Source: Desulfocapsaceae bacterium
Lineage (GTDB): Bacteria; Desulfobacterota; Desulfobulbia; Desulfobulbales; Desulfocapsaceae
Direction: 5' to 3'
Assembly (NCBI GenBank): GCA_031292275.1
Contig: JARLHL010000056.1
Location: 1-64,000 of the forward strand
DNA: 64,000 bases
The notes beneath the pieces are model-generated. The model made no database searches and had not been told where the DNA came from. It was given only the letters and a program-made list of their open reading frames with translations. The translations under genes and the position numbers were made by a program. The stretch's first letter is position 1, and each line of letters begins with the position of its first letter. This document shows positions 1 through 64,000 of the stretch, piece by piece.

Positions 1-323
1 AGAAACTCCAGAGGGGTATTGGTCATGAGGCCTCCCGGCGCCATGATGGCCAGAAGTCTGATCGACGCCTCGTTGTCGGTCGGAAGATGATAGAGGGTCT
101 TGACGGCCAGGGCCTGGGCCTGCACGCCCATGGCGATCTCAGGGCTGTATTTCAGCTGCAGGAGGATTGAAAGATCCATGAGGGCATTGGCGTCATCAGG
201 GTCCTGCTCGGCTCGCTGGATTAGGATCTTGCCGAGAGGGGAGAGGTCCGCTCCGTCAAAGGCCATCTTAAACAGTCTGGCCAGTCCCATCAATGGGGGC
301 TTCTGAGTCATTGCAATATTCAT
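1..323 (-). CDS. Partial hypothetical protein, cut by the left edge
   Basis: An open frame starts at ATG 323 (second in-frame ATG at 311) and runs off the left edge after 107 codons without a stop. The visible N-terminus begins MNIAMTQKPPLMGLARLF and contains a helical stretch (LIQRAEQDPDDANALMDLS) that looks like a TPR-type helix pair, then the phrase PGGLMTNTPLEF. I do not recognise the family with certainty. That phrase reminds me of the N-terminal region of TPR/ATP-grasp proteins found near bacterial glycosyltransferases, but this is only an impression. It is on the same strand as the flagellar block and about 390 bases downstream of fliD1, so it may be transcribed separately. Confidence 0.6.
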   Translation of the reverse strand, partial: MNIAMTQKPPLMGLARLFKMAFDGADLSPLGKILIQRAEQDPDDANALMDLSILLQLKYSPEIAMGVQAQALAVKTLYHLPTDNEASIRLLAIMAPGGLMTNTPLEF

Positions 324-715
324 TTAGGTTGGCCTCCGGAACGGCGTATGCTTCCATATGGAAGCGATTGATTGTCGTATCTAACTGTATTAATTGCGTA
401 TTATACCGGATTCTCCTGGTTGGCATCGCCAGTGAGTGAGTCCTCCCGGCTTTCTCGCCAGCCGCCTTGCCGGGAAACCGGGGGGCATTGTAAAAGTATA
501 CATCTTTTTCCGGACAAAGAGAAAAATACCCGTCTTTGGCGGCGGCTGTATCTTTCTCTATTTTGTATGGATACATATTTCTCGGAATTTTAATGTGGAA
601 AATTAAGAGAAAAGATGTGATCTGTCATTGCATGAAAAGAATCTGTCTTCCGGTTGAAGAATGATACTCTTTTGGAGTTTATTGCTGCCGATCGGCCGGG
701 TCGAGCAGTCTGAAA
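324..715. other. Intergenic region between fliD1 and the partial gene
   Basis: No convincing coding frame. It should hold the fliD1 terminator and the promoter of the partial gene. I see neither a clear stem-loop with a T-tract nor a clear sigma-28 or sigma-54 motif. The part around 560-660 is AT-rich. Confidence 0.5.
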
Positions 716-2209
716 CTATTTCCCATAGGAATTTGATGAGTTGGTTAAGCCTGCAAGATTGTTCAGGGTCATAATATAACTGCTCTGCGAATTCAGGTTG
801 CTGATCAGGCGTTCCATGGCATTGAATCGCATCCTCATCGAGGTTTCCATTTTGGCAAGTGCTGCGGATTTTCGGGAAATCTGATTGTCGAGATTTCTTA
901 AAACGGTCCTGCTCGTTGTTTGTTTTTGCGCATACATTCCCTGGGTCAGGGATGTTATCTTGAGCAGATACGTGTTGAATTTCCCCATCACCCCTTGGGA
1001 ATTAGGGGATCCGTCACCAGCCAGCAGTGTTGTCACTCCGGAAAAGTTCTTCTGCAGGGCGTCTTGAAGGGTTGAGGTCTTGACGCTGAGGGTGCCGTCG
1101 GAATTGGTCGAGATACCGATTGAACTCAGATTGCTCAATAGACCGGAGGTGCCGTTGGGGTTCATGGAACCGGATAGTATGCTTTGCAGCTGTTTTTTTA
1201 TGGCATTTATCGAGGAATCTCCAATCATGATCTGGCTGAGCTGGGCGTCGGTAGGCTCAGCGGCGGTTGACGGGTTGGCTGAGGACGAGCCCGCCTTGCT
1301 GGCCAGCGCGTAACCGTCGTTGACCCAGTTTATTATGGCGTTGTAGTTGGTGACGAAGGTGTTGATATTCTCTTCCAGGGCACTGGTGTCGGATGCGACG
1401 GTAAGTTGTGAGGTTGCATACTGCGTCGGCGCATCGCTGCTGTTGATCGTTGCGCTCACCGCGTTGAGGTTCAGGGTCACTCCGGCGATTGCCCCGGTGA
1501 CGGTATTCGAGTTGCTGACGATATTGATGCCGTCGATGGTGATATTTGCCTGCTGGGCAGTCTGTACGGTGCTGGTCGTGAGGGGAATTTCATCGCCCTG
1601 ATCATTCTGCAGGTCGCTGGCGACGGTGAAGGTCTTTGAAGCATCCTGACCGGTCAGGATGAGATGGTAGGAATTTGTCGAATTGCCATCGTTAATGATA
1701 GTGGCGCTTACCCCCGTTGTGCTGGAAACCGCATTGATTGCCGACATGGCCCCCTGCAGGGAGTTGTTGGAAGAATCAATGTTGATGATCTGATCGTTGA
1801 TGGTAATGGTGCCTGATCCCAGCTCATTACCGTTGTTAGAGGAAAAACCGCTGCTGATGTTTTTCTGAACCTGGGCGAGCTGGTTTACAGAAATGCTGTA
1901 GCTCCCTGTGAAGGCGTTGTTTGAGGTCGCCGTAAAGGGGCTGCCTGTGCTGACACTTGCGGTGGTAGTTCTGACCTTGCTGGTGAGGTTCATTGCTGAA
2001 ACGGAGGACTGAAAGGTGGTCAGCAGGGTATGGAAGGAATTATATGCTTTAAGGGCATTGTTCGTAGCAGTCTTTTTGTTCTGGAGATTTGTAAGAGGCT
2101 GCTGGTTGAGCGCCATCAACTTGGTAACGATGCTGCTGGTATCCAGCCCCGAGGCCAGACCGCTGAAGATGATGGGTGCAGAGTTGATTGCGGATGTAGT
2201 GGTGGACAT
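716..2209 (-). CDS. fliD: Flagellar filament capping protein FliD (copy 1)
   Basis: FliD forms the cap at the filament tip and folds exported flagellin. The 497-residue product has the family N-terminus (IIFSGLASGLDTSSIVTKLM, roughly residues 12-31), a Ser/Thr-rich middle with hook-IN-like segments, and a helical C-terminus ending LAGLTNSSNSYGK. I chose ATG 2209 because AGGAGA lies just upstream (caaagAAGGAGAcaggt). The longer frame to 2257 adds residues that do not look like FliD. It is the downstream member of two fliD paralogues separated by fliS and a FlgN-like gene. It is about 120 residues shorter than copy 2 and lacks that copy's internal repeat and poly-Ser tail. Confidence 0.95.
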   Translation of the reverse strand: MSTTTSAINSAPIIFSGLASGLDTSSIVTKLMALNQQPLTNLQNKKTATNNALKAYNSFHTLLTTFQSSVSAMNLTSKVRTTTASVSTGSPFTATSNNAFTGSYSISVNQLAQVQKNISSGFSSNNGNELGSGTITINDQIINIDSSNNSLQGAMSAINAVSSTTGVSATIINDGNSTNSYHLILTGQDASKTFTVASDLQNDQGDEIPLTTSTVQTAQQANITIDGINIVSNSNTVTGAIAGVTLNLNAVSATINSSDAPTQYATSQLTVASDTSALEENINTFVTNYNAIINWVNDGYALASKAGSSSANPSTAAEPTDAQLSQIMIGDSSINAIKKQLQSILSGSMNPNGTSGLLSNLSSIGISTNSDGTLSVKTSTLQDALQKNFSGVTTLLAGDGSPNSQGVMGKFNTYLLKITSLTQGMYAQKQTTSRTVLRNLDNQISRKSAALAKMETSMRMRFNAMERLISNLNSQSSYIMTLNNLAGLTNSSNSYGK

Positions 2210-2500
2210 ACCTGTCTCCTTCTTTGTGTCGTTTTCTGTACAGATTGCAAATGCCAAAACAGCATGTTCGTTCCTGCCGGTTCCCGTATGCTTGCTGGTT
2301 GGAACGGAGACAAATTGCCGTGCCGTTGTGGGCTGTTGTTTTGTCTCTGGCTGTTGCGGCCAGGGTCGTTATTGCTGCTGATGGCAGCGGTGGGTGACGC
2401 GTTGTCTGTGCGGATGCGGCTTCTTGTGAAAGCCAATACGGTTCGAAGGGAAGAGGCTTCTCCACCTACGGATTGTTTGGCGTATTTCTCAGGGATGTCT

Positions 2501-2932
2501 TTATAAAGAGCTGTTGACTATTCGTCCCTGATGCTGATTGTGTTGCTTGTATCCGTTCATGGCCACAAGACCGGCATGAAACCTTTCCATCTCATGGACA
2601 ATAAAAGTTTGTACTCCTTGAGCTTTTTCAATAATCTGTTTATTGACCTGCAGGACTTCTCCCAGCAGATATTGACGCTTTTCATGTAGTCCTTTCATAG
2701 CTTCTGTAACCATGGTGCAATCATTCGATTGCATCTGCAGGGACTTGTCGAGGGGTTTTACCTTCTCCTGCAGCTCTGCAAGAACCGCATTGAGCTCCTG
2801 AATGACGTCAGGGGAGGCTGTGCCGATCTCCTTGTTTATTTTTTCCAGTTGACCCAGAATTTGTTTATAGGATTGTATCGATAATGCTAGATCCGATTCG
2901 AGTTGCCGTTCAACATCATTGTATGTATTCAT
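2501..2932 (-). CDS. FlgN-like flagellar export chaperone
   Basis: A 143-residue all-helical, Gln/Glu/Lys-rich protein. Its end (MNGYKQ, then GRIVNSSL) resembles the C-terminus of FlgN-type chaperones, which keep late flagellar substrates (hook-filament junction proteins) export-competent. I place the start at ATG 2932, which follows the fliS stop directly (TAA then T then ATG). There is no strong ribosome site of its own, so it is probably translationally coupled to fliS. The longer upstream extension in this frame is antisense-like, Pro/Arg-rich, and rejected. FliT is the alternative identity. The position between fliS and fliD1 supports a filament-export role either way. Confidence 0.65.
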   Translation of the reverse strand: MNTYNDVERQLESDLALSIQSYKQILGQLEKINKEIGTASPDVIQELNAVLAELQEKVKPLDKSLQMQSNDCTMVTEAMKGLHEKRQYLLGEVLQVNKQIIEKAQGVQTFIVHEMERFHAGLVAMNGYKQHNQHQGRIVNSSL

Positions 2933-2933
2933 A

Positions 2934-3398
2934 TTAACCAGATATGGAAAAATGCACGTACGTATTGGGTGCCGGGGCGCCCGATGCCAGTTTGGGGACT
3001 GCAGGCAATTTTTTGGCCAGGGTTTTCTCCATGTTATTGGTTTCAACCGCCTCTCCCCAGGTTGCCCGCAGGTCCGTCAGGAGTTTTTCCACTCCCTGCA
3101 GTTTTGTCTTATCCATTTTGAGGTTCGCCATCAGCAGTTCCCGGATCATGTAATCGTAGAGGGCTGCCAGATCCTCTGCAATCCTGCCGCCAATCTCGTG
3201 ATTCAGAGAGTTGGAGAATTCCGTTATGATCGCCATGGAATTTTTAATCCCGCGATGCGTCTGTGACAGATTGTTATTCTCCATGCCGGTTATGGCCTGT
3301 CGGGTAAAACGTATGGCTCCGTCGTAGAGCATGAGAAGAATCTGCTCCGGAGATGCCGATAAGACCTGATTTTCCTGGTATTGATTGTATGCGTTCAT
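2934..3398 (-). CDS. fliS: Flagellin-specific chaperone FliS
   Basis: FliS binds the C-terminal helix of flagellin in the cytoplasm and prevents premature polymerisation. The 154-residue protein begins MNAYNQYQENQVLSASPEQ and has the family core: LLMLYDGAIRFTRQA near residues 20-35 and, further on, ALYDYMIREL. Start ATG 3398 is preceded by GAGG (gaGGCACCACAT). Upstream in-frame residues are not FliS-like. Family members are usually about 120-150 residues, so length fits. The C-terminus (from about residue 125) is an Ala/Pro-rich extension. It lies 52 bases after fliD2 and its stop abuts the next gene. Confidence 0.93.
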   Translation of the reverse strand: MNAYNQYQENQVLSASPEQILLMLYDGAIRFTRQAITGMENNNLSQTHRGIKNSMAIITEFSNSLNHEIGGRIAEDLAALYDYMIRELLMANLKMDKTKLQGVEKLLTDLRATWGEAVETNNMEKTLAKKLPAVPKLASGAPAPNTYVHFSISG

Positions 3399-3450
3399 AT
3401 GTGGTGCCTCGTATGGGTGAAACAGGTTCAGAACAGGTTGATTGTGACCA

Positions 3451-5304
3451 TTATGAGCTGGATGAAGAACTTGAAGAGCTTGAAGTAGAGGACGAACCTG
3501 ACGATGCACTGCTTATGCCGGCGAGGCTGTCTAAAGAAGCGATGTACCCGCTCTGCGAATTCAGGTTGCTGATCATCAGTTCCATGGCAGTAAAACGTGC
3601 TTTCATGGTTGCCTCCTGTTCCGTAAGAGCCGCTTGTTTGGTGGCGATCTGGTTATCCAGATCGCTCATAGTGCTTTCTTCTGCCGTTTTCTTTTCTGCA
3701 TACATTCCCAGGGTCGGATCGGTCTTGCTGAGCAGATAGGTGTTGAACTGCCCCATTACTCCTGTGGAGCTGGTGGTGCCGTCGCCTGCCAGAAGCGTCG
3801 TCACGCCGGAGAAATTGGTCGACAGGACATTTTCGAGGGTCGAGGTATTGACACTGAGGGTGCCGTCTTGGTTGGTTGATATCCCGATCGCACTCAGATT
3901 GTTCAGCGTTCCGGTAGCGTTGCTGCTGCTTACTGAGCCGGACAATATTGTCTGCAGCTGGTTGACAATTCCGTTTAATGTCGGGTCGCCTATCAGGATC
4001 TGACTGAGCTGCGTATCCGTCGGACTGGCAGCGGTCGACGGGTCGGATGCAGGGGAACCCGGTGTATTGCTTATCTGGGTATAACCTGCGTTAACCCAAT
4101 TTATCACCGCATTGTAATTGGTGACAAAGGTGTTGATGTTTTTTTCTAAAGCAGTCGTGTCGGGAGTAATACTCAGCTGTGAAGTCGCATATTGGGGCTC
4201 CGTGCCGGAGGAGCTGGTGGATGACATAAAGGTTACATTGTTATTTGAACTGTCCTGCAGCGAACTGGAGACTGTAAAGGGGGTAGATGAGCTTTGACTC
4301 GTCAGAACAATATGATACGGGGCGGAGGAGCTGCCTCCGTCATTGGAGATACTGGCGGTTATCCCTGTCGTTCCGGAAACGGCATTGATGGACGACATGA
4401 GTCCCTCGAGGGAGTTGTTTGAAGATGTAACATTGATAGTCTGGCTCCCTACAGTGACGGTCCCTGTCCCCAGGATGCTGTCGGTGTATGAGGAAAAACC
4501 GGGACTGGTGTCCTGCTGCACCTGGGTCTGCTGGCTGACGGAGGATACTGCGTTGAGATTTAATGTCACTCCGGCAATGGCCCCTGTGACGGTATTTGAA
4601 TTGCTGACTACTGCAACGCCGTCAATGGTGAGGTCTGCCTGCTGGGCCGTCTGTACCCTGTTGGTCGAGAATGAGATGGCATTTCCCGAACTGTCCTGCA
4701 GCGAACTTGAGACAGTGAAGGTCTTGGAGGCATCCTGGCCTGTCAGAATGATATGGTAGGGATTGGTCGTGGAGCCGTCATTGATGATACTGGCCGTAAC
4801 CCCTGTGCTGCCCGAATCTGCATTGATGGCAGACATAAGACCCTGCAGGGAATCGTTTGCGGAGCTAACTGTTATGGTCTGACCGCCTATGCTGATCGAC
4901 CCGGTACCCAGGACTCCGTCAGTCTCGGAGGAAAAACCGCTGCTGATGTTTTTCTGCACCTGAGCGAGCTGGCTCACCGTAATGTTATAGCTGCCGGTGA
5001 AGGCATTGGCGGATGTCGCAGTGAAGGGACTGCCCGAACTGACATTTGCCGTCGTGGTCCTGACCTCGCTGGTGAGATCCATGGCCGCAACAGAGCTCTG
5101 AAGGGTCGTCAACAGGGTGTTGACCTCTCCATAGGCCTTGAGCGTGTTGGTCTGGGCGGTCTCTTTATTCTGGAGATTCGTGATGGGCTGTTGATTGACC
5201 GCCATCAATTTGGTGACGATGCTGTTGGTATCCAACCCCGAGGCCAGACCACTGAAGGTAATGGGCGCAGAACTGGTGCTGACGGAAGACGTAGTGGTGG
5301 ACAT
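3451..5304 (-). CDS. fliD: Flagellar filament capping protein FliD (copy 2), enlarged, with a poly-Ser tail
   Basis: A second FliD of 617 residues with the same N-terminus (ITFSGLASGLDTNSIVTKLM) and the same helical C-terminal core (MISNLNSQSGYIASLDSLAG) as copy 1. Two differences stand out. A segment of about 85-95 residues is present twice in the middle (QVQ..GFSS through SSSLQDSS). The last 20 or so residues are almost pure Ser (SSASSG, then SSST and ten Ser). The Ser codons are a mixture of TCA, AGC, TCT, AGT and TCC. Start ATG 5304 has GGAGG upstream (aaGGAGGcaggg). It follows flaG by 56 bases. The added Ser/Thr surface would suit O-linked modification, which is inference. Confidence 0.94.
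   Translation of the reverse strand: MSTTTSSVSTSSAPITFSGLASGLDTNSIVTKLMAVNQQPITNLQNKETAQTNTLKAYGEVNTLLTTLQSSVAAMDLTSEVRTTTANVSSGSPFTATSANAFTGSYNITVSQLAQVQKNISSGFSSETDGVLGTGSISIGGQTITVSSANDSLQGLMSAINADSGSTGVTASIINDGSTTNPYHIILTGQDASKTFTVSSSLQDSSGNAISFSTNRVQTAQQADLTIDGVAVVSNSNTVTGAIAGVTLNLNAVSSVSQQTQVQQDTSPGFSSYTDSILGTGTVTVGSQTINVTSSNNSLEGLMSSINAVSGTTGITASISNDGGSSSAPYHIVLTSQSSSTPFTVSSSLQDSSNNNVTFMSSTSSSGTEPQYATSQLSITPDTTALEKNINTFVTNYNAVINWVNAGYTQISNTPGSPASDPSTAASPTDTQLSQILIGDPTLNGIVNQLQTILSGSVSSSNATGTLNNLSAIGISTNQDGTLSVNTSTLENVLSTNFSGVTTLLAGDGTTSSTGVMGQFNTYLLSKTDPTLGMYAEKKTAEESTMSDLDNQIATKQAALTEQEATMKARFTAMELMISNLNSQSGYIASLDSLAGISSASSGSSSTSSSSSSSSSS
4240..4970 (-). repeat. Internal tandem duplication within fliD2
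   Basis: Two copies of about 255-280 nucleotides lie near 4686-4967 and 4241-4520. At protein level both read GFSS, then LGTG, GG/GSQTI, NSL or DSLQ/EGLMS, INA, GTTG or GSTG, NDG, PYHI, LT and SSSLQDSS in the same order. DNA identity is still visible in places, for example gaactgtcctgcagcgaact in both copies. FliD copy 1 has a single version, so the duplication arose within fliD2 after the paralogues separated, or was lost from copy 1. Confidence 0.85.
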
Positions 5305-5360
5305 CCCTGCCTCCTTATCCCCTTAAAGGGCGATCCGGCTATGATGCAAATGCAATAAGC

Positions 5361-5717
5361 TTATGATTTGGTATTGACAAAATTGCCTTGATACTTGGTC
5401 AGGGCCTGGTCCAGTCCCAGGAGATCTTCCGGCGGGATCTGGCGAATCACCTGCTGGGTTTCCGTATTGACCACCTTCACCACCAATTTCCCCGTCTTGC
5501 TGTCAGTCTCAAAATTGACACTGTAGGTTCCGTTCTCGGTTATTGCCTTAATATTTTTAAGAAATTCCTCGGAATGCAAGGTGCTGCTACTTTTGGTTTC
5601 CGGGCTGCTTCCTGGGTCTTCCGTCACATTTTTCCGGGTGGTATCAACCTGCTCGGATGGCTGGGGAAATTTTTGAACTGGTGTCCCCGTTGCACTCAGC
5701 GCTGCTACATTGGTCAT
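5361..5717 (-). CDS. flaG: FlaG family protein
   Basis: A 118-residue protein of the FlaG family, linked in other bacteria to filament length. The N-terminal half is flexible and rich in Thr/Ser/Pro. The conserved C-terminal part carries NFETDSKTGKLVVKVV, ETQQVIRQIPPEDLLGL and a terminal helix. Start ATG 5717 has GGAGG 7 bases upstream. The gene lies 98 bases after flagellin, beyond a hairpin (5770-5798), and just before fliD2, the common flagellin-flaG-fliD-fliS order. It may be read from the flagellin promoter by read-through. Confidence 0.93.
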   Translation of the reverse strand: MTNVAALSATGTPVQKFPQPSEQVDTTRKNVTEDPGSSPETKSSSTLHSEEFLKNIKAITENGTYSVNFETDSKTGKLVVKVVNTETQQVIRQIPPEDLLGLDQALTKYQGNFVNTKS

Positions 5718-5769
5718 GGTTCTTACCTCCTTCCCGAATTGCTTTACCGTTGATTAAGAGAGATTAAGG

Positions 5770-5798
5770 CCTGAAGGGCCGGAAAGCAGCCCTTCAGG
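5770..5798 (-). terminator. Hairpin after the flagellin gene
   Basis: Perfect 10-bp arms (CCTGAAGGGC and GCCCTTCAGG) with a 9-base loop lie 18 bases beyond the flagellin stop. On the minus strand it is followed by a moderately T-rich stretch (CTTAATCTCTCTTAATC) rather than a pure T-run. It is probably a partial terminator or mRNA 3'-end stabiliser that sets flagellin mRNA above flaG/fliD mRNA. Confidence 0.55.
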
Positions 5799-5815
5799 GT
5801 AAAGATTACAGGTTG

Positions 5816-7306
5816 TTACTTAAGGAGTGTAAGAGCCAGCTGCGGAGCCTGGTTTGCCTGGGCCAGAATTGCAACGCCGGCCTGCTGCAGGATGTTCTCC
5901 TTGGTCATGTTCGAGGTCTCCTGGGCGACGTCAGCATCCATGATCTGGCTGCGGGCGGCGGAGAGATTCTCAGAAACATTGGACAGATTGGATATGGTTG
6001 ACTGGAACCGGTTCTGCACGGCACCAAGTCCGCCACGTATGGAATCAATCTGGGAGAGCGCGCCGTCAACAGTCTGGATGGCGCTTGCTGCACCTGCTGT
6101 GGTAGTGATGTCAATCTGGTCTACGGAGGCCAGGCTGCTGACGTTGGCCCCGTTTGCAGCGGTGCTGAAAAGCGAACCGGAAGCAGTGTCGGCGGTACTG
6201 GTCACATTGAATCCGGCAGCACTGGAGAAGGAGACGATGCCGCCGACCGTTGAAGCGTTGGTGGTCGTGGATGCCCCCAAGGTCTGGGCGCTGCCAACCG
6301 CACCTGTCAAAGAAAAGGTTGAACCACCGGTAATACTGGCGTTGGCAATCTTGATATCGTAGCCTTGGGCCTGATCAAGACTGATGCCTGCCTTATTGGC
6401 GCTCAATGTAGCGGTAATACCCGTATTTCCGGACTGACTGTTGATGGCGTTGGCCAGGTTGGTCAGGTCGTTGGAAACGACGGTGGCGTTGATTGAGACC
6501 GCGGTGGTATTAGTGCCCTGCAGGGTGAAAGACACATTGCCGTTACCATTGAGGCTACCTATGGTGGCGCTGGTATCTGCAGTGGCGGTGACGCCGGTAG
6601 AGGCCGTGATGGCATTGATCTTCCCGGCAATGACTGCTGCCGTATCATGTGCGGCAACGGCAGCTGTAGAGGAGCCCTGGTTGCCGACAACAGTCAGGGT
6701 CTGGGCCGTGACGCTGTTCGAGGCGGAAGCCGACGTTGCAGCGGTGGCGGCATCCATACTTGTGGCGTTGCTGCTGTTGGATGTCAAGCTGTTGTTGCCG
6801 AGGGCGGATGCCTCGGCTGAGTTGATGCCAAAAGAGATCGTCTGATTTGCGTTGGCGCCGACCTGGAACTGGGCAGAGGTCAGGGTACCGTCAAGGACGG
6901 TCTTGCCGTTGAATTCCGTTGTGCTCGCAATTCTCGAAATCTCCGACTTCAACTGGTTTACTTCAGCCTGCATGGACTGCCGGTCAGAGGAGCTGTTGGT
7001 ATCGTTGGCTGACTGAACGGCCAGCTCACGAATACGCTGCAGGATACTGGTCGTTTCCTGTAACGCACCCTCAGCCGTCTGGGCCAGAGAGATACCGTCA
7101 TTGGCGTTACGGCCTGCCTGCGTCAACCCGTTGATCTGGGATGTCATGCGGTCTGAAATAGCCAGTCCTGCGGCATCATCCTTTGCGGAATTGATGCGGA
7201 GACCGGAAGAGAGACGTTGCATGGATTGGGCCAGCGATGACTGGGATGTTGCTAAATTACGCTGGGCGTCAAGGGATCTAATATTTGTATTGATTGTTAA
7301 TGCCAT
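5816..7306 (-). CDS. fliC: Flagellin
   Basis: Major filament subunit, 496 residues. The N-terminal D0/D1 region is canonical (MALTINTNIRSLDAQRNL; QRLSSGLRINSAKDDAAGLA; about residues 1-165). So is the C-terminus (SQIMDADVAQETSNMTKEN; ILAQANQAPQLALTLLK, about 410-496). The middle is a Ser/Thr/Ala/Asn-rich surface domain (about 166-410) of the type that is O-glycosylated in many polar-flagellated bacteria. Start ATG 7306 has GGAGG 7 bases upstream. A sigma-28-like promoter lies about 140 bases upstream. It is immediately divergent from the sugar/radical-SAM operon at 7864. Glycosylation is inferred only. Confidence 0.97.
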   Translation of the reverse strand: MALTINTNIRSLDAQRNLATSQSSLAQSMQRLSSGLRINSAKDDAAGLAISDRMTSQINGLTQAGRNANDGISLAQTAEGALQETTSILQRIRELAVQSANDTNSSSDRQSMQAEVNQLKSEISRIASTTEFNGKTVLDGTLTSAQFQVGANANQTISFGINSAEASALGNNSLTSNSSNATSMDAATAATSASASNSVTAQTLTVVGNQGSSTAAVAAHDTAAVIAGKINAITASTGVTATADTSATIGSLNGNGNVSFTLQGTNTTAVSINATVVSNDLTNLANAINSQSGNTGITATLSANKAGISLDQAQGYDIKIANASITGGSTFSLTGAVGSAQTLGASTTTNASTVGGIVSFSSAAGFNVTSTADTASGSLFSTAANGANVSSLASVDQIDITTTAGAASAIQTVDGALSQIDSIRGGLGAVQNRFQSTISNLSNVSENLSAARSQIMDADVAQETSNMTKENILQQAGVAILAQANQAPQLALTLLK

Positions 7307-7863
7307 GATATTCCTCCTTGAATATTATTGCATGGGTACTGCTTTGGCGTCCTTGCCATGTGGTTTCTTTTTCTCAACTCTCTTTGCTGTGATCTCTGTT
7401 GGGGCACCTCCTTGTCCGAATTGATTATTTCTCTCTTCACCTCTCCTTTCGGCAGTCCGGAGAGAAACCTTTAGGAGAAAAATGCGGCTGACAAAAATAA
7501 ATTGAAGATACCTGATTATGGCAGGAAGACTGACCAATATCAAAATAATTTGTGAGAAAATGTCTCGTCAAAATAATTCCATCCGTTTGCCAATATGCCC
7601 TTGCCGAGAATAATTCTCTTTGGTTCAGGAGGTTGTCACCATCAGCGCAGGTCTTGAGGGTATTTCCGTGAGAGCCCCTGATCCCCACCGAGGAAGCCAT
7701 CTTGAAAAAAAATCTGTCTGGAAAGCATTTTTCTCAAAAGTATATGCATCAAGATGCCGATGGAGCCATAAGAGTTCTACAAAGCTCCTTGTCATTTTTT
7801 AGTTGTCAGAGCATGATGAAGAGAAGACGGATGCCTAATCGCTCTCTATAACCTCCGATACGT
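7307..7863. other. Intergenic region between divergent flagellin and glycan operons
   Basis: No gene is supported. It contains the flagellin leader of about 130 bases with its ribosome site, the sigma-28-like promoter at 7446-7473, and presumably a promoter for the plus-strand operon at 7864, which I cannot point to. The plus-strand start at 7864 lacks a clear ribosome site. Confidence 0.5.
7446..7473 (-). promoter_or_regulatory. Sigma-28 (FliA)-type promoter of flagellin
   Basis: On the minus strand: TAAAG, then G, TTT, eleven bases, then GCCGAAAG. The enteric FliA consensus is TAAAGTTT, N11, GCCGATAA, so there is one extra base and two -10 mismatches. It lies about 140 bases upstream of the flagellin start, the gene most expected to use sigma-28. 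Confidence 0.6.
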
Positions 7864-8724
7864 ATGACTTCAGATACTCGTCCTTTGCGAATCGCCGTTT
7901 CCGGTGCCGCCGGGTTCATCGGCAGGCATGTGCTTGCGGAATTGGCAGGATTCGATGTGGAGGTGATCGCCCTGGCCAGACCGGGGAAGAAGGATCTGCC
8001 CTCTCTGGCCAGGGGCCGATGGGTATCTGCCGATTTCACAACCCTGCGAAAGGACGCCTATCGCAGCATCGGCAGCCCCGATGTCCTTATTCATCTGGCC
8101 TGGCAGGGATTGCCGAATTACAGGTCGTTGCATCATATCGAAAGCGAGCTGGCCCTGCATTATGAATTCCTGAAAAACCTCGTTGGTCAGGGGCTGCCGT
8201 CGCTGGTGGTGGCAGGGACCTGTCTGGAATATGGGATGCAGTACGGCCTCCTGGCGGCACAGACAGAAACCCGTCCAATAACGCCCTATGGTCTTGCCAA
8301 GGACATGCTGCGCAGGCAATTGGAATTCCTCAGCCGGAAGCAGGCGTTCCATCTTGCCTGGGCAAGACTGTTCTATATGTATGGTGAAGGACAGTCCCCT
8401 GCTTCGCTGTATCCCCAGATTCGAGCTGCCGTGAGGCGGGGGGAAAAGGTCTTTCATATGTCTGGAGGAGAACAACTGCTGGATTTCCTGCCCGTTGCCG
8501 AAGTCGCTTGTCAATTGGTTGATTTGGCCTTGAGAGGGAGCGCGCAGGGGATATTCAATATCTGTTCGGGCAGGCCGGTTTCGGTCCGGAATCTGGTGGA
8601 AAAATGGATTCGCGAGAATCACTGGAGTATCGAATGTGACCTGGGCTATTATCCCTACTCCGATTATGAGCCCATGGCATTCTGGGGGAAAAGCAATATA
8701 AACGATGAGGAAAATGATCCATGA
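7864..8724 (+). CDS. NAD(P)-dependent sugar epimerase/dehydratase (extended SDR)
   Basis: A 286-residue extended short-chain dehydrogenase/reductase. It has the nucleotide-binding motif GAAGFIG (about residues 15-21) in a Rossmann start (RIAVSGAAGFIGRHVL), the typical strand DVLIHLAW, the active-site region VVAGTCLEYG, and the catalytic pair in ITPYGLAK. The C-terminal part reads FNICSGRPVSVRNLV, as in NDP-sugar epimerases and reductases. It probably acts on a nucleotide-linked sugar, perhaps reducing the 4-keto group made by the CDP-glucose dehydratase at 17497. The substrate cannot be read from sequence. It is the first gene of the plus-strand operon and overlaps the next gene by ATGA. Confidence 0.85.
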   Translation: MTSDTRPLRIAVSGAAGFIGRHVLAELAGFDVEVIALARPGKKDLPSLARGRWVSADFTTLRKDAYRSIGSPDVLIHLAWQGLPNYRSLHHIESELALHYEFLKNLVGQGLPSLVVAGTCLEYGMQYGLLAAQTETRPITPYGLAKDMLRRQLEFLSRKQAFHLAWARLFYMYGEGQSPASLYPQIRAAVRRGEKVFHMSGGEQLLDFLPVAEVACQLVDLALRGSAQGIFNICSGRPVSVRNLVEKWIRENHWSIECDLGYYPYSDYEPMAFWGKSNINDEENDP

Positions 8725-9734
8725 AAGCGGAAATTAAACCACGAATTAATCTCGATGACAGAACGCCTTTGCAGGATGTCATTCCCCTTGCGACGCCGTT
8801 TGTCCTCTTTGTCGATCCTTCCAGCGCCTGCAACTTTCAGTGCACCTTCTGTCCGACCGGCGACCGCGGACTTATCGGCCGGACGGGCCGGTACCAGGGC
8901 AGCCTGGACTTTGACCTGTATCGAAAAATAATTGACGAACTCCCCCTCTTCCCGGATACGATCAAGGTGTTGCGGCTCTACAAGGATGGCGAGCCGTTTT
9001 TAAACAGAAACCTGGTGAAGATGGTTGCTTACGCCAGGCAGAGCGGCAATGTCCCCTACATCGATACGACCACCAACGGGACCTTGCTCGACCCTAAAAC
9101 GGTCGGTCCCCTGATCGAGGCCGGCCTGGATAAAATCAATATCTCCGTCGACGGCATGAACGATGCGCAATATCTCAATTTTACGAAGTATCCATTCAAT
9201 TTTCGAAAATTCGTCGACAATGTCAAATGGCTGTATGAACATAAAGGAAATCTTGAGGTCGTCATAAAAATTCCAAAGGAACTGATCACCGAGGCCCAGC
9301 AGAAGGAGTTCTACGAGACCTTTGGGGATTACTGCGATAGAATATTTATAGAAAATTTTGCCCCCTGCTGGCCTGATTTCGATGTGGAAGCAAGGACCGG
9401 CATTACAATCTCACAGGGGATTTACCAGCAGCCTCTCTCGAATACCGATGTCTGCCCCTACATATTTTACGGCATGTCGGTCAATGCAGGCGGTGAGGTC
9501 AGTGCCTGCTTTCTGGACTGGCAGCGCAAGCTCATCATTGGCGACGCCAAAAAGCAGACCCTCGCTGAAATCTGGAATTCCAGGGAGTTCAATCGTCTTC
9601 GCATTGATCATCTGGAAGGCCGGAGAAGAGAAATGACGGTCTGCTCGCACTGCGGGCAGTTGACCCATTGTCTTCCCGACAATATCGATGCCTATCGGCA
9701 GGAGCTCCTTGCCAGACTGCAGGGGCAGGGATGA
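8721..9734 (+). CDS. Radical SAM/SPASM-type enzyme
   Basis: A 337-residue radical SAM protein. The cluster-binding CxxxCxxC is CNFQCTFC (Cys37, 41, 44). This is followed by the usual LYKDGEPFLN and TTTNGTLLDP segments and by INISVDGMN, where Ser-Val-Asp is typical. A C-terminal SPASM-like half has extra Cys residues (DVCPYIFYG, VSACFLDWQ, VCSHCGQLTHC) able to hold auxiliary Fe-S clusters. Relatives act on sugars, peptides or small molecules, and I cannot assign the reaction. It overlaps its neighbours by ATGA on both sides, so it is tightly co-translated with the epimerase and the B12-type radical SAM protein. Confidence 0.88.
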   Translation: MKAEIKPRINLDDRTPLQDVIPLATPFVLFVDPSSACNFQCTFCPTGDRGLIGRTGRYQGSLDFDLYRKIIDELPLFPDTIKVLRLYKDGEPFLNRNLVKMVAYARQSGNVPYIDTTTNGTLLDPKTVGPLIEAGLDKINISVDGMNDAQYLNFTKYPFNFRKFVDNVKWLYEHKGNLEVVIKIPKELITEAQQKEFYETFGDYCDRIFIENFAPCWPDFDVEARTGITISQGIYQQPLSNTDVCPYIFYGMSVNAGGEVSACFLDWQRKLIIGDAKKQTLAEIWNSREFNRLRIDHLEGRRREMTVCSHCGQLTHCLPDNIDAYRQELLARLQGQG

Positions 9735-11392
9735 GAGAGAATATGCCGGGCTGGAGAAATGTGATGAAGAGGATTTTGTTTCTGATTCCGCCGTATTTCA
9801 ATGCCGAGGATTACCTGAGCGAGGCCAAAAAAGTTGTTTTGCCCGCCTTCACGGTTCCTTACGGAGTGCTGTCCCTGGAGGCATATTTGGTTGAAAATGT
9901 TACGGGACCAACAGAAATTGATATTTGCGACCTGAATATCAGCCTGAATACGCTTGTTTATGACCGCTCCAGTGAGAATTATCAGGAAGTTTTTGAACAG
10001 GTTGTCCTGAAATATTTGCAGAAAGCCCCGCAATTCGTCTGCATATCCGCACTGTTCAGTTCCTCTGCCCAATATATTCAAGGCCTGGTCGCTGCGTGCA
10101 AACGCTATGATCCTGCAATATTGACATTGGCAGGAGGTGGCCTGCCGTCGGCCGACTCTCTTCGGATTCTGCAGTTGTGCCCAGAATTGGATGCGATCTG
10201 CAAGGGGGAGGGGGAGCGCCCTCTGCTGGACCTCATCGAAGCTGAAAATCCCGTCGATGTGCTGGAACGGCATATTTCGTGGATAACCAGGAGAGGGGCT
10301 GCGGCAGGGAAAATTCCTCAGCATCTGTTCCTGGAGGATCTGGATACCGTCCCTTTTTTCAACTATGATAAAATTGATCTGAACTTTTATAATAATAGAA
10401 GCATCAATAAAAAGAACCGGGGCGAGGCCCGTAGGGAAATGTCAATTCACACTTCCCGAGGTTGCCCGTTCAACTGCGTCTTTTGTTCAAATCCTTCGCT
10501 GCATGGTCACCGGGTCAGGGCCATGTCGGTTTCCCGAGTGATTGCGGATGTGCAGAGGATGAAAGACAGATTCGGCATGACGGATCTGCTCATTGAAGAT
10601 GACCACTTTTTCCATAATATGGACAGGGCGAAGACCATCTTGAAAGAACTGTCCCGCCTTGATATTCGTATCGAATTTCCCAATGGTGTTGCAGTTTATG
10701 CAATCAATGATGAAATTGCAGGCCTCCTTTCTTCAGCCGGGGTGTCGGTGGTCGCCCTTGCCGTAGAGTCGGGCTCGGAGTACGTTTTAAACACCATTAT
10801 CAAAAAACCTTTGATAACAAGGCGGATCAGACCCGCGATCGATTCTCTGCGCAGACACAATGTGGGCGTCCATGTATTCATTGTTGTCGGACTGCCCGGA
10901 GAGAAAGACGTACACAGACAGGAAACTGTCGATATGCTGCTGGAAAATGATTTCGACTGGGTCCATATGTACCTGGCCGTTCCCATTGTCGGCAGTAGGC
11001 TTTACGATATATGCATTGAGAACGGATACATTGACAGTTCTGAGGCAAAGAATTATGTCGTTTCCAAGTCCGTTATCAGGACACCGGACATCGATCCGGT
11101 TATACTGGAGCAATTTGCCTACGAGACCCAGCTGCGTGTGAACTTTGTCCACAACAGCAATATGCGACACGGCCGATACGACACCGCCCAACAATACCTG
11201 CAGAATGTTTGTGAAAAATATCCGGGGCATGCCTTCGGCCATCATTACTTATCGGTGTGCCTTGCCCGGAAAGGCGATCAGGTGCTTGCCGAGCATCACA
11301 GTCGGCAGGCCGGGGAAATTTTTGCTGCCGATCCCTTTTGGCGTGATTTAAGAGACAAGTTCATTACCCCGCAGCAGTCTGCGATCAGCTGA
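9731..11392 (+). CDS. B12-binding-domain radical SAM protein with a TPR-like tail
   Basis: A protein of up to 553 residues in the cobalamin-dependent radical SAM class. The N-terminal part (about residues 1-190) has the B12-domain pattern KRILFLIPPYF, VPYGVLSLEAYL and TLAGGGLPSAD. The radical SAM core follows with CPFNCVFC at about residue 245. The last 70 residues (NMRHGRYDTAQQYLQNV, FGHHYLSVCLARKGD) form a TPR-like pair. Class members often methylate unreactive carbons, and the true reaction here is unknown. I chose ATG 9731 for its ATGA overlap with the previous stop. ATG 9764 (MKRILF) has a better ribosome site (GGAGA) and is a real alternative. Confidence 0.85.
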   Translation: MRENMPGWRNVMKRILFLIPPYFNAEDYLSEAKKVVLPAFTVPYGVLSLEAYLVENVTGPTEIDICDLNISLNTLVYDRSSENYQEVFEQVVLKYLQKAPQFVCISALFSSSAQYIQGLVAACKRYDPAILTLAGGGLPSADSLRILQLCPELDAICKGEGERPLLDLIEAENPVDVLERHISWITRRGAAAGKIPQHLFLEDLDTVPFFNYDKIDLNFYNNRSINKKNRGEARREMSIHTSRGCPFNCVFCSNPSLHGHRVRAMSVSRVIADVQRMKDRFGMTDLLIEDDHFFHNMDRAKTILKELSRLDIRIEFPNGVAVYAINDEIAGLLSSAGVSVVALAVESGSEYVLNTIIKKPLITRRIRPAIDSLRRHNVGVHVFIVVGLPGEKDVHRQETVDMLLENDFDWVHMYLAVPIVGSRLYDICIENGYIDSSEAKNYVVSKSVIRTPDIDPVILEQFAYETQLRVNFVHNSNMRHGRYDTAQQYLQNVCEKYPGHAFGHHYLSVCLARKGDQVLAEHHSRQAGEIFAADPFWRDLRDKFITPQQSAIS

Positions 11393-11503
11393 AGAACTCC
11401 CCGGGGGGGCTGCTGCCTTTGAAAGGCGGCTCTTGCCGTTGGGGCACGAAAAGAGGCGGTAAGTTGAAGGTACACAATATTCGAGGAAGGTCTTGGTGAG
11501 ACT

Positions 11504-12778
11504 GTGCCGAAAAAACATGTGCTGCACATAATGCCCCATATGGGAGGGGGCGTGGGAAAGGCCATGAGCTCTCTTGTTGCAGGGACGGGGAGGGAAGTCC
11601 GGCATTCCTTCATTCTCCTGGAGCGCCCCCGGAACAGACAGTTCCTGGACGGGATTGCGGCGTCCGGATCCGAAATCCTGATCCAACCATCGAGGAAAAT
11701 TGTGGACGCATGTTTCGACCATGCCGATATCGTCCAAGTGGAATGGTGGAACCATCCAGCATTGTTCAACTTTCTGTGCAATGACGACCTCCCTCCATTC
11801 CGCCTGCTGGCCTGGTGTCATGTCTCGGGTTTGCAGGCGCCGGTAATTCCGGCCGGATTGGTCGGCTTGGCAGAGCGGTTTATCTTTACCTCCGGATGCT
11901 CGCTGGAGGCTGAAAATATCCTTGGGCTGGCAGAATTCGACCGATGCCGGCTGGGGGTTGTTTCCAGCGGGGTCGGGTTTCCGGGGGGGATGCCTGCAAG
12001 GCGGAAGGGGCATTCGCCCCTGTGTTTCGGGTATATGGGGAGTCTGAATTTCAGCAAGCTGCATCCGCGCTTTGTCGAATACCTCTCCGGCGTGACTCTT
12101 GCCGATTTTCAGGTCCAGATATGGGGAGACGATCAATATAGTGAGGCGCTTCTGTGTCAATGCGGAGAAGTGGGCAGGAGTGAGGTGGTTGCCTTTAGAG
12201 GATATGCGTCTGACCCGGAAAACACATTGAAAGACATGGATATTTTTGTCTATCTTCTCAATCCCGCCCATTATGGGACGGCAGAGAATGTTCTCCTTGA
12301 GGCGATGTCTCTGGGCGTTGTCCCCATCGTTATGGACAATCCGGCTGAAATGATCCTCGTCCAGGACCGGAAGACAGGGCTCATTGTCAGCGATGGGGCC
12401 GAATTTTCCGCTGCCGTCGCATGGCTTGAGAAAAATCCCCGGGAGTTGCGGAAGATGTCTGAAAATGCCTCTGCCTTCGTGGCTCGGGAATATACCTCCA
12501 AGGCGATGGGGGAAAAAATGGACCAATATTATTCCCAAGTGCTGCTGTCGGAGAAACAGCAGAAGGATTTTGGCGCCGCTCTCGGCCACGGCCCTTATGA
12601 ATGGTTTCTGGCCTGCCAGGATCAAAAGAATATCGAAGCGATCCGCCAAGGTCGGGTTGACCTGCATCTTATCACCGAGGAGACCAAGGGAAGTCTCAGG
12701 CATTTTGCCGATGCTTTTCCGGAAGATTGCACTCTGAAAGCAGAACTGGCCCGGCTGGTGTCCCTCAATGCGTATTGA
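11504..12778 (+). CDS. Glycosyltransferase family 4-type
   Basis: A 424-residue GT-B glycosyltransferase. The N-terminal domain starts KKHVLHIMPHMGGGVGKAM, with a glycine-rich acceptor loop. The C-terminal domain has the GT4 features: YMGSLNFSKLHPRF, IWGDDQYSE, VAFRGYASD, and the ExxxxxxxE nucleotide-sugar motif in GTAENVLLEAMSLG. It likely transfers a sugar from a nucleotide donor onto a glycan, lipid or protein in the cytoplasm. The start is GTG 11504, with GGTGAG just before it. It comes 111 bases after the radical SAM gene and overlaps the next gene by 11 bases. Confidence 0.88.
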   Translation: MPKKHVLHIMPHMGGGVGKAMSSLVAGTGREVRHSFILLERPRNRQFLDGIAASGSEILIQPSRKIVDACFDHADIVQVEWWNHPALFNFLCNDDLPPFRLLAWCHVSGLQAPVIPAGLVGLAERFIFTSGCSLEAENILGLAEFDRCRLGVVSSGVGFPGGMPARRKGHSPLCFGYMGSLNFSKLHPRFVEYLSGVTLADFQVQIWGDDQYSEALLCQCGEVGRSEVVAFRGYASDPENTLKDMDIFVYLLNPAHYGTAENVLLEAMSLGVVPIVMDNPAEMILVQDRKTGLIVSDGAEFSAAVAWLEKNPRELRKMSENASAFVAREYTSKAMGEKMDQYYSQVLLSEKQQKDFGAALGHGPYEWFLACQDQKNIEAIRQGRVDLHLITEETKGSLRHFADAFPEDCTLKAELARLVSLNAY

Positions 12779-13928
12779 GAAGCAGATCGATAGAGAGACT
12801 GCGCTCGGCCTGCTCGACGAGATTCTGCGTCGCCCCAGGGCGGCCCGATTCACCGGGGCGGACAGGCCGCTGGCATTGTACGGCGCCGGCGACCTCGGCA
12901 AGATGGCCAGGACGTATTGCGACAGGATCGGCAGAGATGTCGATTACCTTGTCGATGCCAATGCCCATCGTCTTCGAGGCAGCAGTGTCTGGGCAAAAGA
13001 CAGGCTTTTTCTGCCGGAGGAGGTCCCGCAGGATCGGAAGGAAAATGATCTTCTCGCCGTCTGTATTGCAACACTTCCGTATACGCCGCTGGCTGAAAGC
13101 CTTCGGAAACAGGGATGGCGGCATCTGGTGCCGTTCTATGATCTGGCCGAGGTCTATCGGGACCTGCACCCTCTCAGCAATGGCTGGATGCCGGGGGCGC
13201 TCACTGATGCAGATATCAGGGAGCTTCAAGATGTGCTGTGTTCGTGGTCCGATGATATATCCAGGGCCCATCACCTGCAGTTTATCGCCTGGAGGCTGCT
13301 GCGGCAGGATTGGTTCTTTACAGCCGCGCCGGTCACGCCGGACGACAGGTTCTTTATCCCGGAGGTGATGCAGGCGCTGCCCGCCGCCGTCTCGTTTGCG
13401 GATGTCGGGGCCCATCACGGCAAGGTCTCCCTGCGCCTATTCGATCTGATCGCCGGCCGTTTGCAGAAGGCCTGGCTGGTTGAAGCCGATCCGGCCAGTC
13501 TGCTCCGGTTGCAGACTGCTGTTGACACCGCAGCGCCGGAGTTTGGCGGGCGGGTCGAGATTATACCGGAATGTGTCGGGAGCAGGCCCATGACCTGTCT
13601 TTTTTTTGAAGGCCTGGGCTATGCGTCGCAGGTCTCTGCACTTGGAAACCGGCAGATAGAGCTTACGACGATTGATGCGCTTGGAATATCTCCGAATTTT
13701 ATGAAACTGCATCTGGAGGGAGGGGAGTTGGCGGCCTTGGAGGGAGCGCGAAAGACCATCAGCGCCAACAGACCGGTCATTGCCGCCACCTCCTATCATA
13801 CCGCCGATGGCCTCTGGCGATTGCCCCGCTGGCTGCTTGAGGAGATGCCTGATTACCGGGTCATGATGAGGCTGCACAGCTGGTGTGGAACCGGTGCGGT
13901 GATCTATGCCCTGCCAAATGCGATCTAG
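12768..13928 (+). CDS. FkbM-type methyltransferase with an N-terminal nucleotide-binding domain
   Basis: A 386-residue two-domain protein. The N-terminal 130 residues are Rossmann-like (LALYGAGDLGKMARTY, then VDYLVDANAH). The C-terminal half is an FkbM-family SAM-dependent methyltransferase: VSFADVGAHHGKVSLRLF is motif I, KAWLVEADPASLLRL is motif II, ELTTIDAL and FMKLHLEGGELAALEGA complete the fold. Family members O-methylate sugars or hydroxyls of polyketides and glycans. The overlap with the glycosyltransferase gene suggests it modifies the same product. The N-terminal domain resembles NAD-binding sugar-modifying domains, and its function is unknown. Confidence 0.85.
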   Translation: MRIEKQIDRETALGLLDEILRRPRAARFTGADRPLALYGAGDLGKMARTYCDRIGRDVDYLVDANAHRLRGSSVWAKDRLFLPEEVPQDRKENDLLAVCIATLPYTPLAESLRKQGWRHLVPFYDLAEVYRDLHPLSNGWMPGALTDADIRELQDVLCSWSDDISRAHHLQFIAWRLLRQDWFFTAAPVTPDDRFFIPEVMQALPAAVSFADVGAHHGKVSLRLFDLIAGRLQKAWLVEADPASLLRLQTAVDTAAPEFGGRVEIIPECVGSRPMTCLFFEGLGYASQVSALGNRQIELTTIDALGISPNFMKLHLEGGELAALEGARKTISANRPVIAATSYHTADGLWRLPRWLLEEMPDYRVMMRLHSWCGTGAVIYALPNAI

Positions 13929-13957
13929 GAAGAACCACAGAATAATAAGGCGCCCCT

Positions 13958-14701
13958 ATGCGATACTTTGTTGGAAACAGCAATACGGTTTTTGATCTTG
14001 GGATGAATAATGGCGATGATACCGAATATTATATAAAAAAAGGTTATCGCGTTGTTGCCGTCGAGGCGAATTCAATCCTCTGCGGCCGGGCGGAGCAGCG
14101 TTTTGCCAGGGAGGTGGCGCAGGGATCGCTTGTGATCGTCAATGCGGCCATCTGGGATGCCTATACCAAGAAAACATTCTTTGTGAACCTTGAAAATGAT
14201 CACTGGAGCAGTCTGGAAAAAGGCTGGGCCGGTAGAGACGACAGCAGGTTCACCGAGATGGAAGTGGAGTGTGTGACCCTGGGGCATCTCTTTGCTCTCT
14301 ACGGGGTGCCCCGCTATCTGAAAATTGACGTCGAAGGGGTCGATGATCTGGTCCTCAAGCAGCTGATGGATCTCAGGTATGTCCCGCTCTATGTCAGCGT
14401 TGAGGATTGCCGGTTCGGGTACGAATACATGTCTACCCTGCGTGCGGTGGGGTATGACGGCTTTAAACTGCTGGATCAGTCGACGGTGGGCAGCCTGACC
14501 GACGGATCGGTGTCGCATTCCTTTAAATCCGGTTCTTCCGGGCCCTTCGGGGAGGGGGTCCCAGGGGAATGGCTCAGCCATGACCGCATTGTGCAGCAAT
14601 ACTCGACAACGGTGCGGGACCTACAGGGGACGCGCCTGGCTCTCAGGACCCACTGGTGGGATATCCATGCCAGATGTCATGATCCCAAGGCTATCGTATA
14701 A
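13958..14701 (+). CDS. FkbM family methyltransferase
   Basis: A 247-residue single-domain protein with SAM-binding motif TVFDLGMNNGDDTEYYI, motif II YRVVAVEANSILC, and the FkbM signatures CVTLGHLFALYGVPRYLKIDVEG and LYVSVED. It probably O-methylates a sugar or related hydroxyl. AAGG lies 9 bases upstream of ATG 13958. It is a second, unrelated-length FkbM gene in the same operon, which suggests at least two methylation steps. Confidence 0.88.
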   Translation: MRYFVGNSNTVFDLGMNNGDDTEYYIKKGYRVVAVEANSILCGRAEQRFAREVAQGSLVIVNAAIWDAYTKKTFFVNLENDHWSSLEKGWAGRDDSRFTEMEVECVTLGHLFALYGVPRYLKIDVEGVDDLVLKQLMDLRYVPLYVSVEDCRFGYEYMSTLRAVGYDGFKLLDQSTVGSLTDGSVSHSFKSGSSGPFGEGVPGEWLSHDRIVQQYSTTVRDLQGTRLALRTHWWDIHARCHDPKAIV

Positions 14702-14724
14702 CCTCTCTTATGAAGGATAAGACA

Positions 14725-15540
14725 ATGAATGAAAACGAAAAGTTTTCTGAGCTCGTTGCCGGCAACATTGCCGAAATTGGTAGGGATAAAGGATTTCTCG
14801 GTTTTTCCAATGTCTGGATCCGTGAATGTATTCAAAAAAATTATGCGCAGAATTTCTCCTGGCTGGGCCGGCCTGTCATCCAGATTCCGCAGGATATTTA
14901 TGCCATTCAGGAACTCATCTGGAAGTGCCGTCCCGATCTGGTGATTGAGACCGGGATCGCCCATGGCGGCTCGCTGATCCTGAGCGCTTCGATGCTTGCC
15001 CTCCTTGATTATTGCGATGCAATAAAGGACGGAACGGTACTTGATCCGAGGGCGAGTCGTCGTAAGGTCGTAGGCATTGACATCGATATCAGGAGTCACA
15101 ACCGGTCAGCGATTGAGGCCCATCCCCTGGTCCACAAGATCGAGATGATCCAGGGCTCTTCAGTGGCGGCGGATGTGGTCGCCCAAGTCAAAGAGATTGC
15201 CTCCGGGTATCAGCGGATCATGATATTCCTCGATTCCAATCACACCCATGAACATGTCCTGGCGGAGTTGGAGGCATATGCCCCCCTGACCTCGCCGGGC
15301 TCTTACTGTGTGGTTTGGGACACCGGGGTTGAGGATCTGCCGTCATCGTATTGCACCGATCGGCCCTGGGGCAAGGGAAACAACCCGAAAACGGCCCTCT
15401 GGGAATACCTCAAAAGGCTGACAGAAGACGGCCGCCTGGCCGCCGACGGGAAGCGGCTGCAGTTTGAAGTTGATACAATGATCGAACACAAGATTGTCCT
15501 GACTGCCTCACCCGAGGGGTTTTTGAGACGCCTGGGATGA
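14725..15540 (+). CDS. Cephalosporin hydroxylase (CmcI)-family protein
   Basis: A 271-residue CmcI-type protein. It has VIQIPQDIYAIQELIWKCR, the SAM-fold motif VIETGIAHGGSLILSASM, VVGIDIDIR, and IMIFLDSNHTHEHVLAELE. Despite the family name, CmcI-like proteins have a SAM methyltransferase fold, and many in sugar clusters are annotated as methyltransferases or hydroxylases without proof. I chose ATG 14725 because AAGGA sits 7 bases upstream. ATG 14710 has no ribosome site. It is the last gene of the plus-strand operon and is convergent with the methyltransferase ending at 15717. Confidence 0.85.
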   Translation: MNENEKFSELVAGNIAEIGRDKGFLGFSNVWIRECIQKNYAQNFSWLGRPVIQIPQDIYAIQELIWKCRPDLVIETGIAHGGSLILSASMLALLDYCDAIKDGTVLDPRASRRKVVGIDIDIRSHNRSAIEAHPLVHKIEMIQGSSVAADVVAQVKEIASGYQRIMIFLDSNHTHEHVLAELEAYAPLTSPGSYCVVWDTGVEDLPSSYCTDRPWGKGNNPKTALWEYLKRLTEDGRLAADGKRLQFEVDTMIEHKIVLTASPEGFLRRLG

Positions 15541-15716
15541 GCGAGGGGAGAACAAAACCGGTCGTGTCAGAGATGATGAATTGCTGATTGACGGGTTGAA
15601 TTTCCCGTGGAAGAATCCCGGGTCATGGAGGCGATGGATGAAAGGGGGGGCCGGATGGTGAATCAGGTGCTGGGAAAATTGCATATCCCCTCGTGATCTT
15701 CACAACCGCCCTCTGC

Positions 15717-16943
15717 TTAAAACAATCGCAATTCAGGTATGGCGGTGACAAACTGTCCGCCCCATCCCCGGATGTATTCCAGCTGTCTCATGATCTCTTC
15801 CCGTAAATTCCATGGCAGGATCAGGACCCGGTCCGGCCGTTGTCGCTGCAGGTGCGCTTCGTCGACGATGGGGATGCGGCTGCCGGGCATGAATTTCCCC
15901 TGCTTGGCGGGATTGCGGTCCGCCACGTAGGCCAGCAGGTCCGGTCTGACGCCTGCAAAATTGAGCAGGGTGTTGCCTTTGGCCGCGGCCCCGTAGGCCG
16001 CAACGGTCAATCCGGCGCCTTTTGCCTTGAGCAGGAAGAGGAGCAGATCGTTTTTGATCCTCTCGGCCCTGTCCTGCAGGCCGGCATAAAAGGCTGTCCC
16101 TGCCATCCCCGCCCGCCTTTCCTCGGCGAAAACTTCCTCAAGCCGGCCCGTGTGCGGCCTTTTGCCGGAATCGGCCCGCTGGGCGTACACCCGCAGGCTG
16201 CCTCCGTGGGTGGGGAACCTTTCCACATCGAAGATATCCAGGCCCTGGCTGGCAAACAGGCTTGCAACGGCCATGAGGGAGAGGTAGGAGTAGTGTTCGT
16301 GGTAGACGGTATCGAATTGATTTTCCTGAACCAGACGGAGGAGATGGGGGAACTCAAAGGTGGCGACTCCCCCAGGCTTGAGCAGCAGGGCGAACCCTGC
16401 CGCAAAATCGTTGATATCCGGGACATGGGCCAGGACATTATTGGCGACCGTCAGGTCGGCTGCCTGCCCCGCCTGCACTAGGTTCAGCGCCAGTTGGCGG
16501 CCGAAAAACTCTTCGATGATGGTCAGTCCCTTTTTTCTGGCGGCTTGGGCCGTGCCGGAGGTGGGCTCGATGCCCAGGCAGGGGATTTTCGCCGCCTGCA
16601 CATACTGCAGGAGATATCCGTCGTTGGCCGCGACCTCCACCACCATGCTCCGCGGCCCCAGGGAGAAGCGGCGGATCATGTCGCGGACATAGGTTTCAGC
16701 ATGGGTCAGCCAGGTGCCGGAAAAGGAGCTGAAGTAGGCATAATCAGGAGCAAATAAAGTCTCTGCCTTGGAAAAATCTTCAGTCTGCACCAGCAGGCAT
16801 TGCTCGCAGACCAGCACTCGCAGGGGAAACCACTGTTCCGGAGCCTGCAGTGTCTCCCAGGTGAGATAGGCATTTGACGGCGGGGCGGACCCCAGGTCCA
16901 GGAAAGGCAGACGCAGGGGGGTCCCGCAATGACGGCAGTTCAT
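15717..16943 (-). CDS. NDP-sugar C-methyltransferase (TylC3/NovU/EvaC type)
   Basis: A 408-residue three-part methyltransferase. An N-terminal zinc-finger-like domain has CRHCG and CEQC. The central SAM domain reads VVEVAANDGYLLQYV, then LGIEPTSG. The C-terminal domain has TVAAYGAAAKGNTLLNF. The signature VYHEHYSYLSL (Tyr-His-Glu-His) is the active site of C-methyltransferases acting on 4-keto-6-deoxy NDP-sugars, making branched-chain sugars. This fits the two upstream genes that make a CDP-4-keto-6-deoxyhexose. Its start overlaps the epimerase stop by 4 bases (ATGA). It is the last gene of the minus-strand operon. Confidence 0.9.
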   Translation of the reverse strand: MNCRHCGTPLRLPFLDLGSAPPSNAYLTWETLQAPEQWFPLRVLVCEQCLLVQTEDFSKAETLFAPDYAYFSSFSGTWLTHAETYVRDMIRRFSLGPRSMVVEVAANDGYLLQYVQAAKIPCLGIEPTSGTAQAARKKGLTIIEEFFGRQLALNLVQAGQAADLTVANNVLAHVPDINDFAAGFALLLKPGGVATFEFPHLLRLVQENQFDTVYHEHYSYLSLMAVASLFASQGLDIFDVERFPTHGGSLRVYAQRADSGKRPHTGRLEEVFAEERRAGMAGTAFYAGLQDRAERIKNDLLLFLLKAKGAGLTVAAYGAAAKGNTLLNFAGVRPDLLAYVADRNPAKQGKFMPGSRIPIVDEAHLQRQRPDRVLILPWNLREEIMRQLEYIRGWGGQFVTAIPELRLF

Positions 16944-17500
16944 GGCCTGACTCCTGTAAATGTCCTGTCAATACAGGGATGGGCGAGATCCCTTGCCGAT
17001 ATTTCGGCGAGGGGCAAGGGCCAGTCGATGGCAAGCTTCGGGTCCTGCGGATTCAGTCCTCCTTCCGACCCGGCCGCATAGGCAGCCGAATGGCAGTAGA
17101 GCAGCACCGCATTATCCGACAGGGCCTGGAAGCCGTGGGCGAAACCAGCAGGGATCAGCAGGGCCAGGCAGTTTTCTGCCGACAGCCTGAGCCCGTGCCA
17201 GCGCAGGAAGGTGGGCGATCCGGTCCTGATATCAACGGCCACATCCCAGACCTCGCCCTCCAGGCAGCAGACCAGCTTGGTTTCGGAGTGGGGCGGGTGC
17301 TGGAAGTGCATGCCCCGGATCGTGCCCTGCCGGACGGTGCGGCTCTGATTGATCTGGGCCACCGGCCCTTTCCAGCCGTGGGCCGAGAGCTCATCGACGC
17401 AGAAGAGCCGGGAAAAAACCCCCCTGCTGTCCGCCAGCCGCTGCCGTTCTATGATATTGAGGCCCGCCAGGGGCGTGGCTGTGACGGTGAACCGACTCAT
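16940..17500 (-). CDS. RfbC/RmlC-like NDP-4-keto-6-deoxysugar 3,5-epimerase
   Basis: A 186-residue cupin-fold epimerase. The core reads IIERQRLADSRGVFSRLF, then QINQSRTVRQGTIRGMHFQ, KLVCCLEGEVWDVAVDIR and LLIPAGFAHGFQ, matching RmlC. The expected catalytic His lies in RGMHFQ. It probably epimerises the CDP-4-keto-6-deoxyglucose derivative at C3 and/or C5. The dTDP name of the family need not apply, since the neighbours make CDP-sugars. Start ATG 17500 overlaps the dehydratase stop (ATGA). The longer frame upstream is not epimerase-like. Confidence 0.88.
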   Translation of the reverse strand: MSRFTVTATPLAGLNIIERQRLADSRGVFSRLFCVDELSAHGWKGPVAQINQSRTVRQGTIRGMHFQHPPHSETKLVCCLEGEVWDVAVDIRTGSPTFLRWHGLRLSAENCLALLIPAGFAHGFQALSDNAVLLYCHSAAYAAGSEGGLNPQDPKLAIDWPLPLAEISARDLAHPCIDRTFTGVRP

Positions 17501-18555
17501 GGCCGGGCCTCGAATTCGGCAATCTCGGCAAGGCAGAGCGAGCGGGCATCGGCCCCCGCAGATATCTGTCTGTACCACTTCATCGTCCTGGCGATGGCCT
17601 CCGAGAACGACCATTTCGGCGTAAGGCCCAAAACGGTGCGGGCCTTGGCAATTTCAAGGGCCAGCCGGCCAGCCTCATGCGGACCGTCACCACCGCCACC
17701 CCATTCCACCCGGGCCTGGTCCCAGCCCTTCATGGCCAGTTCGACAACCTCTCTGACGGTGGCTGCCGTATGGGTCTCCGGGCCGAAATTATAGGCCCCG
17801 GCCAATTCCGGGCAGTCCCAGAGCCGTTCGGCCAGGATCAGGTAGCCGGCCAGCGGTTCGAGGACATGCTGCCAGGGCCGTACGGACTGCGGATGGCGGA
17901 TCATCAGCGGCCTTGCCGCTTCCCAGGCCCGGATGGCGTCGGGGATGAGACGGTCCTCGGACCAGTCGCCGCCTCCGATCACATTGCCTGCCCGGGCTGT
18001 GGCGATGGCCAGGCCCCGGGGGGCAAGAAAGGCGTCGCGATAACCGGCCGCGACAATCTCTGCCGCGGCCTTGCTGGCGCTGTAAGGATCGTGGCCGCCC
18101 AGGGCGTCCTCCTCCCTGTAGGGGTAGGGCCATTCACGGTTGCGGTAGACCTTGTCGGTGGTCACCAGGACAGCCGCCTTGACGCTGTCAACCTGCCGCA
18201 GGGCCTCCAGCAGATGAACGGTGCCCATGATGTTGGTGGCAAAGGTCTCCATGGGCTGGCGGTAACCGGCGCGTACCAGGGGCTGGGCCGCGAGGTGGAA
18301 GACAATGTCCGGGGTGACCTCCCTGGTCAGGGCGATGAGGCCTTCCGCCTCGCTGATGTCGGCAAAATGGCTGTCGATCAGCCCCTCCAGCCCTGTCAGG
18401 GAGAACAAATTCGGCGAAGTTGCAGGCGGCAGGGCGATCCCTGTGACTTTAGCCCCCAGGCTGTGCAGCCACAGGGCCAGCCAGCTGCCCTTGAAGCCTG
18501 TATGGCCGGTGATCAGCACCCGCCTGCCTGCCCAGAAATGTTTTTGCGGAATCAT
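17497..18555 (-). CDS. rfbG: CDP-glucose 4,6-dehydratase
   Basis: Converts CDP-glucose to CDP-4-keto-6-deoxyglucose. The 352-residue extended SDR has the NAD motif TGHTGFKGSWLALWLH and the YxxxK pair in DPYSASKAAAE. RfbG-specific stretches include VLVTTDKVYRNREW, RAGNVIGGGDWSEDRL, RPWQHVLEPLAGYL and YNFGP. Start ATG 18555 shares one base with the rfbF stop (TAATG), so translation is coupled. It belongs to the operon GT41-rfbF-rfbG-epimerase-C-methyltransferase. Confidence 0.95.
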   Translation of the reverse strand: MIPQKHFWAGRRVLITGHTGFKGSWLALWLHSLGAKVTGIALPPATSPNLFSLTGLEGLIDSHFADISEAEGLIALTREVTPDIVFHLAAQPLVRAGYRQPMETFATNIMGTVHLLEALRQVDSVKAAVLVTTDKVYRNREWPYPYREEDALGGHDPYSASKAAAEIVAAGYRDAFLAPRGLAIATARAGNVIGGGDWSEDRLIPDAIRAWEAARPLMIRHPQSVRPWQHVLEPLAGYLILAERLWDCPELAGAYNFGPETHTAATVREVVELAMKGWDQARVEWGGGGDGPHEAGRLALEIAKARTVLGLTPKWSFSEAIARTMKWYRQISAGADARSLCLAEIAEFEARP

Positions 18556-19325
18556 TACCATACCTTCCAGGGGGCCTTGCCCGATTGCCACAGCTCTTCG
18601 AGTAGATTTTTTTCACGCAGGGTGTCCATGGGCTGCCAGAAGCCGGTGTGCTCAAAGGCCATCAGCTGGCCATCCGCTGCAAGACCCACCAGGGGATCCA
18701 GTTCCCAACTGGTCTGATCTCCTTCTATACGGTCGATGCAGCGGGGAGAGAGGACGAAAAAACCGCCGTTGATCAGACCGCCGTCGCCTCGCGGTTTTTC
18801 GGAGAATCCCTGTACCATCTTTCCATTAATGGTCAGCGCCCCGTAACGCCCCGGAGGCTTGACGGCGGTGACGGTGGCGTGTTTTCCATGGGAGAGATGA
18901 AAATCGATTGTTCGAGAGATGTCAACATCGGCGACACCGTCTCCGTAGGTGAAACAGAAGGCCTCCTCCTCTCTGATATACCGGGCCACCCGTTTCAACC
19001 GACCGCCGGTCATGGTCTCCTCGCCGGTGTCTATCAGGGTGACCCTCCAGGGTTCAGCATGGCGCTGGTGCACCTCCATGGTGTTCTGGGCCATATCGAA
19101 GGTGACATCCGACATGTGTAGGAAGTAATTGGCGAAATACTCTTTGATGAGATATCCCTTATAGCCGCAGCAGATCACGAATTCGTGAACGCCGTGGGCC
19201 GAGTAGAGCTTCATGATATGCCAGAGGATGGGCTTGCCGCCAATCTCGATCATGGGTTTCGGTTTGAGGTGGGTCTCTTCACTAATCCGGGTCCCCAGTC
19301 CGCCTGCCAGAATGACTGCCTTCAT
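18555..19325 (-). CDS. rfbF: Glucose-1-phosphate cytidylyltransferase
   Basis: Makes CDP-glucose from glucose-1-phosphate and CTP, the committed step to CDP-linked deoxysugars. The 256-residue protein has the nucleotidyltransferase start AVILAGGLGTRISEETHLKP, then KPMIEIGGKPILWHIM, FTYGDGVADVDI, and GFWQPMDTLREKNLLEELW near the end. Its ATG overlaps the stop of the giant GT41 gene (ATGA at 19322-19325), so sugar activation is translationally coupled to the transferase. Confidence 0.96.
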   Translation of the reverse strand: MKAVILAGGLGTRISEETHLKPKPMIEIGGKPILWHIMKLYSAHGVHEFVICCGYKGYLIKEYFANYFLHMSDVTFDMAQNTMEVHQRHAEPWRVTLIDTGEETMTGGRLKRVARYIREEEAFCFTYGDGVADVDISRTIDFHLSHGKHATVTAVKPPGRYGALTINGKMVQGFSEKPRGDGGLINGGFFVLSPRCIDRIEGDQTSWELDPLVGLAADGQLMAFEHTGFWQPMDTLREKNLLEELWQSGKAPWKVW

Positions 19326-22300
19326 CGTCTCTCCTTACACCATTTTGCAAACATTTCTCTGTAGGCCGCCTCCACCTTGCGGGAGAAGGCGGGCTCGTTC
19401 ATGGCCGGTCCCGCCTGCATCTCCCGGCGGAGACCGGCACGCAAGCCTGCAAGTTTTGTTGTGTCGGCGGCCAGATTGACCGCATGCTCTATGTATTCCT
19501 CTTCCGACCTGGCGATCCACTCCGGATGCCCCGTGCCTTCTAGGACTGCACTCCCGACCCGGCCGACGCTGGGACGGCCGGCAAGGGTGATGAAGGGCAC
19601 CCCCATGTAGAGCGATTCGATAAGTGTGGTCCCCGAGTTGTGCGGGAAGCAATCGAGCCCTATATCCATGCTTCGTAATACATCCCAGGGGGGACTGTCA
19701 TAACCGATTTCCAGGCGATCCCGGCTGATACCGTGGGCGGCGAAGGTATCCGACACGCGCATCTGCATTTCATGATCGCGAAAGTCCCCGCTGTTTATGA
19801 TGAGACGCGCATCTTTCACCCTGGTGAGTATCTGAGCCCATACTGCAACTGTCCGGTGATTGATCCGGATGGCCCGGCTCAGGCTGCCAAAGGTGATATG
19901 GCCGCGATGCCTTGCCGGAAGTTCATTCACCTCTCCCATTTCTTCCGTCGGCCGGTAGACGAAGCAGGGCCCTTCAATATTCCACGGGGTCTCTGAAAAG
20001 AGGTCCTCGCTTCCCGGCGGCACACTGACGGAATCGGCGAGATAATAATCAATTGCCTTCAGGCCTGTGGTGTAACCGAAATCCAGCCAGTGCAGCGAGA
20101 CCGGCGCCGGTTTTCGGGCAAAGACCAGTAACCGGTTGTGCCGCGAATGCCCTGCCAGATCGACCAGTATGTCAATGCCGTCGGCGCGTATTCGCTCCGC
20201 CATATCCGCATCGCTCATTCCTGTCGTCGGTATCCAGTGGTCCATATAGGACCTGTACCGTTCGGTGGTGCTGTCTTCTCCCCGATGGAGTTCGGCATAG
20301 GCAAAGACCTCAACCTCGTCTTTATTGTGAAACGCCAGGAGGGGCTCAAGGAAATTGCATACCGGATGTTTACGGAACTCCGGCGATACATAGCCGATTT
20401 TCAACCGCCGGTTTGGATCCCGGATATTGGTGTGCGGCCGCCATTGGCCTCGGAGTGATTTGCAGAATCGTTCCTCAAATTTTGAATATTCCCTGAAAAT
20501 CTCCTGGCCGCTTCGCTCGGGATGATAGTTGAGAAGGAACAGAAGATTACTGAAGGCCTGAGGGAAATCCGGGTGCAGGGCAAGTACGGCGCGGAAGGTG
20601 ATCTCGGCCTGGGCCAGGTCTCCCTGTTTTAAGAGGATGTTGCCGAGATTGTTATGGGCAAAGGCATAGCCTGGCTGTATTGTCAGGGCCTCTCTGTAGG
20701 CTGTTTCCGCCTCGGTCAGCGCTCCCTGTTCCTGCACGGCGTTTCCAAGGTTGACGAGGGCCTCCAGATATCGGGGAAGTATCTGCAGGGCAGTGCGATA
20801 GCTGATCTCCGCCTCTTTCGCTTTCCCCTGATTGAGCAGGGAGTTGCCGAGATTATAAGAGGCCTCGGCGTTGGCGGGTTCGCGTTCAACCACCTGCCGG
20901 AAACAGGCTTCGGCCTCGGTGTGCCGGCTTTGACTGGAGAGCGATTTCCCTAGATTATGCAGGGCTTCGGGGTAAAAGGGTTTGATCTCCAGGGCCTTTC
21001 TGTAGGCTGTTTCGGCTTCCTGATACGCCCCTCGTTCGTCCTGGATGCAGCCCAGGGAATTGTAGACGGCAGCATACAGCGGCTTTACAGCCAAGGCCCG
21101 GCGGCAGGCGCTCTCCGCCTCATCCAGTTGCCCCGTCCTCAGGTAAATGAGACCAAGCGTACAAGAGGCTTCAGCAAAATTCGGTTTGAGTACCAGGGCC
21201 TCATGGCAGCAGGTCTCAGCCTCAGGGTATCTCTTCTGCTCATTGAGGATGAGACCAAGATTGACCAGTGCTTCGGGAAAATCCTGTTTCAGCTTCAGGG
21301 CCTTTCTGCAGCTGCGTTCGGCCTCCGGGAATTTTTGCTGAGACCGGAGAATAATGCCCAGGGTATTATGGGCATCCGCATAGTTTGGAGCAATGGATCG
21401 GGCCCTGCGGCAAAAGTCTTCCGCCTCTGCAAATCGTTCCAGGTCGCAGAGGAGGACCGCGATGTTTCTCAGGCAGATGGCATCCTTCGGCATGAGTTGT
21501 GCCGCAGTTTCCATTGCCGCTAAGGCCTCGTTGAAATCTCCCCTCTCCCGGAGCAGGGCGCCAAGCACCTTCCAGGTCTGACTGTCTTGAGGAAAACGGG
21601 AGATGAGCGATCGGGCCAGCTTTTCCGCATCGATAAAATTTCCCTGCTGGTAGAGCGAGACAAGCCTGCCGATCTCTTCGGACTGAGGACCGGACAGTCT
21701 CTGGCTGGCCTTTCTTTGCCGTTTTAATGGAGTTTTTTTGCCCGCTTTCAACTGCCGGCCCTGTTCTGAAGACGGAGTCGCTGTCCCGGAAGACGGTCGC
21801 CCCTCACCTGCCTCGTCTCCCCTGGTTTGAGTTGGGTCCGGGATATGCTCATGGGGGCCTGACTTGGAGGTCTGAACCGGTGACGATGGACTGCTGTCGC
21901 ACCATTGTGCAAACATTTCCCAGTAGGCCGATTCCACTTTGCGGACAAAGGTCGGTTCATCCATGAACGGACCAGTCTGCATCTCGCGGCGCAGACTGGT
22001 CCGCAATCGCATGAGTTCGTCAGGATCGGCTGCCAGCGCCACCGCCTTTGCCACATATTCCTCTTCCGTCTCGGCAATCCATTCCGGATGGCCGAAACTC
22101 TTGAGAATGGCGCTTCCAATCCTGCCGACACTCGGCCTGCTGGCCAGGCTTATATACGGTACCCCCATATAAAGGGTTTCAATCAGGGTGGTGCCGGAAT
22201 TATGGGGGAAGCAGTCGAGGCCTATATCCATATTCCGCAGCACGTCCCACGGCGGGCTGTGAAAGCCGATGTCCAACTGCTGGCCGCCTATCCCGTACGC

Positions 22301-25300
22301 CTTGAATCTTTCTGCCAGCTCGTTTTGCATCCCCGGGCTGATGAAATTGCTGCTGTCTATGACCAGTCGGGAGTTCTCGACTCGTTTCAGAATCTCTGAC
22401 CAGACCCGGATTGTACGGTGATTGATCCGGACCGCCCTGGTCAGTGTCCCGAAGGTGATATATCCGCGGCTTGCAGCAGGCAGAGGACTGATCTCGCCCA
22501 TACCTTCTGCCGGACGGTAGGCAAAAGACGGGGTCGGAAGGCGCCAGGGGAGTTCGGAGAACAGGCCTTCACTTCCCGGGGGCACTGTCGCTTCGTCGGT
22601 CAGATAATAGTCGATGGCCGTAAGACCCGTCGTATAGCCGAAATCCAGCCAGTGCAGGGATATTGGCGCGGGTTTGCGAGCAAAAACCTTGAGCCTGTTG
22701 TTTGCCGTATGGCCGGACAGATCGACGAGGATGTCGATACCGTCCTCTCTGATACAGTCAGCCAGGGCCGCATCGTCGAGGTCGGCAGTTATGATCCAGT
22801 GGTCGACATATGATCGGTATCGTGCTGAAAATTCGTCCTCTTTGGTAACATCGGCATAGGCGAAGATCTCGAAGCTCTGTCTGTCATGGTGGGCCAGCAG
22901 GGGCTCGAGAAAGTGGCGCGAGGAGTGCAGGCGGAACTGGGGGGACACATACCCGACTTTCACTACCCGTTCCGCCTGGCGGCTGTTCGTGTGCGGCCTG
23001 TGCTCAGCCTGGAGAGGAAGACCGAATCGGGCATTGAAGTTGCGGTATTCCGCGTAAATTTCTTCGGCACTCCTGTCCGGGTGATAGTTGAGAAGGAAGA
23101 GCAGATTGCTGTGGGCCTCGGTGAAATCCGGGTCGATCTCCAGGGCCCGGCGCAGACAGGTTTCGGCCTCCGGCAGGTGGCCCCGCTCCTTGAGGACCGA
23201 GCCGAGGTTGCTGGCGGCAAGGGCGGAATCCGGCTGGATACGCAGCGCCTCCCGATAGCTTTGTTCAGACTCCGGATACCGGCCCTGATCCTTGAGGCAG
23301 GCGCCGAGATTGATATGGGCCTGGGTGAAATCGGGGCTGATCTCCAGGGCCCGATGGTAGCTGTCCTCTGCCTCTGCATGCCGCCCGAGCATCTGCAGGG
23401 CGATGCCGAGATTGCTGCAGGCTTCAGGATAGTCGGGCCTGCAGGAGAGGGCGTTCCGGTACAGAATGATTGCTTCCTCCGGCCGATTTTGGCCCTTGCG
23501 CAGATTGCCGAGATTATAGAAGGCCTCTGCAAAATCCGGTTTGGCGGCCAAGGCTTTTTCAAAAGACTTCTCGGCTTCGCTGATCCTGCCCAGTAGTTGC
23601 AGGGTATTGCCCAGATTGCCAAGGGCCTCTGCAAAATCAGGTCTGAGCTGCACGGCCTTTTCGTAGCATGTCTGGGCCTCCGGCAAATTCCCCTGCGCAA
23701 AGAGGGTGTTTGCCAGGAGATAGTGCGATTCGGCGACCTGAGGGTTGTGAGCAAGGGATTGCTTGAAGGCCTCCACTGCTTCGGGAAACCGTTTCAGGTT
23801 GTGGAGGCAGTCGCCAAGGGCATTGTAGATTTCGAGGTCGTCCCGGGCAAGCAAGACTGCCCGCTTAAGCGCCTTCACCGCTTCGTCCAGCCGATTCCGG
23901 TACCTAAGCGTCAGCCCCAAGGCCTTCCAGGCCAGGGCGTTTTCAGGAAAATGACTGAGCAGGGATCGGGCTGTGGCCTCGCATTGCTCATACTGCTTCT
24001 GGTTGAATAAAGAGATGAGTTCCTCGATATCGTCAGGGTGCGGCCGGGAGGCGGATTGCCGGCTTTCCTGTTTCGCTGCCCGGGGAGCGGATTCCGAGGC
24101 CGGACCTGTCTTTATTGCGACCGACTCTGAGGGGTCCATCGCCAGCCGGGATGATAAGGCCTCGGTCTCTTCTCCGTCCAGACCGGCTTTGACCGCGATG
24201 GCCAGGATCTCCCTGGCTGAGTCGGTCTGGCCCGATTTTTCGAGGGCCTCAATGCATGCCAGCCAGTAGAGCCGTTGCCGGGGGTCGGCCTCCAGAGCTG
24301 CCTGAAAATACGGAAGGGCTGCGGCTGGCTGGCTGCGGGTCATCTCCAGAAGGCCCAAGTGGTAGCGGGCCTCTGCATTGTCCGGGTCTTGCCGGAGGAG
24401 GAAACGATAGATATATTCAGCATCCTTCAGATGGCCGAAAGATCGGTAGGCGGCGGCCTCTTTCCATGGATCCGGGGCCGGAAGGTTCATGTGCGTCTGC
24501 TGATCGGCAAGGCCGTCATCCTTGGCCCAAATCTCAAACATCTGCTGATAGGCAGTCTCCATTTTTCGGGCAAATGCCGGTTCATCCATCTGTGGACTTG
24601 CCTCTACCCGCTGGCGAAGCGTTGTCCTGAGATGGGCGAGCTGCTGGGTATCTGCTGCCAGTTTTACTGCAATTTCAATATATTCCTCTTTTGTTGAGGC
24701 AATCCAGTCTTCCATGCCAACCGCCACCAGAATAGAACTGGCAAGACGGCCGACGGAAGGACGTCCCGCCAGGGTGACAAAAGGAACTCCCATATAGATT
24801 GTCTCAAGCATGGTGGTCCCCGAGCTATGGGGGAAACAGTCAAGCCCGATATCCATGCCTCTCAGGATGTCCCATGGTGGACTGTGAAAACCGATCTCCA
24901 GTCGTTCTCTTGCAATGCCGTGGAGGGCGAATTTTTCTGCCAGGGCCGTCTGCATGGTCCGGTCTGCGAAATCACCGCTGTTGATTATCAGATGGGAGCC
25001 CTCAACCCGTTTCAGGATCTCTGCCCAGACCTGGATTAATCCGTGATTGATGCGGCTGGCCCGGGACAGTGTGCCGAAGGTGATATACCCGCGCTCAGCA
25101 GCGGGCAGAGGGCCGACTTCTCCTATATTCTCCGCCGGACGATAGGCACCTGCGGGTGTCTTGAGCCGCCAGGGTCTTTCCGAAAACAGCCCATCGCTTC
25201 CGATGGGTACAGTTGTATGATCGGTCAGGTAGTAATCGATGGCCGTCAGCCCTGTGGTATAGCCGAAATCGAGCCAGTGCAGGGAGACCGGGGCAGGCTT

Positions 25301-28300
25301 TCGGGCAAAGACTCCCAGACGGTTTTCCCCGGTGTGACCGGCCAGATCGACGAGGATATCGATGCCGTCTGTTCGTATTGCAGCGGCAAGCTCCGCGTCG
25401 CTGAGATTCGTGGTAACTATCCATTGATCGGCATAGGATTTATAACGAGCGGTTACTTCATCCTCGACAGAGATGTCGGCATAGAGACAGATCTCGAAAA
25501 GGTTTTTATCGTGGTGAGAGAGAAGCGGTTCGAGAAAGTGCCGGATGGAATGTCTGTACAGACTCGGGGAGACATATCCGACTTTCAACCGGCGGTGCGC
25601 GTCGCGACTGTTGGTGAAGGGCCTCCATTCCGCATGCAGCGGCAGACAGAATCTGCGGTTGAACGTTTTATATTCTTCGAAGATCTCTTCAGCGGTTTTG
25701 TCGGGATGATAGTTGAGCAGAAAGAGCAGGTCGCTGTGAATAGATGAGTCATCGGCCTTGAGTTCCATGGCTTGACGAAGATTGGTTTCTGCATCATGGA
25801 ACCGCGCCTGGCGAATCAGGGTGCTTACCATATTCTGGCGGAGCTTGGCGTTATGAGGATCATGGACCAATCCCTGCTGCAGGATATGTTCGGCTTCGAC
25901 GAGCCTGCCCTGCTTCTGGAGCAAGATACCCAGGTTGTTGTATGCAGGCGAGTATCCAGGTAGACATTGAATCGCCTGTCGGTACGATGCTTCGGCCTTG
26001 AGCAGTATCCTCTGCTCCTGATAAATGAGTCCCAGATTGTTGATTGCCTCGACCATTTCCGGCTGCAGTTGCAGGGCTTTTCGGCAGACTGCTTCGGCTT
26101 CTTGAAATTTTTCCTGCTCCTTATAGGTAAGACTCAGATTGCAGAGGATTTCCGCGGAGTCAGGTCTGATTTTTAAGGCGGATTGAAGACAGTCGGCGGA
26201 TTCCTCCAGTCTTTTTTGATGACGCAGGATATTGCCAAGATTGCAGCGGGCCTCAAAATAATTCGGTTTCAAGGCCAGGACCCGGCGGTAGAATGTTTCC
26301 GCCTCAGCTGGCCGGTCACTGGCGTTGAGAATATTTCCAAGGTTGTACAGAGCATTGACATGATTCCTGCTCAGCTGCAGGGTGTTGCGGTAGCTGAGCT
26401 CCGCCGCCTCGGTCTGCCCCGCCTGTTCCTGGGCGATGCCAAGATTGTAATGGGCGTCAGGATCGTCGGGCAGGCAGAGGGCTGCCTGTTCCATGGCCTG
26501 GATGGCCTCGTCAATCAGCCCCTGGCCATGCAGAAGCGGGCCAAGGACCTTCCAGCCGAATCCGTGCAGGGGAAAGCGTGCGGTCAATGACCGGGCAAGC
26601 GTAACGGCCTCCTGAACATTTCCTCTATTATAGAACTGCGTCAGCTTCTGAATTTCGGATCTGGGCGGCTGGGCGGCATGACGGTTCTGCTTTTGCCGGG
26701 TTTCACGGCCTTTCCCTCTTTGTTTGTGCCCGTCTGCCGATAGAGAAGAGGGCCCCGCCTTTGACGCCGAGCCGGCCTGCAGGTCAGCAGGGCGGTCGTC
26801 CGTAGGCATTGCAGCAGGCATCTTCTGTCCTGCCTCATGCCAGCGCAAAAACATTCCCTGATAGGCCGCCTCGATATTTCTGGTGAACCCCTCCTCATCC
26901 CTCAAGGCGCTGTTTTGCATCTCCTGTCGTAATGTCGCTCGGAGGTCTGCGAGTCTGTCCAGATCAGTGGCCAGCATCATGGCACGATCAATATATTCCT
27001 CCTCGCTTTGGGCGATCCATTCCGGGTGCCCTGCACTTTCCAGGATCGCGCTGCCCACCCTGCCGACGCTGGGGCGGTCGGCCAAAGTGACATAGGGCAC
27101 TCCCATATGGAGGCTTTCAACCAGGGTCGTCCCGGAATTGTGGGGAAAACAGTCAAGGCTGATATCGATATTCCGCAGGATGTCCCAGGGAGGGGAATTG
27201 AATCCTATCTCGAGTCTGTCCCTTTCTATACCGTAAGAGATGAATTCGGCTGCCAGAGACTCCTGATGCGCAGGCTCGCTGAAACTGCTGCTGTTGATGA
27301 CGAGGTGGGCACCGGGGCATCGTTTCAATAGTGCGGACCATACGCGAATTGTCCGATGATTTATGCGGACGGCCCGGCTCAGCACGCCAAAGGTGACGTA
27401 TCCCTTCTTCTGGGCCGGGAGGGCGCTTATCGGGCCGGCCTCAGCGGGAGGGCGGTAGATGGAGAAAGGAGAGGGCAGGTACCAGGGTGTTTCCGAGAAA
27501 AGATGTGCGCTTTCGGGGGGGACGCTGATGCGATCTGTCAGGTAGTAATCGATTGCCGTAAGCCCGGTGGTATAGCCGAAATCCAGCCAGTGCAGAGAAA
27601 CCGGGGCGGGTTTGCGGGCAAAGACCCCCAGCCGGTTGTCGGCCGTATGCCCGGCCAGATCCACGAGAACATCAATGGCATCCCTGCGGATACGTTGGCT
27701 CAGCTGTTCATCCGTGAGTCCGGCAGCGGCTATCCAGTGGTCTGCGTAGCCCTGGAACAGATCTGTCGCCGCGCTCTCCGGGGGCAGTTCCACATAGGCA
27801 TAGATCTCAAAAATTGTCCTGTCATGATGCGAGAGGAGAGGATTCAGGAAGTGCCGTGCGGGATGCCGGTTGTAATCCGGGGCAACGTAGCCGATCTTGA
27901 GCCGGCGGTTGCCGGGAGGCGCGTTGGTGTGCGGGGTCCACGAGGGATGGCAGGGGATGCAGAATCGGCTGTTGAACTCCTGATATGCCTGAAAGATCTC
28001 CTCGGCGCTCTTGTCGGGATGGTAGTTCAGGACGAAGAGCAGGGTGCTGAAGGCATTTTTGTGATCCGGCTTCAGGCTTAAGGCTTGGCGCAGGCAGACT
28101 TCCGCCTCCAGGGGCCGTCCGTTTTCCTGCAGGATATTGCCCAGGTTGTAGTAGGCATTGTAAGAGTCGGGGCTCATTGCAATGACCTTCCGGTACCAGG
28201 TCTCGGCCTTGGCGGGTTGGGCCTGGAGTTTATAGGTGTTGGCCAGATTGTAACAGGCATCGGTGTAATCCGGCCTGATTTCCAGGGCCTTTAACAGGGC

Positions 28301-29730
28301 CTTTTCTGCATCCGCAAATCGTTTTTCCTGCTGAAAGACAACCCCCAGGTTATTATAGGCTTCAACAAAGTCAGGTCTGCTGTTTATCGACTGAATATAT
28401 TGATTTTTTGCTTTTTGAAGGTCCCGCAGTTGCTGGTATTCGACGCCGAGATTATAGAGCGTTGATGCCCCATCCGCACCCTGTCGGGATCTTTCGCTGC
28501 CGGAAAGATGATCGGGCTGCGCTGTTTCTCTGTACCACTTGTCGAACATTTGCTGATAGGCATCCTCAATTCCTCTGGTAAAGGCCGGCTCGTCAGTAAG
28601 GGGGCAGTGTTGTATTTTCTGCCTCAATCCGGCCCGTATTGCAGCCAGGACAGTCACATCCGAGGCAAGCGATACAGCTTTATTGATATACTCCTCCTCC
28701 GTCCGGGCGATCCATTCCGGAAGGCCTGCTCCTTCCAGGATGGAACAGCCAATCCTCCCGACACTAGATCTTCCTGCCAGGGTGATGAAGGGGATACCCA
28801 GGAAGAGGCCTTCCATCAACGTGGTCCCCGAGTTGTGAGGAAAACAATCCAGGCCTATATCGATGCTGCGGAGCACGTCCCAGGGAGGACTGTGGTAGCC
28901 GACGTCCAGACGGCTCGGATCAATGCCCTGTGCCGTAAATTTATCCAGAATCAATTGCTGTATTTCCGGATGATTGAAATTGCCGCTGTCGATCACCAGC
29001 CGCGATCCTTCAACCCGGTTGAGGATCGCAGACCATGCCCGAACGGTTCGGTAGTTGATCCGTATAGCCCGCGTCAGGGTCCCGAAGGTGATGAATCCAT
29101 TCTCAGCAGCGGGTAAAGGGCCGGCCTCGCCCATTGCTGCCGTTGGCCGGAAGGCGAAGGACGGAGGAGGCAGTCTCCAGAGCTGCTCCGAGAAAAGATG
29201 TTCGCTTCCGATGGGAGCGGTGCTTAAGTCTGTGAGATAGTAGTCGATGGCGGTGAGGCCTGTGGTGTAGCCGAAGTCGAGCCAGTGCAGGGACACCGGG
29301 GCCGGTTTGCGGGCAAAGACCCCCAGCCTGTTTCGGCTGGTATGCCCTGCAAGGTCGACAAGGATGTCTATTTTGTCTCTTCGGATACGCCGGGCCACTT
29401 CGTCGTCGGAAAGCCCGATGGTGGGAATCCAGTGATCAATATGCTGCCTGTATCGCCCGGTTTGCAGGTCTTCCTTGTATATTTCGGCATAGGCGAAGAT
29501 TTCAAACCGGGTTTTATCATGGTGTTCCAACAGGGGTTCAAGGAAGTGGGAGGCGGGGTGTCTGCAAAAAGCCGGTGAAACGTAGCCCACTTTCAGCCGG
29601 CGGGAAGAGGCAGGGGGATTGGTATGCGCCGCCCATTGTTGTCGCAGCGGCAGACAGAACCGCTGGTCATATTCCTGGTATAATGCAAATATTTCTTTGC
29701 CGCTCCTGTCGGGGTGGTAGTTGGAGACGA
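19322..29730 (-). repeat. Five diverged repeats of the GT41 catalytic module
   Basis: Catalytic modules lie near 28530-29730, 26840-28030, 24520-25715, 21900-23095 and 19322-20535 (N- to C-terminal). The HWLDFGYTTGL segment recurs near 29280, 27580, 25265, 22640 and 20080, so spacing varies from about 1700 to 2625 bases because the TPR arrays differ in length. Copies are diverged in sequence, which argues against an assembly artefact. Confidence 0.9.
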
Positions 29731-30928
29731 AGAGGAGGGCCTGGAAGGCATCGGAAAAATCGGGTTTTATTGTGAGGGCCTTTCGATAGCACTGTTCCGA
29801 TTCTTCAAGAGAACCCCTGCAGTGCAGGATGTTGCCGAGATTTTTATAGGCAAAGGCAAAGTCGGGCTTCAGATCCAGTGCCCTGCGCAATACGGTCTCG
29901 GCTTCCGACAACCTTCCCTGGGCGTGAAAGACGTTTCCGAGATTGTTCAAGGCGTCGGCAGAGGAGGGATTGAGCGTGATGGCCTGCTGGAGATGCATGA
30001 CTGATTCGGCCAGCCGCCCCTGATATTGCAGATTGATGCCAAGGTTGCTGGAGGCTTCATCATATTCCGGTTGAATCTCCACCGCCCTGCGCAGACAGGC
30101 CTCGGATTCAGCCAGCCGTCCCTGAGACAGCAGGGTGACGCCCAGATGGTTTTGCGCTGCCGCGAAATCCTCTCTTATTGAAAGCGCCCGGCGCAGGACT
30201 GTTTCGGATTCTGCGAATTCCCCCCTGTTTTCAAGGACTATGCCTAGGTTGTTCAGACATTCTGGATCATCGGGCAGCAGGATGACCGCCAGTCTCATCG
30301 CCTCGACTGCCTCATCAAGCCTCCCCTGCTGCCTGAGCGTAGCCCCCAGGATCTTCCATGTCAGACCGTGATCGGGAAACCGTGTCACCATTGAGCGAGC
30401 CAATTCCTCGCAGTCGGTAAACGTCCCCGGGCTATAGAGCGACACAAGCTTGTCGATGTCCGCTTGTGCCGGAGTGCCATTCGAGGCGACTTGGGCTGGT
30501 GAGCGCGATGCAGAAATATCAGGACTGTCCTGGGCGGCAGACGCTGCCCGGAGCCTAATCCGCAGGGCATCGACCTCTTCCCCTTCCAGCCCCGCCTGGC
30601 TGGCGATCTTCAACGTCTCCAGGGCCAGCCCGGTTTGCCCGGCCCTGTCCAGAGCGTCGATATAGGTGATCCAGAAGGGTCCATGCTCGGGCCTTTTGTC
30701 CAGAGCCCTTTCGAAATAGGGCAGACCTGCTGCCGCCTGATTTCTGTGGAGGGCAAGAAGTCCAATGGAGAAATTGGCCTCGGGGTGATCGGCCTGGATG
30801 GCGAGGATGGCCTGGTAGTATTCTTCCGCCTCGTCGATCCTGCCTTCCTGCCGGAGCTGCGAGGCGGTATCGAGGGCTTCTTGTATGAGGGCCTGGGATG
30901 GCAGTTCGGATTGAGAGGTTGACGTCAT
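19322..30928 (-). CDS. Giant five-module TPR-O-GlcNAc-transferase-type (GT41) glycosyltransferase
   Basis: A 3868-residue protein. Approximate layout in residues: TPR 1-399, catalytic 400-799; short TPR 800-965, catalytic 966-1362; TPR 1363-1738, catalytic 1739-2136; TPR 2137-2611, catalytic 2612-3009; TPR 3010-3464, catalytic 3465-3868. Every catalytic module begins NYHPD/ERS-K-T and carries GYVxP, the conserved His (RHP or similar), DILVDLxGH, ARKPAPVSLHWLDFGYTTGL, FGxLxRAxRIN, DIGLDCFPHNSGTT and SVGR, matching the GT41 (OGT/SPINDLY) GT-B fold. Low-complexity linkers precede modules 3, 4 and 5. I place the start at ATG 30928 (MTSTSQSELPSQ), without a clear ribosome site. Likely a cytoplasmic protein O-glycosyltransferase. 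Donor and acceptors are unknown. Its stop overlaps rfbF. Confidence 0.93.
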   Translation of the reverse strand: MTSTSQSELPSQALIQEALDTASQLRQEGRIDEAEEYYQAILAIQADHPEANFSIGLLALHRNQAAAGLPYFERALDKRPEHGPFWITYIDALDRAGQTGLALETLKIASQAGLEGEEVDALRIRLRAASAAQDSPDISASRSPAQVASNGTPAQADIDKLVSLYSPGTFTDCEELARSMVTRFPDHGLTWKILGATLRQQGRLDEAVEAMRLAVILLPDDPECLNNLGIVLENRGEFAESETVLRRALSIREDFAAAQNHLGVTLLSQGRLAESEACLRRAVEIQPEYDEASSNLGINLQYQGRLAESVMHLQQAITLNPSSADALNNLGNVFHAQGRLSEAETVLRRALDLKPDFAFAYKNLGNILHCRGSLEESEQCYRKALTIKPDFSDAFQALLFVSNYHPDRSGKEIFALYQEYDQRFCLPLRQQWAAHTNPPASSRRLKVGYVSPAFCRHPASHFLEPLLEHHDKTRFEIFAYAEIYKEDLQTGRYRQHIDHWIPTIGLSDDEVARRIRRDKIDILVDLAGHTSRNRLGVFARKPAPVSLHWLDFGYTTGLTAIDYYLTDLSTAPIGSEHLFSEQLWRLPPPSFAFRPTAAMGEAGPLPAAENGFITFGTLTRAIRINYRTVRAWSAILNRVEGSRLVIDSGNFNHPEIQQLILDKFTAQGIDPSRLDVGYHSPPWDVLRSIDIGLDCFPHNSGTTLMEGLFLGIPFITLAGRSSVGRIGCSILEGAGLPEWIARTEEEYINKAVSLASDVTVLAAIRAGLRQKIQHCPLTDEPAFTRGIEDAYQQMFDKWYRETAQPDHLSGSERSRQGADGASTLYNLGVEYQQLRDLQKAKNQYIQSINSRPDFVEAYNNLGVVFQQEKRFADAEKALLKALEIRPDYTDACYNLANTYKLQAQPAKAETWYRKVIAMSPDSYNAYYNLGNILQENGRPLEAEVCLRQALSLKPDHKNAFSTLLFVLNYHPDKSAEEIFQAYQEFNSRFCIPCHPSWTPHTNAPPGNRRLKIGYVAPDYNRHPARHFLNPLLSHHDRTIFEIYAYVELPPESAATDLFQGYADHWIAAAGLTDEQLSQRIRRDAIDVLVDLAGHTADNRLGVFARKPAPVSLHWLDFGYTTGLTAIDYYLTDRISVPPESAHLFSETPWYLPSPFSIYRPPAEAGPISALPAQKKGYVTFGVLSRAVRINHRTIRVWSALLKRCPGAHLVINSSSFSEPAHQESLAAEFISYGIERDRLEIGFNSPPWDILRNIDISLDCFPHNSGTTLVESLHMGVPYVTLADRPSVGRVGSAILESAGHPEWIAQSEEEYIDRAMMLATDLDRLADLRATLRQEMQNSALRDEEGFTRNIEAAYQGMFLRWHEAGQKMPAAMPTDDRPADLQAGSASKAGPSSLSADGHKQRGKGRETRQKQNRHAAQPPRSEIQKLTQFYNRGNVQEAVTLARSLTARFPLHGFGWKVLGPLLHGQGLIDEAIQAMEQAALCLPDDPDAHYNLGIAQEQAGQTEAAELSYRNTLQLSRNHVNALYNLGNILNASDRPAEAETFYRRVLALKPNYFEARCNLGNILRHQKRLEESADCLQSALKIRPDSAEILCNLSLTYKEQEKFQEAEAVCRKALQLQPEMVEAINNLGLIYQEQRILLKAEASYRQAIQCLPGYSPAYNNLGILLQKQGRLVEAEHILQQGLVHDPHNAKLRQNMVSTLIRQARFHDAETNLRQAMELKADDSSIHSDLLFLLNYHPDKTAEEIFEEYKTFNRRFCLPLHAEWRPFTNSRDAHRRLKVGYVSPSLYRHSIRHFLEPLLSHHDKNLFEICLYADISVEDEVTARYKSYADQWIVTTNLSDAELAAAIRTDGIDILVDLAGHTGENRLGVFARKPAPVSLHWLDFGYTTGLTAIDYYLTDHTTVPIGSDGLFSERPWRLKTPAGAYRPAENIGEVGPLPAAERGYITFGTLSRASRINHGLIQVWAEILKRVEGSHLIINSGDFADRTMQTALAEKFALHGIARERLEIGFHSPPWDILRGMDIGLDCFPHSSGTTMLETIYMGVPFVTLAGRPSVGRLASSILVAVGMEDWIASTKEEYIEIAVKLAADTQQLAHLRTTLRQRVEASPQMDEPAFARKMETAYQQMFEIWAKDDGLADQQTHMNLPAPDPWKEAAAYRSFGHLKDAEYIYRFLLRQDPDNAEARYHLGLLEMTRSQPAAALPYFQAALEADPRQRLYWLACIEALEKSGQTDSAREILAIAVKAGLDGEETEALSSRLAMDPSESVAIKTGPASESAPRAAKQESRQSASRPHPDDIEELISLFNQKQYEQCEATARSLLSHFPENALAWKALGLTLRYRNRLDEAVKALKRAVLLARDDLEIYNALGDCLHNLKRFPEAVEAFKQSLAHNPQVAESHYLLANTLFAQGNLPEAQTCYEKAVQLRPDFAEALGNLGNTLQLLGRISEAEKSFEKALAAKPDFAEAFYNLGNLRKGQNRPEEAIILYRNALSCRPDYPEACSNLGIALQMLGRHAEAEDSYHRALEISPDFTQAHINLGACLKDQGRYPESEQSYREALRIQPDSALAASNLGSVLKERGHLPEAETCLRRALEIDPDFTEAHSNLLFLLNYHPDRSAEEIYAEYRNFNARFGLPLQAEHRPHTNSRQAERVVKVGYVSPQFRLHSSRHFLEPLLAHHDRQSFEIFAYADVTKEDEFSARYRSYVDHWIITADLDDAALADCIREDGIDILVDLSGHTANNRLKVFARKPAPISLHWLDFGYTTGLTAIDYYLTDEATVPPGSEGLFSELPWRLPTPSFAYRPAEGMGEISPLPAASRGYITFGTLTRAVRINHRTIRVWSEILKRVENSRLVIDSSNFISPGMQNELAERFKAYGIGGQQLDIGFHSPPWDVLRNMDIGLDCFPHNSGTTLIETLYMGVPYISLASRPSVGRIGSAILKSFGHPEWIAETEEEYVAKAVALAADPDELMRLRTSLRREMQTGPFMDEPTFVRKVESAYWEMFAQWCDSSPSSPVQTSKSGPHEHIPDPTQTRGDEAGEGRPSSGTATPSSEQGRQLKAGKKTPLKRQRKASQRLSGPQSEEIGRLVSLYQQGNFIDAEKLARSLISRFPQDSQTWKVLGALLRERGDFNEALAAMETAAQLMPKDAICLRNIAVLLCDLERFAEAEDFCRRARSIAPNYADAHNTLGIILRSQQKFPEAERSCRKALKLKQDFPEALVNLGLILNEQKRYPEAETCCHEALVLKPNFAEASCTLGLIYLRTGQLDEAESACRRALAVKPLYAAVYNSLGCIQDERGAYQEAETAYRKALEIKPFYPEALHNLGKSLSSQSRHTEAEACFRQVVEREPANAEASYNLGNSLLNQGKAKEAEISYRTALQILPRYLEALVNLGNAVQEQGALTEAETAYREALTIQPGYAFAHNNLGNILLKQGDLAQAEITFRAVLALHPDFPQAFSNLLFLLNYHPERSGQEIFREYSKFEERFCKSLRGQWRPHTNIRDPNRRLKIGYVSPEFRKHPVCNFLEPLLAFHNKDEVEVFAYAELHRGEDSTTERYRSYMDHWIPTTGMSDADMAERIRADGIDILVDLAGHSRHNRLLVFARKPAPVSLHWLDFGYTTGLKAIDYYLADSVSVPPGSEDLFSETPWNIEGPCFVYRPTEEMGEVNELPARHRGHITFGSLSRAIRINHRTVAVWAQILTRVKDARLIINSGDFRDHEMQMRVSDTFAAHGISRDRLEIGYDSPPWDVLRSMDIGLDCFPHNSGTTLIESLYMGVPFITLAGRPSVGRVGSAVLEGTGHPEWIARSEEEYIEHAVNLAADTTKLAGLRAGLRREMQAGPAMNEPAFSRKVEAAYREMFAKWCKERR

Positions 30929-31467
30929 GGTCAGGATGCCTGTCAAAAATTCATGGAATGGAGGGCCTTTCTGCGTATCTCGATGTCTTTGGCGTTTTGA
31001 TCGATGCCGAATCTCACAGAGCGCCAGGAACAGGACACCATCGGCAGCGTTTTGACCGCCCGGTTTTCTCACAAGGGACCGGCCGGGCTCGAAGGAGTTC
31101 CTTCAAGGGAGGAAAGCCTTTGACTTCAATAAGTAACATGCGTAACAGACCGTTAGAATATGCTTTCATATCCCTATTATTCTTGTCAAGGTCTATCTCA
31201 TCGGCACCAGAGGTTCCTGGGCATGATAATCGGCAAAATTCTTCTTTTAAAGCATCGTATAATCATGACACTTTTCGTCAGAGTGGTCCGAAAAGTTTAA
31301 TACAATAAAGAAGATGATGGCATTGCATTGCAGGAACGGAGGGGGAAGGGAAGGCATTTCGGGAACAGCGGCCTTGTCGTGCCGGAGGGGCAAGTGTTTA
31401 GGATTTGTTGATTCTGGCCAATACGGTTGCGCCATGCTGGCTGAAAGAAAGTGGCAGTCCTCCCCAA
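30929..31467. other. Intergenic region between the arsS-like gene and the GT41 gene
   Basis: No gene is supported. It must hold the promoter of the minus-strand GT41 operon. A TTGACA lies at 31184-31189 on the minus strand, without a convincing -10 at normal spacing. The start of the region includes the SECIS-like hairpin that trails the arsS-like gene. Confidence 0.4.
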
Positions 31468-31488
31468 CTAGGAGGCAATGACCCCGCC
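31453..31488 (-). promoter_or_regulatory. Candidate bacterial SECIS hairpin
   Basis: Directly after the in-frame UGA the minus-strand RNA can pair CCUCC (31471-31475) with GGAGG (31459-31463) around the loop UAGUUGG. A U-G wobble would shrink the loop to AGUUG. An outer GGC/GCC pair is possible. The loop starts about 18 nt after UGA, within the range expected for bacterial SECIS elements, and has a G early in the loop. Confidence 0.5.
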
Positions 31489-32421
31489 TCAGGTGAAGCC
31501 TGAGCCTGCGGTGCAGGCGTAACAGTGATCATCCGTGATGATCGACGTACCTGCAGAAAGTGATGATATTGCGGAGATATGGACCTTGTCGCCGGTGGAG
31601 GGAAGGTCGGCCGCCTGGTTGAAATCGCAGTCATAGAGAAAACCGTCCCAGGAGACGCTGATAAGCGTCCGGCACATCAGGCCGTCAATGGTCGAGGGAT
31701 TGAAGCCTCCGGCCAGCCTGTCCATATATTGGGTAAAGTTGCCGGAGCTCTCCAGCCAGCGGCGAAAACGCCCGAGCGGGACATTGGCGAAGGTGAAAAG
31801 ATGGGTGAAAGTAATATTCCATCTGCGGGCCAGATCGGTCTTGATTTTTTTTTCTGCCTGGCATTGTGCAACCGGCATAAAAGCCCCGCTGGGGTTGGCA
31901 ACCAGATTCAGGACAAGGGGGCTCTCCGGCATCCCGTAACCCATGGCGTTGAGCCTTTTCAGCATTGCAATGCTGTCCTGCCAGACCCCTTTGCCCCGCT
32001 GGGAGTCGGTCTGGCCGGCATTGGTTGAAGGAAACGAGGCGGTGATTTCCACCTCCAGGGCTTTGCACAGTTCCAGAAGCGGGGCGTACTCCTCCTGGAG
32101 CAGGAGGACCAGGTTCGTTCGGAGGATCAGGCGGGCCACCAGCGGTCGAAGTTCCCGCAGCAGGAAGTCGATTCCCGGTACCAGTTCCGGCGCGCCGCCG
32201 GTGATGTCGGCCGTCTGAAAATCGTTTTGTTTCGCAAAATGAATGATATCATTCATGGTCTTTCTGTCCATGACCTCAGTCCGTCCGGCCCCGGCGTCGA
32301 CATGGCAGTGACGGCAGGCAAGATTGCAGCGGCGGCCGACATTGATCTGCAGGGTCGTGGTCGTGCCGCGTTGCAGGTGAAGCTGATGTTCGGCCAGCGT
32401 TTTTGCGAAGGGTTTCACCAT
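31468..32421 (-). CDS. arsS: ArsS-like radical SAM protein, probable selenoprotein (UGA read as Sec311)
   Basis: A radical SAM protein of the ArsS / 'radical SAM, selenocysteine' family, linked to arsenosugar synthesis. The cluster motif is CNLACRHC (Cys32, 36, 39). DITGGAPELVP and the C-terminal HCYACTAGSGFT follow. Family members end CxxCTAGxGSSCxG. Here the codon at the last Cys is TGA (31489-31491), and in-frame translation continues GGVIAS to TAG at 31468. The natural product is therefore 317 residues with selenocysteine at 311. Read conventionally, the protein would stop one residue before its conserved Cys. A SECIS-like hairpin follows, and selB is in this window. It lies 45 bases after its AhpD-like partner. 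Confidence 0.85.
31489..31491 (-). other. In-frame UGA, probable selenocysteine codon
   Basis: Reads TTC ACC TGA GGC GGG GTC ATT GCC TCC TAG on the minus strand. The TGA occupies the position of the conserved Cys in the family's C-terminal GSSCxG signature. Confidence 0.8.
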
Positions 32422-32466
32422 GGGGATATCCGGTCTGTCTGGATGGAGAGAAACTGGGGAAAAGAC

Positions 32467-32799
32467 CTACATGGAGATTTTTTGGCAGTTCTTCATCATC
32501 TGCACGCCGTGGACCAGGGATGCGCCGCCGCGGATGGCGCAGGCTACATGAACGGCCTCGGTCATCTCCGCCTGGTTTGAACCCTTCTCCAGGCAGGTGG
32601 AGGTATAGGCGTCGATGCAGTAGGGGCATTGAACGGCATGGGCCACTGCCAGTGCGATCAGGGCTTTCTCCCGCGCCGTCAACTCGCCCTCGGCGAAGAC
32701 CGAGGCGTAATAGTCGAAGAATTTCTTTGCCATTTCCGGGGCCTCGCTGCCGATTTCACCGAACTTGCCCAAATCTGCCGGATTGTAGTAGGTATCCAT
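32467..32799 (-). CDS. AhpD/carboxymuconolactone decarboxylase-like protein, arsenosugar-associated type
   Basis: A 110-residue all-helical CMD-family protein with the redox pair CPYC in AVQCPYCIDAYT, followed by MTEAVHVACAIRGGASLVHG. The family includes AhpD-like peroxidase partners, and a subgroup is found next to arsS genes, as here. GGAG lies just upstream of ATG 32799. It is the first gene of a two-gene operon with the ArsS-like selenoprotein. The probable role is thiol/selenol redox partner or peroxidase-like accessory. The reaction is not established. Confidence 0.85.
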   Translation of the reverse strand: MDTYYNPADLGKFGEIGSEAPEMAKKFFDYYASVFAEGELTAREKALIALAVAHAVQCPYCIDAYTSTCLEKGSNQAEMTEAVHVACAIRGGASLVHGVQMMKNCQKISM

Positions 32800-32928
32800 G
32801 TTTCTCCTTTATTGAAAACAGGGGTTTTCCATTTTTTATCGTTTTTGATGCAAATACTTGGGGACTGTTTTAAAAAATCTTCATGCCGGGTGGCGGCCGG
32901 AATCCGAAGCCTCAGCGCTGTCCGGAGA

Positions 32929-34383
32929 TCAGCCAGGCTGATCCATCCTGAAATCGATCTGCACCGGGCAGTGGTCCGAACCCATGATATCTTTCAGGAT
33001 CAAGGCCTTGTCGACCCGGCCAGCATGGGCCACATCCACACAGAAATAATCAATGCGCCAGCCGATGTCCTTTGACCGGGCATTAAAACGGTAGCTCCAC
33101 CATGTATAGTGTCCGGGATCCTGGTGAAAGATCCTGAAGGTGTCGACGAAACCCGCCTGAACAAAGGTGTCCATCCAGTGCCGTTCCTCGGGGGTGAATC
33201 CGGCATTGGCTGTGTTTCTTGCCGGGTTAGTCAGGTCGATTTCCTTGTGGGCGACATTATAATCACCGCAGATGACGACGCACTTCCGCCGGGCAAGATC
33301 CTGGGCAAAATCCAGGAATTTCTTGTTGAACCTGAGCTTGAAGTCAAGACGCTTCAGGCCGTCGGCGCTGTTGGGAAAATAGGCGGTTACAAAAAAGAAA
33401 GAGGGGAACTCCAGGGTCAATACCCGGCCTTCGCAGTCGAATTCCGGATCACCCAGACCCTGCAGGACATGCATCGGCTGCAGGCGGGAGTAGATTGCCA
33501 CTCCCGAATATCCCTTCCGTTCGGCGCTGTGCCAGTAGGAGGTATAGCCCGGGATATTTTTCAACTCCTCCGAGAGCTGATCTTTCCGGGCCTTGGTCTC
33601 CTGCAGGGCGATGATATCGGCGTCCAGATCCTGAAGGACCTGAACGAATCCTTTTTTCTCCACTGCCCGGATCCCGTTGACATTCCAGGAGATAAACTTT
33701 TTGAGGCCTGTCTCCGGGCCCTGGGTTGTCCCGGGATGGCGGCGGGGGGCGACGCCCCGCTGCGGACAGTCCGGCAGGAGAGGGCAGGCATCGCAATGGG
33801 GTCCGACGGGGCGGCAGATGGACTGGCCGAAGGCCACCAGCAGGGAGTTGACGGTGAGCCAGTGCCGGGCCGGCAGTTTTTCCCGGAGGGCCATCTCTGT
33901 CTCAAGGGGAGTGGCCGTGGTCACGTACTCCCAGATATTCATAATCCGATGGACATGGGTGTCGACGCAGATTGCCGGTTTTTTATAGGCAACGGCCACC
34001 ACCAGATTGGCCGTCTTGCGCCCGACCCCGGGGAGGGTAATCAACTGCTCGACCGTATCGGGGACCACGTTATTGTACCGGGCCAGGGCCTGGGGCAGCC
34101 GAGCCAGGTAGGCCGCCTTGTTTTTATAAAAGCCGACCGGATAAATGAGCGCGGCAATTTTTTCTCCTGAAAGGGCGGCGAGTCCTTTCAGGTCCGCAGC
34201 CGCGGCAAAGAGCCGTGCCGAGGCTGCGGCTGTGGTCTCATCCTTGGTCCGGGCCGAGAGGATGGTGGCAACAAGGACCTTGAAGGGATCTTCGGTCTGA
34301 ACGGCGATCAGGTCGACAATGGGCACTTTTTTATCCTGTACCGCCTGCATGACCGTCCTCAGAAAGACATCAATATCGATCAT
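32929..34383 (-). CDS. Endonuclease III-exonuclease III fusion
   Basis: A single 484-residue open frame joins two base-excision-repair enzymes. Residues 1-215 are endonuclease III: HhH and catalytic Lys in LPGVGRKTANLVV (Lys123), Asp141 in VDTHVHRI, and a C-x6-C-x2-C-x5-C iron-sulfur site (Cys190, 197, 200, 206). Residues from 228 are exonuclease III/AP endonuclease: KKFISWNVNGIRA, LQETKA, YSGVAIYSR, GDYNVAH, WRIDYF and GSDHCPV, ending soon after as expected. The joint is a short Pro/Gly/Thr linker. Start ATG 34383 has AGGAG upstream. The fusion would couple glycosylase/AP-lyase incision with 3'-end cleaning. Confidence 0.92.
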   Translation of the reverse strand: MIDIDVFLRTVMQAVQDKKVPIVDLIAVQTEDPFKVLVATILSARTKDETTAAASARLFAAAADLKGLAALSGEKIAALIYPVGFYKNKAAYLARLPQALARYNNVVPDTVEQLITLPGVGRKTANLVVAVAYKKPAICVDTHVHRIMNIWEYVTTATPLETEMALREKLPARHWLTVNSLLVAFGQSICRPVGPHCDACPLLPDCPQRGVAPRRHPGTTQGPETGLKKFISWNVNGIRAVEKKGFVQVLQDLDADIIALQETKARKDQLSEELKNIPGYTSYWHSAERKGYSGVAIYSRLQPMHVLQGLGDPEFDCEGRVLTLEFPSFFFVTAYFPNSADGLKRLDFKLRFNKKFLDFAQDLARRKCVVICGDYNVAHKEIDLTNPARNTANAGFTPEERHWMDTFVQAGFVDTFRIFHQDPGHYTWWSYRFNARSKDIGWRIDYFCVDVAHAGRVDKALILKDIMGSDHCPVQIDFRMDQPG

Positions 34384-34474
34384 ATGAACTCCTGCTGCCT
34401 CTCTGCAGCATTCAGATATGCCTTGTAGAGAAAAAGAACTCTTGCCGGACCTCTTCACCGGCCTGCGCCGGCCG

Positions 34475-35740
34475 CTATTCCCCGGTGATGAGGGTGTCGG
34501 GGGCGAACTGCAGGGTGGCGAAATAATCCTCTTCGGTTTCCGCCCGGCGGATAAGCTCCACCGAGCCGTCGACATTGAGCAGCAGCTCTTTCGGCCGGAG
34601 CCTGCCGTTATAGTTGAAGCCCATGGCATGGCCGTGGGCCCCGCTGTCCTGAATGATCAGGAGGTCGTTCTCTGCGATGGGCGGGAGCGGTCTCTGGATG
34701 GCGAATTTGTCATTGTTCTCACAGAGGGAACCGACAACATCGACGAGCTCTGACGGCTGCTCCCCTTCCTTGCCGAGGACCTCGATGTGATGGTATGCGC
34801 CGTAGAGGGCAGGGCGCATCAGGGAGGTCATGCAGCCATCCACGCCGATATAGGTCCGGTAGATGTCCTTTCTGTTGATGGCCCTGACAATCAACACGCC
34901 ATGAGGGCCGGTCATGAACCGTCCGCTCTCCATATAGAGGGCGGGGGTATAGCCGTTCCGCCGGTTGAAAGCACTGAAGAGGTCTGTGACCTCCCGGCCC
35001 AGGGCCTCAAGGTCCAGCGGGGCAACTCCCGGCTGGTAGGGAATGCCCAGACCGCCGCCGATATTGATAAAACGGAAAGTGATTCCCAGCTCCTTCTGGA
35101 TGTACTCGACGAGCTCCAGAAGGGTTCTGGCCGTCTGGACCATATAGGTATAATTCAGCTCATTGGAGGCCAGCATCGTATGGATGCCGAACTGGATTGC
35201 GCCCCGTTCTTTGGCAAGGCGATAGGCATCGACGATCTGGCTGTGACTGACCCCGTATTTGGCCTCCACCGGGTTGCCGATGATGCTGTTGCCGGTCCGG
35301 AGCGGGCCCGGGTTGTAACGAAAGCAGATCAGTTCAGGCATCCGGGGAACCTTGGCGATCAGCGAGATATCGTCCAGGTTGAGGATGCAGCCGCCGTCTG
35401 CGGCCGCCGCCTGGAATTCCTCCCGGCTGGTGTTGTTGGAGGTGAACATGATATCGCCGCCGCTGCAGCCTGCTCGCCTGCTTAAGATCAATTCTGCAAC
35501 GGAACTGCAGTCAAAGCCGAATCCCATTGTCTTCATAAGTGTGAGGATTGCAGGGTTCGGCAGGGCCTTGACGGCAAAATATTCACGAAATTCAGGGATT
35601 TTGGCGAAGGCTTCCTTTATTCGATTGCCGGTTTCACGGATGCCGGCCTCATCATATATGTGGAACGGGGTTCCGTAGTGTTCTGCAATTTCCGGGAGTT
35701 TTTTGAAAAGGCTGTCTTTGAAGGATCGGGACATCGGCAT
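34475..35740 (-). CDS. lysA: Diaminopimelate decarboxylase
   Basis: Catalyses the last step of lysine synthesis, meso-DAP to L-lysine. The 421-residue PLP enzyme has an alanine-racemase-like barrel: Lys58 in YFAVKALPNP binds PLP, GGGLGIPY binds phosphate, then ESGRFMTGPHG, VGSLCENNDKFA and, at the end, DSGAHGHAMGFNYNGRLRPKELLL. I chose ATG 35740, which has GAGAG about 9 bases upstream. ATG 35734 is close and equally possible. The carboxynorspermidine or ornithine decarboxylase branch of this fold is an alternative, but the C-terminus is LysA-like. Confidence 0.88.
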   Translation of the reverse strand: MPMSRSFKDSLFKKLPEIAEHYGTPFHIYDEAGIRETGNRIKEAFAKIPEFREYFAVKALPNPAILTLMKTMGFGFDCSSVAELILSRRAGCSGGDIMFTSNNTSREEFQAAAADGGCILNLDDISLIAKVPRMPELICFRYNPGPLRTGNSIIGNPVEAKYGVSHSQIVDAYRLAKERGAIQFGIHTMLASNELNYTYMVQTARTLLELVEYIQKELGITFRFINIGGGLGIPYQPGVAPLDLEALGREVTDLFSAFNRRNGYTPALYMESGRFMTGPHGVLIVRAINRKDIYRTYIGVDGCMTSLMRPALYGAYHHIEVLGKEGEQPSELVDVVGSLCENNDKFAIQRPLPPIAENDLLIIQDSGAHGHAMGFNYNGRLRPKELLLNVDGSVELIRRAETEEDYFATLQFAPDTLITGE

Positions 35741-36789
35741 GGTGATGCACTCTCGCAGGTAAAAATATAAGTTGTTAAATTCGGCAGCAGGGGAGCAGTT
35801 GAATGGAGACCGGTCCGGAGCCCGTCTGGTCGGCCTGGTGCACCGGCTGGGCATTGTCTCTAGGGGGCGATTGCTTTTTAAAACAATCCGCTGCGATAAG
35901 GACGCCGCCGTTGTTTTTTGCCTCAGCGCGGCAAGGTTCTGGCCCGCTTGCGGCAGCGATCCTGGAAATCAGAATTTTGATTGGGTTGTGACTGATATTA
36001 TCGAGCATTTTCCACATTCTCCTCTTTTGTCGAAAAATATACGCAATACGTCAACAAGTCGAGAAGTATATGCTCGGAAATTTGAAAAAATGAGAGACGA
36101 GACATCCTTTCCATTTTATCCGCAGGCCCTTTGGGACGGACAGCCCTCTCTTCTGGCAAAGAGGTTTTCATCATTGCCGGGATCGACGGAACTCGGGTGT
36201 GATGGCAGACGGCAGACCAGTCGAGGGTAAAACGCTGCCGAGGACCGAAATTGTCGATGGGGATAACGTACTCCGAAAGGAGTGGGGCTTTCTTCATATC
36301 GCCTGGCCTCATAGTGCATGCAGGTCAGTTTTTCTGCGGGTATTGTTTGTGAAAATTTTGTATATACCAATGTTCACTGTAAATCCATCATTGTGTCTGG
36401 CTGAGGCGTATTCATGAAAAGAGGATGTGGAGGTAGAGATTTGTTGAAAAAAAACAGGTGCTGAGGGGGGTGTTTGGTCTGAACAATCGGAAAATGCAAA
36501 TTATTTTTTAATTGTCGCTTGGATCTGCGATGTGTTTTTTTACGAAAATAATAATGGTGAATAGATGATATTCATTGTTATAATTACGAGGTTTTAATCT
36601 CTGATTTTATCATCCATCTACTGGTGAAGCAGTACTTGGACGTGCCGAAAGGGCCGAAATATCGGGCCCGTCATTCCAGAGACCAAAAATGATCGCGCAG
36701 CCTTTGTCTCTCTCCAGCACAGCGAAACCGGGAAATATGCGAGGGTATGGCGGTTATTATATTCAAAAGTCGTAACAGGAGAGTAGGAG
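35741..36789. other. 1.05-kb gene-poor region between lysA and the 36790 operon
   Basis: Divergent promoter region with no coding frame that I can support; the frames present lack family features. It is strongly AT-rich near 36480-36620. I looked for lysine and cyclic-di-GMP riboswitch signatures, tRNA arms and sigma-54 sites and found none that convince. Confidence 0.5.
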
Positions 36790-37263
36790 ATGAATTCATC
36801 GACCGGTGACCTTGCCGCGATGGTTTTTAAGCCGGTCCTCATCCAAGGTGACTTCGGGAGTTTGTCGCTTGATGGACCAATGCTGCGCGTTCTGATGAGT
36901 CTGGATGGGGAGTTGACGCTTGGGCAGGTGGCACGGAAAATTGGTATGAGCCTGGCGGATATCGGCCAGGTAACGACGAGATTGGCTGGCCTGAATCTGG
37001 TCCGGCATATCAAAATTCAGGGACGCCCTCTTGATCAGGAGTTTATTGATTTCCTGATTGCCAGGATGTCATTTGCCCTTGGTCCCTTAGGTGAGGTTGT
37101 TGTTGAGGACGGACTGGAGGCGTTGGGTGGCGATAGAGATAATTTCCCTTCATTTCGGGCAGCTGAGCTCATTAATTTTTTATCTGCAGAGATTGCCAGA
37201 GAGGACAGACGTATTGAATTTAAACAGGCAATGCTGAAGAAAATTAAAGAAAAAGGGTATTGA
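36790..37263 (+). CDS. Hypothetical protein with a winged-helix-like N-terminus
   Basis: A 157-residue protein I cannot name. Residues about 30-75 look like a winged helix-turn-helix (LRVLMSLDGELTLGQVARKIG, IGQVTTRLAGLNLVR). The second half (ARMSFALGPLGEVVVEDGLEALG, LINFLSAEIAREDRR) matches a small helical domain often attached to signalling proteins, in which LGP-G-hydrophobic-hydrophobic-ED is recurrent. AGGAG abuts the ATG. It is the first gene of a regulatory operon with a Cache/HAMP protein, a receiver protein and a roadblock-like protein, so a role in the same signal path is likely. Confidence 0.75.
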   Translation: MNSSTGDLAAMVFKPVLIQGDFGSLSLDGPMLRVLMSLDGELTLGQVARKIGMSLADIGQVTTRLAGLNLVRHIKIQGRPLDQEFIDFLIARMSFALGPLGEVVVEDGLEALGGDRDNFPSFRAAELINFLSAEIAREDRRIEFKQAMLKKIKEKGY

Positions 37264-37381
37264 TTTTTGTCTGGAGATGAGCCGATCGGAACGCAGATCT
37301 GGTCAGGGGACGAAGAGGCGGTCCGGCTCTGCTCAAGGCGATTAATTCTGAAGCGGGTTTTGAGCTTAAAGGAGTGTCTTT

Positions 37382-38710
37382 ATGATTGTTATTTGTGAGA
37401 AATGTGGATTGAAATATAAGGTCGATCCTTCAAAAATCAAAAAGGATTCGGCGCGACTGACATGTAAAGGTTGTGCCTATGTCATCACTGTCGGCAAACC
37501 GCAGTTCACTGCGCCGGCTCTGCCTTCCGAGTCTGCCGAAAAACGCATGTCCGGTATTGAAGCGGGCGGCAGCATAGGATCCTTTCAAGACCCGCTGGAC
37601 TCGGGCGATACCGGCGTCAATTACCTCAACCTGGAGGGAAAAAAAGCGGGAATCGGCTTGAACGCCAAGGTCATTATCATGCTGCTGCTGGTCAGTCTTC
37701 TCCCGGGCGTCGCCTATTTCGCGATATCATTTAACCAGACAAACCAGCGTATTTATGAAGAAACAAACAGGTCTGGGATGCAGACCACGGAGTATCTGGT
37801 CAAACAGGCTGATGAATGGGTTGACAAGAATGCCAGGTTGATCACCATGGTTGCCGGTCTGCCGCAGATGCCGTCGATGAATCGGGAAGCCCAGGAGGCC
37901 ATCATCAAAGATGTTCAGAAGAAATACCCCTGGATTTATCTGATTCACGTCTTGGATATGACCGGAATGGACATATCCCGAAGTGACGACGGGCCATTGA
38001 CGGACTACTCTATGAGGAGGTATTTCCATGAGTGCCGGGAGGGGAAAGAGGTCAGCTTTGAAAATGTTATCGGCCGGACCAACAAGAAACCGGGACTGAT
38101 GCTGGCTGCGCCGATACGAAACGACGGTCAGGTCGTGGGTATCCTTGTCTTTGCGACGTCTTTTGATCAGCTGACGCAGATTGTCATTAACTGGAGACAG
38201 GGGCAGATGGGCTCTGTTTTCATCGCGGACAAAGAAGGCAAGGTCATCGTTCACCAGAATGAGAGTTTTATCCAGGATCAGAAAGATTTCAGTGCGCATC
38301 CTCTGGTCGTGGCCGCGCAGAAGAAAATCAAGGATCTTGTTGAGTTCAAGGATTCCGATAATGTGGAGATGATCGGTTTTTCCAGAATGACAGGTCTGGG
38401 ATGGACGCTTGCCCTGGAGCAGAATAAAAATGAGGCGTATTCGCTCCTGAAAAAAACCCAGACCGGTGCAATCATACTCTTTGTCGCAACAGTTATCGGA
38501 ATCATCATTACGGCATATTTTGCAAGCCGGGCGATAGTTGCGCCTATACGCAGACTCACCGATGCAGCCAATCGTATCAGTGTGGGAGAGCTGTCGGTTC
38601 AGATCGCCAGGACTTCCCATGATGAAATCGGGGACCTTGCCGATGCCATTACAAGGATGCAGGATAGTATCCGTCTTTCCATCGAACGGCTGAGACGAAA
38701 AAAAAGATAA
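37382..38710 (+). CDS. Zinc-ribbon / Cache / HAMP membrane protein without an output domain
   Basis: 442 residues. The N-terminal 40 residues form an MJ0042-type zinc ribbon (CEKC, CKGC). A linker is followed by TM1 (about 95-117, VIIMLLLVSLLPGVAYF), a periplasmic dCache-like sensor domain (about 120-355; YPWIYLIHVLDMTGMDISRS, GLMLAAPIRN, VFIADKEGKVIVHQ), TM2 (about 361-385) and a HAMP domain (PIRRLTDAANRISVGELSVQ, HDEIGDLADAITRMQDSI). The protein stops right after HAMP (RLRRKKR), with no kinase, methyl-accepting or cyclase domain. Other frames also stop soon after the A-rich end, so frameshift truncation is unlikely. Signal output probably goes through operon partners. Confidence 0.85.
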   Translation: MIVICEKCGLKYKVDPSKIKKDSARLTCKGCAYVITVGKPQFTAPALPSESAEKRMSGIEAGGSIGSFQDPLDSGDTGVNYLNLEGKKAGIGLNAKVIIMLLLVSLLPGVAYFAISFNQTNQRIYEETNRSGMQTTEYLVKQADEWVDKNARLITMVAGLPQMPSMNREAQEAIIKDVQKKYPWIYLIHVLDMTGMDISRSDDGPLTDYSMRRYFHECREGKEVSFENVIGRTNKKPGLMLAAPIRNDGQVVGILVFATSFDQLTQIVINWRQGQMGSVFIADKEGKVIVHQNESFIQDQKDFSAHPLVVAAQKKIKDLVEFKDSDNVEMIGFSRMTGLGWTLALEQNKNEAYSLLKKTQTGAIILFVATVIGIIITAYFASRAIVAPIRRLTDAANRISVGELSVQIARTSHDEIGDLADAITRMQDSIRLSIERLRRKKR

Positions 38711-38959
38711 ACGTTTTATTGATAGTTTATCTGCACCCTTGTATTGTATTTATAGAAAAGATTGTTTGAGCTGCTGCCTGGCCATGCCGAAGTGATGAGT
38801 TTTCGCACTATGTCGTGGCTGGCATCTGGTCCGGCCCTGCCGGTTTATTGGAGACGCGTTCTGCAGGAGATGTCGGATTATCCCCGTGAGGCCGTGAGCT
38901 GCAGTTGGGCTGATCCGGCTTGATGATGCATTGCAATAGTTATAAATAAGGTTGAATTG

Positions 38960-40030
38960 ATGCTTCGTAACGTTCTTTTTGTCGACGACGACCAGATAAT
39001 GCTGCTTGCTCTGCAAAAGAGGCTGGCAAAATACAACGATACCTTTTCAATTATCCTTGCTGAAGACGGGTTCGACGCAGTCCGGAAACTCAAGGAAAAT
39101 CCGGTCTCTCTGGTTGTGCTAGATTTGAAGATGCCCCGCATGGATGGGGTCAGCCTGCTCTCTCATCTATCGGGTAACTACCCAGATATTCCCGTAATTG
39201 TGATATCCGGCTACCGTACCGATGAGATGCGCAGGCTGGCCAGTGAAAAGGAGGTTCTGGCCTATATCAGCAAACCCTTCCAGCTTGACGACCTGGCCAA
39301 GGTCGTTCTCGGTGCCCTGCGGCGGGAGGCTGAAGGAGGAACGCTGCACAATGTCTCTCCGGTTGTCTTTTTACAGCTGATGGAGATGGAGTCGAGGACG
39401 TGCACGATACGGGTCATCGACGGGGGCACCGGAAAGGGAGGCGTTCTTTTCTTCAAGGAGGGAGGACTGTACGATGCCCGAGTTGATCAGATCAAAGGGA
39501 TCGATGCCGCTTACATTATTTTTACCTGGGAGAATGTAACGCTTTTCATACACAATGAGTGTCAGGTGAACGTCAATGTGATCAACAGTACGCTGCAGCC
39601 CATCATCATGAAGGCTGTTGAGATGAAGGATGAACAGGGGGCTGAGATCCCCGAGAATGAGGAGGCACCTGAGTCCCTTGCGTTTGAAGATGTCCGGATA
39701 GAGAATTTATCTCCTCAGCAGGGTGAAAAATCGGGGGCTGCGTTGATGAAGGAACCCGCCATCGAGAGGATTCGTAATCTCCTGCAGCGGGAGATCGGAG
39801 AAAAGTCGGGAGTGGAATCCATCGCTCATGACGACCAGGTTGATGATGTCGTACATTCCATGTCCGAGCTGGGGATGATGTTCAATTTTGGTTCGTTAAA
39901 GGTCGGATATGTTGATCGCGGTATGGAGAGCGACGAGGTCATAGTGCCGGGCGCACCCTCAATTGTCATAAAGGTCAGCCGGAAATGTCCGCAGGACAAG
40001 ATATTGGAAGTTTTGAGGACGCGCCTCTGA
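38960..40030 (+). CDS. Response regulator with a DUF4388/PATAN-type domain
   Basis: 356 residues. The receiver domain (1-120) has the acidic pair in VLFVDDDQ, phosphoacceptor Asp55 (VVLDLKMPRMDG) and conserved Lys in ISKPF. The middle (about 130-225) matches the DUF4388/PATAN type: LHNVSPVVFLQLMEME, CTIRVIDGGTGKGGVLFFKEGGLYDAR, AAYIIFTWE. A variable acidic linker follows, then a C-terminal unit ending SIVIKVSRKCPQDKILEVLRTRL. PATAN domains occur in cyanobacterial and deltaproteobacterial regulators such as PatA and act through protein-protein contact. I chose ATG 38960 over TTG 38957. No cognate kinase is adjacent. Confidence 0.85.
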   Translation: MLRNVLFVDDDQIMLLALQKRLAKYNDTFSIILAEDGFDAVRKLKENPVSLVVLDLKMPRMDGVSLLSHLSGNYPDIPVIVISGYRTDEMRRLASEKEVLAYISKPFQLDDLAKVVLGALRREAEGGTLHNVSPVVFLQLMEMESRTCTIRVIDGGTGKGGVLFFKEGGLYDARVDQIKGIDAAYIIFTWENVTLFIHNECQVNVNVINSTLQPIIMKAVEMKDEQGAEIPENEEAPESLAFEDVRIENLSPQQGEKSGAALMKEPAIERIRNLLQREIGEKSGVESIAHDDQVDDVVHSMSELGMMFNFGSLKVGYVDRGMESDEVIVPGAPSIVIKVSRKCPQDKILEVLRTRL

Positions 40031-40108
40031 TCCCGTGAAGGGAGAGATTGATTGCTGGCGTGCATGTTTTTATGAAGACCATCTGAAAGAGAAAAATACA
40101 GAATCAAT

Positions 40109-40456
40109 ATGAAAAATCTTTTCCATGATATTCTTGACATGGATGGTGTTCATGGACTTGTACTGCTCTCAGAAAACGGCACGGTCTTGTTCGAATCCCC
40201 GGACAGCGTTCAATTCAGGCCTCAGCGAAGCATGTTGAGCTGGAAGAGCATTATCGATTTGCTGGGGGATTTTCAGGAAATGAACCTTATATTTGAGCTG
40301 GGGCGGTGCTATCTGCGTCAGACTGAAAATGGGTATCTGGCCATCAGTATGGGACCAATGGTCTCCATGGCCATGATCAAACTGAGTTGTGATATTATCC
40401 TGCCGCAGTTGAAGAAGACCAAAACCGGGGGATTCAGGTCGTTTTTCCGGAGGTGA
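40109..40456 (+). CDS. Roadblock/LC7-like small protein
   Basis: 115 residues with a roadblock-like alpha/beta pattern: MDGVHGLVLLSENGTVLFES opens like MglB/LC7 proteins, then MNLIFELGRCYLRQTENGYLAISMG and a helix. The tail is basic (KKTKTGGFRSFFRR). Roadblock proteins bind small GTPases or act as signalling scaffolds, and no GTPase partner is in the operon. It follows the PATAN response regulator by 78 bases. The family assignment is from pattern, not strong motif identity. Confidence 0.65.
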   Translation: MKNLFHDILDMDGVHGLVLLSENGTVLFESPDSVQFRPQRSMLSWKSIIDLLGDFQEMNLIFELGRCYLRQTENGYLAISMGPMVSMAMIKLSCDIILPQLKKTKTGGFRSFFRR

Positions 40457-40667
40457 TCAGATCCTTTCGGCAAAGGCGAAGAGGAGGCATGCCCAGGGAT
40501 GGCGGTTTTCTGTTGCATTGTGATTGCATCTCTTCGTCCCGGTGGCATGCCCGCGTGATACTCCGAGAGGGCTGTTTTTTCTGAAATACTCAATTTTTAA
40601 ATCCGATGGCGGCCCCATTGGTTCCGTTCCGCCACATTTTCCTTTCGTTTCCGGGTCCGGCAATACG

Positions 40668-41168
40668 ATGATAACCTGTTTTCCGCCTCTGGTCTCTGCC
40701 GAGGCAAGGATCCTGATTCTGGGGAGTTTTCCCGGTGATGCTTCCTTGCAGCGGCGGGAATACTATGCTCATCCCCGGAACGCATTCTGGTCTATCGTCC
40801 AAACGCTCCTGAGACTCGAAGACGGCCTTTCCTATGTTGAACGGGGGCAGGCCCTGGTGTCTCATGGAATTGCTCTTTGGGACGTGTTGTCGACTTGCGA
40901 AAGAAAGGGAAGCCTGGATTCCTCCATTGATGACAGGACTATCATTGTAAATGATTTTAGGCAATTTTTTCGCCAATATCCAGGGATAGGATGGGTCTTT
41001 TTCAATGGAATGAAGGCGGAGCGGGAATATCAAAAAAAGGTCTTGGGCTCGCTGGGACCGAACTGCCTGCAGTATCGCAGGCTGCCCTCGACCAGTCCGG
41101 CAATGGCTACGCTGAGCAGGGAAGACAAACTTGCCCGCTGGACAGAGATTATGGAAAAAATCGGCTGA
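40668..41168 (+). CDS. DNA-deoxyinosine glycosylase-like protein (UDG superfamily)
   Basis: 166 residues. The opening FPPLVSAEARILILGSFPGDASL and the next motif YYAHPRNAFWSIV are those of the hypoxanthine-DNA/deoxyinosine glycosylase branch of the uracil-DNA glycosylase superfamily. LVSHGIALWDVLSTCERKGSLDSSI and the late LPSTSPAMAT complete the pattern. It removes deaminated bases to start base-excision repair. I chose ATG 40668; the longer frame to 40524 is not family-like. No ribosome site is obvious. Confidence 0.85.
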   Translation: MITCFPPLVSAEARILILGSFPGDASLQRREYYAHPRNAFWSIVQTLLRLEDGLSYVERGQALVSHGIALWDVLSTCERKGSLDSSIDDRTIIVNDFRQFFRQYPGIGWVFFNGMKAEREYQKKVLGSLGPNCLQYRRLPSTSPAMATLSREDKLARWTEIMEKIG

Positions 41169-41261
41169 GATCTAAAAGGGTGCACGCCCCTGGGACCAGA
41201 CCGCGGGGCGGGTGTTTCTGGCGAAGGAGTTCACAGTCAGTCTCCAGCAGATTCCGGCAGA

Positions 41262-41289
41262 GGGAGGCCGGCGAGGCAGCCGGCCTCCC
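41262..41289. repeat. GC-rich hairpin downstream of the lipoprotein gene
   Basis: Perfect 10-bp arms GGGAGGCCGG and CCGGCCTCCC with an 8-base loop, two bases beyond the minus-strand lipoprotein stop and about 95 bases past the plus-strand glycosylase stop. There is no T-run on either strand. It may act as a bidirectional terminator between converging genes or as an RNA 3'-end stabiliser. Confidence 0.45.
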
Positions 41290-41291
41290 GT

Positions 41292-41564
41292 TCAATGTGT
41301 TCTTGATGTGATGGTCTCGGGATCCGTCGACTTTCGAGTTTCCTGCGGTGCAGGGTAGTCTCTGGTGGCCGGATCTGTCGGCTTGATGACGGCCTGCGGC
41401 CCATCGGAGCTGTATCCCTCAGGCTCGCGGAGGATGGAGGAGACGGTCTGCGGGTCTGTGGGGCGGGTCTTTTCGGGTTGAATAAAACAGCCGCATAAAA
41501 GAGGCGCCGCGATGAGCAGCGCCAAAAAGCACATGCCCGATTTTCTGAAATTCCTGAAGACCAT
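41292..41564 (-). CDS. Small lipoprotein, hypothetical
   Basis: A 90-residue protein with a lipoprotein signal peptide: basic start MVFRNFRKSG, hydrophobic MCFLALLIAAPLL, lipobox LLCGC with the lipidated Cys at about residue 26. The mature part is short, polar and rich in Pro/Thr (PTDPQTVSSILREPEGYSSD), with no recognised domain. ATG 41564 is chosen because GGAGGG lies 4 bases upstream; a GTG further upstream is less likely. It would be anchored in the outer or inner membrane facing the periplasm. Function is unknown. Confidence 0.75.
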   Translation of the reverse strand: MVFRNFRKSGMCFLALLIAAPLLCGCFIQPEKTRPTDPQTVSSILREPEGYSSDGPQAVIKPTDPATRDYPAPQETRKSTDPETITSRTH

Positions 41565-41861
41565 CTTGCCCTCCACCCTTGAAGTATTGAAAATGACATC
41601 ATAATTAATTTTAATTATATAATTTTACAATCAATAAATATCTATCAAATCGAAAAAATTAAATCAAGTTAATTATGATGCACAAAGATGACGGGATTAA
41701 TTTTAACCTCCTTATAATGCTTGAAAAATAGCAGTGACAGCGATGAACAGCAAGAGGACGGGGGGCTTTGCGGGCTTTGTGCGGATTCCCCTTGCCAGTG
41801 AGACGAAAAAGCGGGGGCCGGGATCCTTTTCTCTTGCGGTTAAACGGTTCCGCTCGGTAGT

Positions 41862-42947
41862 ATGGCCGACATGAAAAACGGGGAAGGACTCATAATTCCG
41901 GAGCAGCTTGCAGGGCTCATGTACAGTGCGGGGCTGATTTCCAGAGAGAAAGCCGATTCTCTTCTCTCTGCGGTGGATATCCAACCCATACAGAGTGATG
42001 GGTCCTGTCGGCGTTTCCTGCGCATCGGTCTTGATGGCAAGGCCCTCTGTCTGGCCGTGGCGCCGGCAACGGCCGAAGGCAAGGATCTGCTCGAGGCAAG
42101 TGCCGCCGGAGCCATTGGTCTGCATCTTTCCCGTCGGCAGGTCCCCGTCCCCGCCATCTACGGCTGGCATCGGCAAAGCGGGCTGATCCTCTATGAGGAC
42201 CTGGGCGATATCAGACTGTATGACCTGCTGGAGCAGATGTCTGCTGCGGGCCTGCGATCCCTCTACCGGCAGACCATCGATCAGCTCATCTTCATGCAGC
42301 GGTCCGGCCTCCGGGGTTTTGATACCGGCTGGTGCTGGGAGAGTCCCCGTTATGATCAGGAGCTGATGGTCGCCCGGGAATCCCGATATTTTCTGCAGGC
42401 ATTCTGGAAGGATATGATGGGACGCGAGGTGCCGGAAGGGATCGATGAGGAATTCCGGGAGATTGCGGCATTGGCGGATCAGGGCAGCGATGATGTCTTT
42501 CTGCACCGGGACTTTCAGTCGCGAAACATCATGATAAAGGATGAAGCGGTCCGGTTCATTGACTATCAGGGGGGACGGCTGGGCGCGCCCGGATATGACC
42601 TGGCGTCTCTTCTGCTTGATCCCTATGCCTCGCTGTCTGCAGACCTGCAGGCGGACCTGCTGCAATACTATCTGGAGAGGGTAAACGTCGGCCATTCTGT
42701 TGATGCCGGGGGCTTTCTGCGTCAGTATGCCTTTCTGGCCCTGCAGCGCAATCTCCAGATCATCGGGGCCTTTTCTTTTCTCAGCAGGGTGCGGCAGAAG
42801 ACGTTTTTCAGCCGCTATATCGACCCCGCTCTGTGCATGTTGCATGACCGTCTTCAGGATCCGGTCTTCGTTTCCTTTCCCGTACTGCGCGGGATGGTCG
42901 ATGCGGCTGTGTCGGCGGAGAAAGCAGAGGCGTCCGCCCGCCAATAG
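41862..42947 (+). CDS. Aminoglycoside-phosphotransferase-fold kinase, AmgK-like
   Basis: 361 residues with the APH/choline-kinase fold: nucleotide-binding strand CLAVAPATAEG, LILYEDLGDIRLYDLL, catalytic loop FLHRDFQSRNIMI (HxDxxxxN) and metal-binding FIDYQGGRLGAPGYDLASLL. This pattern matches cell-wall sugar kinases of the AmgK type (N-acetylmuramate/GlcNAc 1-kinase) better than antibiotic kinases. The recycling function is inferred and compatible with mpl elsewhere in the window. The start is uncertain: ATG 41862 has no clear ribosome site and a second ATG follows three codons later. Confidence 0.75.
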   Translation: MADMKNGEGLIIPEQLAGLMYSAGLISREKADSLLSAVDIQPIQSDGSCRRFLRIGLDGKALCLAVAPATAEGKDLLEASAAGAIGLHLSRRQVPVPAIYGWHRQSGLILYEDLGDIRLYDLLEQMSAAGLRSLYRQTIDQLIFMQRSGLRGFDTGWCWESPRYDQELMVARESRYFLQAFWKDMMGREVPEGIDEEFREIAALADQGSDDVFLHRDFQSRNIMIKDEAVRFIDYQGGRLGAPGYDLASLLLDPYASLSADLQADLLQYYLERVNVGHSVDAGGFLRQYAFLALQRNLQIIGAFSFLSRVRQKTFFSRYIDPALCMLHDRLQDPVFVSFPVLRGMVDAAVSAEKAEASARQ

Positions 42948-43062
42948 CCAAGAGGACCGTCCGCCTCCGGCTTGTAGCCGGAGCAGTGATGCCGATGATA
43001 AAAGGAGTGCAAAGCACGTCTTTTTAGGGTAAACACACTTTTTTTCTCAAGAGGAATGCTTC

Positions 43063-44409
43063 ATGCCGGAACAGACATATTCCATCGTTGCCTTGGTTGG
43101 CCGACCCAATGTCGGGAAGTCGACCCTCTTCAACCGGATAACCAGGTCCCGCAAGGCCCTGGTCGATTCCACTCCCGGGGTGACGCGGGACCGCCACTAT
43201 GAACGGGTTGTCTGGGACGAAAAGCTCTTCATGCTTGTCGACACCGGCGGCATTGATGACAGCGCCGAGGATGTCATGGTGAACCATATCCGCAATCAGG
43301 CCATGGCCGCCATTGAAGAGGCGGATATCATCCTCTTTCTGATGGATGGGCGTGAAGGGCTGACCCCGGTCGACCATGAGGTTATCGAGATGCTGCGCCG
43401 GACCAGCAAGGCCATCTTCCATGTCGTCAACAAGGTGGATGGGCCTGAGCGGGAAGAAGAGCTTCTTGGTCAGTTTTATGAACTGGGGATAGAAAAGCTG
43501 TGGGCCGTTTCCGCTGAGCACAGCTATGGCTTTGCGACCCTGATGGAGGGGCTGAGCGCCCAGCTTAAAGAAAATGACTGCGACAGGAATCTTCCGGAAA
43601 ATACAATAAAGATTGCCTTTTTCGGTCGTCCCAACGTCGGTAAGTCGTCAATGATCAACCGTATACTGGGTGAAAACCGGATGGTGGTATCCGATGTCTC
43701 CGGCACCACCCGGGATGCCGTCGATACCCTGCTCAATTATGGAAAGTACAACTATCTCCTGATCGATACTGCCGGTATCCGCAGAAAGGGAAAGACCACG
43801 GAGAAGCTGGAAAAATTCAGCATCTTGAAAGGGCTTGCCGCCCTGGAGCGCTGCGATATCGCCATTGTTCTGCTCGACGCCTCGGACGGCATCACTGAGC
43901 AGGACACCAAGGTGATCGGCTATACCCAGGATCACAACCGGGGGCTGATTCTGGTGGTTAATAAATGGGACCTGGTGCAGGACGATAAGAAAAGGCAGCA
44001 GGAGATCATGGATGAGATCGGGCGTGCCGTTCCCTTTGTCGGTTTTGCGCCGCTACTCACCGTATCGGCCCTGAGCGGATACGGGATAAAACGCCTCTTT
44101 CCCACCATCGGTTCGATGTACCGGCAGTTCACCAGAACCTTTCCGACCTCAGCCCTGAACCGCTTGCTCCGGGATGCGGTAGAGGGGCATTCGCCGCCTG
44201 TCTATAAGAACAAGCGGCTGAAATTTTATTACACCTCCCAGGTGGGGACCCGGCCTCCCAAATTCGTAATCATGACCAACAGCTGCAAGGGAATCCATTT
44301 TTCCTACCAGCGCTATCTTACCAACCGTTATAGAGAGGGGCTCGGGCTCGATAAGGTGCCCTTGCAGCTGATCTTCCGCGATAAGTCCGATCAGCGCGAC
44401 AATCCCTGA
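43063..44409 (+). CDS. der: Ribosome assembly GTPase Der (EngA)
   Basis: 448 residues with two tandem GTPase domains and a C-terminal KH-like domain. G1 motifs are GRPNVGKST (near residue 12) and GRPNVGKSS (near residue 186), with DTGG and DTAG as G3, NKVD and NKWD as G4. The end (LKFYYTSQVGTRPPKFVIM, FSYQRYLTNRYRE) is typical of Der. It acts in 50S subunit assembly and is essential in most bacteria. It is a lone plus-strand gene convergent with the aminotransferase. Confidence 0.97.
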   Translation: MPEQTYSIVALVGRPNVGKSTLFNRITRSRKALVDSTPGVTRDRHYERVVWDEKLFMLVDTGGIDDSAEDVMVNHIRNQAMAAIEEADIILFLMDGREGLTPVDHEVIEMLRRTSKAIFHVVNKVDGPEREEELLGQFYELGIEKLWAVSAEHSYGFATLMEGLSAQLKENDCDRNLPENTIKIAFFGRPNVGKSSMINRILGENRMVVSDVSGTTRDAVDTLLNYGKYNYLLIDTAGIRRKGKTTEKLEKFSILKGLAALERCDIAIVLLDASDGITEQDTKVIGYTQDHNRGLILVVNKWDLVQDDKKRQQEIMDEIGRAVPFVGFAPLLTVSALSGYGIKRLFPTIGSMYRQFTRTFPTSALNRLLRDAVEGHSPPVYKNKRLKFYYTSQVGTRPPKFVIMTNSCKGIHFSYQRYLTNRYREGLGLDKVPLQLIFRDKSDQRDNP

Positions 44410-44431
44410 GGCCTTCTGCCTGTATTTGCTC

Positions 44432-45619
44432 CTAAAGAGTCCGGGCCTTCAGCATGGCCCTGGCAAAGCCCGCCGCCGCCGCTTTGATATATTTTTCATC
44501 GGTGCAGAAGGCGAGCCGGAAATAGCCCGGGAGCCCGAATCCCGCTCCCGGCACCGCCAGGATCTTTTCCTCCTGCAGTAGCCCGCAGAACTGCACGTCA
44601 TCGGCAATGGGGGACTTTGGGAAGATATAGAAGGCCCCTTTGGGCGGCATGAAGGAATAGCCGGCCTCGCGCAGCAGCGTGCAGAAAGTTTCCCGGCGCC
44701 TTGCATAGATGGAGTTATCTACGGAAACTCCCTTGAGGTGTGTGACTACCCGCTGCATGAGGGCCGGGGCATTGACAAATCCCAGGATCCGGATGGCAAG
44801 CGCCATGGCGTCCAGCAGCAGGCCCTTGTCGGACATGTCAGGATGAACGGCAATAAAGCCGATCCTCTCTCCCGGCAGGGAGAGTTCCTTGGAGTAGGAA
44901 GACAGAACAATGCTGTTGTTGTACGCCTTGAAAATACTGGGGACCTTCTGGTCATCAAAGACGATCTTCCGATAGGGCTCATCGGCAATGATGACGATGG
45001 CCTTGCCGAAACGGGCGCTTGCCTGTTCCAGGATCTTTCCCAGCGCGGCAAGCGATTCCTGGGAGTAGATCTGGCCTGTGGGATTGTTGGGCGAGTTGAT
45101 CATGATGGCCCTGGTCTTGGCGCTGATGGCCTTTTCAATGGCGCCCAGGTCCAGATTAAACTCCTCGTCGGTGCTGATTACCTTGCTGACGCCGCCGTGG
45201 TTGTCCACATAGAAATTATACTCGACAAAGTAGGGGGCCAGCAGGATTACCTCTTCTTCCGGGTTCAGCAGGGCCTTGAGCACAACATTGAGGGCCCCGG
45301 CAGCCCCGCAGGTCATCAGGGTGTCGCCGGCCTCAACGGATATGTCCTGTTCCTCCGATATCCTGGCGGCGATGACCTCCCGCACCTGCGGATAACCGGC
45401 GTTGGGCATATAGGCATGGATGCCCGGGGTGGTGTCAGCGGCCATATTCCGGAGAATGGTGTAGAATTCCGGCGGCGGCGGGACATCGGGGTTGCCCAGA
45501 CTGAAGTCGAAGACGTTCTCCTTGCCGAATTCGGCCTTCATCCGGGAGCCTTCCTCAAACATCTTTCGTATCATTGAAGAACGGGTCGAGTACCCTTTCA
45601 TTTTATCTGAAACAGGCAT
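44432..45619 (-). CDS. Class I pyridoxal-phosphate aminotransferase
   Basis: 395 residues, fold type I. FDFSLGNPDVPPPPEF, MPNAGYPQVREVIAARIS, GAAGALNVVLKALL, INSPNNPTGQIYSQESL, IADEPYR and the PLP lysine in SSYSKELSLPGERIGF are those of aspartate-type aminotransferases. The specific amino acid cannot be read out, and an aspartate or aromatic aminotransferase is possible. AAGGAG precedes ATG 45619 well. It lies 11 bases after the DnaJ-domain gene and may be co-transcribed with ftsY. Confidence 0.9.
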   Translation of the reverse strand: MPVSDKMKGYSTRSSMIRKMFEEGSRMKAEFGKENVFDFSLGNPDVPPPPEFYTILRNMAADTTPGIHAYMPNAGYPQVREVIAARISEEQDISVEAGDTLMTCGAAGALNVVLKALLNPEEEVILLAPYFVEYNFYVDNHGGVSKVISTDEEFNLDLGAIEKAISAKTRAIMINSPNNPTGQIYSQESLAALGKILEQASARFGKAIVIIADEPYRKIVFDDQKVPSIFKAYNNSIVLSSYSKELSLPGERIGFIAVHPDMSDKGLLLDAMALAIRILGFVNAPALMQRVVTHLKGVSVDNSIYARRRETFCTLLREAGYSFMPPKGAFYIFPKSPIADDVQFCGLLQEEKILAVPGAGFGLPGYFRLAFCTDEKYIKAAAAGFARAMLKARTL

Positions 45620-45630
45620 GGTGCTTCTCC

Positions 45631-46467
45631 TTATGCTTTATTGATCTTTTTGAAATAGTCGTAGGCGGCATTGATTTCTTTCATCTTGCTTTCGGCCACC
45701 TTTTTGAATTCATCGCCCAGATGGCTGACCTTATCAGGGTGATAGGTCATGCTCAGTTTTCGATAGGCCTTTTTGATGGCCTCCCTGTCGGCACCCGGCT
45801 CAAGTCCCAGGATAGCATAATACTGTTCGGTGGAATCGCGGCTTGCCGCAGTTGCCTGCCTGCCGCGATACATATACTTGGCCTCGATGGTGCGCTGATC
45901 GATGCTGGATATTTCAAGATAGCGGGCTATATTGCGGGCGATCTGCAGCTCATTTTCAGGAACGGAGCCCTTGGTGAACAGGATCTGGTAGATCAGCTCA
46001 AGCAGGATCAGCCGAGGTTCGTAGGCGAAGGTTGAACGGAATTCCTGCAGGAGCGAGTCCAGGGTTACAGTGTTGGAGATGGCCTCTTTAATCAGGTCCT
46101 TGACCCAGAGCATCTGGGTTTGGCTATAGTGCAGGTTATACTGAAAGAATCGCTGAATGGTGGAGACCTCCTCCTTGGTCACCTGGCCATCCATCTTGGC
46201 AATATTGACCAGAATCTGGACCAGCAGCCAGACAAAACGGTTGTGGCTCTCCGACTGTGAGGACTCGTAGGAGGAGACCTTCTGCTGTATCCAGTAGGTG
46301 ATGCCCCAGAAGAGACCGATGAAGAGCAGCACTCCTGCCATCCCCGAGAAAATGAGGGCGCCCAAAAAATCGATGAGGCCCCGGGCGCCGCCCGAGAGGA
46401 AGATGAGGAGAAGAAGAATGAGCAGACAACCGCCGCAGCCCGGTTTTTCGCGTCGTTGGTAATTCAT
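45631..46467 (-). CDS. Membrane-anchored TerB-like / DnaJ-domain protein (DjlA-like)
   Basis: 278 residues. Hydrophobic segments near 13-28 and 36-58 anchor it in the inner membrane. A TerB-like helical domain follows (about 75-190; [33 protein letters not shown]). The C-terminus is a J domain (about 213-275) with [24 protein letters not shown] and the essential HPD in TYHPDKV. The order TM-TerB-J is that of DjlA co-chaperones, which stimulate DnaK at the membrane. It starts 15 bases after ftsY on the same strand. Confidence 0.9.
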
Positions 46468-46482
46468 GGTGTGTTGTCAGCC

Positions 46483-47649
46483 TTAAGCGGTCAGTTCGGT
46501 GGCGTCATCTGACTTTTTTTGAAAGAGGGCATCGATAAACTCATCGGGATCGAAATCACGCAGGTCCTCCAACTGTTCCCCGATGCCGATAAAACGGATG
46601 GGGATCTTCAGGTCGCGACAGATATTGGCAACGATCCCTCCCTTCGCCGTACCGTCGAGCTTGGTCAGGGTTATTCCTGTTATTTCGACGGCATTGTTAA
46701 ATAATTTTGCCTGGGAGATGCCATTCTGGCCGGTGGTCGCGTCGATGACCAGCATCACCTCATGGGGTGCACCAGGGATCTGCTTGTCCATGACCCGTTT
46801 AATCTTCTTCAGCTCTTCCATGAGGTTGGTCTGGGTATGCAGGCGGCCTGCCGTATCGACAAGGACCACATCGTAATTCTCTGCCCTGGCCGTGGCAAGG
46901 GCATCGAAGACAACAGAAGAGGGGTCCGCCCCGTCCTTATGGGCCACGACTTTAACTTTGTTCCGCTCTCCCCAGATCTGGAGCTGGGAGACCGCAGCCG
47001 CCCTGAAGGTGTCCGCCGCAACAAGCATCACAGACTGTCCGGTGGCCAGAAATTTATGGGCGATCTTGCCGATGGTAGTGGTCTTGCCTACCCCGTTGAC
47101 GCCGATGACCATGATGACGAAGGGGCCGGTCTCGGGCATGACCAGTTCTGCCGGTCTGGTTGACTCGGTGATAAAGGATCTGATCTTTTCCTTCAGGACC
47201 TCTTTGAGCATTGCCGGGTCAGACAGCTCATCGCGTTTGACTCTCTGACGGGCATGGTCGAGCAGTTCGGTGGTGGTGGTAATGCCCAGGTCCGCGGTTA
47301 CCAGGAGTTCCTCCAGGTCGTCAAGGAGTTTGGCGTCAATGACTTTCTTGCCGAGGAAGAGTGTGTCCATCCGGTAGATCAGAGAATCGCGGGTCTTAGA
47401 CAGGCGTTCGGAAAGGCGCTTGAACATGGAAACCGATTCAGCAGCCGGTTTTGCTTTTTCCGCCTTTACTTCGGACACCGTCTGTGTTGGCCCGGAGGAT
47501 GACGGCTTTTCTGGGGCAGGTACGGCAGGGTCGGATTCTGCTGCAAGCGGTTGGTCCGCGATGGCCGCGTTGTCGAGCGGTTCTGTCTCCTGGACCGGGA
47601 GGGACGTCTCCTCCTTTTTGGCGAATTTTTTCTTAAACCAACCAAGCAT
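46483..47649 (-). CDS. ftsY: Signal recognition particle receptor FtsY
   Basis: 388 residues. An acidic, Pro/Ala-rich A region (1-75) precedes the N domain (about 80-170, FKRLSERLSKTRDSLIYRMD) and the G domain with GVNGVGKTTTIGKIA, LVAADTFRAAAVSQL, DTAGRLHTQTNLMEEL, TKLDGTAKGG and GEQLEDLRDFDPDEF. FtsY docks SRP-ribosome complexes at the membrane for co-translational insertion. It is the first of a likely operon ftsY-dnaJ-like-aminotransferase. Confidence 0.97.
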   Translation of the reverse strand: MLGWFKKKFAKKEETSLPVQETEPLDNAAIADQPLAAESDPAVPAPEKPSSSGPTQTVSEVKAEKAKPAAESVSMFKRLSERLSKTRDSLIYRMDTLFLGKKVIDAKLLDDLEELLVTADLGITTTTELLDHARQRVKRDELSDPAMLKEVLKEKIRSFITESTRPAELVMPETGPFVIMVIGVNGVGKTTTIGKIAHKFLATGQSVMLVAADTFRAAAVSQLQIWGERNKVKVVAHKDGADPSSVVFDALATARAENYDVVLVDTAGRLHTQTNLMEELKKIKRVMDKQIPGAPHEVMLVIDATTGQNGISQAKLFNNAVEITGITLTKLDGTAKGGIVANICRDLKIPIRFIGIGEQLEDLRDFDPDEFIDALFQKKSDDATELTA

Positions 47650-47971
47650 AAGTCTCTATCCTTTTTGATGGCAATCTATTATTCTCGCACCTTTGATCCG
47701 GCGCTCAAAAGTGTCTGGGCATCTGGCGACCTATCATAGTACGGTTTGATCAATAAGAAAGCAACAAAAACAGTGGCCAAACCCCTGAGAAGGCGATCGG
47801 CAGCGACCGAATCCGCTGCGTCTCCGAGACGGAAAAAATTTGCTTTTCGGGACAATTACCTTACTGTAAGGAAAGCCGAAGTCGGATCTGTCTTGTATGT
47901 GCGGGTTGTATGCGCATTATATCTATTAATATTATACTGTTATAGTATTCTTTCCCGAAGGAGGAACAAGA
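47650..47971. other. Divergent promoter region between ftsY and mrp
   Basis: No gene is supported. The part next to mrp (about 47915-47955) is very AT-rich (atctattaatattatactg) and probably contains the mrp promoter; I cannot fix the -35/-10 boxes. Confidence 0.5.
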
Positions 47972-48916
47972 ATGTCATCATCTTGCGGAGGGTCTTGCGG
48001 GACCCCGGAAGCACAGCAGGCCGCCATGGCCCAGCAGGAAAACGCGATCACCCGGTCGCTTGGGAAGATCAAAAACAAAATCCTGGTCATGAGCGGCAAG
48101 GGCGGGGTTGGAAAATCGACAGTTGCCGTTAATCTGGCACTTTCCCTGGCCGGCAGAGGCCACAAGGTGGGGTTGATGGATGTGGATCTGCATGGTCCTG
48201 ATGTGATCAGGATGCTCAACCTGAAGGGGACCCTTGAGCCGCCCCAGAGCCCGGACGCGCTGATTGCGCCGCTGCAGTACAGTGATAACCTGAAGGTCGT
48301 TTCCCTTGAATATATGATGAGGGACAGGGACGAGGCCATCATCTGGCGCGGCCCTTTGAAGATTCAGGCCATCAGACAGTTCGTCTCCGATATGGATTGG
48401 GGGGAGCTCGACTACCTGGTGATTGATGCCCCTCCCGGTACCGGTGACGAGCCGCTCTCTGTTGCCCAGACTATCCCTAACGTAAAGGCAGTGATTGTGA
48501 CCACGCCGCAAAAGGTGGCCCTGGCCGATGTCCGTAAGTCGATCAATTTCTGTAAGACCGTCAAGGTCGAGATCGCTGGGGTTGTTGAAAACATGTCCGG
48601 TTTTGTCTGCCCGCATTGCAACGGGACGGTGGATATATTTAAATCAGGCGGCGGTGAAGAGGTGGCCCGTGATTTCGATCTGGCCTTCCTCGGCCGGATT
48701 CCCATGGATCCCAGGGTAGTTGTCGCCGGCGATGATGGAATTCCGTATCTGTCCACGGATGCCGACAGTCCGGCGGCCAAAGCCTTTGCCGAGGTGGTCA
48801 GTGCTATTGAGGTCCGCAATCCCCCGAAGGGGCCTGCCCAGACCCTGAAGATGGCCGATACCGGCGGTTGCGGTTGTGGCAGCGGCGGTTGTAATCCCAA
48901 CAAATGTGACTGCTGA
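47972..48916 (+). CDS. mrp: Mrp/NBP35-family Fe-S carrier P-loop ATPase
   Basis: 314 residues. Cys-rich N-terminus (MSSSCGGSCGT), deviant Walker A VMSGKGGVGKSTVAVNLA (residues 40-57), DVDLHGPD, IDAPPGTGDEPLS, and the CxxC of the dimer interface in VCPHCNG. The last 17 residues add seven Gly and five Cys (CGCGSGG and KCDC), an added metal- or cluster-binding tail found in several anaerobes. The N-terminal domain that many Mrp proteins carry is absent, giving an NBP35-like layout. It probably assembles or carries Fe-S clusters. GAAGGAGG lies just upstream. Confidence 0.93.
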   Translation: MSSSCGGSCGTPEAQQAAMAQQENAITRSLGKIKNKILVMSGKGGVGKSTVAVNLALSLAGRGHKVGLMDVDLHGPDVIRMLNLKGTLEPPQSPDALIAPLQYSDNLKVVSLEYMMRDRDEAIIWRGPLKIQAIRQFVSDMDWGELDYLVIDAPPGTGDEPLSVAQTIPNVKAVIVTTPQKVALADVRKSINFCKTVKVEIAGVVENMSGFVCPHCNGTVDIFKSGGGEEVARDFDLAFLGRIPMDPRVVVAGDDGIPYLSTDADSPAAKAFAEVVSAIEVRNPPKGPAQTLKMADTGGCGCGSGGCNPNKCDC

Positions 48917-48927
48917 TCTTCAGTCAC
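48906..48927 (+). repeat. Inverted repeat spanning the mrp stop
   Basis: Arms GTGACTG and CAGTCAC (7 bp, perfect) with an 8-base loop that contains the TGA stop. No T-run follows, so it is not a standard terminator. It may be chance. Confidence 0.3.
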
Positions 48928-49039
48928 TGTCCGGGGAGCAGGAGACCGGTGAGGCAGCGATGGAGGGGGGGCGGGGGCGGAAGGCTTACTGCTCTCTCCA
49001 TCGAAATGATGCTGTTCTTTTAATCTGTCGTGGAGATCT

Positions 49040-49669
49040 ATGATACTGAAACAACTTACAGTCGGGTCCATGGGAGTGTGCTGTTACATCATTGGCTGCA
49101 CCAAGACCGGCAGGGGTGCCATCGTTGATCCCGGTGGCGGAGAGAAAACGGTCCTGGAGACGGCCAGGGGCATGGGGCTGACCATTGATTATATTATCGC
49201 GACGCACGGTCATCCCGATCATGTCTGCGGCAACAGGATCATTCAGGAGGCCACCGGGGCCAAGATCGTGATGCATGAAGACGATGCCGCCTTTTTTTTC
49301 AAGAAAGAAATTCAGAATTATTTTTCGATGCTGGGACTGGAACAGTCTCCTCCCGTTGATATAACCGTCAAGGATGGCGACAGTCTTACCCTTGGGGAAG
49401 AACAGCTGCGCATTATCCACACGCCGGGACACACGCCGGGAGGGATCTGTCTGTATAATCCGCCCGACCTGATAACCGGGGACACCCTCTTTGTCGGCGG
49501 TATAGGCCGGACTGATTTTCCCGGCGGATCCCATCAGCAGTTGATCGACTCCATCCTCGGGCGTCTGATGGTCCTGCCGGAAGAGACCGTCATCTGGCCT
49601 GGACACGGCTATGGCGGGAGCCGCTCCACCCTGGGCGAGGAGAAGAGGGAAAATCCTTATATCTGTTGA
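49040..49669 (+). CDS. MBL-fold (glyoxalase II-like) hydrolase
   Basis: 209 residues of the metallo-beta-lactamase fold: ATHGHPDHVCG (THxHxDH metal motif), IHTPGHTPGGICLY, LITGDTLFVGGIGRTDFPGG and VIWPGHGYGG complete the metal ligands. Its short length resembles YcbL-type glyoxalase II-like thioesterases. The substrate is unknown. GGAG is 5 bases upstream of ATG 49040. It precedes selB by 18 bases, so the two are probably co-transcribed. Confidence 0.9.
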   Translation: MILKQLTVGSMGVCCYIIGCTKTGRGAIVDPGGGEKTVLETARGMGLTIDYIIATHGHPDHVCGNRIIQEATGAKIVMHEDDAAFFFKKEIQNYFSMLGLEQSPPVDITVKDGDSLTLGEEQLRIIHTPGHTPGGICLYNPPDLITGDTLFVGGIGRTDFPGGSHQQLIDSILGRLMVLPEETVIWPGHGYGGSRSTLGEEKRENPYIC

Positions 49670-49687
49670 ATAGAATCCGGGTGTCCT

Positions 49688-51619
<1,932 letters not shown>

Positions 51620-51661
51620 GATCCGTCCGGCACAGGTGAAGACCGCCGAGTCTCGTAAGGG

Positions 51662-53104
51662 TCAGGCCCTGTGCCAGTCGATAAGGAGAAACGACTGCGT
51701 TTCTTCCCGGATGCGGAAGTCATGGTCGATACGGAGCCCGGCGACGGCGATGACCCTGTCTGCAGACAGCAGGACCGGATAAAGATGCCGATCTTCCCGG
51801 GGGATGTGGGCGTCGGTGAGAAAACGATGGACCTTCTTCTTTCCCGGCGCTCCCAAGGGCCTGAAGCGTTCCCCCGGCAGGGGCGGTCGCAGCTGCAGAG
51901 GAAAGGCGATCGTGTCTGCATCCAGCAGCAGGGCCGTGAGCGGCGGTTGTTCAGGCCTTTTTCGGAGCTGGGTGATTTGCAGGACATGGCCGGCGATGGA
52001 AAAAAAACCTGTTCCCGGTACGGTCAGAGCGATTGCCGTCTCCTCCCGGGTATTGCCGCGGAAGCGGCTCCTGCCAGAGGGGTGCGAGAAGACCAGGTTC
52101 CCGCCGGTCTTCCTGACCCTGAGCCCCATTCCCAGATGCAGCTGGGCACCATTGTCGCTGTCTTTCATCAGATGCCGGATCTGCTCTATTTGACGAAAAC
52201 CCGGTCGTGTCGACATCATCCAGCAGGTCTTTTCCAGGATCCTGCGCTGCAGGGCCAGAGGGCAGTCCAGAAAGGCCTGGAGGGCGATGCTGATCTGGGC
52301 ATGGCGGGGTGGTGCGACCAGCGGGTCAGCCGCTATCGTCGTCAGGCCATTGAATGCCGTCTGAGTCAGCTGATCCAGCAGCTCCTCTTCACTACGGAGG
52401 ATTTCCGCCGTCTGCAGCAGGGTCTGGCGGATCGAGCTGTTGTAGTTCTGTTCAAGATAGGGCAGCAGATCGAGCCGGACCCTGTTGCGCAGAAAAACCC
52501 GTTCCCGGTTCGAACTGTCGATGCAGAAAGGGATGGCGTTTCTCTCCAGATAGGCGACGAGGCTTTGTTTCGCTTCCTGCAGGAGTGGTCGTATGATGGT
52601 ATCCCGCCGGAGAACCATACCGGAAAGACCCTTTCTGCCGCTTCCCCGGATAAGCCGAATAAGGATTTCTTCCGCCTGATCGTCGGCGGTATGGGCTACT
52701 GCAATTACTGCGGCGGCATGTCGCCTGCGGGCTGCCTCAAGGGCCTGATAGCGGGCAGACCGAGCCGCATCTTCAAGGGAGGTGCCCATACGCTTTTGTT
52801 CCGCCCGGACATCGACCACGGCCCGTTCAGCGGGTATCCGGAGGGTGTTGCACAGGTCTGCGATCAGACTGAATTCGTTTCCGGTCTCATCGGGGCGGAG
52901 TCCGTGATCAACATATACTGCAAAGAGCCTGACAGGCAGGCTGATCCTGGAGAGAAGGTGCAGCAGGGCAACAGAGTCCGGGCCTGCTGAAACCCCCACA
53001 ATGACGGTGTCGTCCGCTGAAAGGAGACCGTGAACGGCAATCAGATCTTCGAAACGGGTCAGAAGAGGATCCTGGCTATTTATCTCTGGTGATTTTTTGT
53101 TCAC
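51662..53104 (-). CDS. tilS: tRNA(Ile)-lysidine synthase TilS
   Basis: 480 residues. It converts C34 of tRNA-Ile(CAU) to lysidine. The N-terminal PP-loop ATPase region has VSAGPDSVALLHLL (residues 38-51), VYVDHGLRPDET, VAHTADDQAEEILIRLIRGSGRKGLSGM and IIRPLL. The C-terminal part has the TilS-C pattern LRPPLPGERFRPLG and VHRFLTDAHIPREDR. The PP-loop reads SAGPDS instead of the usual SGGxDS. It starts at GTG 53104 with no good ribosome site. It is divergent from the receiver gene at 53161. Confidence 0.94.
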   Translation of the reverse strand: MNKKSPEINSQDPLLTRFEDLIAVHGLLSADDTVIVGVSAGPDSVALLHLLSRISLPVRLFAVYVDHGLRPDETGNEFSLIADLCNTLRIPAERAVVDVRAEQKRMGTSLEDAARSARYQALEAARRRHAAAVIAVAHTADDQAEEILIRLIRGSGRKGLSGMVLRRDTIIRPLLQEAKQSLVAYLERNAIPFCIDSSNRERVFLRNRVRLDLLPYLEQNYNSSIRQTLLQTAEILRSEEELLDQLTQTAFNGLTTIAADPLVAPPRHAQISIALQAFLDCPLALQRRILEKTCWMMSTRPGFRQIEQIRHLMKDSDNGAQLHLGMGLRVRKTGGNLVFSHPSGRSRFRGNTREETAIALTVPGTGFFSIAGHVLQITQLRKRPEQPPLTALLLDADTIAFPLQLRPPLPGERFRPLGAPGKKKVHRFLTDAHIPREDRHLYPVLLSADRVIAVAGLRIDHDFRIREETQSFLLIDWHRA

Positions 53105-53160
53105 AGGTAAGCTTTTAGTTTAATTCTTGATTAATGCCTGGTATATCACAAGAGGGCGGG

Positions 53161-53613
53161 ATGTGCAACGTTGTGACCCAAAACAGGGGATATCCACCGC
53201 AGATGAAGAACGGATTGAAGATATTGATTGTCGAGGATGAATATATCAGCCGAACTCTTCTGTCTGGTATGCTTTCCGACTTCGGTTCTTGCGTTATCGC
53301 TGCGGATGGAAATCAAGCTGTCGAAATATTAGAATATTCTTTCCGTAGCGATGAGAGATTTGATCTGGTCTGCCTGGATATCGTGATGCCTGAGCTCAGC
53401 GGCCAGGAGGTATTGCGTGCCATGAGGAACATGGAAAGGAAACTGGGCATCGACGGAGACCGGGCAACCAAGGTGATTATGACCACAGTCCTGGGTGATT
53501 CCATAAATATCATGCAGGCGTTCAAACAGGGGAATTGTGAGGCATATCTGACCAAACCGATAGACAAAGTTCAACTGATTCAGCTGCTTCAGGATCTGAA
53601 ATTAATTGCATAA
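53161..53613 (+). CDS. Single-domain response regulator (CheY-like)
   Basis: 150 residues, essentially one receiver domain (about 17-140): ILIVEDEYISR with the acidic pocket, phosphoacceptor Asp73 in VCLDIVMPELSG, Thr in VIMTTVLGD and Lys in YLTKPIDK. No output domain. ATG 53161 has GAGG 5 bases upstream and is preferred to ATG 53134. The next plus-strand gene, 460 bases on, encodes an HPt protein, a natural phosphorelay partner. Confidence 0.88.
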   Translation: MCNVVTQNRGYPPQMKNGLKILIVEDEYISRTLLSGMLSDFGSCVIAADGNQAVEILEYSFRSDERFDLVCLDIVMPELSGQEVLRAMRNMERKLGIDGDRATKVIMTTVLGDSINIMQAFKQGNCEAYLTKPIDKVQLIQLLQDLKLIA

Positions 53614-54075
53614 GGGGTCCTCGAAGGAGTGGAATTTTCGCTCACGATCACGGCATGCCAAACATTTTACTGCAGCCATAGAGTCGATATCGAAGGCATC
53701 GCCTCCCTCCGAGGATACCATTTCGAGCATGTCGAAAAGATTGGACGAAAGGGGAATTATTCTCCGGGGCCATATAGAGCCCTCTCCTTTATTTTGCGGA
53801 ATGCATCAACCCCATCCTTGCGTGGTTGCAACGGGCAATGTATAACATTTATATGAAAACTCTCAAGAGGCAGGGCTCTTGCCTTGCCAAAGAGAGAAGT
53901 TTTCGGGATTTGTTGTGAGCCTGGTCCGGAGCCTTGCTGGTTGAAGGCCGGGCGTTGGTTGACCGGTACCTGCGGTAGACACCTTTGCTGGTTTCCAGCA
54001 TCTTGATTGCCTGCATACAATACTACTCCATTTCCACCTGATTCAGGTGCTTCTCGGTTGTCTCCTGGAGGACCC
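53614..54075. other. Intergenic region between receiver and HPt genes
   Basis: Short frames exist on both strands, but none shows a ribosome site plus a recognisable family. No strong hairpin. It probably holds a promoter for the HPt gene. Confidence 0.4.
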
Positions 54076-54414
54076 ATGACCTCAAAAGATTATGTTCATC
54101 AGATTACAGTGTATCTTGCCAGACAGTTTCATTTGGGCGAGGCGCAGATTTCCGAGATGCTGCCCAGTTTCATCTCAACCCTCACGGGACATATGGCAAA
54201 TCTGGAGGCAGCGCTCAAGAGTAATAATCTTGAGGCCCTGGGGAAAGCAGGGCATACGATTAAAGGCGCATTCTTAAATCTCGGCCTGACCGATTGCGCG
54301 GAAATTGCCTTGCAGATTGAACGAGGAGGCAAGGAGGGCGATCGGTCCACCGATTTTGCAGGTCTTACAGCAAACCTGCGTGAAATAATCGATATAATAA
54401 GCCAAGATTCCTGA
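54076..54414 (+). CDS. Histidine phosphotransfer (HPt) domain protein
   Basis: 112 residues, a four-helix HPt domain. The phosphorylated His is His60 in LGKAGHTIKGAFLNLGLTD, matching the HxxKG signature. ATG 54076 is preceded by GGAGG. It can shuttle phosphate between a hybrid kinase and receivers such as the one at 53161. No kinase is encoded next to it. Confidence 0.88.
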   Translation: MTSKDYVHQITVYLARQFHLGEAQISEMLPSFISTLTGHMANLEAALKSNNLEALGKAGHTIKGAFLNLGLTDCAEIALQIERGGKEGDRSTDFAGLTANLREIIDIISQDS

Positions 54415-54463
54415 GAGACTCGTCTTTCGCCTGAAACAGGCGGGATGGTGACAATCCCGGCCC

Positions 54464-55909
54464 TTATCGCGATTTCAGTATCTCCAGAAGTTGGGAATGG
54501 ATGTTGTCAAAGCCGCCGTTGGAGAGGATGGCTACAACATCGCCTTCTTTAAGATGTATCTGTAGATAATCAAGTATTTCAGGAGTTGAGGGAAATGAGC
54601 GAGCTGTCTGATTGCGATCCCTCAGGTCACCTGCCAGCTTTTCGGCGGAAAAATGTTCCCGGGCCGGGATATTGTCCATCGGCAGAGGGTTACGGATCAG
54701 TATTATGTCGGCTGAGCCGAAGGCGCCGGCGTAGTCGTTCTGAAAGATGGTCCGGCGAGATGAATTGGTCCGCGGTTCAAAAACAGCGATAAGGCGCCGG
54801 CCCGAGTAGGCCTCTTTTAATCCTGCCAGTGTTTCCCGTACTGCGGTCGGATGATGGGCAAAATCGTCAATAACGGTAATGCCCTTTTCCACCCCCCGAA
54901 CTTCCTGCCGTCTTTTGACGCCTTTAAAGACGCTCAACCCCCCCTCTATAACCTGCGGGTCAACACCGATATGGTTCAGGACTGCGGCCACCGCGAGACT
55001 GTTCAGGCAGTTATGACGTCCGGAAAGATTGACCGTCATCTCGGCCCATTGTCGGCCCAGGTGTCGGATGGAGAAGTGGCTTTTTCCGTCTTGGAAGGTG
55101 ACGTCTGAAAGCGTCCAGTCGAGATCGTGACGCATCCCGTATCCCTGGACAGGGCAGGGAGCATCTGCGACCACCTCGGCAACATTGCGGTCGTCAAGAT
55201 TGGCGACGATCAGCCCTTGAGGGGGGAGGAGAGCGACGAATTTTTTAAATGAACGCTTTATCTGCTCAATATCGGCGAAGATATCGGCATGGTCAAATTC
55301 AACTGATGTAATTATCGCAATATCAGGACGATAGTGAAGAAACTTAGACTCTTTGTCAAAGAATGCGGTGTCGTATTCGTCACCCTCGGAGATGAAATGG
55401 CTGCCTTGGCCAATCCGGAAATTGCCTTGAAATTCCTGGACGATGCCGCCAATCATAAAGGACGGATCCAGACCTGCATGATGGAGAGTTGCTGCAAGCA
55501 GAGAACAGGTCGTGGTCTTTCCATGGGTGCCGGCAACCACCAGGGAGGTTTTCCGGTCAATGAAGTATCGCGAGAGAGCCTGGGGGAAGGATAAGTAGGG
55601 GATCCTTGACTCTGCCAGTGCGGCGGCCTCCGGGTTTTTTCTGGTGATGACGTTGCCGACTATGACCAGGTCCGGGGGCGGAGAGAGATTGGCGGCGCAG
55701 TAGCCGTCTTTGATAGGTATGCCTATCCTGCGGAGAAAATCGGACATGGGCGGGTAGATATGGTTGTCCGAGCCGGTTACCCGGTAGCCGGATTGGTGCA
55801 GCATCCCGGCCAGGGCTGCCATTCCCGTACCGCAGATACCCATGATATGGATAGTGTGCACGTTCTCAGGGGCTGTATTCAGTGTTCTGTCAAGTTCAGC
55901 GCTGCTCAT
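54464..55909 (-). CDS. mpl: UDP-MurNAc:L-Ala-gamma-D-Glu-meso-DAP ligase Mpl
   Basis: 481 residues, Mur ligase family. IHIMGICGTGMAALAGMLHQSGYRVTGSD opens the UDP-binding domain, VVAGTHGKTTTCSLLAATLH is the ATP loop, TSVEFDHADIFADIEQIK and FDNIHSQLLEILK complete the pattern. IKDGY and the DNHIYPPMS segment are typical of Mpl rather than MurC. It reattaches recycled murein tripeptide to UDP-MurNAc, indicating meso-DAP peptidoglycan and cell-wall recycling. It overlaps the 61-residue ORF upstream by 14 bases. Confidence 0.93.
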   Translation of the reverse strand: MSSAELDRTLNTAPENVHTIHIMGICGTGMAALAGMLHQSGYRVTGSDNHIYPPMSDFLRRIGIPIKDGYCAANLSPPPDLVIVGNVITRKNPEAAALAESRIPYLSFPQALSRYFIDRKTSLVVAGTHGKTTTCSLLAATLHHAGLDPSFMIGGIVQEFQGNFRIGQGSHFISEGDEYDTAFFDKESKFLHYRPDIAIITSVEFDHADIFADIEQIKRSFKKFVALLPPQGLIVANLDDRNVAEVVADAPCPVQGYGMRHDLDWTLSDVTFQDGKSHFSIRHLGRQWAEMTVNLSGRHNCLNSLAVAAVLNHIGVDPQVIEGGLSVFKGVKRRQEVRGVEKGITVIDDFAHHPTAVRETLAGLKEAYSGRRLIAVFEPRTNSSRRTIFQNDYAGAFGSADIILIRNPLPMDNIPAREHFSAEKLAGDLRDRNQTARSFPSTPEILDYLQIHLKEGDVVAILSNGGFDNIHSQLLEILKSR

Positions 55910-56081
55910 TTTTTCTCGCGGTTTCTTCTACTGTGGTATGTATGCTTTTAAAGACCTGGTCGAAAGTGGCCGGGGTCAATCTACCCATTTCAATGAATTT
56001 GATGGCGATTTCTTTGGCGATCTTCATGATAGTATCATCGGGGACTGGTTGGGGGGCGTTGTCCTTGATGGCTGGCGGCAT
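55896..56081 (-). CDS. Small conserved-looking protein, 61 residues
   Basis: A short helical protein. The core reads IMKIAKEIAIKFIEMGRLTPATFDQVF and then IHTTVEET, a regular amphipathic pattern, with a polar tail (RKNEQR). I do not recognise a named family. AGAGG lies 7 bases upstream of ATG 56081, and the 14-base overlap with mpl suggests translational coupling. It is more likely real than a shadow because its frame, ribosome site and helical periodicity agree. Confidence 0.7.
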   Translation of the reverse strand: MPPAIKDNAPQPVPDDTIMKIAKEIAIKFIEMGRLTPATFDQVFKSIHTTVEETARKNEQR

Positions 56082-56117
56082 AGCTGTACCTCTGGGTTGA
56101 TTTACGGAAGTTGCGTA

Positions 56118-56176
56118 TAAAAAAATCGCCTCTGCCGCCGGAAGAAGGCCAATTCATCACAGGAACGGCAGAGGCG
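56118..56176 (-). terminator. Rho-independent terminator after the 56226 gene
   Basis: Perfect 11-bp arms (CGCCTCTGCCG at 56127-56137, CGGCAGAGGCG at 56166-56176) with a 28-base loop. On the minus strand the stem is followed by A and seven T (ATTTTTTTATA). It lies 49 bases beyond the stop of the secreted 208-residue protein gene. Confidence 0.85.
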
Positions 56177-56225
56177 TCTTTCGAACAGGAAAAACCGGTA
56201 GGCCCTCCCTGGAGAAAAGTTTCTG

Positions 56226-56852
56226 TTATGGTAGTCTGGTCAACGCGTCCATATCGATCATGCTGGCGGCAGCCAGGAGATCGGTGCGGGTGATATTCTT
56301 ACCTTCAATGGTGATAAGGATATTGCTGCCTATCACCAGGTTTATATTTCCTGATGTCTCTTGAAAATCGATGATCGCCTTCTGGCCCTTGATGAGTTCC
56401 AGCGTTCCTGCTGATGATGCGAAAACCGGATTGCTGAACATCATCAGCATCGACTGCATCATCGGGGAATCCATGCTGAATCGAATCATGATCGAGGATT
56501 CGTTTTTGATATAGCGCTGTTCTATGGTGGTTGTGCCTTCAAAGTCTGTTGATCCGGCGGCGGGAGTCCGGTTCTGCTGTACTGCCCAACCGTTTAAGGG
56601 TTGCGGGAGCAGTCTTTCCAGGGATTCCCCTTTTTTTTGATGGATCATCCGGCTGGCATGGGTGAGATCGATCAGGGCCGCCGTAAATCCGCCTTCCCTG
56701 TAGTGCTGGGCTGCAGCCTCCAGAGATTGCAGAATGGGGTCCTCGCTTGTCTGCGACAAGGCGGGAGAAACTGACGCGAGGAGTAAAACTGTTATATAGA
56801 TTGAAATTCTATGCATAATATTTTGTATCTCTGCAGGGACTGAGTTGAACAT
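56226..56852 (-). CDS. Exported hypothetical protein
   Basis: 208 residues with a signal-peptide-like hydrophobic segment (ISIYITVLLLASVSPALSQ) and probable cleavage after SPALS. The mature region has a helical segment (LQSLEAAAQHYREGGFTAALIDLTHASRM), then a beta-rich part (GTTTIEQRYI, SSIMIRFSMDS, GQKAIIDFQETSGNINLVIGSNILITIEG) resembling a small periplasmic lipid- or ligand-binding fold. I do not recognise a family. ATG 56852 has GAGAGG upstream; ATG 56816 (MHRISIY) is an alternative start that makes a cleaner signal peptide. It is transcribed alone and ends at a strong terminator. Confidence 0.75.
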   Translation of the reverse strand: MFNSVPAEIQNIMHRISIYITVLLLASVSPALSQTSEDPILQSLEAAAQHYREGGFTAALIDLTHASRMIHQKKGESLERLLPQPLNGWAVQQNRTPAAGSTDFEGTTTIEQRYIKNESSIMIRFSMDSPMMQSMLMMFSNPVFASSAGTLELIKGQKAIIDFQETSGNINLVIGSNILITIEGKNITRTDLLAAASMIDMDALTRLP

Positions 56853-57188
56853 CTTCATCCTCTCGTCGCAATTTCAGTCGACCTCTGCTTCTTACCATTC
56901 TTGAGAGGCGGAATCAAGTGTCGGGTAATCCGGCCCTGCCGGCATGGCCTCCGCATCCCGGATGGAAGGCCGGCCGTTTGTCTGGTCCGGAATGCCCTGA
57001 CTGTTGCCTGCAGAAAGAGATATCAGGAAAAAAGACACGCGGAAAATGCTCGTTGCCGGGGAGGAGAGAAGGGGAAAAGAATAGCTTTGTTTATTAAAGA
57101 CAGTGCGTGTATATAAACAGTGATTGAGAGGTACCTTGGATTTTTGGGCCATTACTGCTCACTGTTTCCACCGGAAAGGAAAAAATTT
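56853..57188. other. Divergent intergenic region
   Basis: Lies between the exported protein and the HDOD gene. No supported gene. Probably both promoters; none can be pinpointed. Confidence 0.4.
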
Positions 57189-58058
57189 ATGAGTATCGAC
57201 CATGTAATTGATTCTCTGCCGCCGCTGCCGTTGACCGTTGCCAATGTAATAAAAGTCTCGACAAATCCTGAGAGTTCTGCAGATGATCTGGTTAAGGCAA
57301 TTCTTCCGGACCAGACTATGTGCGCCGCTATCCTGAAGATAGCCAACTCGGTGCTGTACGGACAGTCGGGAAAAATTGGCTCCCTGCGGACGGCCATCGT
57401 GGTCCTCGGGTTTCAGGAGGTCCAAAGCATTGTCATGGGAAAGGCGGCGATCTCCACCTTTCGACAATCATTAAAAGAAAATAAGGCTGACATCAACAAA
57501 TTCTGGGAGCATGCCTTCGGCTGCGGTCTGGCGGCAAAGATTATCGCTGAAAACCTGGGATTTGCAGCCGGCGAGTTCTTCATAGCCGGGCTCCTCCATG
57601 ATATCGGGAAACTGGTCTTGTTCCTGGCGCTTCCTGATCTTTATCATCCGGGGGAATGGATGACCTCTTTTAGCGCAAAAGAGCATCTTGCCCTGGAAAA
57701 GCAGCGATTTACTATCTGCCACGATGCTATAGGAGGCCGTCTTTTCAGGAAATGGCTGTTTCCGGAGACACTCATAACCGCCCTGGAATACCATCACTGC
57801 CCGGAGCTTGCCCCTGCATTCAGCCGGTTTCCGCTTGTCATTCAGCTTGCCGACCTGCTGTCTTTTCTCTGCTCGAATCCCGGTCTGCTCGAAGGACGGG
57901 ATCTCATCCAGCTGATCGAGGAATACCTGCCGGGGATAGAATCAAGATGGGAGAAAGGGAATCTGCTGTGGAATCCTTCGGTTATTGAGTCCTGGTTCAG
58001 CTGGTTAAAAACAGATCAGGTCCACGGGAGTTCGATTATGAATATCCTCTCTCTCTGA
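57189..58058 (+). CDS. HDOD domain signalling protein
   Basis: 289 residues, mostly one HDOD domain: SLPPLPLTVANVIKVSTNPES, ILPDQTMCAAILKIANSVLYGQSGKIGSL, AIVVLGFQEVQSIVMG, HAFGCGLAAKIIAE, FIAGLLHDIGKLVLFLALP. His-Asp in LLHDIGK and the following His in ALEYHHCPE keep an HD-like set of residues, though HDOD proteins are usually not enzymes. They occur with chemotaxis, c-di-GMP and stress regulators. ATG 57189 is preceded by AAGGA; the longer frame from 57120 is less likely. Confidence 0.9.
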   Translation: MSIDHVIDSLPPLPLTVANVIKVSTNPESSADDLVKAILPDQTMCAAILKIANSVLYGQSGKIGSLRTAIVVLGFQEVQSIVMGKAAISTFRQSLKENKADINKFWEHAFGCGLAAKIIAENLGFAAGEFFIAGLLHDIGKLVLFLALPDLYHPGEWMTSFSAKEHLALEKQRFTICHDAIGGRLFRKWLFPETLITALEYHHCPELAPAFSRFPLVIQLADLLSFLCSNPGLLEGRDLIQLIEEYLPGIESRWEKGNLLWNPSVIESWFSWLKTDQVHGSSIMNILSL

Positions 58059-58123
58059 TTTTCTTATCTGAGAGAGGAAGAACCCATAGCCGGTAGATGC
58101 CGTCTGGTGTTGTCTGAGTCGCC

Positions 58124-58133
58124 GGGGGGGGGG
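58124..58133 (+). repeat. Run of ten G
   Basis: An uninterrupted G10 tract lies 33 bases upstream of the likely hydrolase start (58167) and inside the longer GTG-initiated frame from 58107. Such tracts are slippage-prone, and length could also be a sequencing error. Confidence 0.6.
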
Positions 58134-58166
58134 CGACGGGATGGCCTGGCGGTTTTCCGGCACAAA

Positions 58167-58955
58167 ATGCGAGTGTTTCTTATGTTTCTCTGTAAGGACT
58201 CCTGGCAGATCTATGCCGAGATGATAGCGGGGAATGGAGATTTCCCGGTCTTGGTCTTCCTCCACGAAGGGTTGGGCTGTCGAGCGATGTGGAAAGACTT
58301 CCCTCAGCAATTATGTGCACGGACAGGCTGTCCGGGCTTGGTGTATGACCGACAGGGGTACGGCAGGTCGTCCTCCCTGACTGCTGCCCATACCATTCAT
58401 TATCTTCATATTCCGGCTCTCCTTGAATTGCCCTTTGTCCTTGAACAGTGTATCCCCGGTCTCCCTTTTATCCTGATTGGCCATTCCGACGGCGGCAGTA
58501 TCAGCCTGATCTTCGGTGCCGAAAGGCCTGCGTTTCTGCGAGGAATCATCACGGAGGCGGCCCATGTCTTTGTCGAGCCTGAAACGATAGAGGGGATATG
58601 CCGGGCGGATCAGGCCTTCAGGCGCGGAGAGATGCGGGGATTGTTTGCATATCATGGAGAAAAAACGGAAAAGACCTTCAGGGCCTGGGCGGATACCTGG
58701 TTGAGCCCCTGGTTTCAGGCCTGGAACATTGAATACCTCCTGCCTTCTCTGACATGCCCGATGCTGGTTGTCCAGGGACGGGGCGATCAGTATGGCAGTG
58801 AGCGGCAGGTCGAGGCCATACTGTCAAAATCATCAGGAACGGCCAGGGCTGTTCTGCTGGACAACTGCGGTCATGCGCCGCACCAGGAGCAGGCGGAAAC
58901 CGTGCTGGCAGTCATGTCCGAATTTATCAGGGGGATAATTGCGCCGGAGTCCTGA
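58167..58955 (+). CDS. Alpha/beta hydrolase
   Basis: 262 residues. PVLVFLHEGLGCRAMWKDFP is the oxyanion region, YDRQGYGRSS follows, the nucleophile elbow is IGHSDGGSISL (Ser), the acid is probably Asp in VVQGRGDQYGS, and the base His in NCGHAPHQE. The substrate is unknown; the fold includes esterases, haloperoxidases and homoserine-lactone or menaquinone enzymes. The start is uncertain: ATG 58167 and ATG 58182 lack ribosome sites, and a GTG at 58107 would place the G10 tract in the coding frame. Confidence 0.82.
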   Translation: MRVFLMFLCKDSWQIYAEMIAGNGDFPVLVFLHEGLGCRAMWKDFPQQLCARTGCPGLVYDRQGYGRSSSLTAAHTIHYLHIPALLELPFVLEQCIPGLPFILIGHSDGGSISLIFGAERPAFLRGIITEAAHVFVEPETIEGICRADQAFRRGEMRGLFAYHGEKTEKTFRAWADTWLSPWFQAWNIEYLLPSLTCPMLVVQGRGDQYGSERQVEAILSKSSGTARAVLLDNCGHAPHQEQAETVLAVMSEFIRGIIAPES

Positions 58956-59020
58956 CTCTCGTCTATCCGGGGAGCGGAAATATGCGTTTGAAAAAGAGAG
59001 AAGTGCCTCTCGCCTTTCCT

Positions 59021-59509
59021 TTATCGATCTCTGTCTCTGCGGTTATCGTGACGGTCCGGGCGGTGTTCCTGACGGTGATCTTGGCGGTAGTCCGGGCGGC
59101 GATCTTGACGATGATCCCGATCTCTGTCCCATTGTCGCCAGTTTCTTTCCACGTCCCTACTCGGAATGCGTTTATAATTATGATATGCATGCCTGAAATT
59201 GGGAGGTAAACCGTGAACTTCACGGGGGACTCTGCCCTGCTCCATAAATCCCCATGGGCCATTGTATGAATGCGACCGGTACCAGTGCCCTCCATAGGGG
59301 CGCCACCAATAACCCTGGTGAAACACAATATCCACTCCGATGTCAGGGGCTATATAAACATTGAGTCCCGGGAGGACCACCAATGCGGGAGGACCGGAGA
59401 AAACAAACTGAGGGGGATGTGGCCTGAACGCCTGAGCCTGACCCGGGAATCCTGTGGCGGCCAGAAGGACGGCCCCGGTAAACATTAGCAGATACATTTT
59501 GAAGTTCAT
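59021..59509 (-). CDS. Exported basic/acidic repeat-tailed protein
   Basis: 162 residues. Signal peptide MNFKMYLLMFTGAVLLAATG, cleavage likely after QAQA. The mature N-terminal half is aromatic and Pro-rich (HPPQFVFSGPPALVVLP; YWWRPYGGHWYRS), as in small outer-membrane-associated proteins with aromatic repeats. The last 45 residues are a low-complexity tail of Asp, Arg, His and Gln (DRDHRQDRRPDYRQDH). I do not recognise a function. AAGG precedes the ATG. Its charged tail could bind nucleic acids, metals or surface polymers, which is speculation. Confidence 0.8.
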   Translation of the reverse strand: MNFKMYLLMFTGAVLLAATGFPGQAQAFRPHPPQFVFSGPPALVVLPGLNVYIAPDIGVDIVFHQGYWWRPYGGHWYRSHSYNGPWGFMEQGRVPREVHGLPPNFRHAYHNYKRIPSRDVERNWRQWDRDRDHRQDRRPDYRQDHRQEHRPDRHDNRRDRDR

Positions 59510-59951
59510 AAATTATGCCTTGTAAAATACCATTCTGATTTGCAATCGTCCACTCCATGCCCTTTTCTGCGATCGAACCATTTTCCCTTCGGGCTCTGTT
59601 CGGTTGCGCAGATTGAGCGGGATGGGAGAAGGCCAATTTTTTTCATAACAAATATAACACGCAATTCCTGAAAGTAAACACCTCTGAAATAGAGATTTTT
59701 TTATTGTTATATGAGCTACTTCGGTGTTTCATGATCGTGGAAAGTCCATCGTATGGGCCCAAACGCTGCAGTGAATGCCGGATGTGCATTTAATCTCATT
59801 CTGAACGAGGCAGGTATCCTCTGTGCAGATATGTGAATGTACCATGATACCGCATGAATGAACGTTTGTTAGCCAACCTTGTTGTTTCAATATGTGCCAT
59901 GCCTTGCAGGATGCCGACGAGAATTCGGGCTTGAAATCTCCTGCCAGTGTG

Positions 59952-59983
59952 AACAATATGGAACATATGTGTTCCGTATTGTT
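59952..59983. promoter_or_regulatory. 32-bp palindrome, probable activator-binding site (UAS)
   Basis: Arms AACAATATGGAACA and TGTTCCGTATTGTT (14 bp, one mismatch) around TATG. It lies about 200 bases upstream of the sigma-54 promoter, the usual place for an enhancer-binding protein. A related half-site run (ggaacataatggaac) lies near 61620, upstream of the sigma-54 activator gene. Confidence 0.6.
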
Positions 59984-60000
59984 TTAGGGCGAGGGGTGCT

Positions 60001-60018
60001 GAAACGCGCGGGCGTTTC
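60001..60018. repeat. Short GC-rich inverted repeat
   Basis: Arms GAAACGC and GCGTTTC (7 bp, perfect) with loop GCGG, 17 bases after the palindrome. Could be a second protein-binding site or an RNA hairpin. Confidence 0.4.
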
Positions 60019-60163
60019 GCGGTAAGGCGGGGACTTTTCCGGATGAAAACCTCAACTGAATTCCGATATGTTTCAATTTATGCTGTACTGCGGGGAACTG
60101 AGAAAGACGCGGCACTGTCAATCTGATCAGCCATGGTTCGGGGAAAAATACATGTTTCTATTA

Positions 60164-60179
60164 TGGCATGTATATTGCT
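60164..60179 (+). promoter_or_regulatory. Sigma-54 promoter
   Basis: TGGCATG, four bases, TTGCT. The consensus is TGGCACG-N4-TTGCW, so there is one mismatch and GG-GC spacing is correct. Predicted transcription start is near 60190, about 57 bases before the ATG at 60247. Confidence 0.75.
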
Positions 60180-60246
60180 TAGCTGCTTTTACATGCAGCT
60201 GATTTGTGTATACCCTTTGAGCGATTTTCAAATATAGGAGACATTT

Positions 60247-61452
60247 ATGCCATCTATTTCCCTTTTTTATCAGACCTTCACCAGGCAGAATGATATTCTG
60301 CAACAGTTATCCGCCACCTTGAATATGCCGTTAATCACCGACGATGATATTATCGCCAGTATTGCTGGCGAGCACGGTATTGAACCCGATAAAATACAGC
60401 ATTCACTGTATGAAAAAACATCGGTATTTAACCAATTTACCTTGGAGAAGGAGCGGCATGTCAATTTAATGAAAATCGAGATCGCCTCACGATTGCGGGC
60501 CTCATCTCAGTACATTTTCTCCGGGTTCCATTCTCTGTTGATCCCCAAGGGAGTTACTCATGTTCTCAAGGTGCTTCTTGCAGATGAAAAGGCCCTGAGG
60601 GTGGCCCAGGCCATTTCCGAGGGGCATTCTGAGAAGGAGGCAAAAAAGGTGGTGAGGCAGAGTGATATCAGCTCCTATGTGTGGACGGATTTTCTGTTTC
60701 ATAAGGAGGCTATTGATCGTTCTCTCTATGACATGATTCTGCCTGTGAGCAAGCAGCCTCTCGATAAGACAGTTAAAATAATACTGGAAAATTTCCGCAA
60801 GACCTCTGTTCTTGAAACGGATGAGTCAAAACAGGCTGTCGAAGACATGTTTCTCGCTGCCAAGGTCGAGTATGCCCTTTTGCAGAAGGGGCACAAGATG
60901 GAGGTCATTGCCGATAAGGGAGATATTAGCCTTGAAGTCAATAAAAGTGTTTTTAACTTCAGTTGGTTGGCAAATGCATTGATGCCGATTGCCCAGGATG
61001 TGCCCGGGGTGAAGAATGTTGAGGTCGTCCGGGGGCGAGAATACGATACCTCGGTATACCGCAGCCAGCGTTTTGAGCTCCCGTCCAAGGTCTTGCTGGT
61101 TGACGACGAACGAGAGCTGATTCAAACCCTGTCCGAGCGGCTGATCAATAGGGACGTCGGGACATATGCTGTCTTTGATGGGCAGCAAGCTCTTGATATT
61201 ATTGACGACGACAAGCCTGAGATTATGGTTCTCGATCTGAAGATGCCAGGCATTGACGGTATCGAGGTCCTGCGCAGGACAAAGCAGAACAACCCGGAAA
61301 TCGAGGTCATTATTCTCACCGGGCATGGAACCGAAGATGACCGGAAGACGTGTATGGCCCTGGGTGCTTATGCCTATCTTCAAAAACCCGTTGACCTGGA
61401 TGAACTTTCCCGCGTTCTCCTGGAGGCCCATACCAAAATCAGCCATGTCTGA
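60247..61452 (+). CDS. Cytidylate-kinase-like / BON-like / receiver fusion protein
   Basis: 401 residues. Residues 1-190 have the layout of the 'cytidylate kinase-like' family (LSATLNMPLITDDDIIASIAGEHG, SLLIPKGVTHVLKVLLAD, GHSEKEAKKVVRQSD), but the P-loop expected near residue 5-15 is absent (ISLFYQTFTRQND), so catalysis is doubtful. Residues about 207-265 resemble a BON-like unit (GDISLEVNKSVFN, VPGVKNVEVVRG). Residues 280-395 are a receiver with VDDERE, phosphoacceptor Asp330 in VLDLKMPGIDG and Lys in LQKPVD. It probably binds a nucleotide or metabolite and accepts phosphate. It is read from a sigma-54 promoter at 60164. Confidence 0.85.
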   Translation: MPSISLFYQTFTRQNDILQQLSATLNMPLITDDDIIASIAGEHGIEPDKIQHSLYEKTSVFNQFTLEKERHVNLMKIEIASRLRASSQYIFSGFHSLLIPKGVTHVLKVLLADEKALRVAQAISEGHSEKEAKKVVRQSDISSYVWTDFLFHKEAIDRSLYDMILPVSKQPLDKTVKIILENFRKTSVLETDESKQAVEDMFLAAKVEYALLQKGHKMEVIADKGDISLEVNKSVFNFSWLANALMPIAQDVPGVKNVEVVRGREYDTSVYRSQRFELPSKVLLVDDERELIQTLSERLINRDVGTYAVFDGQQALDIIDDDKPEIMVLDLKMPGIDGIEVLRRTKQNNPEIEVIILTGHGTEDDRKTCMALGAYAYLQKPVDLDELSRVLLEAHTKISHV

Positions 61453-61690
61453 TGGCTGCTTCTCGCGGCAGGCGGTGCACGATTGACGTCTCTTTCAGTC
61501 CTTTTGGCCGACAAGGCGGACGGTTCTCAACCGCTGACCGGGGTGGGCAGGGGAGATGATGCATCTGTGCTTGACAGGAGAGGGGCGTTTCAGGATATAA
61601 TGCTCCATGCGAGACATATTGGAACATAATGGAACGAATGGGCGGGCCGCCCGGCAGGTTGAATTGCAAATTTTCAGATGAGCCCAGGCA

Positions 61691-63094
61691 ATGAACCACG
61701 ATGAAGACTCTTCTATAACGAATACGTTCAATGTCGGTGATATCCTCGAGGGTGTACCGCATGGGATAGCTCTGCTGGATTGCGGACTCAGGATAGTAGC
61801 CATGAATCGATTCCTGGAGGGGCTGACGGGGTTTAGCAGTTCGGATGCCAGAGGAATCTACGGCGGTTCGATTTTTCGCAGCAATCTGGGCGATCGCGGG
61901 CAGGTCTTCCTGAAGGTCCTTGACACCGGTGAAGCGGTTTCCATCGAGGGCGACATCATCAACCGGGATCGACGGAAGGTCGCCATTCAGTTCACAATAT
62001 CCCCGCTTCGTAATCAGGTTGAGCAGATAGTTGGGCTCATTGTGGTGCTGGAAGATATTTCTGCCTTTAATTCGGTAATGAACACCTCACTCTTCCATGA
62101 ACATTCCACAACGGGCATCCTGGGGCACAGCCTGAAGATGCAGGAGGTCTTTGAGCTCATGCCCCTGATGGCCCGGACAGACGCCTCCATTCTGATTACA
62201 GGAGAGACGGGAACGGGAAAAGATCTGATTGCCGAGGCCATCCATAAGGCCTCAAAACGCGGTCGTCATCCTTTTATCAAAATCAATTGCGGCGCATTAC
62301 CTGAGACCTTGTTGGAATCCGAGCTCTTCGGCCATGTCAGGGGCTCGTTCACCGGAGCGATCAAGGATAAGCCGGGCATGTTCAAGCTGGCACAGGACGG
62401 CACCATATTTCTTACTGAAATTGGTGACATGCCTCTACCCCTGCAGGTTAAGCTGCTGTCCTTTCTGGATGACCGGGAGTTTTATCCTATCGGCGGGGAC
62501 AAGAAGATTCAGGTTGATGTTCGGATCATCGCCGCGACCCATCGATCCTTAAGAGACCAGGTTGAGCAGGGTAATTTCCGCGAAGATCTCTTTTATCGGC
62601 TCAACGTCCTGCATATGCATCTGCCGCCGCTCAGGGAGAGGGATGGAGATATCCGTTTCCTGCTGGACCATTTTCTCCGGGAGCTCAGTGCACGGCTCAA
62701 TAAGAAGATAAGCGGGTTTACCATCAGGAGCCTTGAGCAGCTGACGGCGTACAGCTATCCTGGAAACATCAGAGAATTACGTAATATCGTAGAGTATTGC
62801 GCCAATATCTGCCAGGACGACAGGATCAGGTCCGAGCATCTGCCGAAATACCTGCTGTCAACGCCATTGCCGCCTGCGAAAGAGGGGCAGGACGAACAGG
62901 CCGCAAAGACGGAGCGATCGGTTATAAACGGCAGTGATCCTTCCCGGATCGGGAAGGACTGGATGAGTTTTGAGAAGGAGATGGTCATCAATGCCCTTAT
63001 AAAAACACATGGAAACCGTTCAAAGGCTGCCAAGGAACTGGGATGGGGGCGCACAACGCTCTGGCGGAAACTGAATATTCACGGTCTTGTCTGA
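61691..63094 (+). CDS. Sigma-54-dependent activator with PAS domain and altered Walker B
   Basis: 467 residues. An N-terminal PAS domain (about 15-125; GIALLDCGLRIVAMNRFLEGLTG, VVLEDIS) is followed by a AAA+ sigma-54 interaction domain (about 145-375): Walker A GETGTGKD (171-178), GSFTGA loop (218-223, usually GAFTGA), the region usually FLDEIGD but here FLTEIGD (Thr242-Glu243), and FREDLFYRLNVL. The C-terminus is a Fis-type helix-turn-helix (NGNRSKAAKELGWGRTTLWRKL region). There is no receiver domain, so it senses through PAS. It probably acts at the promoter at 60164 and the palindrome at 59952, which is inference. Confidence 0.92.
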   Translation: MNHDEDSSITNTFNVGDILEGVPHGIALLDCGLRIVAMNRFLEGLTGFSSSDARGIYGGSIFRSNLGDRGQVFLKVLDTGEAVSIEGDIINRDRRKVAIQFTISPLRNQVEQIVGLIVVLEDISAFNSVMNTSLFHEHSTTGILGHSLKMQEVFELMPLMARTDASILITGETGTGKDLIAEAIHKASKRGRHPFIKINCGALPETLLESELFGHVRGSFTGAIKDKPGMFKLAQDGTIFLTEIGDMPLPLQVKLLSFLDDREFYPIGGDKKIQVDVRIIAATHRSLRDQVEQGNFREDLFYRLNVLHMHLPPLRERDGDIRFLLDHFLRELSARLNKKISGFTIRSLEQLTAYSYPGNIRELRNIVEYCANICQDDRIRSEHLPKYLLSTPLPPAKEGQDEQAAKTERSVINGSDPSRIGKDWMSFEKEMVINALIKTHGNRSKAAKELGWGRTTLWRKLNIHGLV

Positions 63095-63117
63095 TTCAGT
63101 TTAAGGGATACTGCAGC

Positions 63118-63471
63118 ATGAAGATACTCGTCACTATCCATAATAATTTCGTGGCCCAGAGATTTGATCTGGCGTCGGAGGTCCTGATAGCCGTCCATGA
63201 CGGAAATCGGATCGTTGATGAACCCCGGACCATCATAATGTCCCGGCCCTCTGCAGAAGAACTCTGCAATCTCATCATCAAGGAAGATGTGGACACCGTC
63301 ATCTGCGGCGGCATAGAAGAGCGGTATTACAAATTTTTGATATGGAAAAAGATCAATGTCCTGGATTCGGTCATCGGTGATTACGGCCCTATCCTGGAGC
63401 TGGCCGGCTGCAGGCGTCTCACCTCCGGGACCATCATTCCTTTCTCACTGGAAAACGGGAAGATGCCATGA
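63118..63471 (+). CDS. NifX/NifB-type Fe-Mo-cluster-binding-fold protein
   Basis: 117 residues of the dinitrogenase iron-molybdenum cofactor-binding fold (NifX, NafY, YedF neighbours): MKILVTIHNNFVAQRFDLA, VDTVICGGIEERYYKFL and VIGDYGPILELAGC have the usual strand-helix order. It carries no nitrogenase context here, so it is probably a metal- or cluster-carrying or sensing accessory. ATG 63118 is preceded by AAGGG. It overlaps the downstream sensor kinase gene (ATGA) and follows the sigma-54 activator by 23 bases, so all three are likely co-transcribed. Confidence 0.85.
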   Translation: MKILVTIHNNFVAQRFDLASEVLIAVHDGNRIVDEPRTIIMSRPSAEELCNLIIKEDVDTVICGGIEERYYKFLIWKKINVLDSVIGDYGPILELAGCRRLTSGTIIPFSLENGKMP

Positions 63472-64000
63472 AAAGATTTGGACAGATGTTCATGCAGTTT
63501 CTGCCTATCGATCCGGAGAAATCCAGTGATGAGGTCAATCGCGGTGAGAGTTATGCCCATTTCAAGCGAATGCTCTTTCTCATCATGCTGCTGATCGCCA
63601 TGGTCCCGGTGGCAGTGACGGCAGGAATCGGCTACTTTCAATACCGGAATCTTCTCCTTTCCGAAGAGCACGATCAGCTCCTCTGGAGACTGGACGGGGC
63701 CCAGAAGACCATTGATGCCTTTATCGGAGGTCTGCAGTCCCTGGTTAAATTCGTGGCCAGGGAGGATCGCTACAGTGCTCTTCTCGAAAAGGATAAACTG
63801 CAGCTCCTTTTTGACCGGCTCAAAGAGCAGTATGATGGATTTGTTGATCTGGGGATTGTCGATGCGAAAGGGATTCAACGCTCCTATGTGGGCCCGTATG
63901 ATCTCGAGGGACGGGATTACAGCAACCAGGAGTGGTTCCATGAGGTGCTGATAAAAAATGTGTATATCAGCAATGTTTACCTGGGCTTCCGTCAGGTTCC
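63468..64000 (+). CDS. Sensor protein with TM and Cache domain, probably a histidine kinase (cut by the right edge)
   Basis: Frame opens at ATG 63468 (overlapping the previous stop) and is still open at 64000 after 177 codons. Visible: a short cytoplasmic start (MKRFGQMFMQFLPIDPEKSS), a membrane helix (about 38-60; MLFLIMLLIAMVPVAVTAGIG) and the start of a periplasmic Cache-type sensor (DGFVDLGIVDAKGIQRSYVG; YDLEGRDYSNQEWFHEVL). This N-terminus is typical of DctB- or ZraS-like histidine kinases. The kinase core lies beyond the window, so the class is inferred. It is the likely phosphate donor to the receiver of the 60247 protein. Confidence 0.8.
   Translation, partial: MKRFGQMFMQFLPIDPEKSSDEVNRGESYAHFKRMLFLIMLLIAMVPVAVTAGIGYFQYRNLLLSEEHDQLLWRLDGAQKTIDAFIGGLQSLVKFVAREDRYSALLEKDKLQLLFDRLKEQYDGFVDLGIVDAKGIQRSYVGPYDLEGRDYSNQEWFHEVLIKNVYISNVYLGFRQV

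Follow-up and report, generated by a model that had tools for sequence, protein, structure and literature searches.

A predicted selenocysteine-containing ArsS radical SAM protein with a stop codon inside its putative SECIS in a Desulfocapsaceae bacterium

According to a review that cites a study of the radical SAM enzyme ArsS, arsenic is adenosylated by radical SAM chemistry during oxo-arsenosugar biosynthesis (PMC12159101). ArsS is also entered in selenoprotein tables as a predicted selenoprotein with the motif GxxU (PMC13188914, PMC9312934), and the NCBIfam family TIGR04167 (rSAM_SeCys) already carries selenocysteine (Sec) in its full name, 'arsenosugar biosynthesis radical SAM (seleno)protein ArsS'. 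Since two reviews list the family as a predicted selenoprotein, the kind of selenoprotein described here is already catalogued, and the known family gains a new example. Reversal from Sec to cysteine is described as a rare event in prokaryotes, with FdhA and SelD as the main known cases (PMC13188914).

The new arsS gene lies in a 64,000-nucleotide stretch of DNA from a Desulfocapsaceae bacterium, the whole of which is called the window below. Its in-frame UGA almost certainly encodes Sec. The evidence is at the sequence level and consists of the reading frame, the equivalence of Cys and UGA among homologues, a covarying hairpin and the genes of the Sec machinery; from these we infer the actual insertion of Sec at codon 311 and the function of the enzyme.

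The arsS reading frame and its UGA codon

The following features of the window are considered in this section:

31468 to 32421, minus strand: arsS gene including the predicted Sec codon and the UAG stop, 317 amino acids, with the radical SAM motif CxxxCxxC at residues 32-39, a DUF3641/twitch-like C-terminus and CTAGSGFTU
31489 to 31491, minus strand: UGA codon predicted to be read as Sec 311, aligned with the invariant Cys/UGA position of 170 homologues
31471 to 31488, minus strand: predicted read-through tail GGVIAS, with the Gly at +2 and the Ile at +4 conserved in UGA genes
31468 to 31470, minus strand: predicted true stop UAG, the U of which closes the putative SECIS stem while its A and G open the loop
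32467 to 32799, minus strand: arsenosugar biosynthesis-associated peroxidase-like protein (TIGR04169, 197.4 bits, cut-off 120), with a CxxC motif and no Sec
49688 to 51619, plus strand: selB, selenocysteine-specific elongation factor (TIGR00475, 370 bits, cut-off 242)

The frame, the UGA, the tail and the UAG given in the initial annotation of this locus were all exact on re-reading. The frame starts with an ATG at 32421 and continues for 310 codons (32421-31492, minus strand) up to the UGA at 31491-31489, after which GGC GGG GTC ATT GCC TCC encode GGVIAS and the UAG follows at 31470-31468. A standard gene caller would indeed shorten the gene, but the loss amounts to seven residues, U plus six, rather than to the six initially proposed. 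Correcting the annotation matters because the seven lost residues include the last conserved cysteine position.

Against TIGR04167 (cut-off 300), ArsS scores 370.3 bits when the tail is left off and 379.5 bits when it is included by read-through, a gain of 9 bits; the read-through query also took the UAG as Tyr and added five residues, which lie outside the matched stretch 16-314. Pfam matches were obtained to Radical_SAM (PF04055, 38.8 bits) and DUF3641 (PF12345, 150 bits), and the CxxxCxxC motif, the C-terminal DUF3641 and HCxxCTAGxG..C/U that characterize TIGR04167 are all present. The TIGR04169 gene sits 45 nt upstream of arsS, and it neighbours arsS in 35 of the 37 Sec loci with enough flanking sequence. 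Two other reading frames around arsS are worth recording. On the minus strand at 32929-34629, a single frame combines endonuclease III (residues 111-279) with exodeoxyribonuclease III (residues 311-560), a fused base-excision repair protein that is matched in one stretch by L064 of the sister species, at 78% over residues 67-563, and a 3916-amino-acid open reading frame at 19322-31072 on the same strand contains repeated TPR and O-GlcNAc-transferase-like modules, as recognized by eye.

For comparison, 170 ArsS homologues with a readable C-terminus, including a few repeats (one genome, two loci), were collected from 93 genomes of the same family, 395 genomes of the same phylum and GTDB contigs. 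At position 311 the codon is UGA in 75 of them, UGC in 65 and UGU in 30, i.e. Cys in 95. The proposal that the UGA falls on a conserved Cys is thus borne out, and the homologues do not stop short of this position. The invariant cysteines of ArsS are residues 32, 36, 39, 250, 265, 300 and 303, together with position 311 if Sec is counted as C. The signature CTAGxGSSCxG, initially given for the family, applies to the Cys-containing ArsS proteins (CTAGxGSSCGG) but not here, because the clade of the present gene has CTAGxGF[TS]U; the change from S to F marks the main selenocysteine clade.

Downstream of the UGA, codon +2 specifies Gly in all 75 UGA genes, with all four GGN codons in use, and codon +4 specifies Ile in 64 of the 75. 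This conservation indicates a constraint at the protein level that extends beyond the UGA. The read-through tail also has the length of the tail of Cys homologues, for example GFTCGGAIKT* in L082, and together with the gain in the TIGR04167 score this agrees with the earlier view that read-through restores a family-like C-terminus. It is very unlikely that the UGA is instead a true stop that yields a truncated ArsS of 310 amino acids followed by an untranslated relic. The 370 bits retained without the tail and the insignificant fold of the single sequence would fit such a stop, but the invariant Gly with its four synonymous codons, the matching tail length, the covariation of the hairpin (see below) and the full Sec machinery of the genome all speak against it.

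An error in the UGA codon was a further concern, as the window belongs to a draft genome of 114 contigs and the real codon might be UGC or UGU. The UGA is kept, however, in the independent genome of a sister species with 76% identity (L031; the same 3' end in L064), which argues that it is not a sequencing error. It recurs at other UGA loci from independent assemblies, among them a Geobacter-labelled locus with 57% identity (L068), whereas the hairpin is missing from the nine Cys genes that belong to this clade. A sequencing or assembly error is therefore extremely improbable.

The bacterial Sec set of SelA, SelB, SelD and tRNA-Sec is complete in the genome. SelB had been placed 17 kb away, in agreement with the distance of about 17.3 kb between selB and arsS; SelA is encoded on contig C49, two SelD on contigs C2 and C64 and a tRNA-Sec with TCA anticodon on contig C45. 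SelB exceeds the cut-off in 40 of 42 genomes with a UGA-containing arsS, the remaining two being 73% and 92% complete, and in 27 of 33 genomes with the GSSC form. The selD gene on contig C64 (L213, G000:C64:33414-34343) itself contains a UGA in frame close to the N-terminus (TCG-U-AAK), as is typical of Sec-containing SelD.

The putative SECIS hairpin and the stop codon within it

One further feature is needed here:

31459 to 31475, minus strand: putative bSECIS upper stem-loop CCUCCU-AGUUG-GGGAGG, overlapping the UAG stop and proposed from the comparison of hairpins and their covariation

The hairpin can be drawn with 6 bp and a 5-nt loop or with 5 bp and a 7-nt loop, and both loop sizes had been anticipated. 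The distance of 18-19 nt from the UGA, however, leads to the start of the apical loop and not to the stem, which begins after about 13 nt. Published limits for bSECIS elements are a loop of 3-9 nt, a stem of 4-16 bp, a G among the first two loop nucleotides, a spacing of 16-37 nt and an MFE of -7.5 or lower (PMC13188914), and the hairpin of the window lies within them (6 bp, 5-nt loop AGUUG, 19 nt, -14.6 kcal/mol). The single-sequence fold from the window, with an MFE of -15.1 kcal/mol and z = -0.17 relative to shuffled sequences, is ordinary for its composition, so that the hairpin of this one sequence proves nothing by itself and the case rests on comparison. When the window and the part with the hairpin were scanned against Rfam, no SECIS family was matched.

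A hairpin in register that has a stem of 4 bp or more and a G among the first two loop nucleotides is found in 72 of the 75 UGA genes versus 12 of the 95 Cys genes. Among distinct UGA 3' ends it is present in 67 of 70, as compared to a mean of 37 and a maximum of 46 when the 3' arms were swapped between genes (300 trials). The outer positions +16 to +18 are variable, and 124 of the 168 pairs that could form there do so, versus 55±6 (maximum 73) after arm swapping. Both swapping controls leave sequence relatedness in and take the best pairing as the hairpin in real and swapped sets alike. At +17, CG, GC, AT, TA, TG and GT all occur. The proposed SECIS fold is thus represented by a bSECIS-compatible hairpin that covaries across relatives.

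Because the hairpin overlaps the stop codon at the end of the gene, it could also be read as a transcription terminator or another 3' element. We consider this very improbable, given that its spacing from the UGA is fixed, its loop has a G among the first two nucleotides, no U-run comes directly after it in the window and it is largely absent downstream of Cys genes. With high confidence we prefer the reading that this is an orthologue of arsS in which Sec takes the place of the last conserved cysteine at the C-terminus, through recoding of UGA 311 by the downstream hairpin.

Of the 70 distinct UGA genes, 60 have their true stop inside the hairpin, and in 57 of the 70 the stop is at nucleotide +21. 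Stops inside the hairpin are UAG or UGA and never UAA, and all four UAA stops are outside the hairpin; the commonest stop among the Cys genes is UAA (41 of 95). Codon +6 has the form N-C-C in 68 of 75 UGA genes. We read this pattern as a stop codon that supplies part of the top of the putative SECIS. In the mechanism proposed here, the ribosome would reach the UGA at codon 311 of arsS, SelB carrying Sec-tRNA(Sec) would bind the hairpin just downstream and Sec would be inserted, whereupon six more codons would be translated up to the UAG in the apical region of the hairpin itself. The overlap between stop codon and SECIS represents a testable constraint on recoding.

Selenocysteine and cysteine on the ArsS tree

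A quick maximum likelihood tree was built from 137 ArsS proteins after removal of the motif and the tail. The Sec state changes eight times on this tree, versus 46 times with shuffled labels. One clade contains 69 Sec genes and nine Cys genes, every one of which carries the F of GF[TS], and parsimony distributes the nine Cys genes over about six places. This suggests about six Sec-to-Cys reversals within the F clade, a soft number because the starred branches by themselves require no more than three changes across the entire tree. None of the nine Cys genes has a hairpin in register. On balance we favour a reading in which the stop is built into the SECIS, so that one RNA element would govern Sec insertion as well as the place where translation ends, and in which several Sec-to-Cys reversals were accompanied by loss of the hairpin.

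Loss of SelB was considered as the cause of reversion to Cys and was rejected: SelB exceeds the cut-off in all five testable genomes with Cys genes of the F clade, and loss of the machinery is therefore not the cause there. Two Sec genes with the motif GSTU and with hairpins (L144, L145) are placed inside the GSSC clade and probably represent a separate Cys-to-Sec gain; SelB was not found in the genome of L144, which is 73% complete. With Sec and Cys versions in one clade and in selenoprotein-capable organisms, the ArsS family provides a system to ask why a radical SAM enzyme uses selenium.

Arsenic context and comparison with known systems

By analogy with the arsenosugar route published for ArsS, the enzyme probably transfers the 5'-deoxyadenosyl radical to a methylated trivalent arsenical. 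The invariant C-terminal cysteines 250, 265, 300 and 303 plausibly hold an auxiliary Fe-S cluster, and it is our guess that residue 311, Sec or Cys, would serve as a fifth chalcogen, either for the As(III) substrate or for redox. An AlphaFold model based on 57 sequences has a pLDDT of 88, with a value of 44 in the tail that is too low to place residue 311. For NF038099, the ArsM family of the arsenosugar type, the genome yielded no methyltransferase that exceeds the cut-off, which makes an arsenosugar product uncertain in this organism; a TIGR04283 glycosyltransferase is present elsewhere in the genome.

The same genome encodes an ArsM-like methyltransferase (L208, G000:C64:70943-71611, minus strand) with an in-frame UGA (WSQ-U-VGGAIPGG) that is followed by a hairpin. 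The query behind its methyltransferase domain match had C at the Sec position and an N-terminal prefix that is absent from the genome, and only the domain match was used. Its UVGG motif resembles the UxxG of ArsM selenoproteins listed in a review, and the protein is a probable second arsenic-related selenoprotein of this genome. The apparent use of Sec in an ArsM-like methyltransferase as well suggests that selenium and the chemistry of arsenic are linked.

The best PDB matches of the ArsS model are the SPASM/twitch radical SAM enzymes SkfB, EpeE, BlsE and SuiB, which share the predicted fold, but differ by their low identity of about 14-17%, their other substrates and the lack of Sec. The Cys-containing ArsS proteins of Firmicutes, Synergistetes and other bacteria are much closer, as they belong to the same family and share both the set of invariant cysteines and the H-C-x-x-C-T-A-G motif. 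They deviate from the present protein in having Cys at the Sec position, S where it has F two residues earlier and mostly no hairpin, and a glycosyltransferase is found in the flank of 30 of 74 Cys loci versus 6 of 37 Sec loci. The closest described counterpart is the listed ArsS selenoprotein AAR34688.1, which belongs to the same family and, set beside our protein by its listed motif GxxU, has Sec at a like position, here GFTU. Nothing essential separates the predicted protein from the listed selenoprotein form of TIGR04167; what is new is the species.
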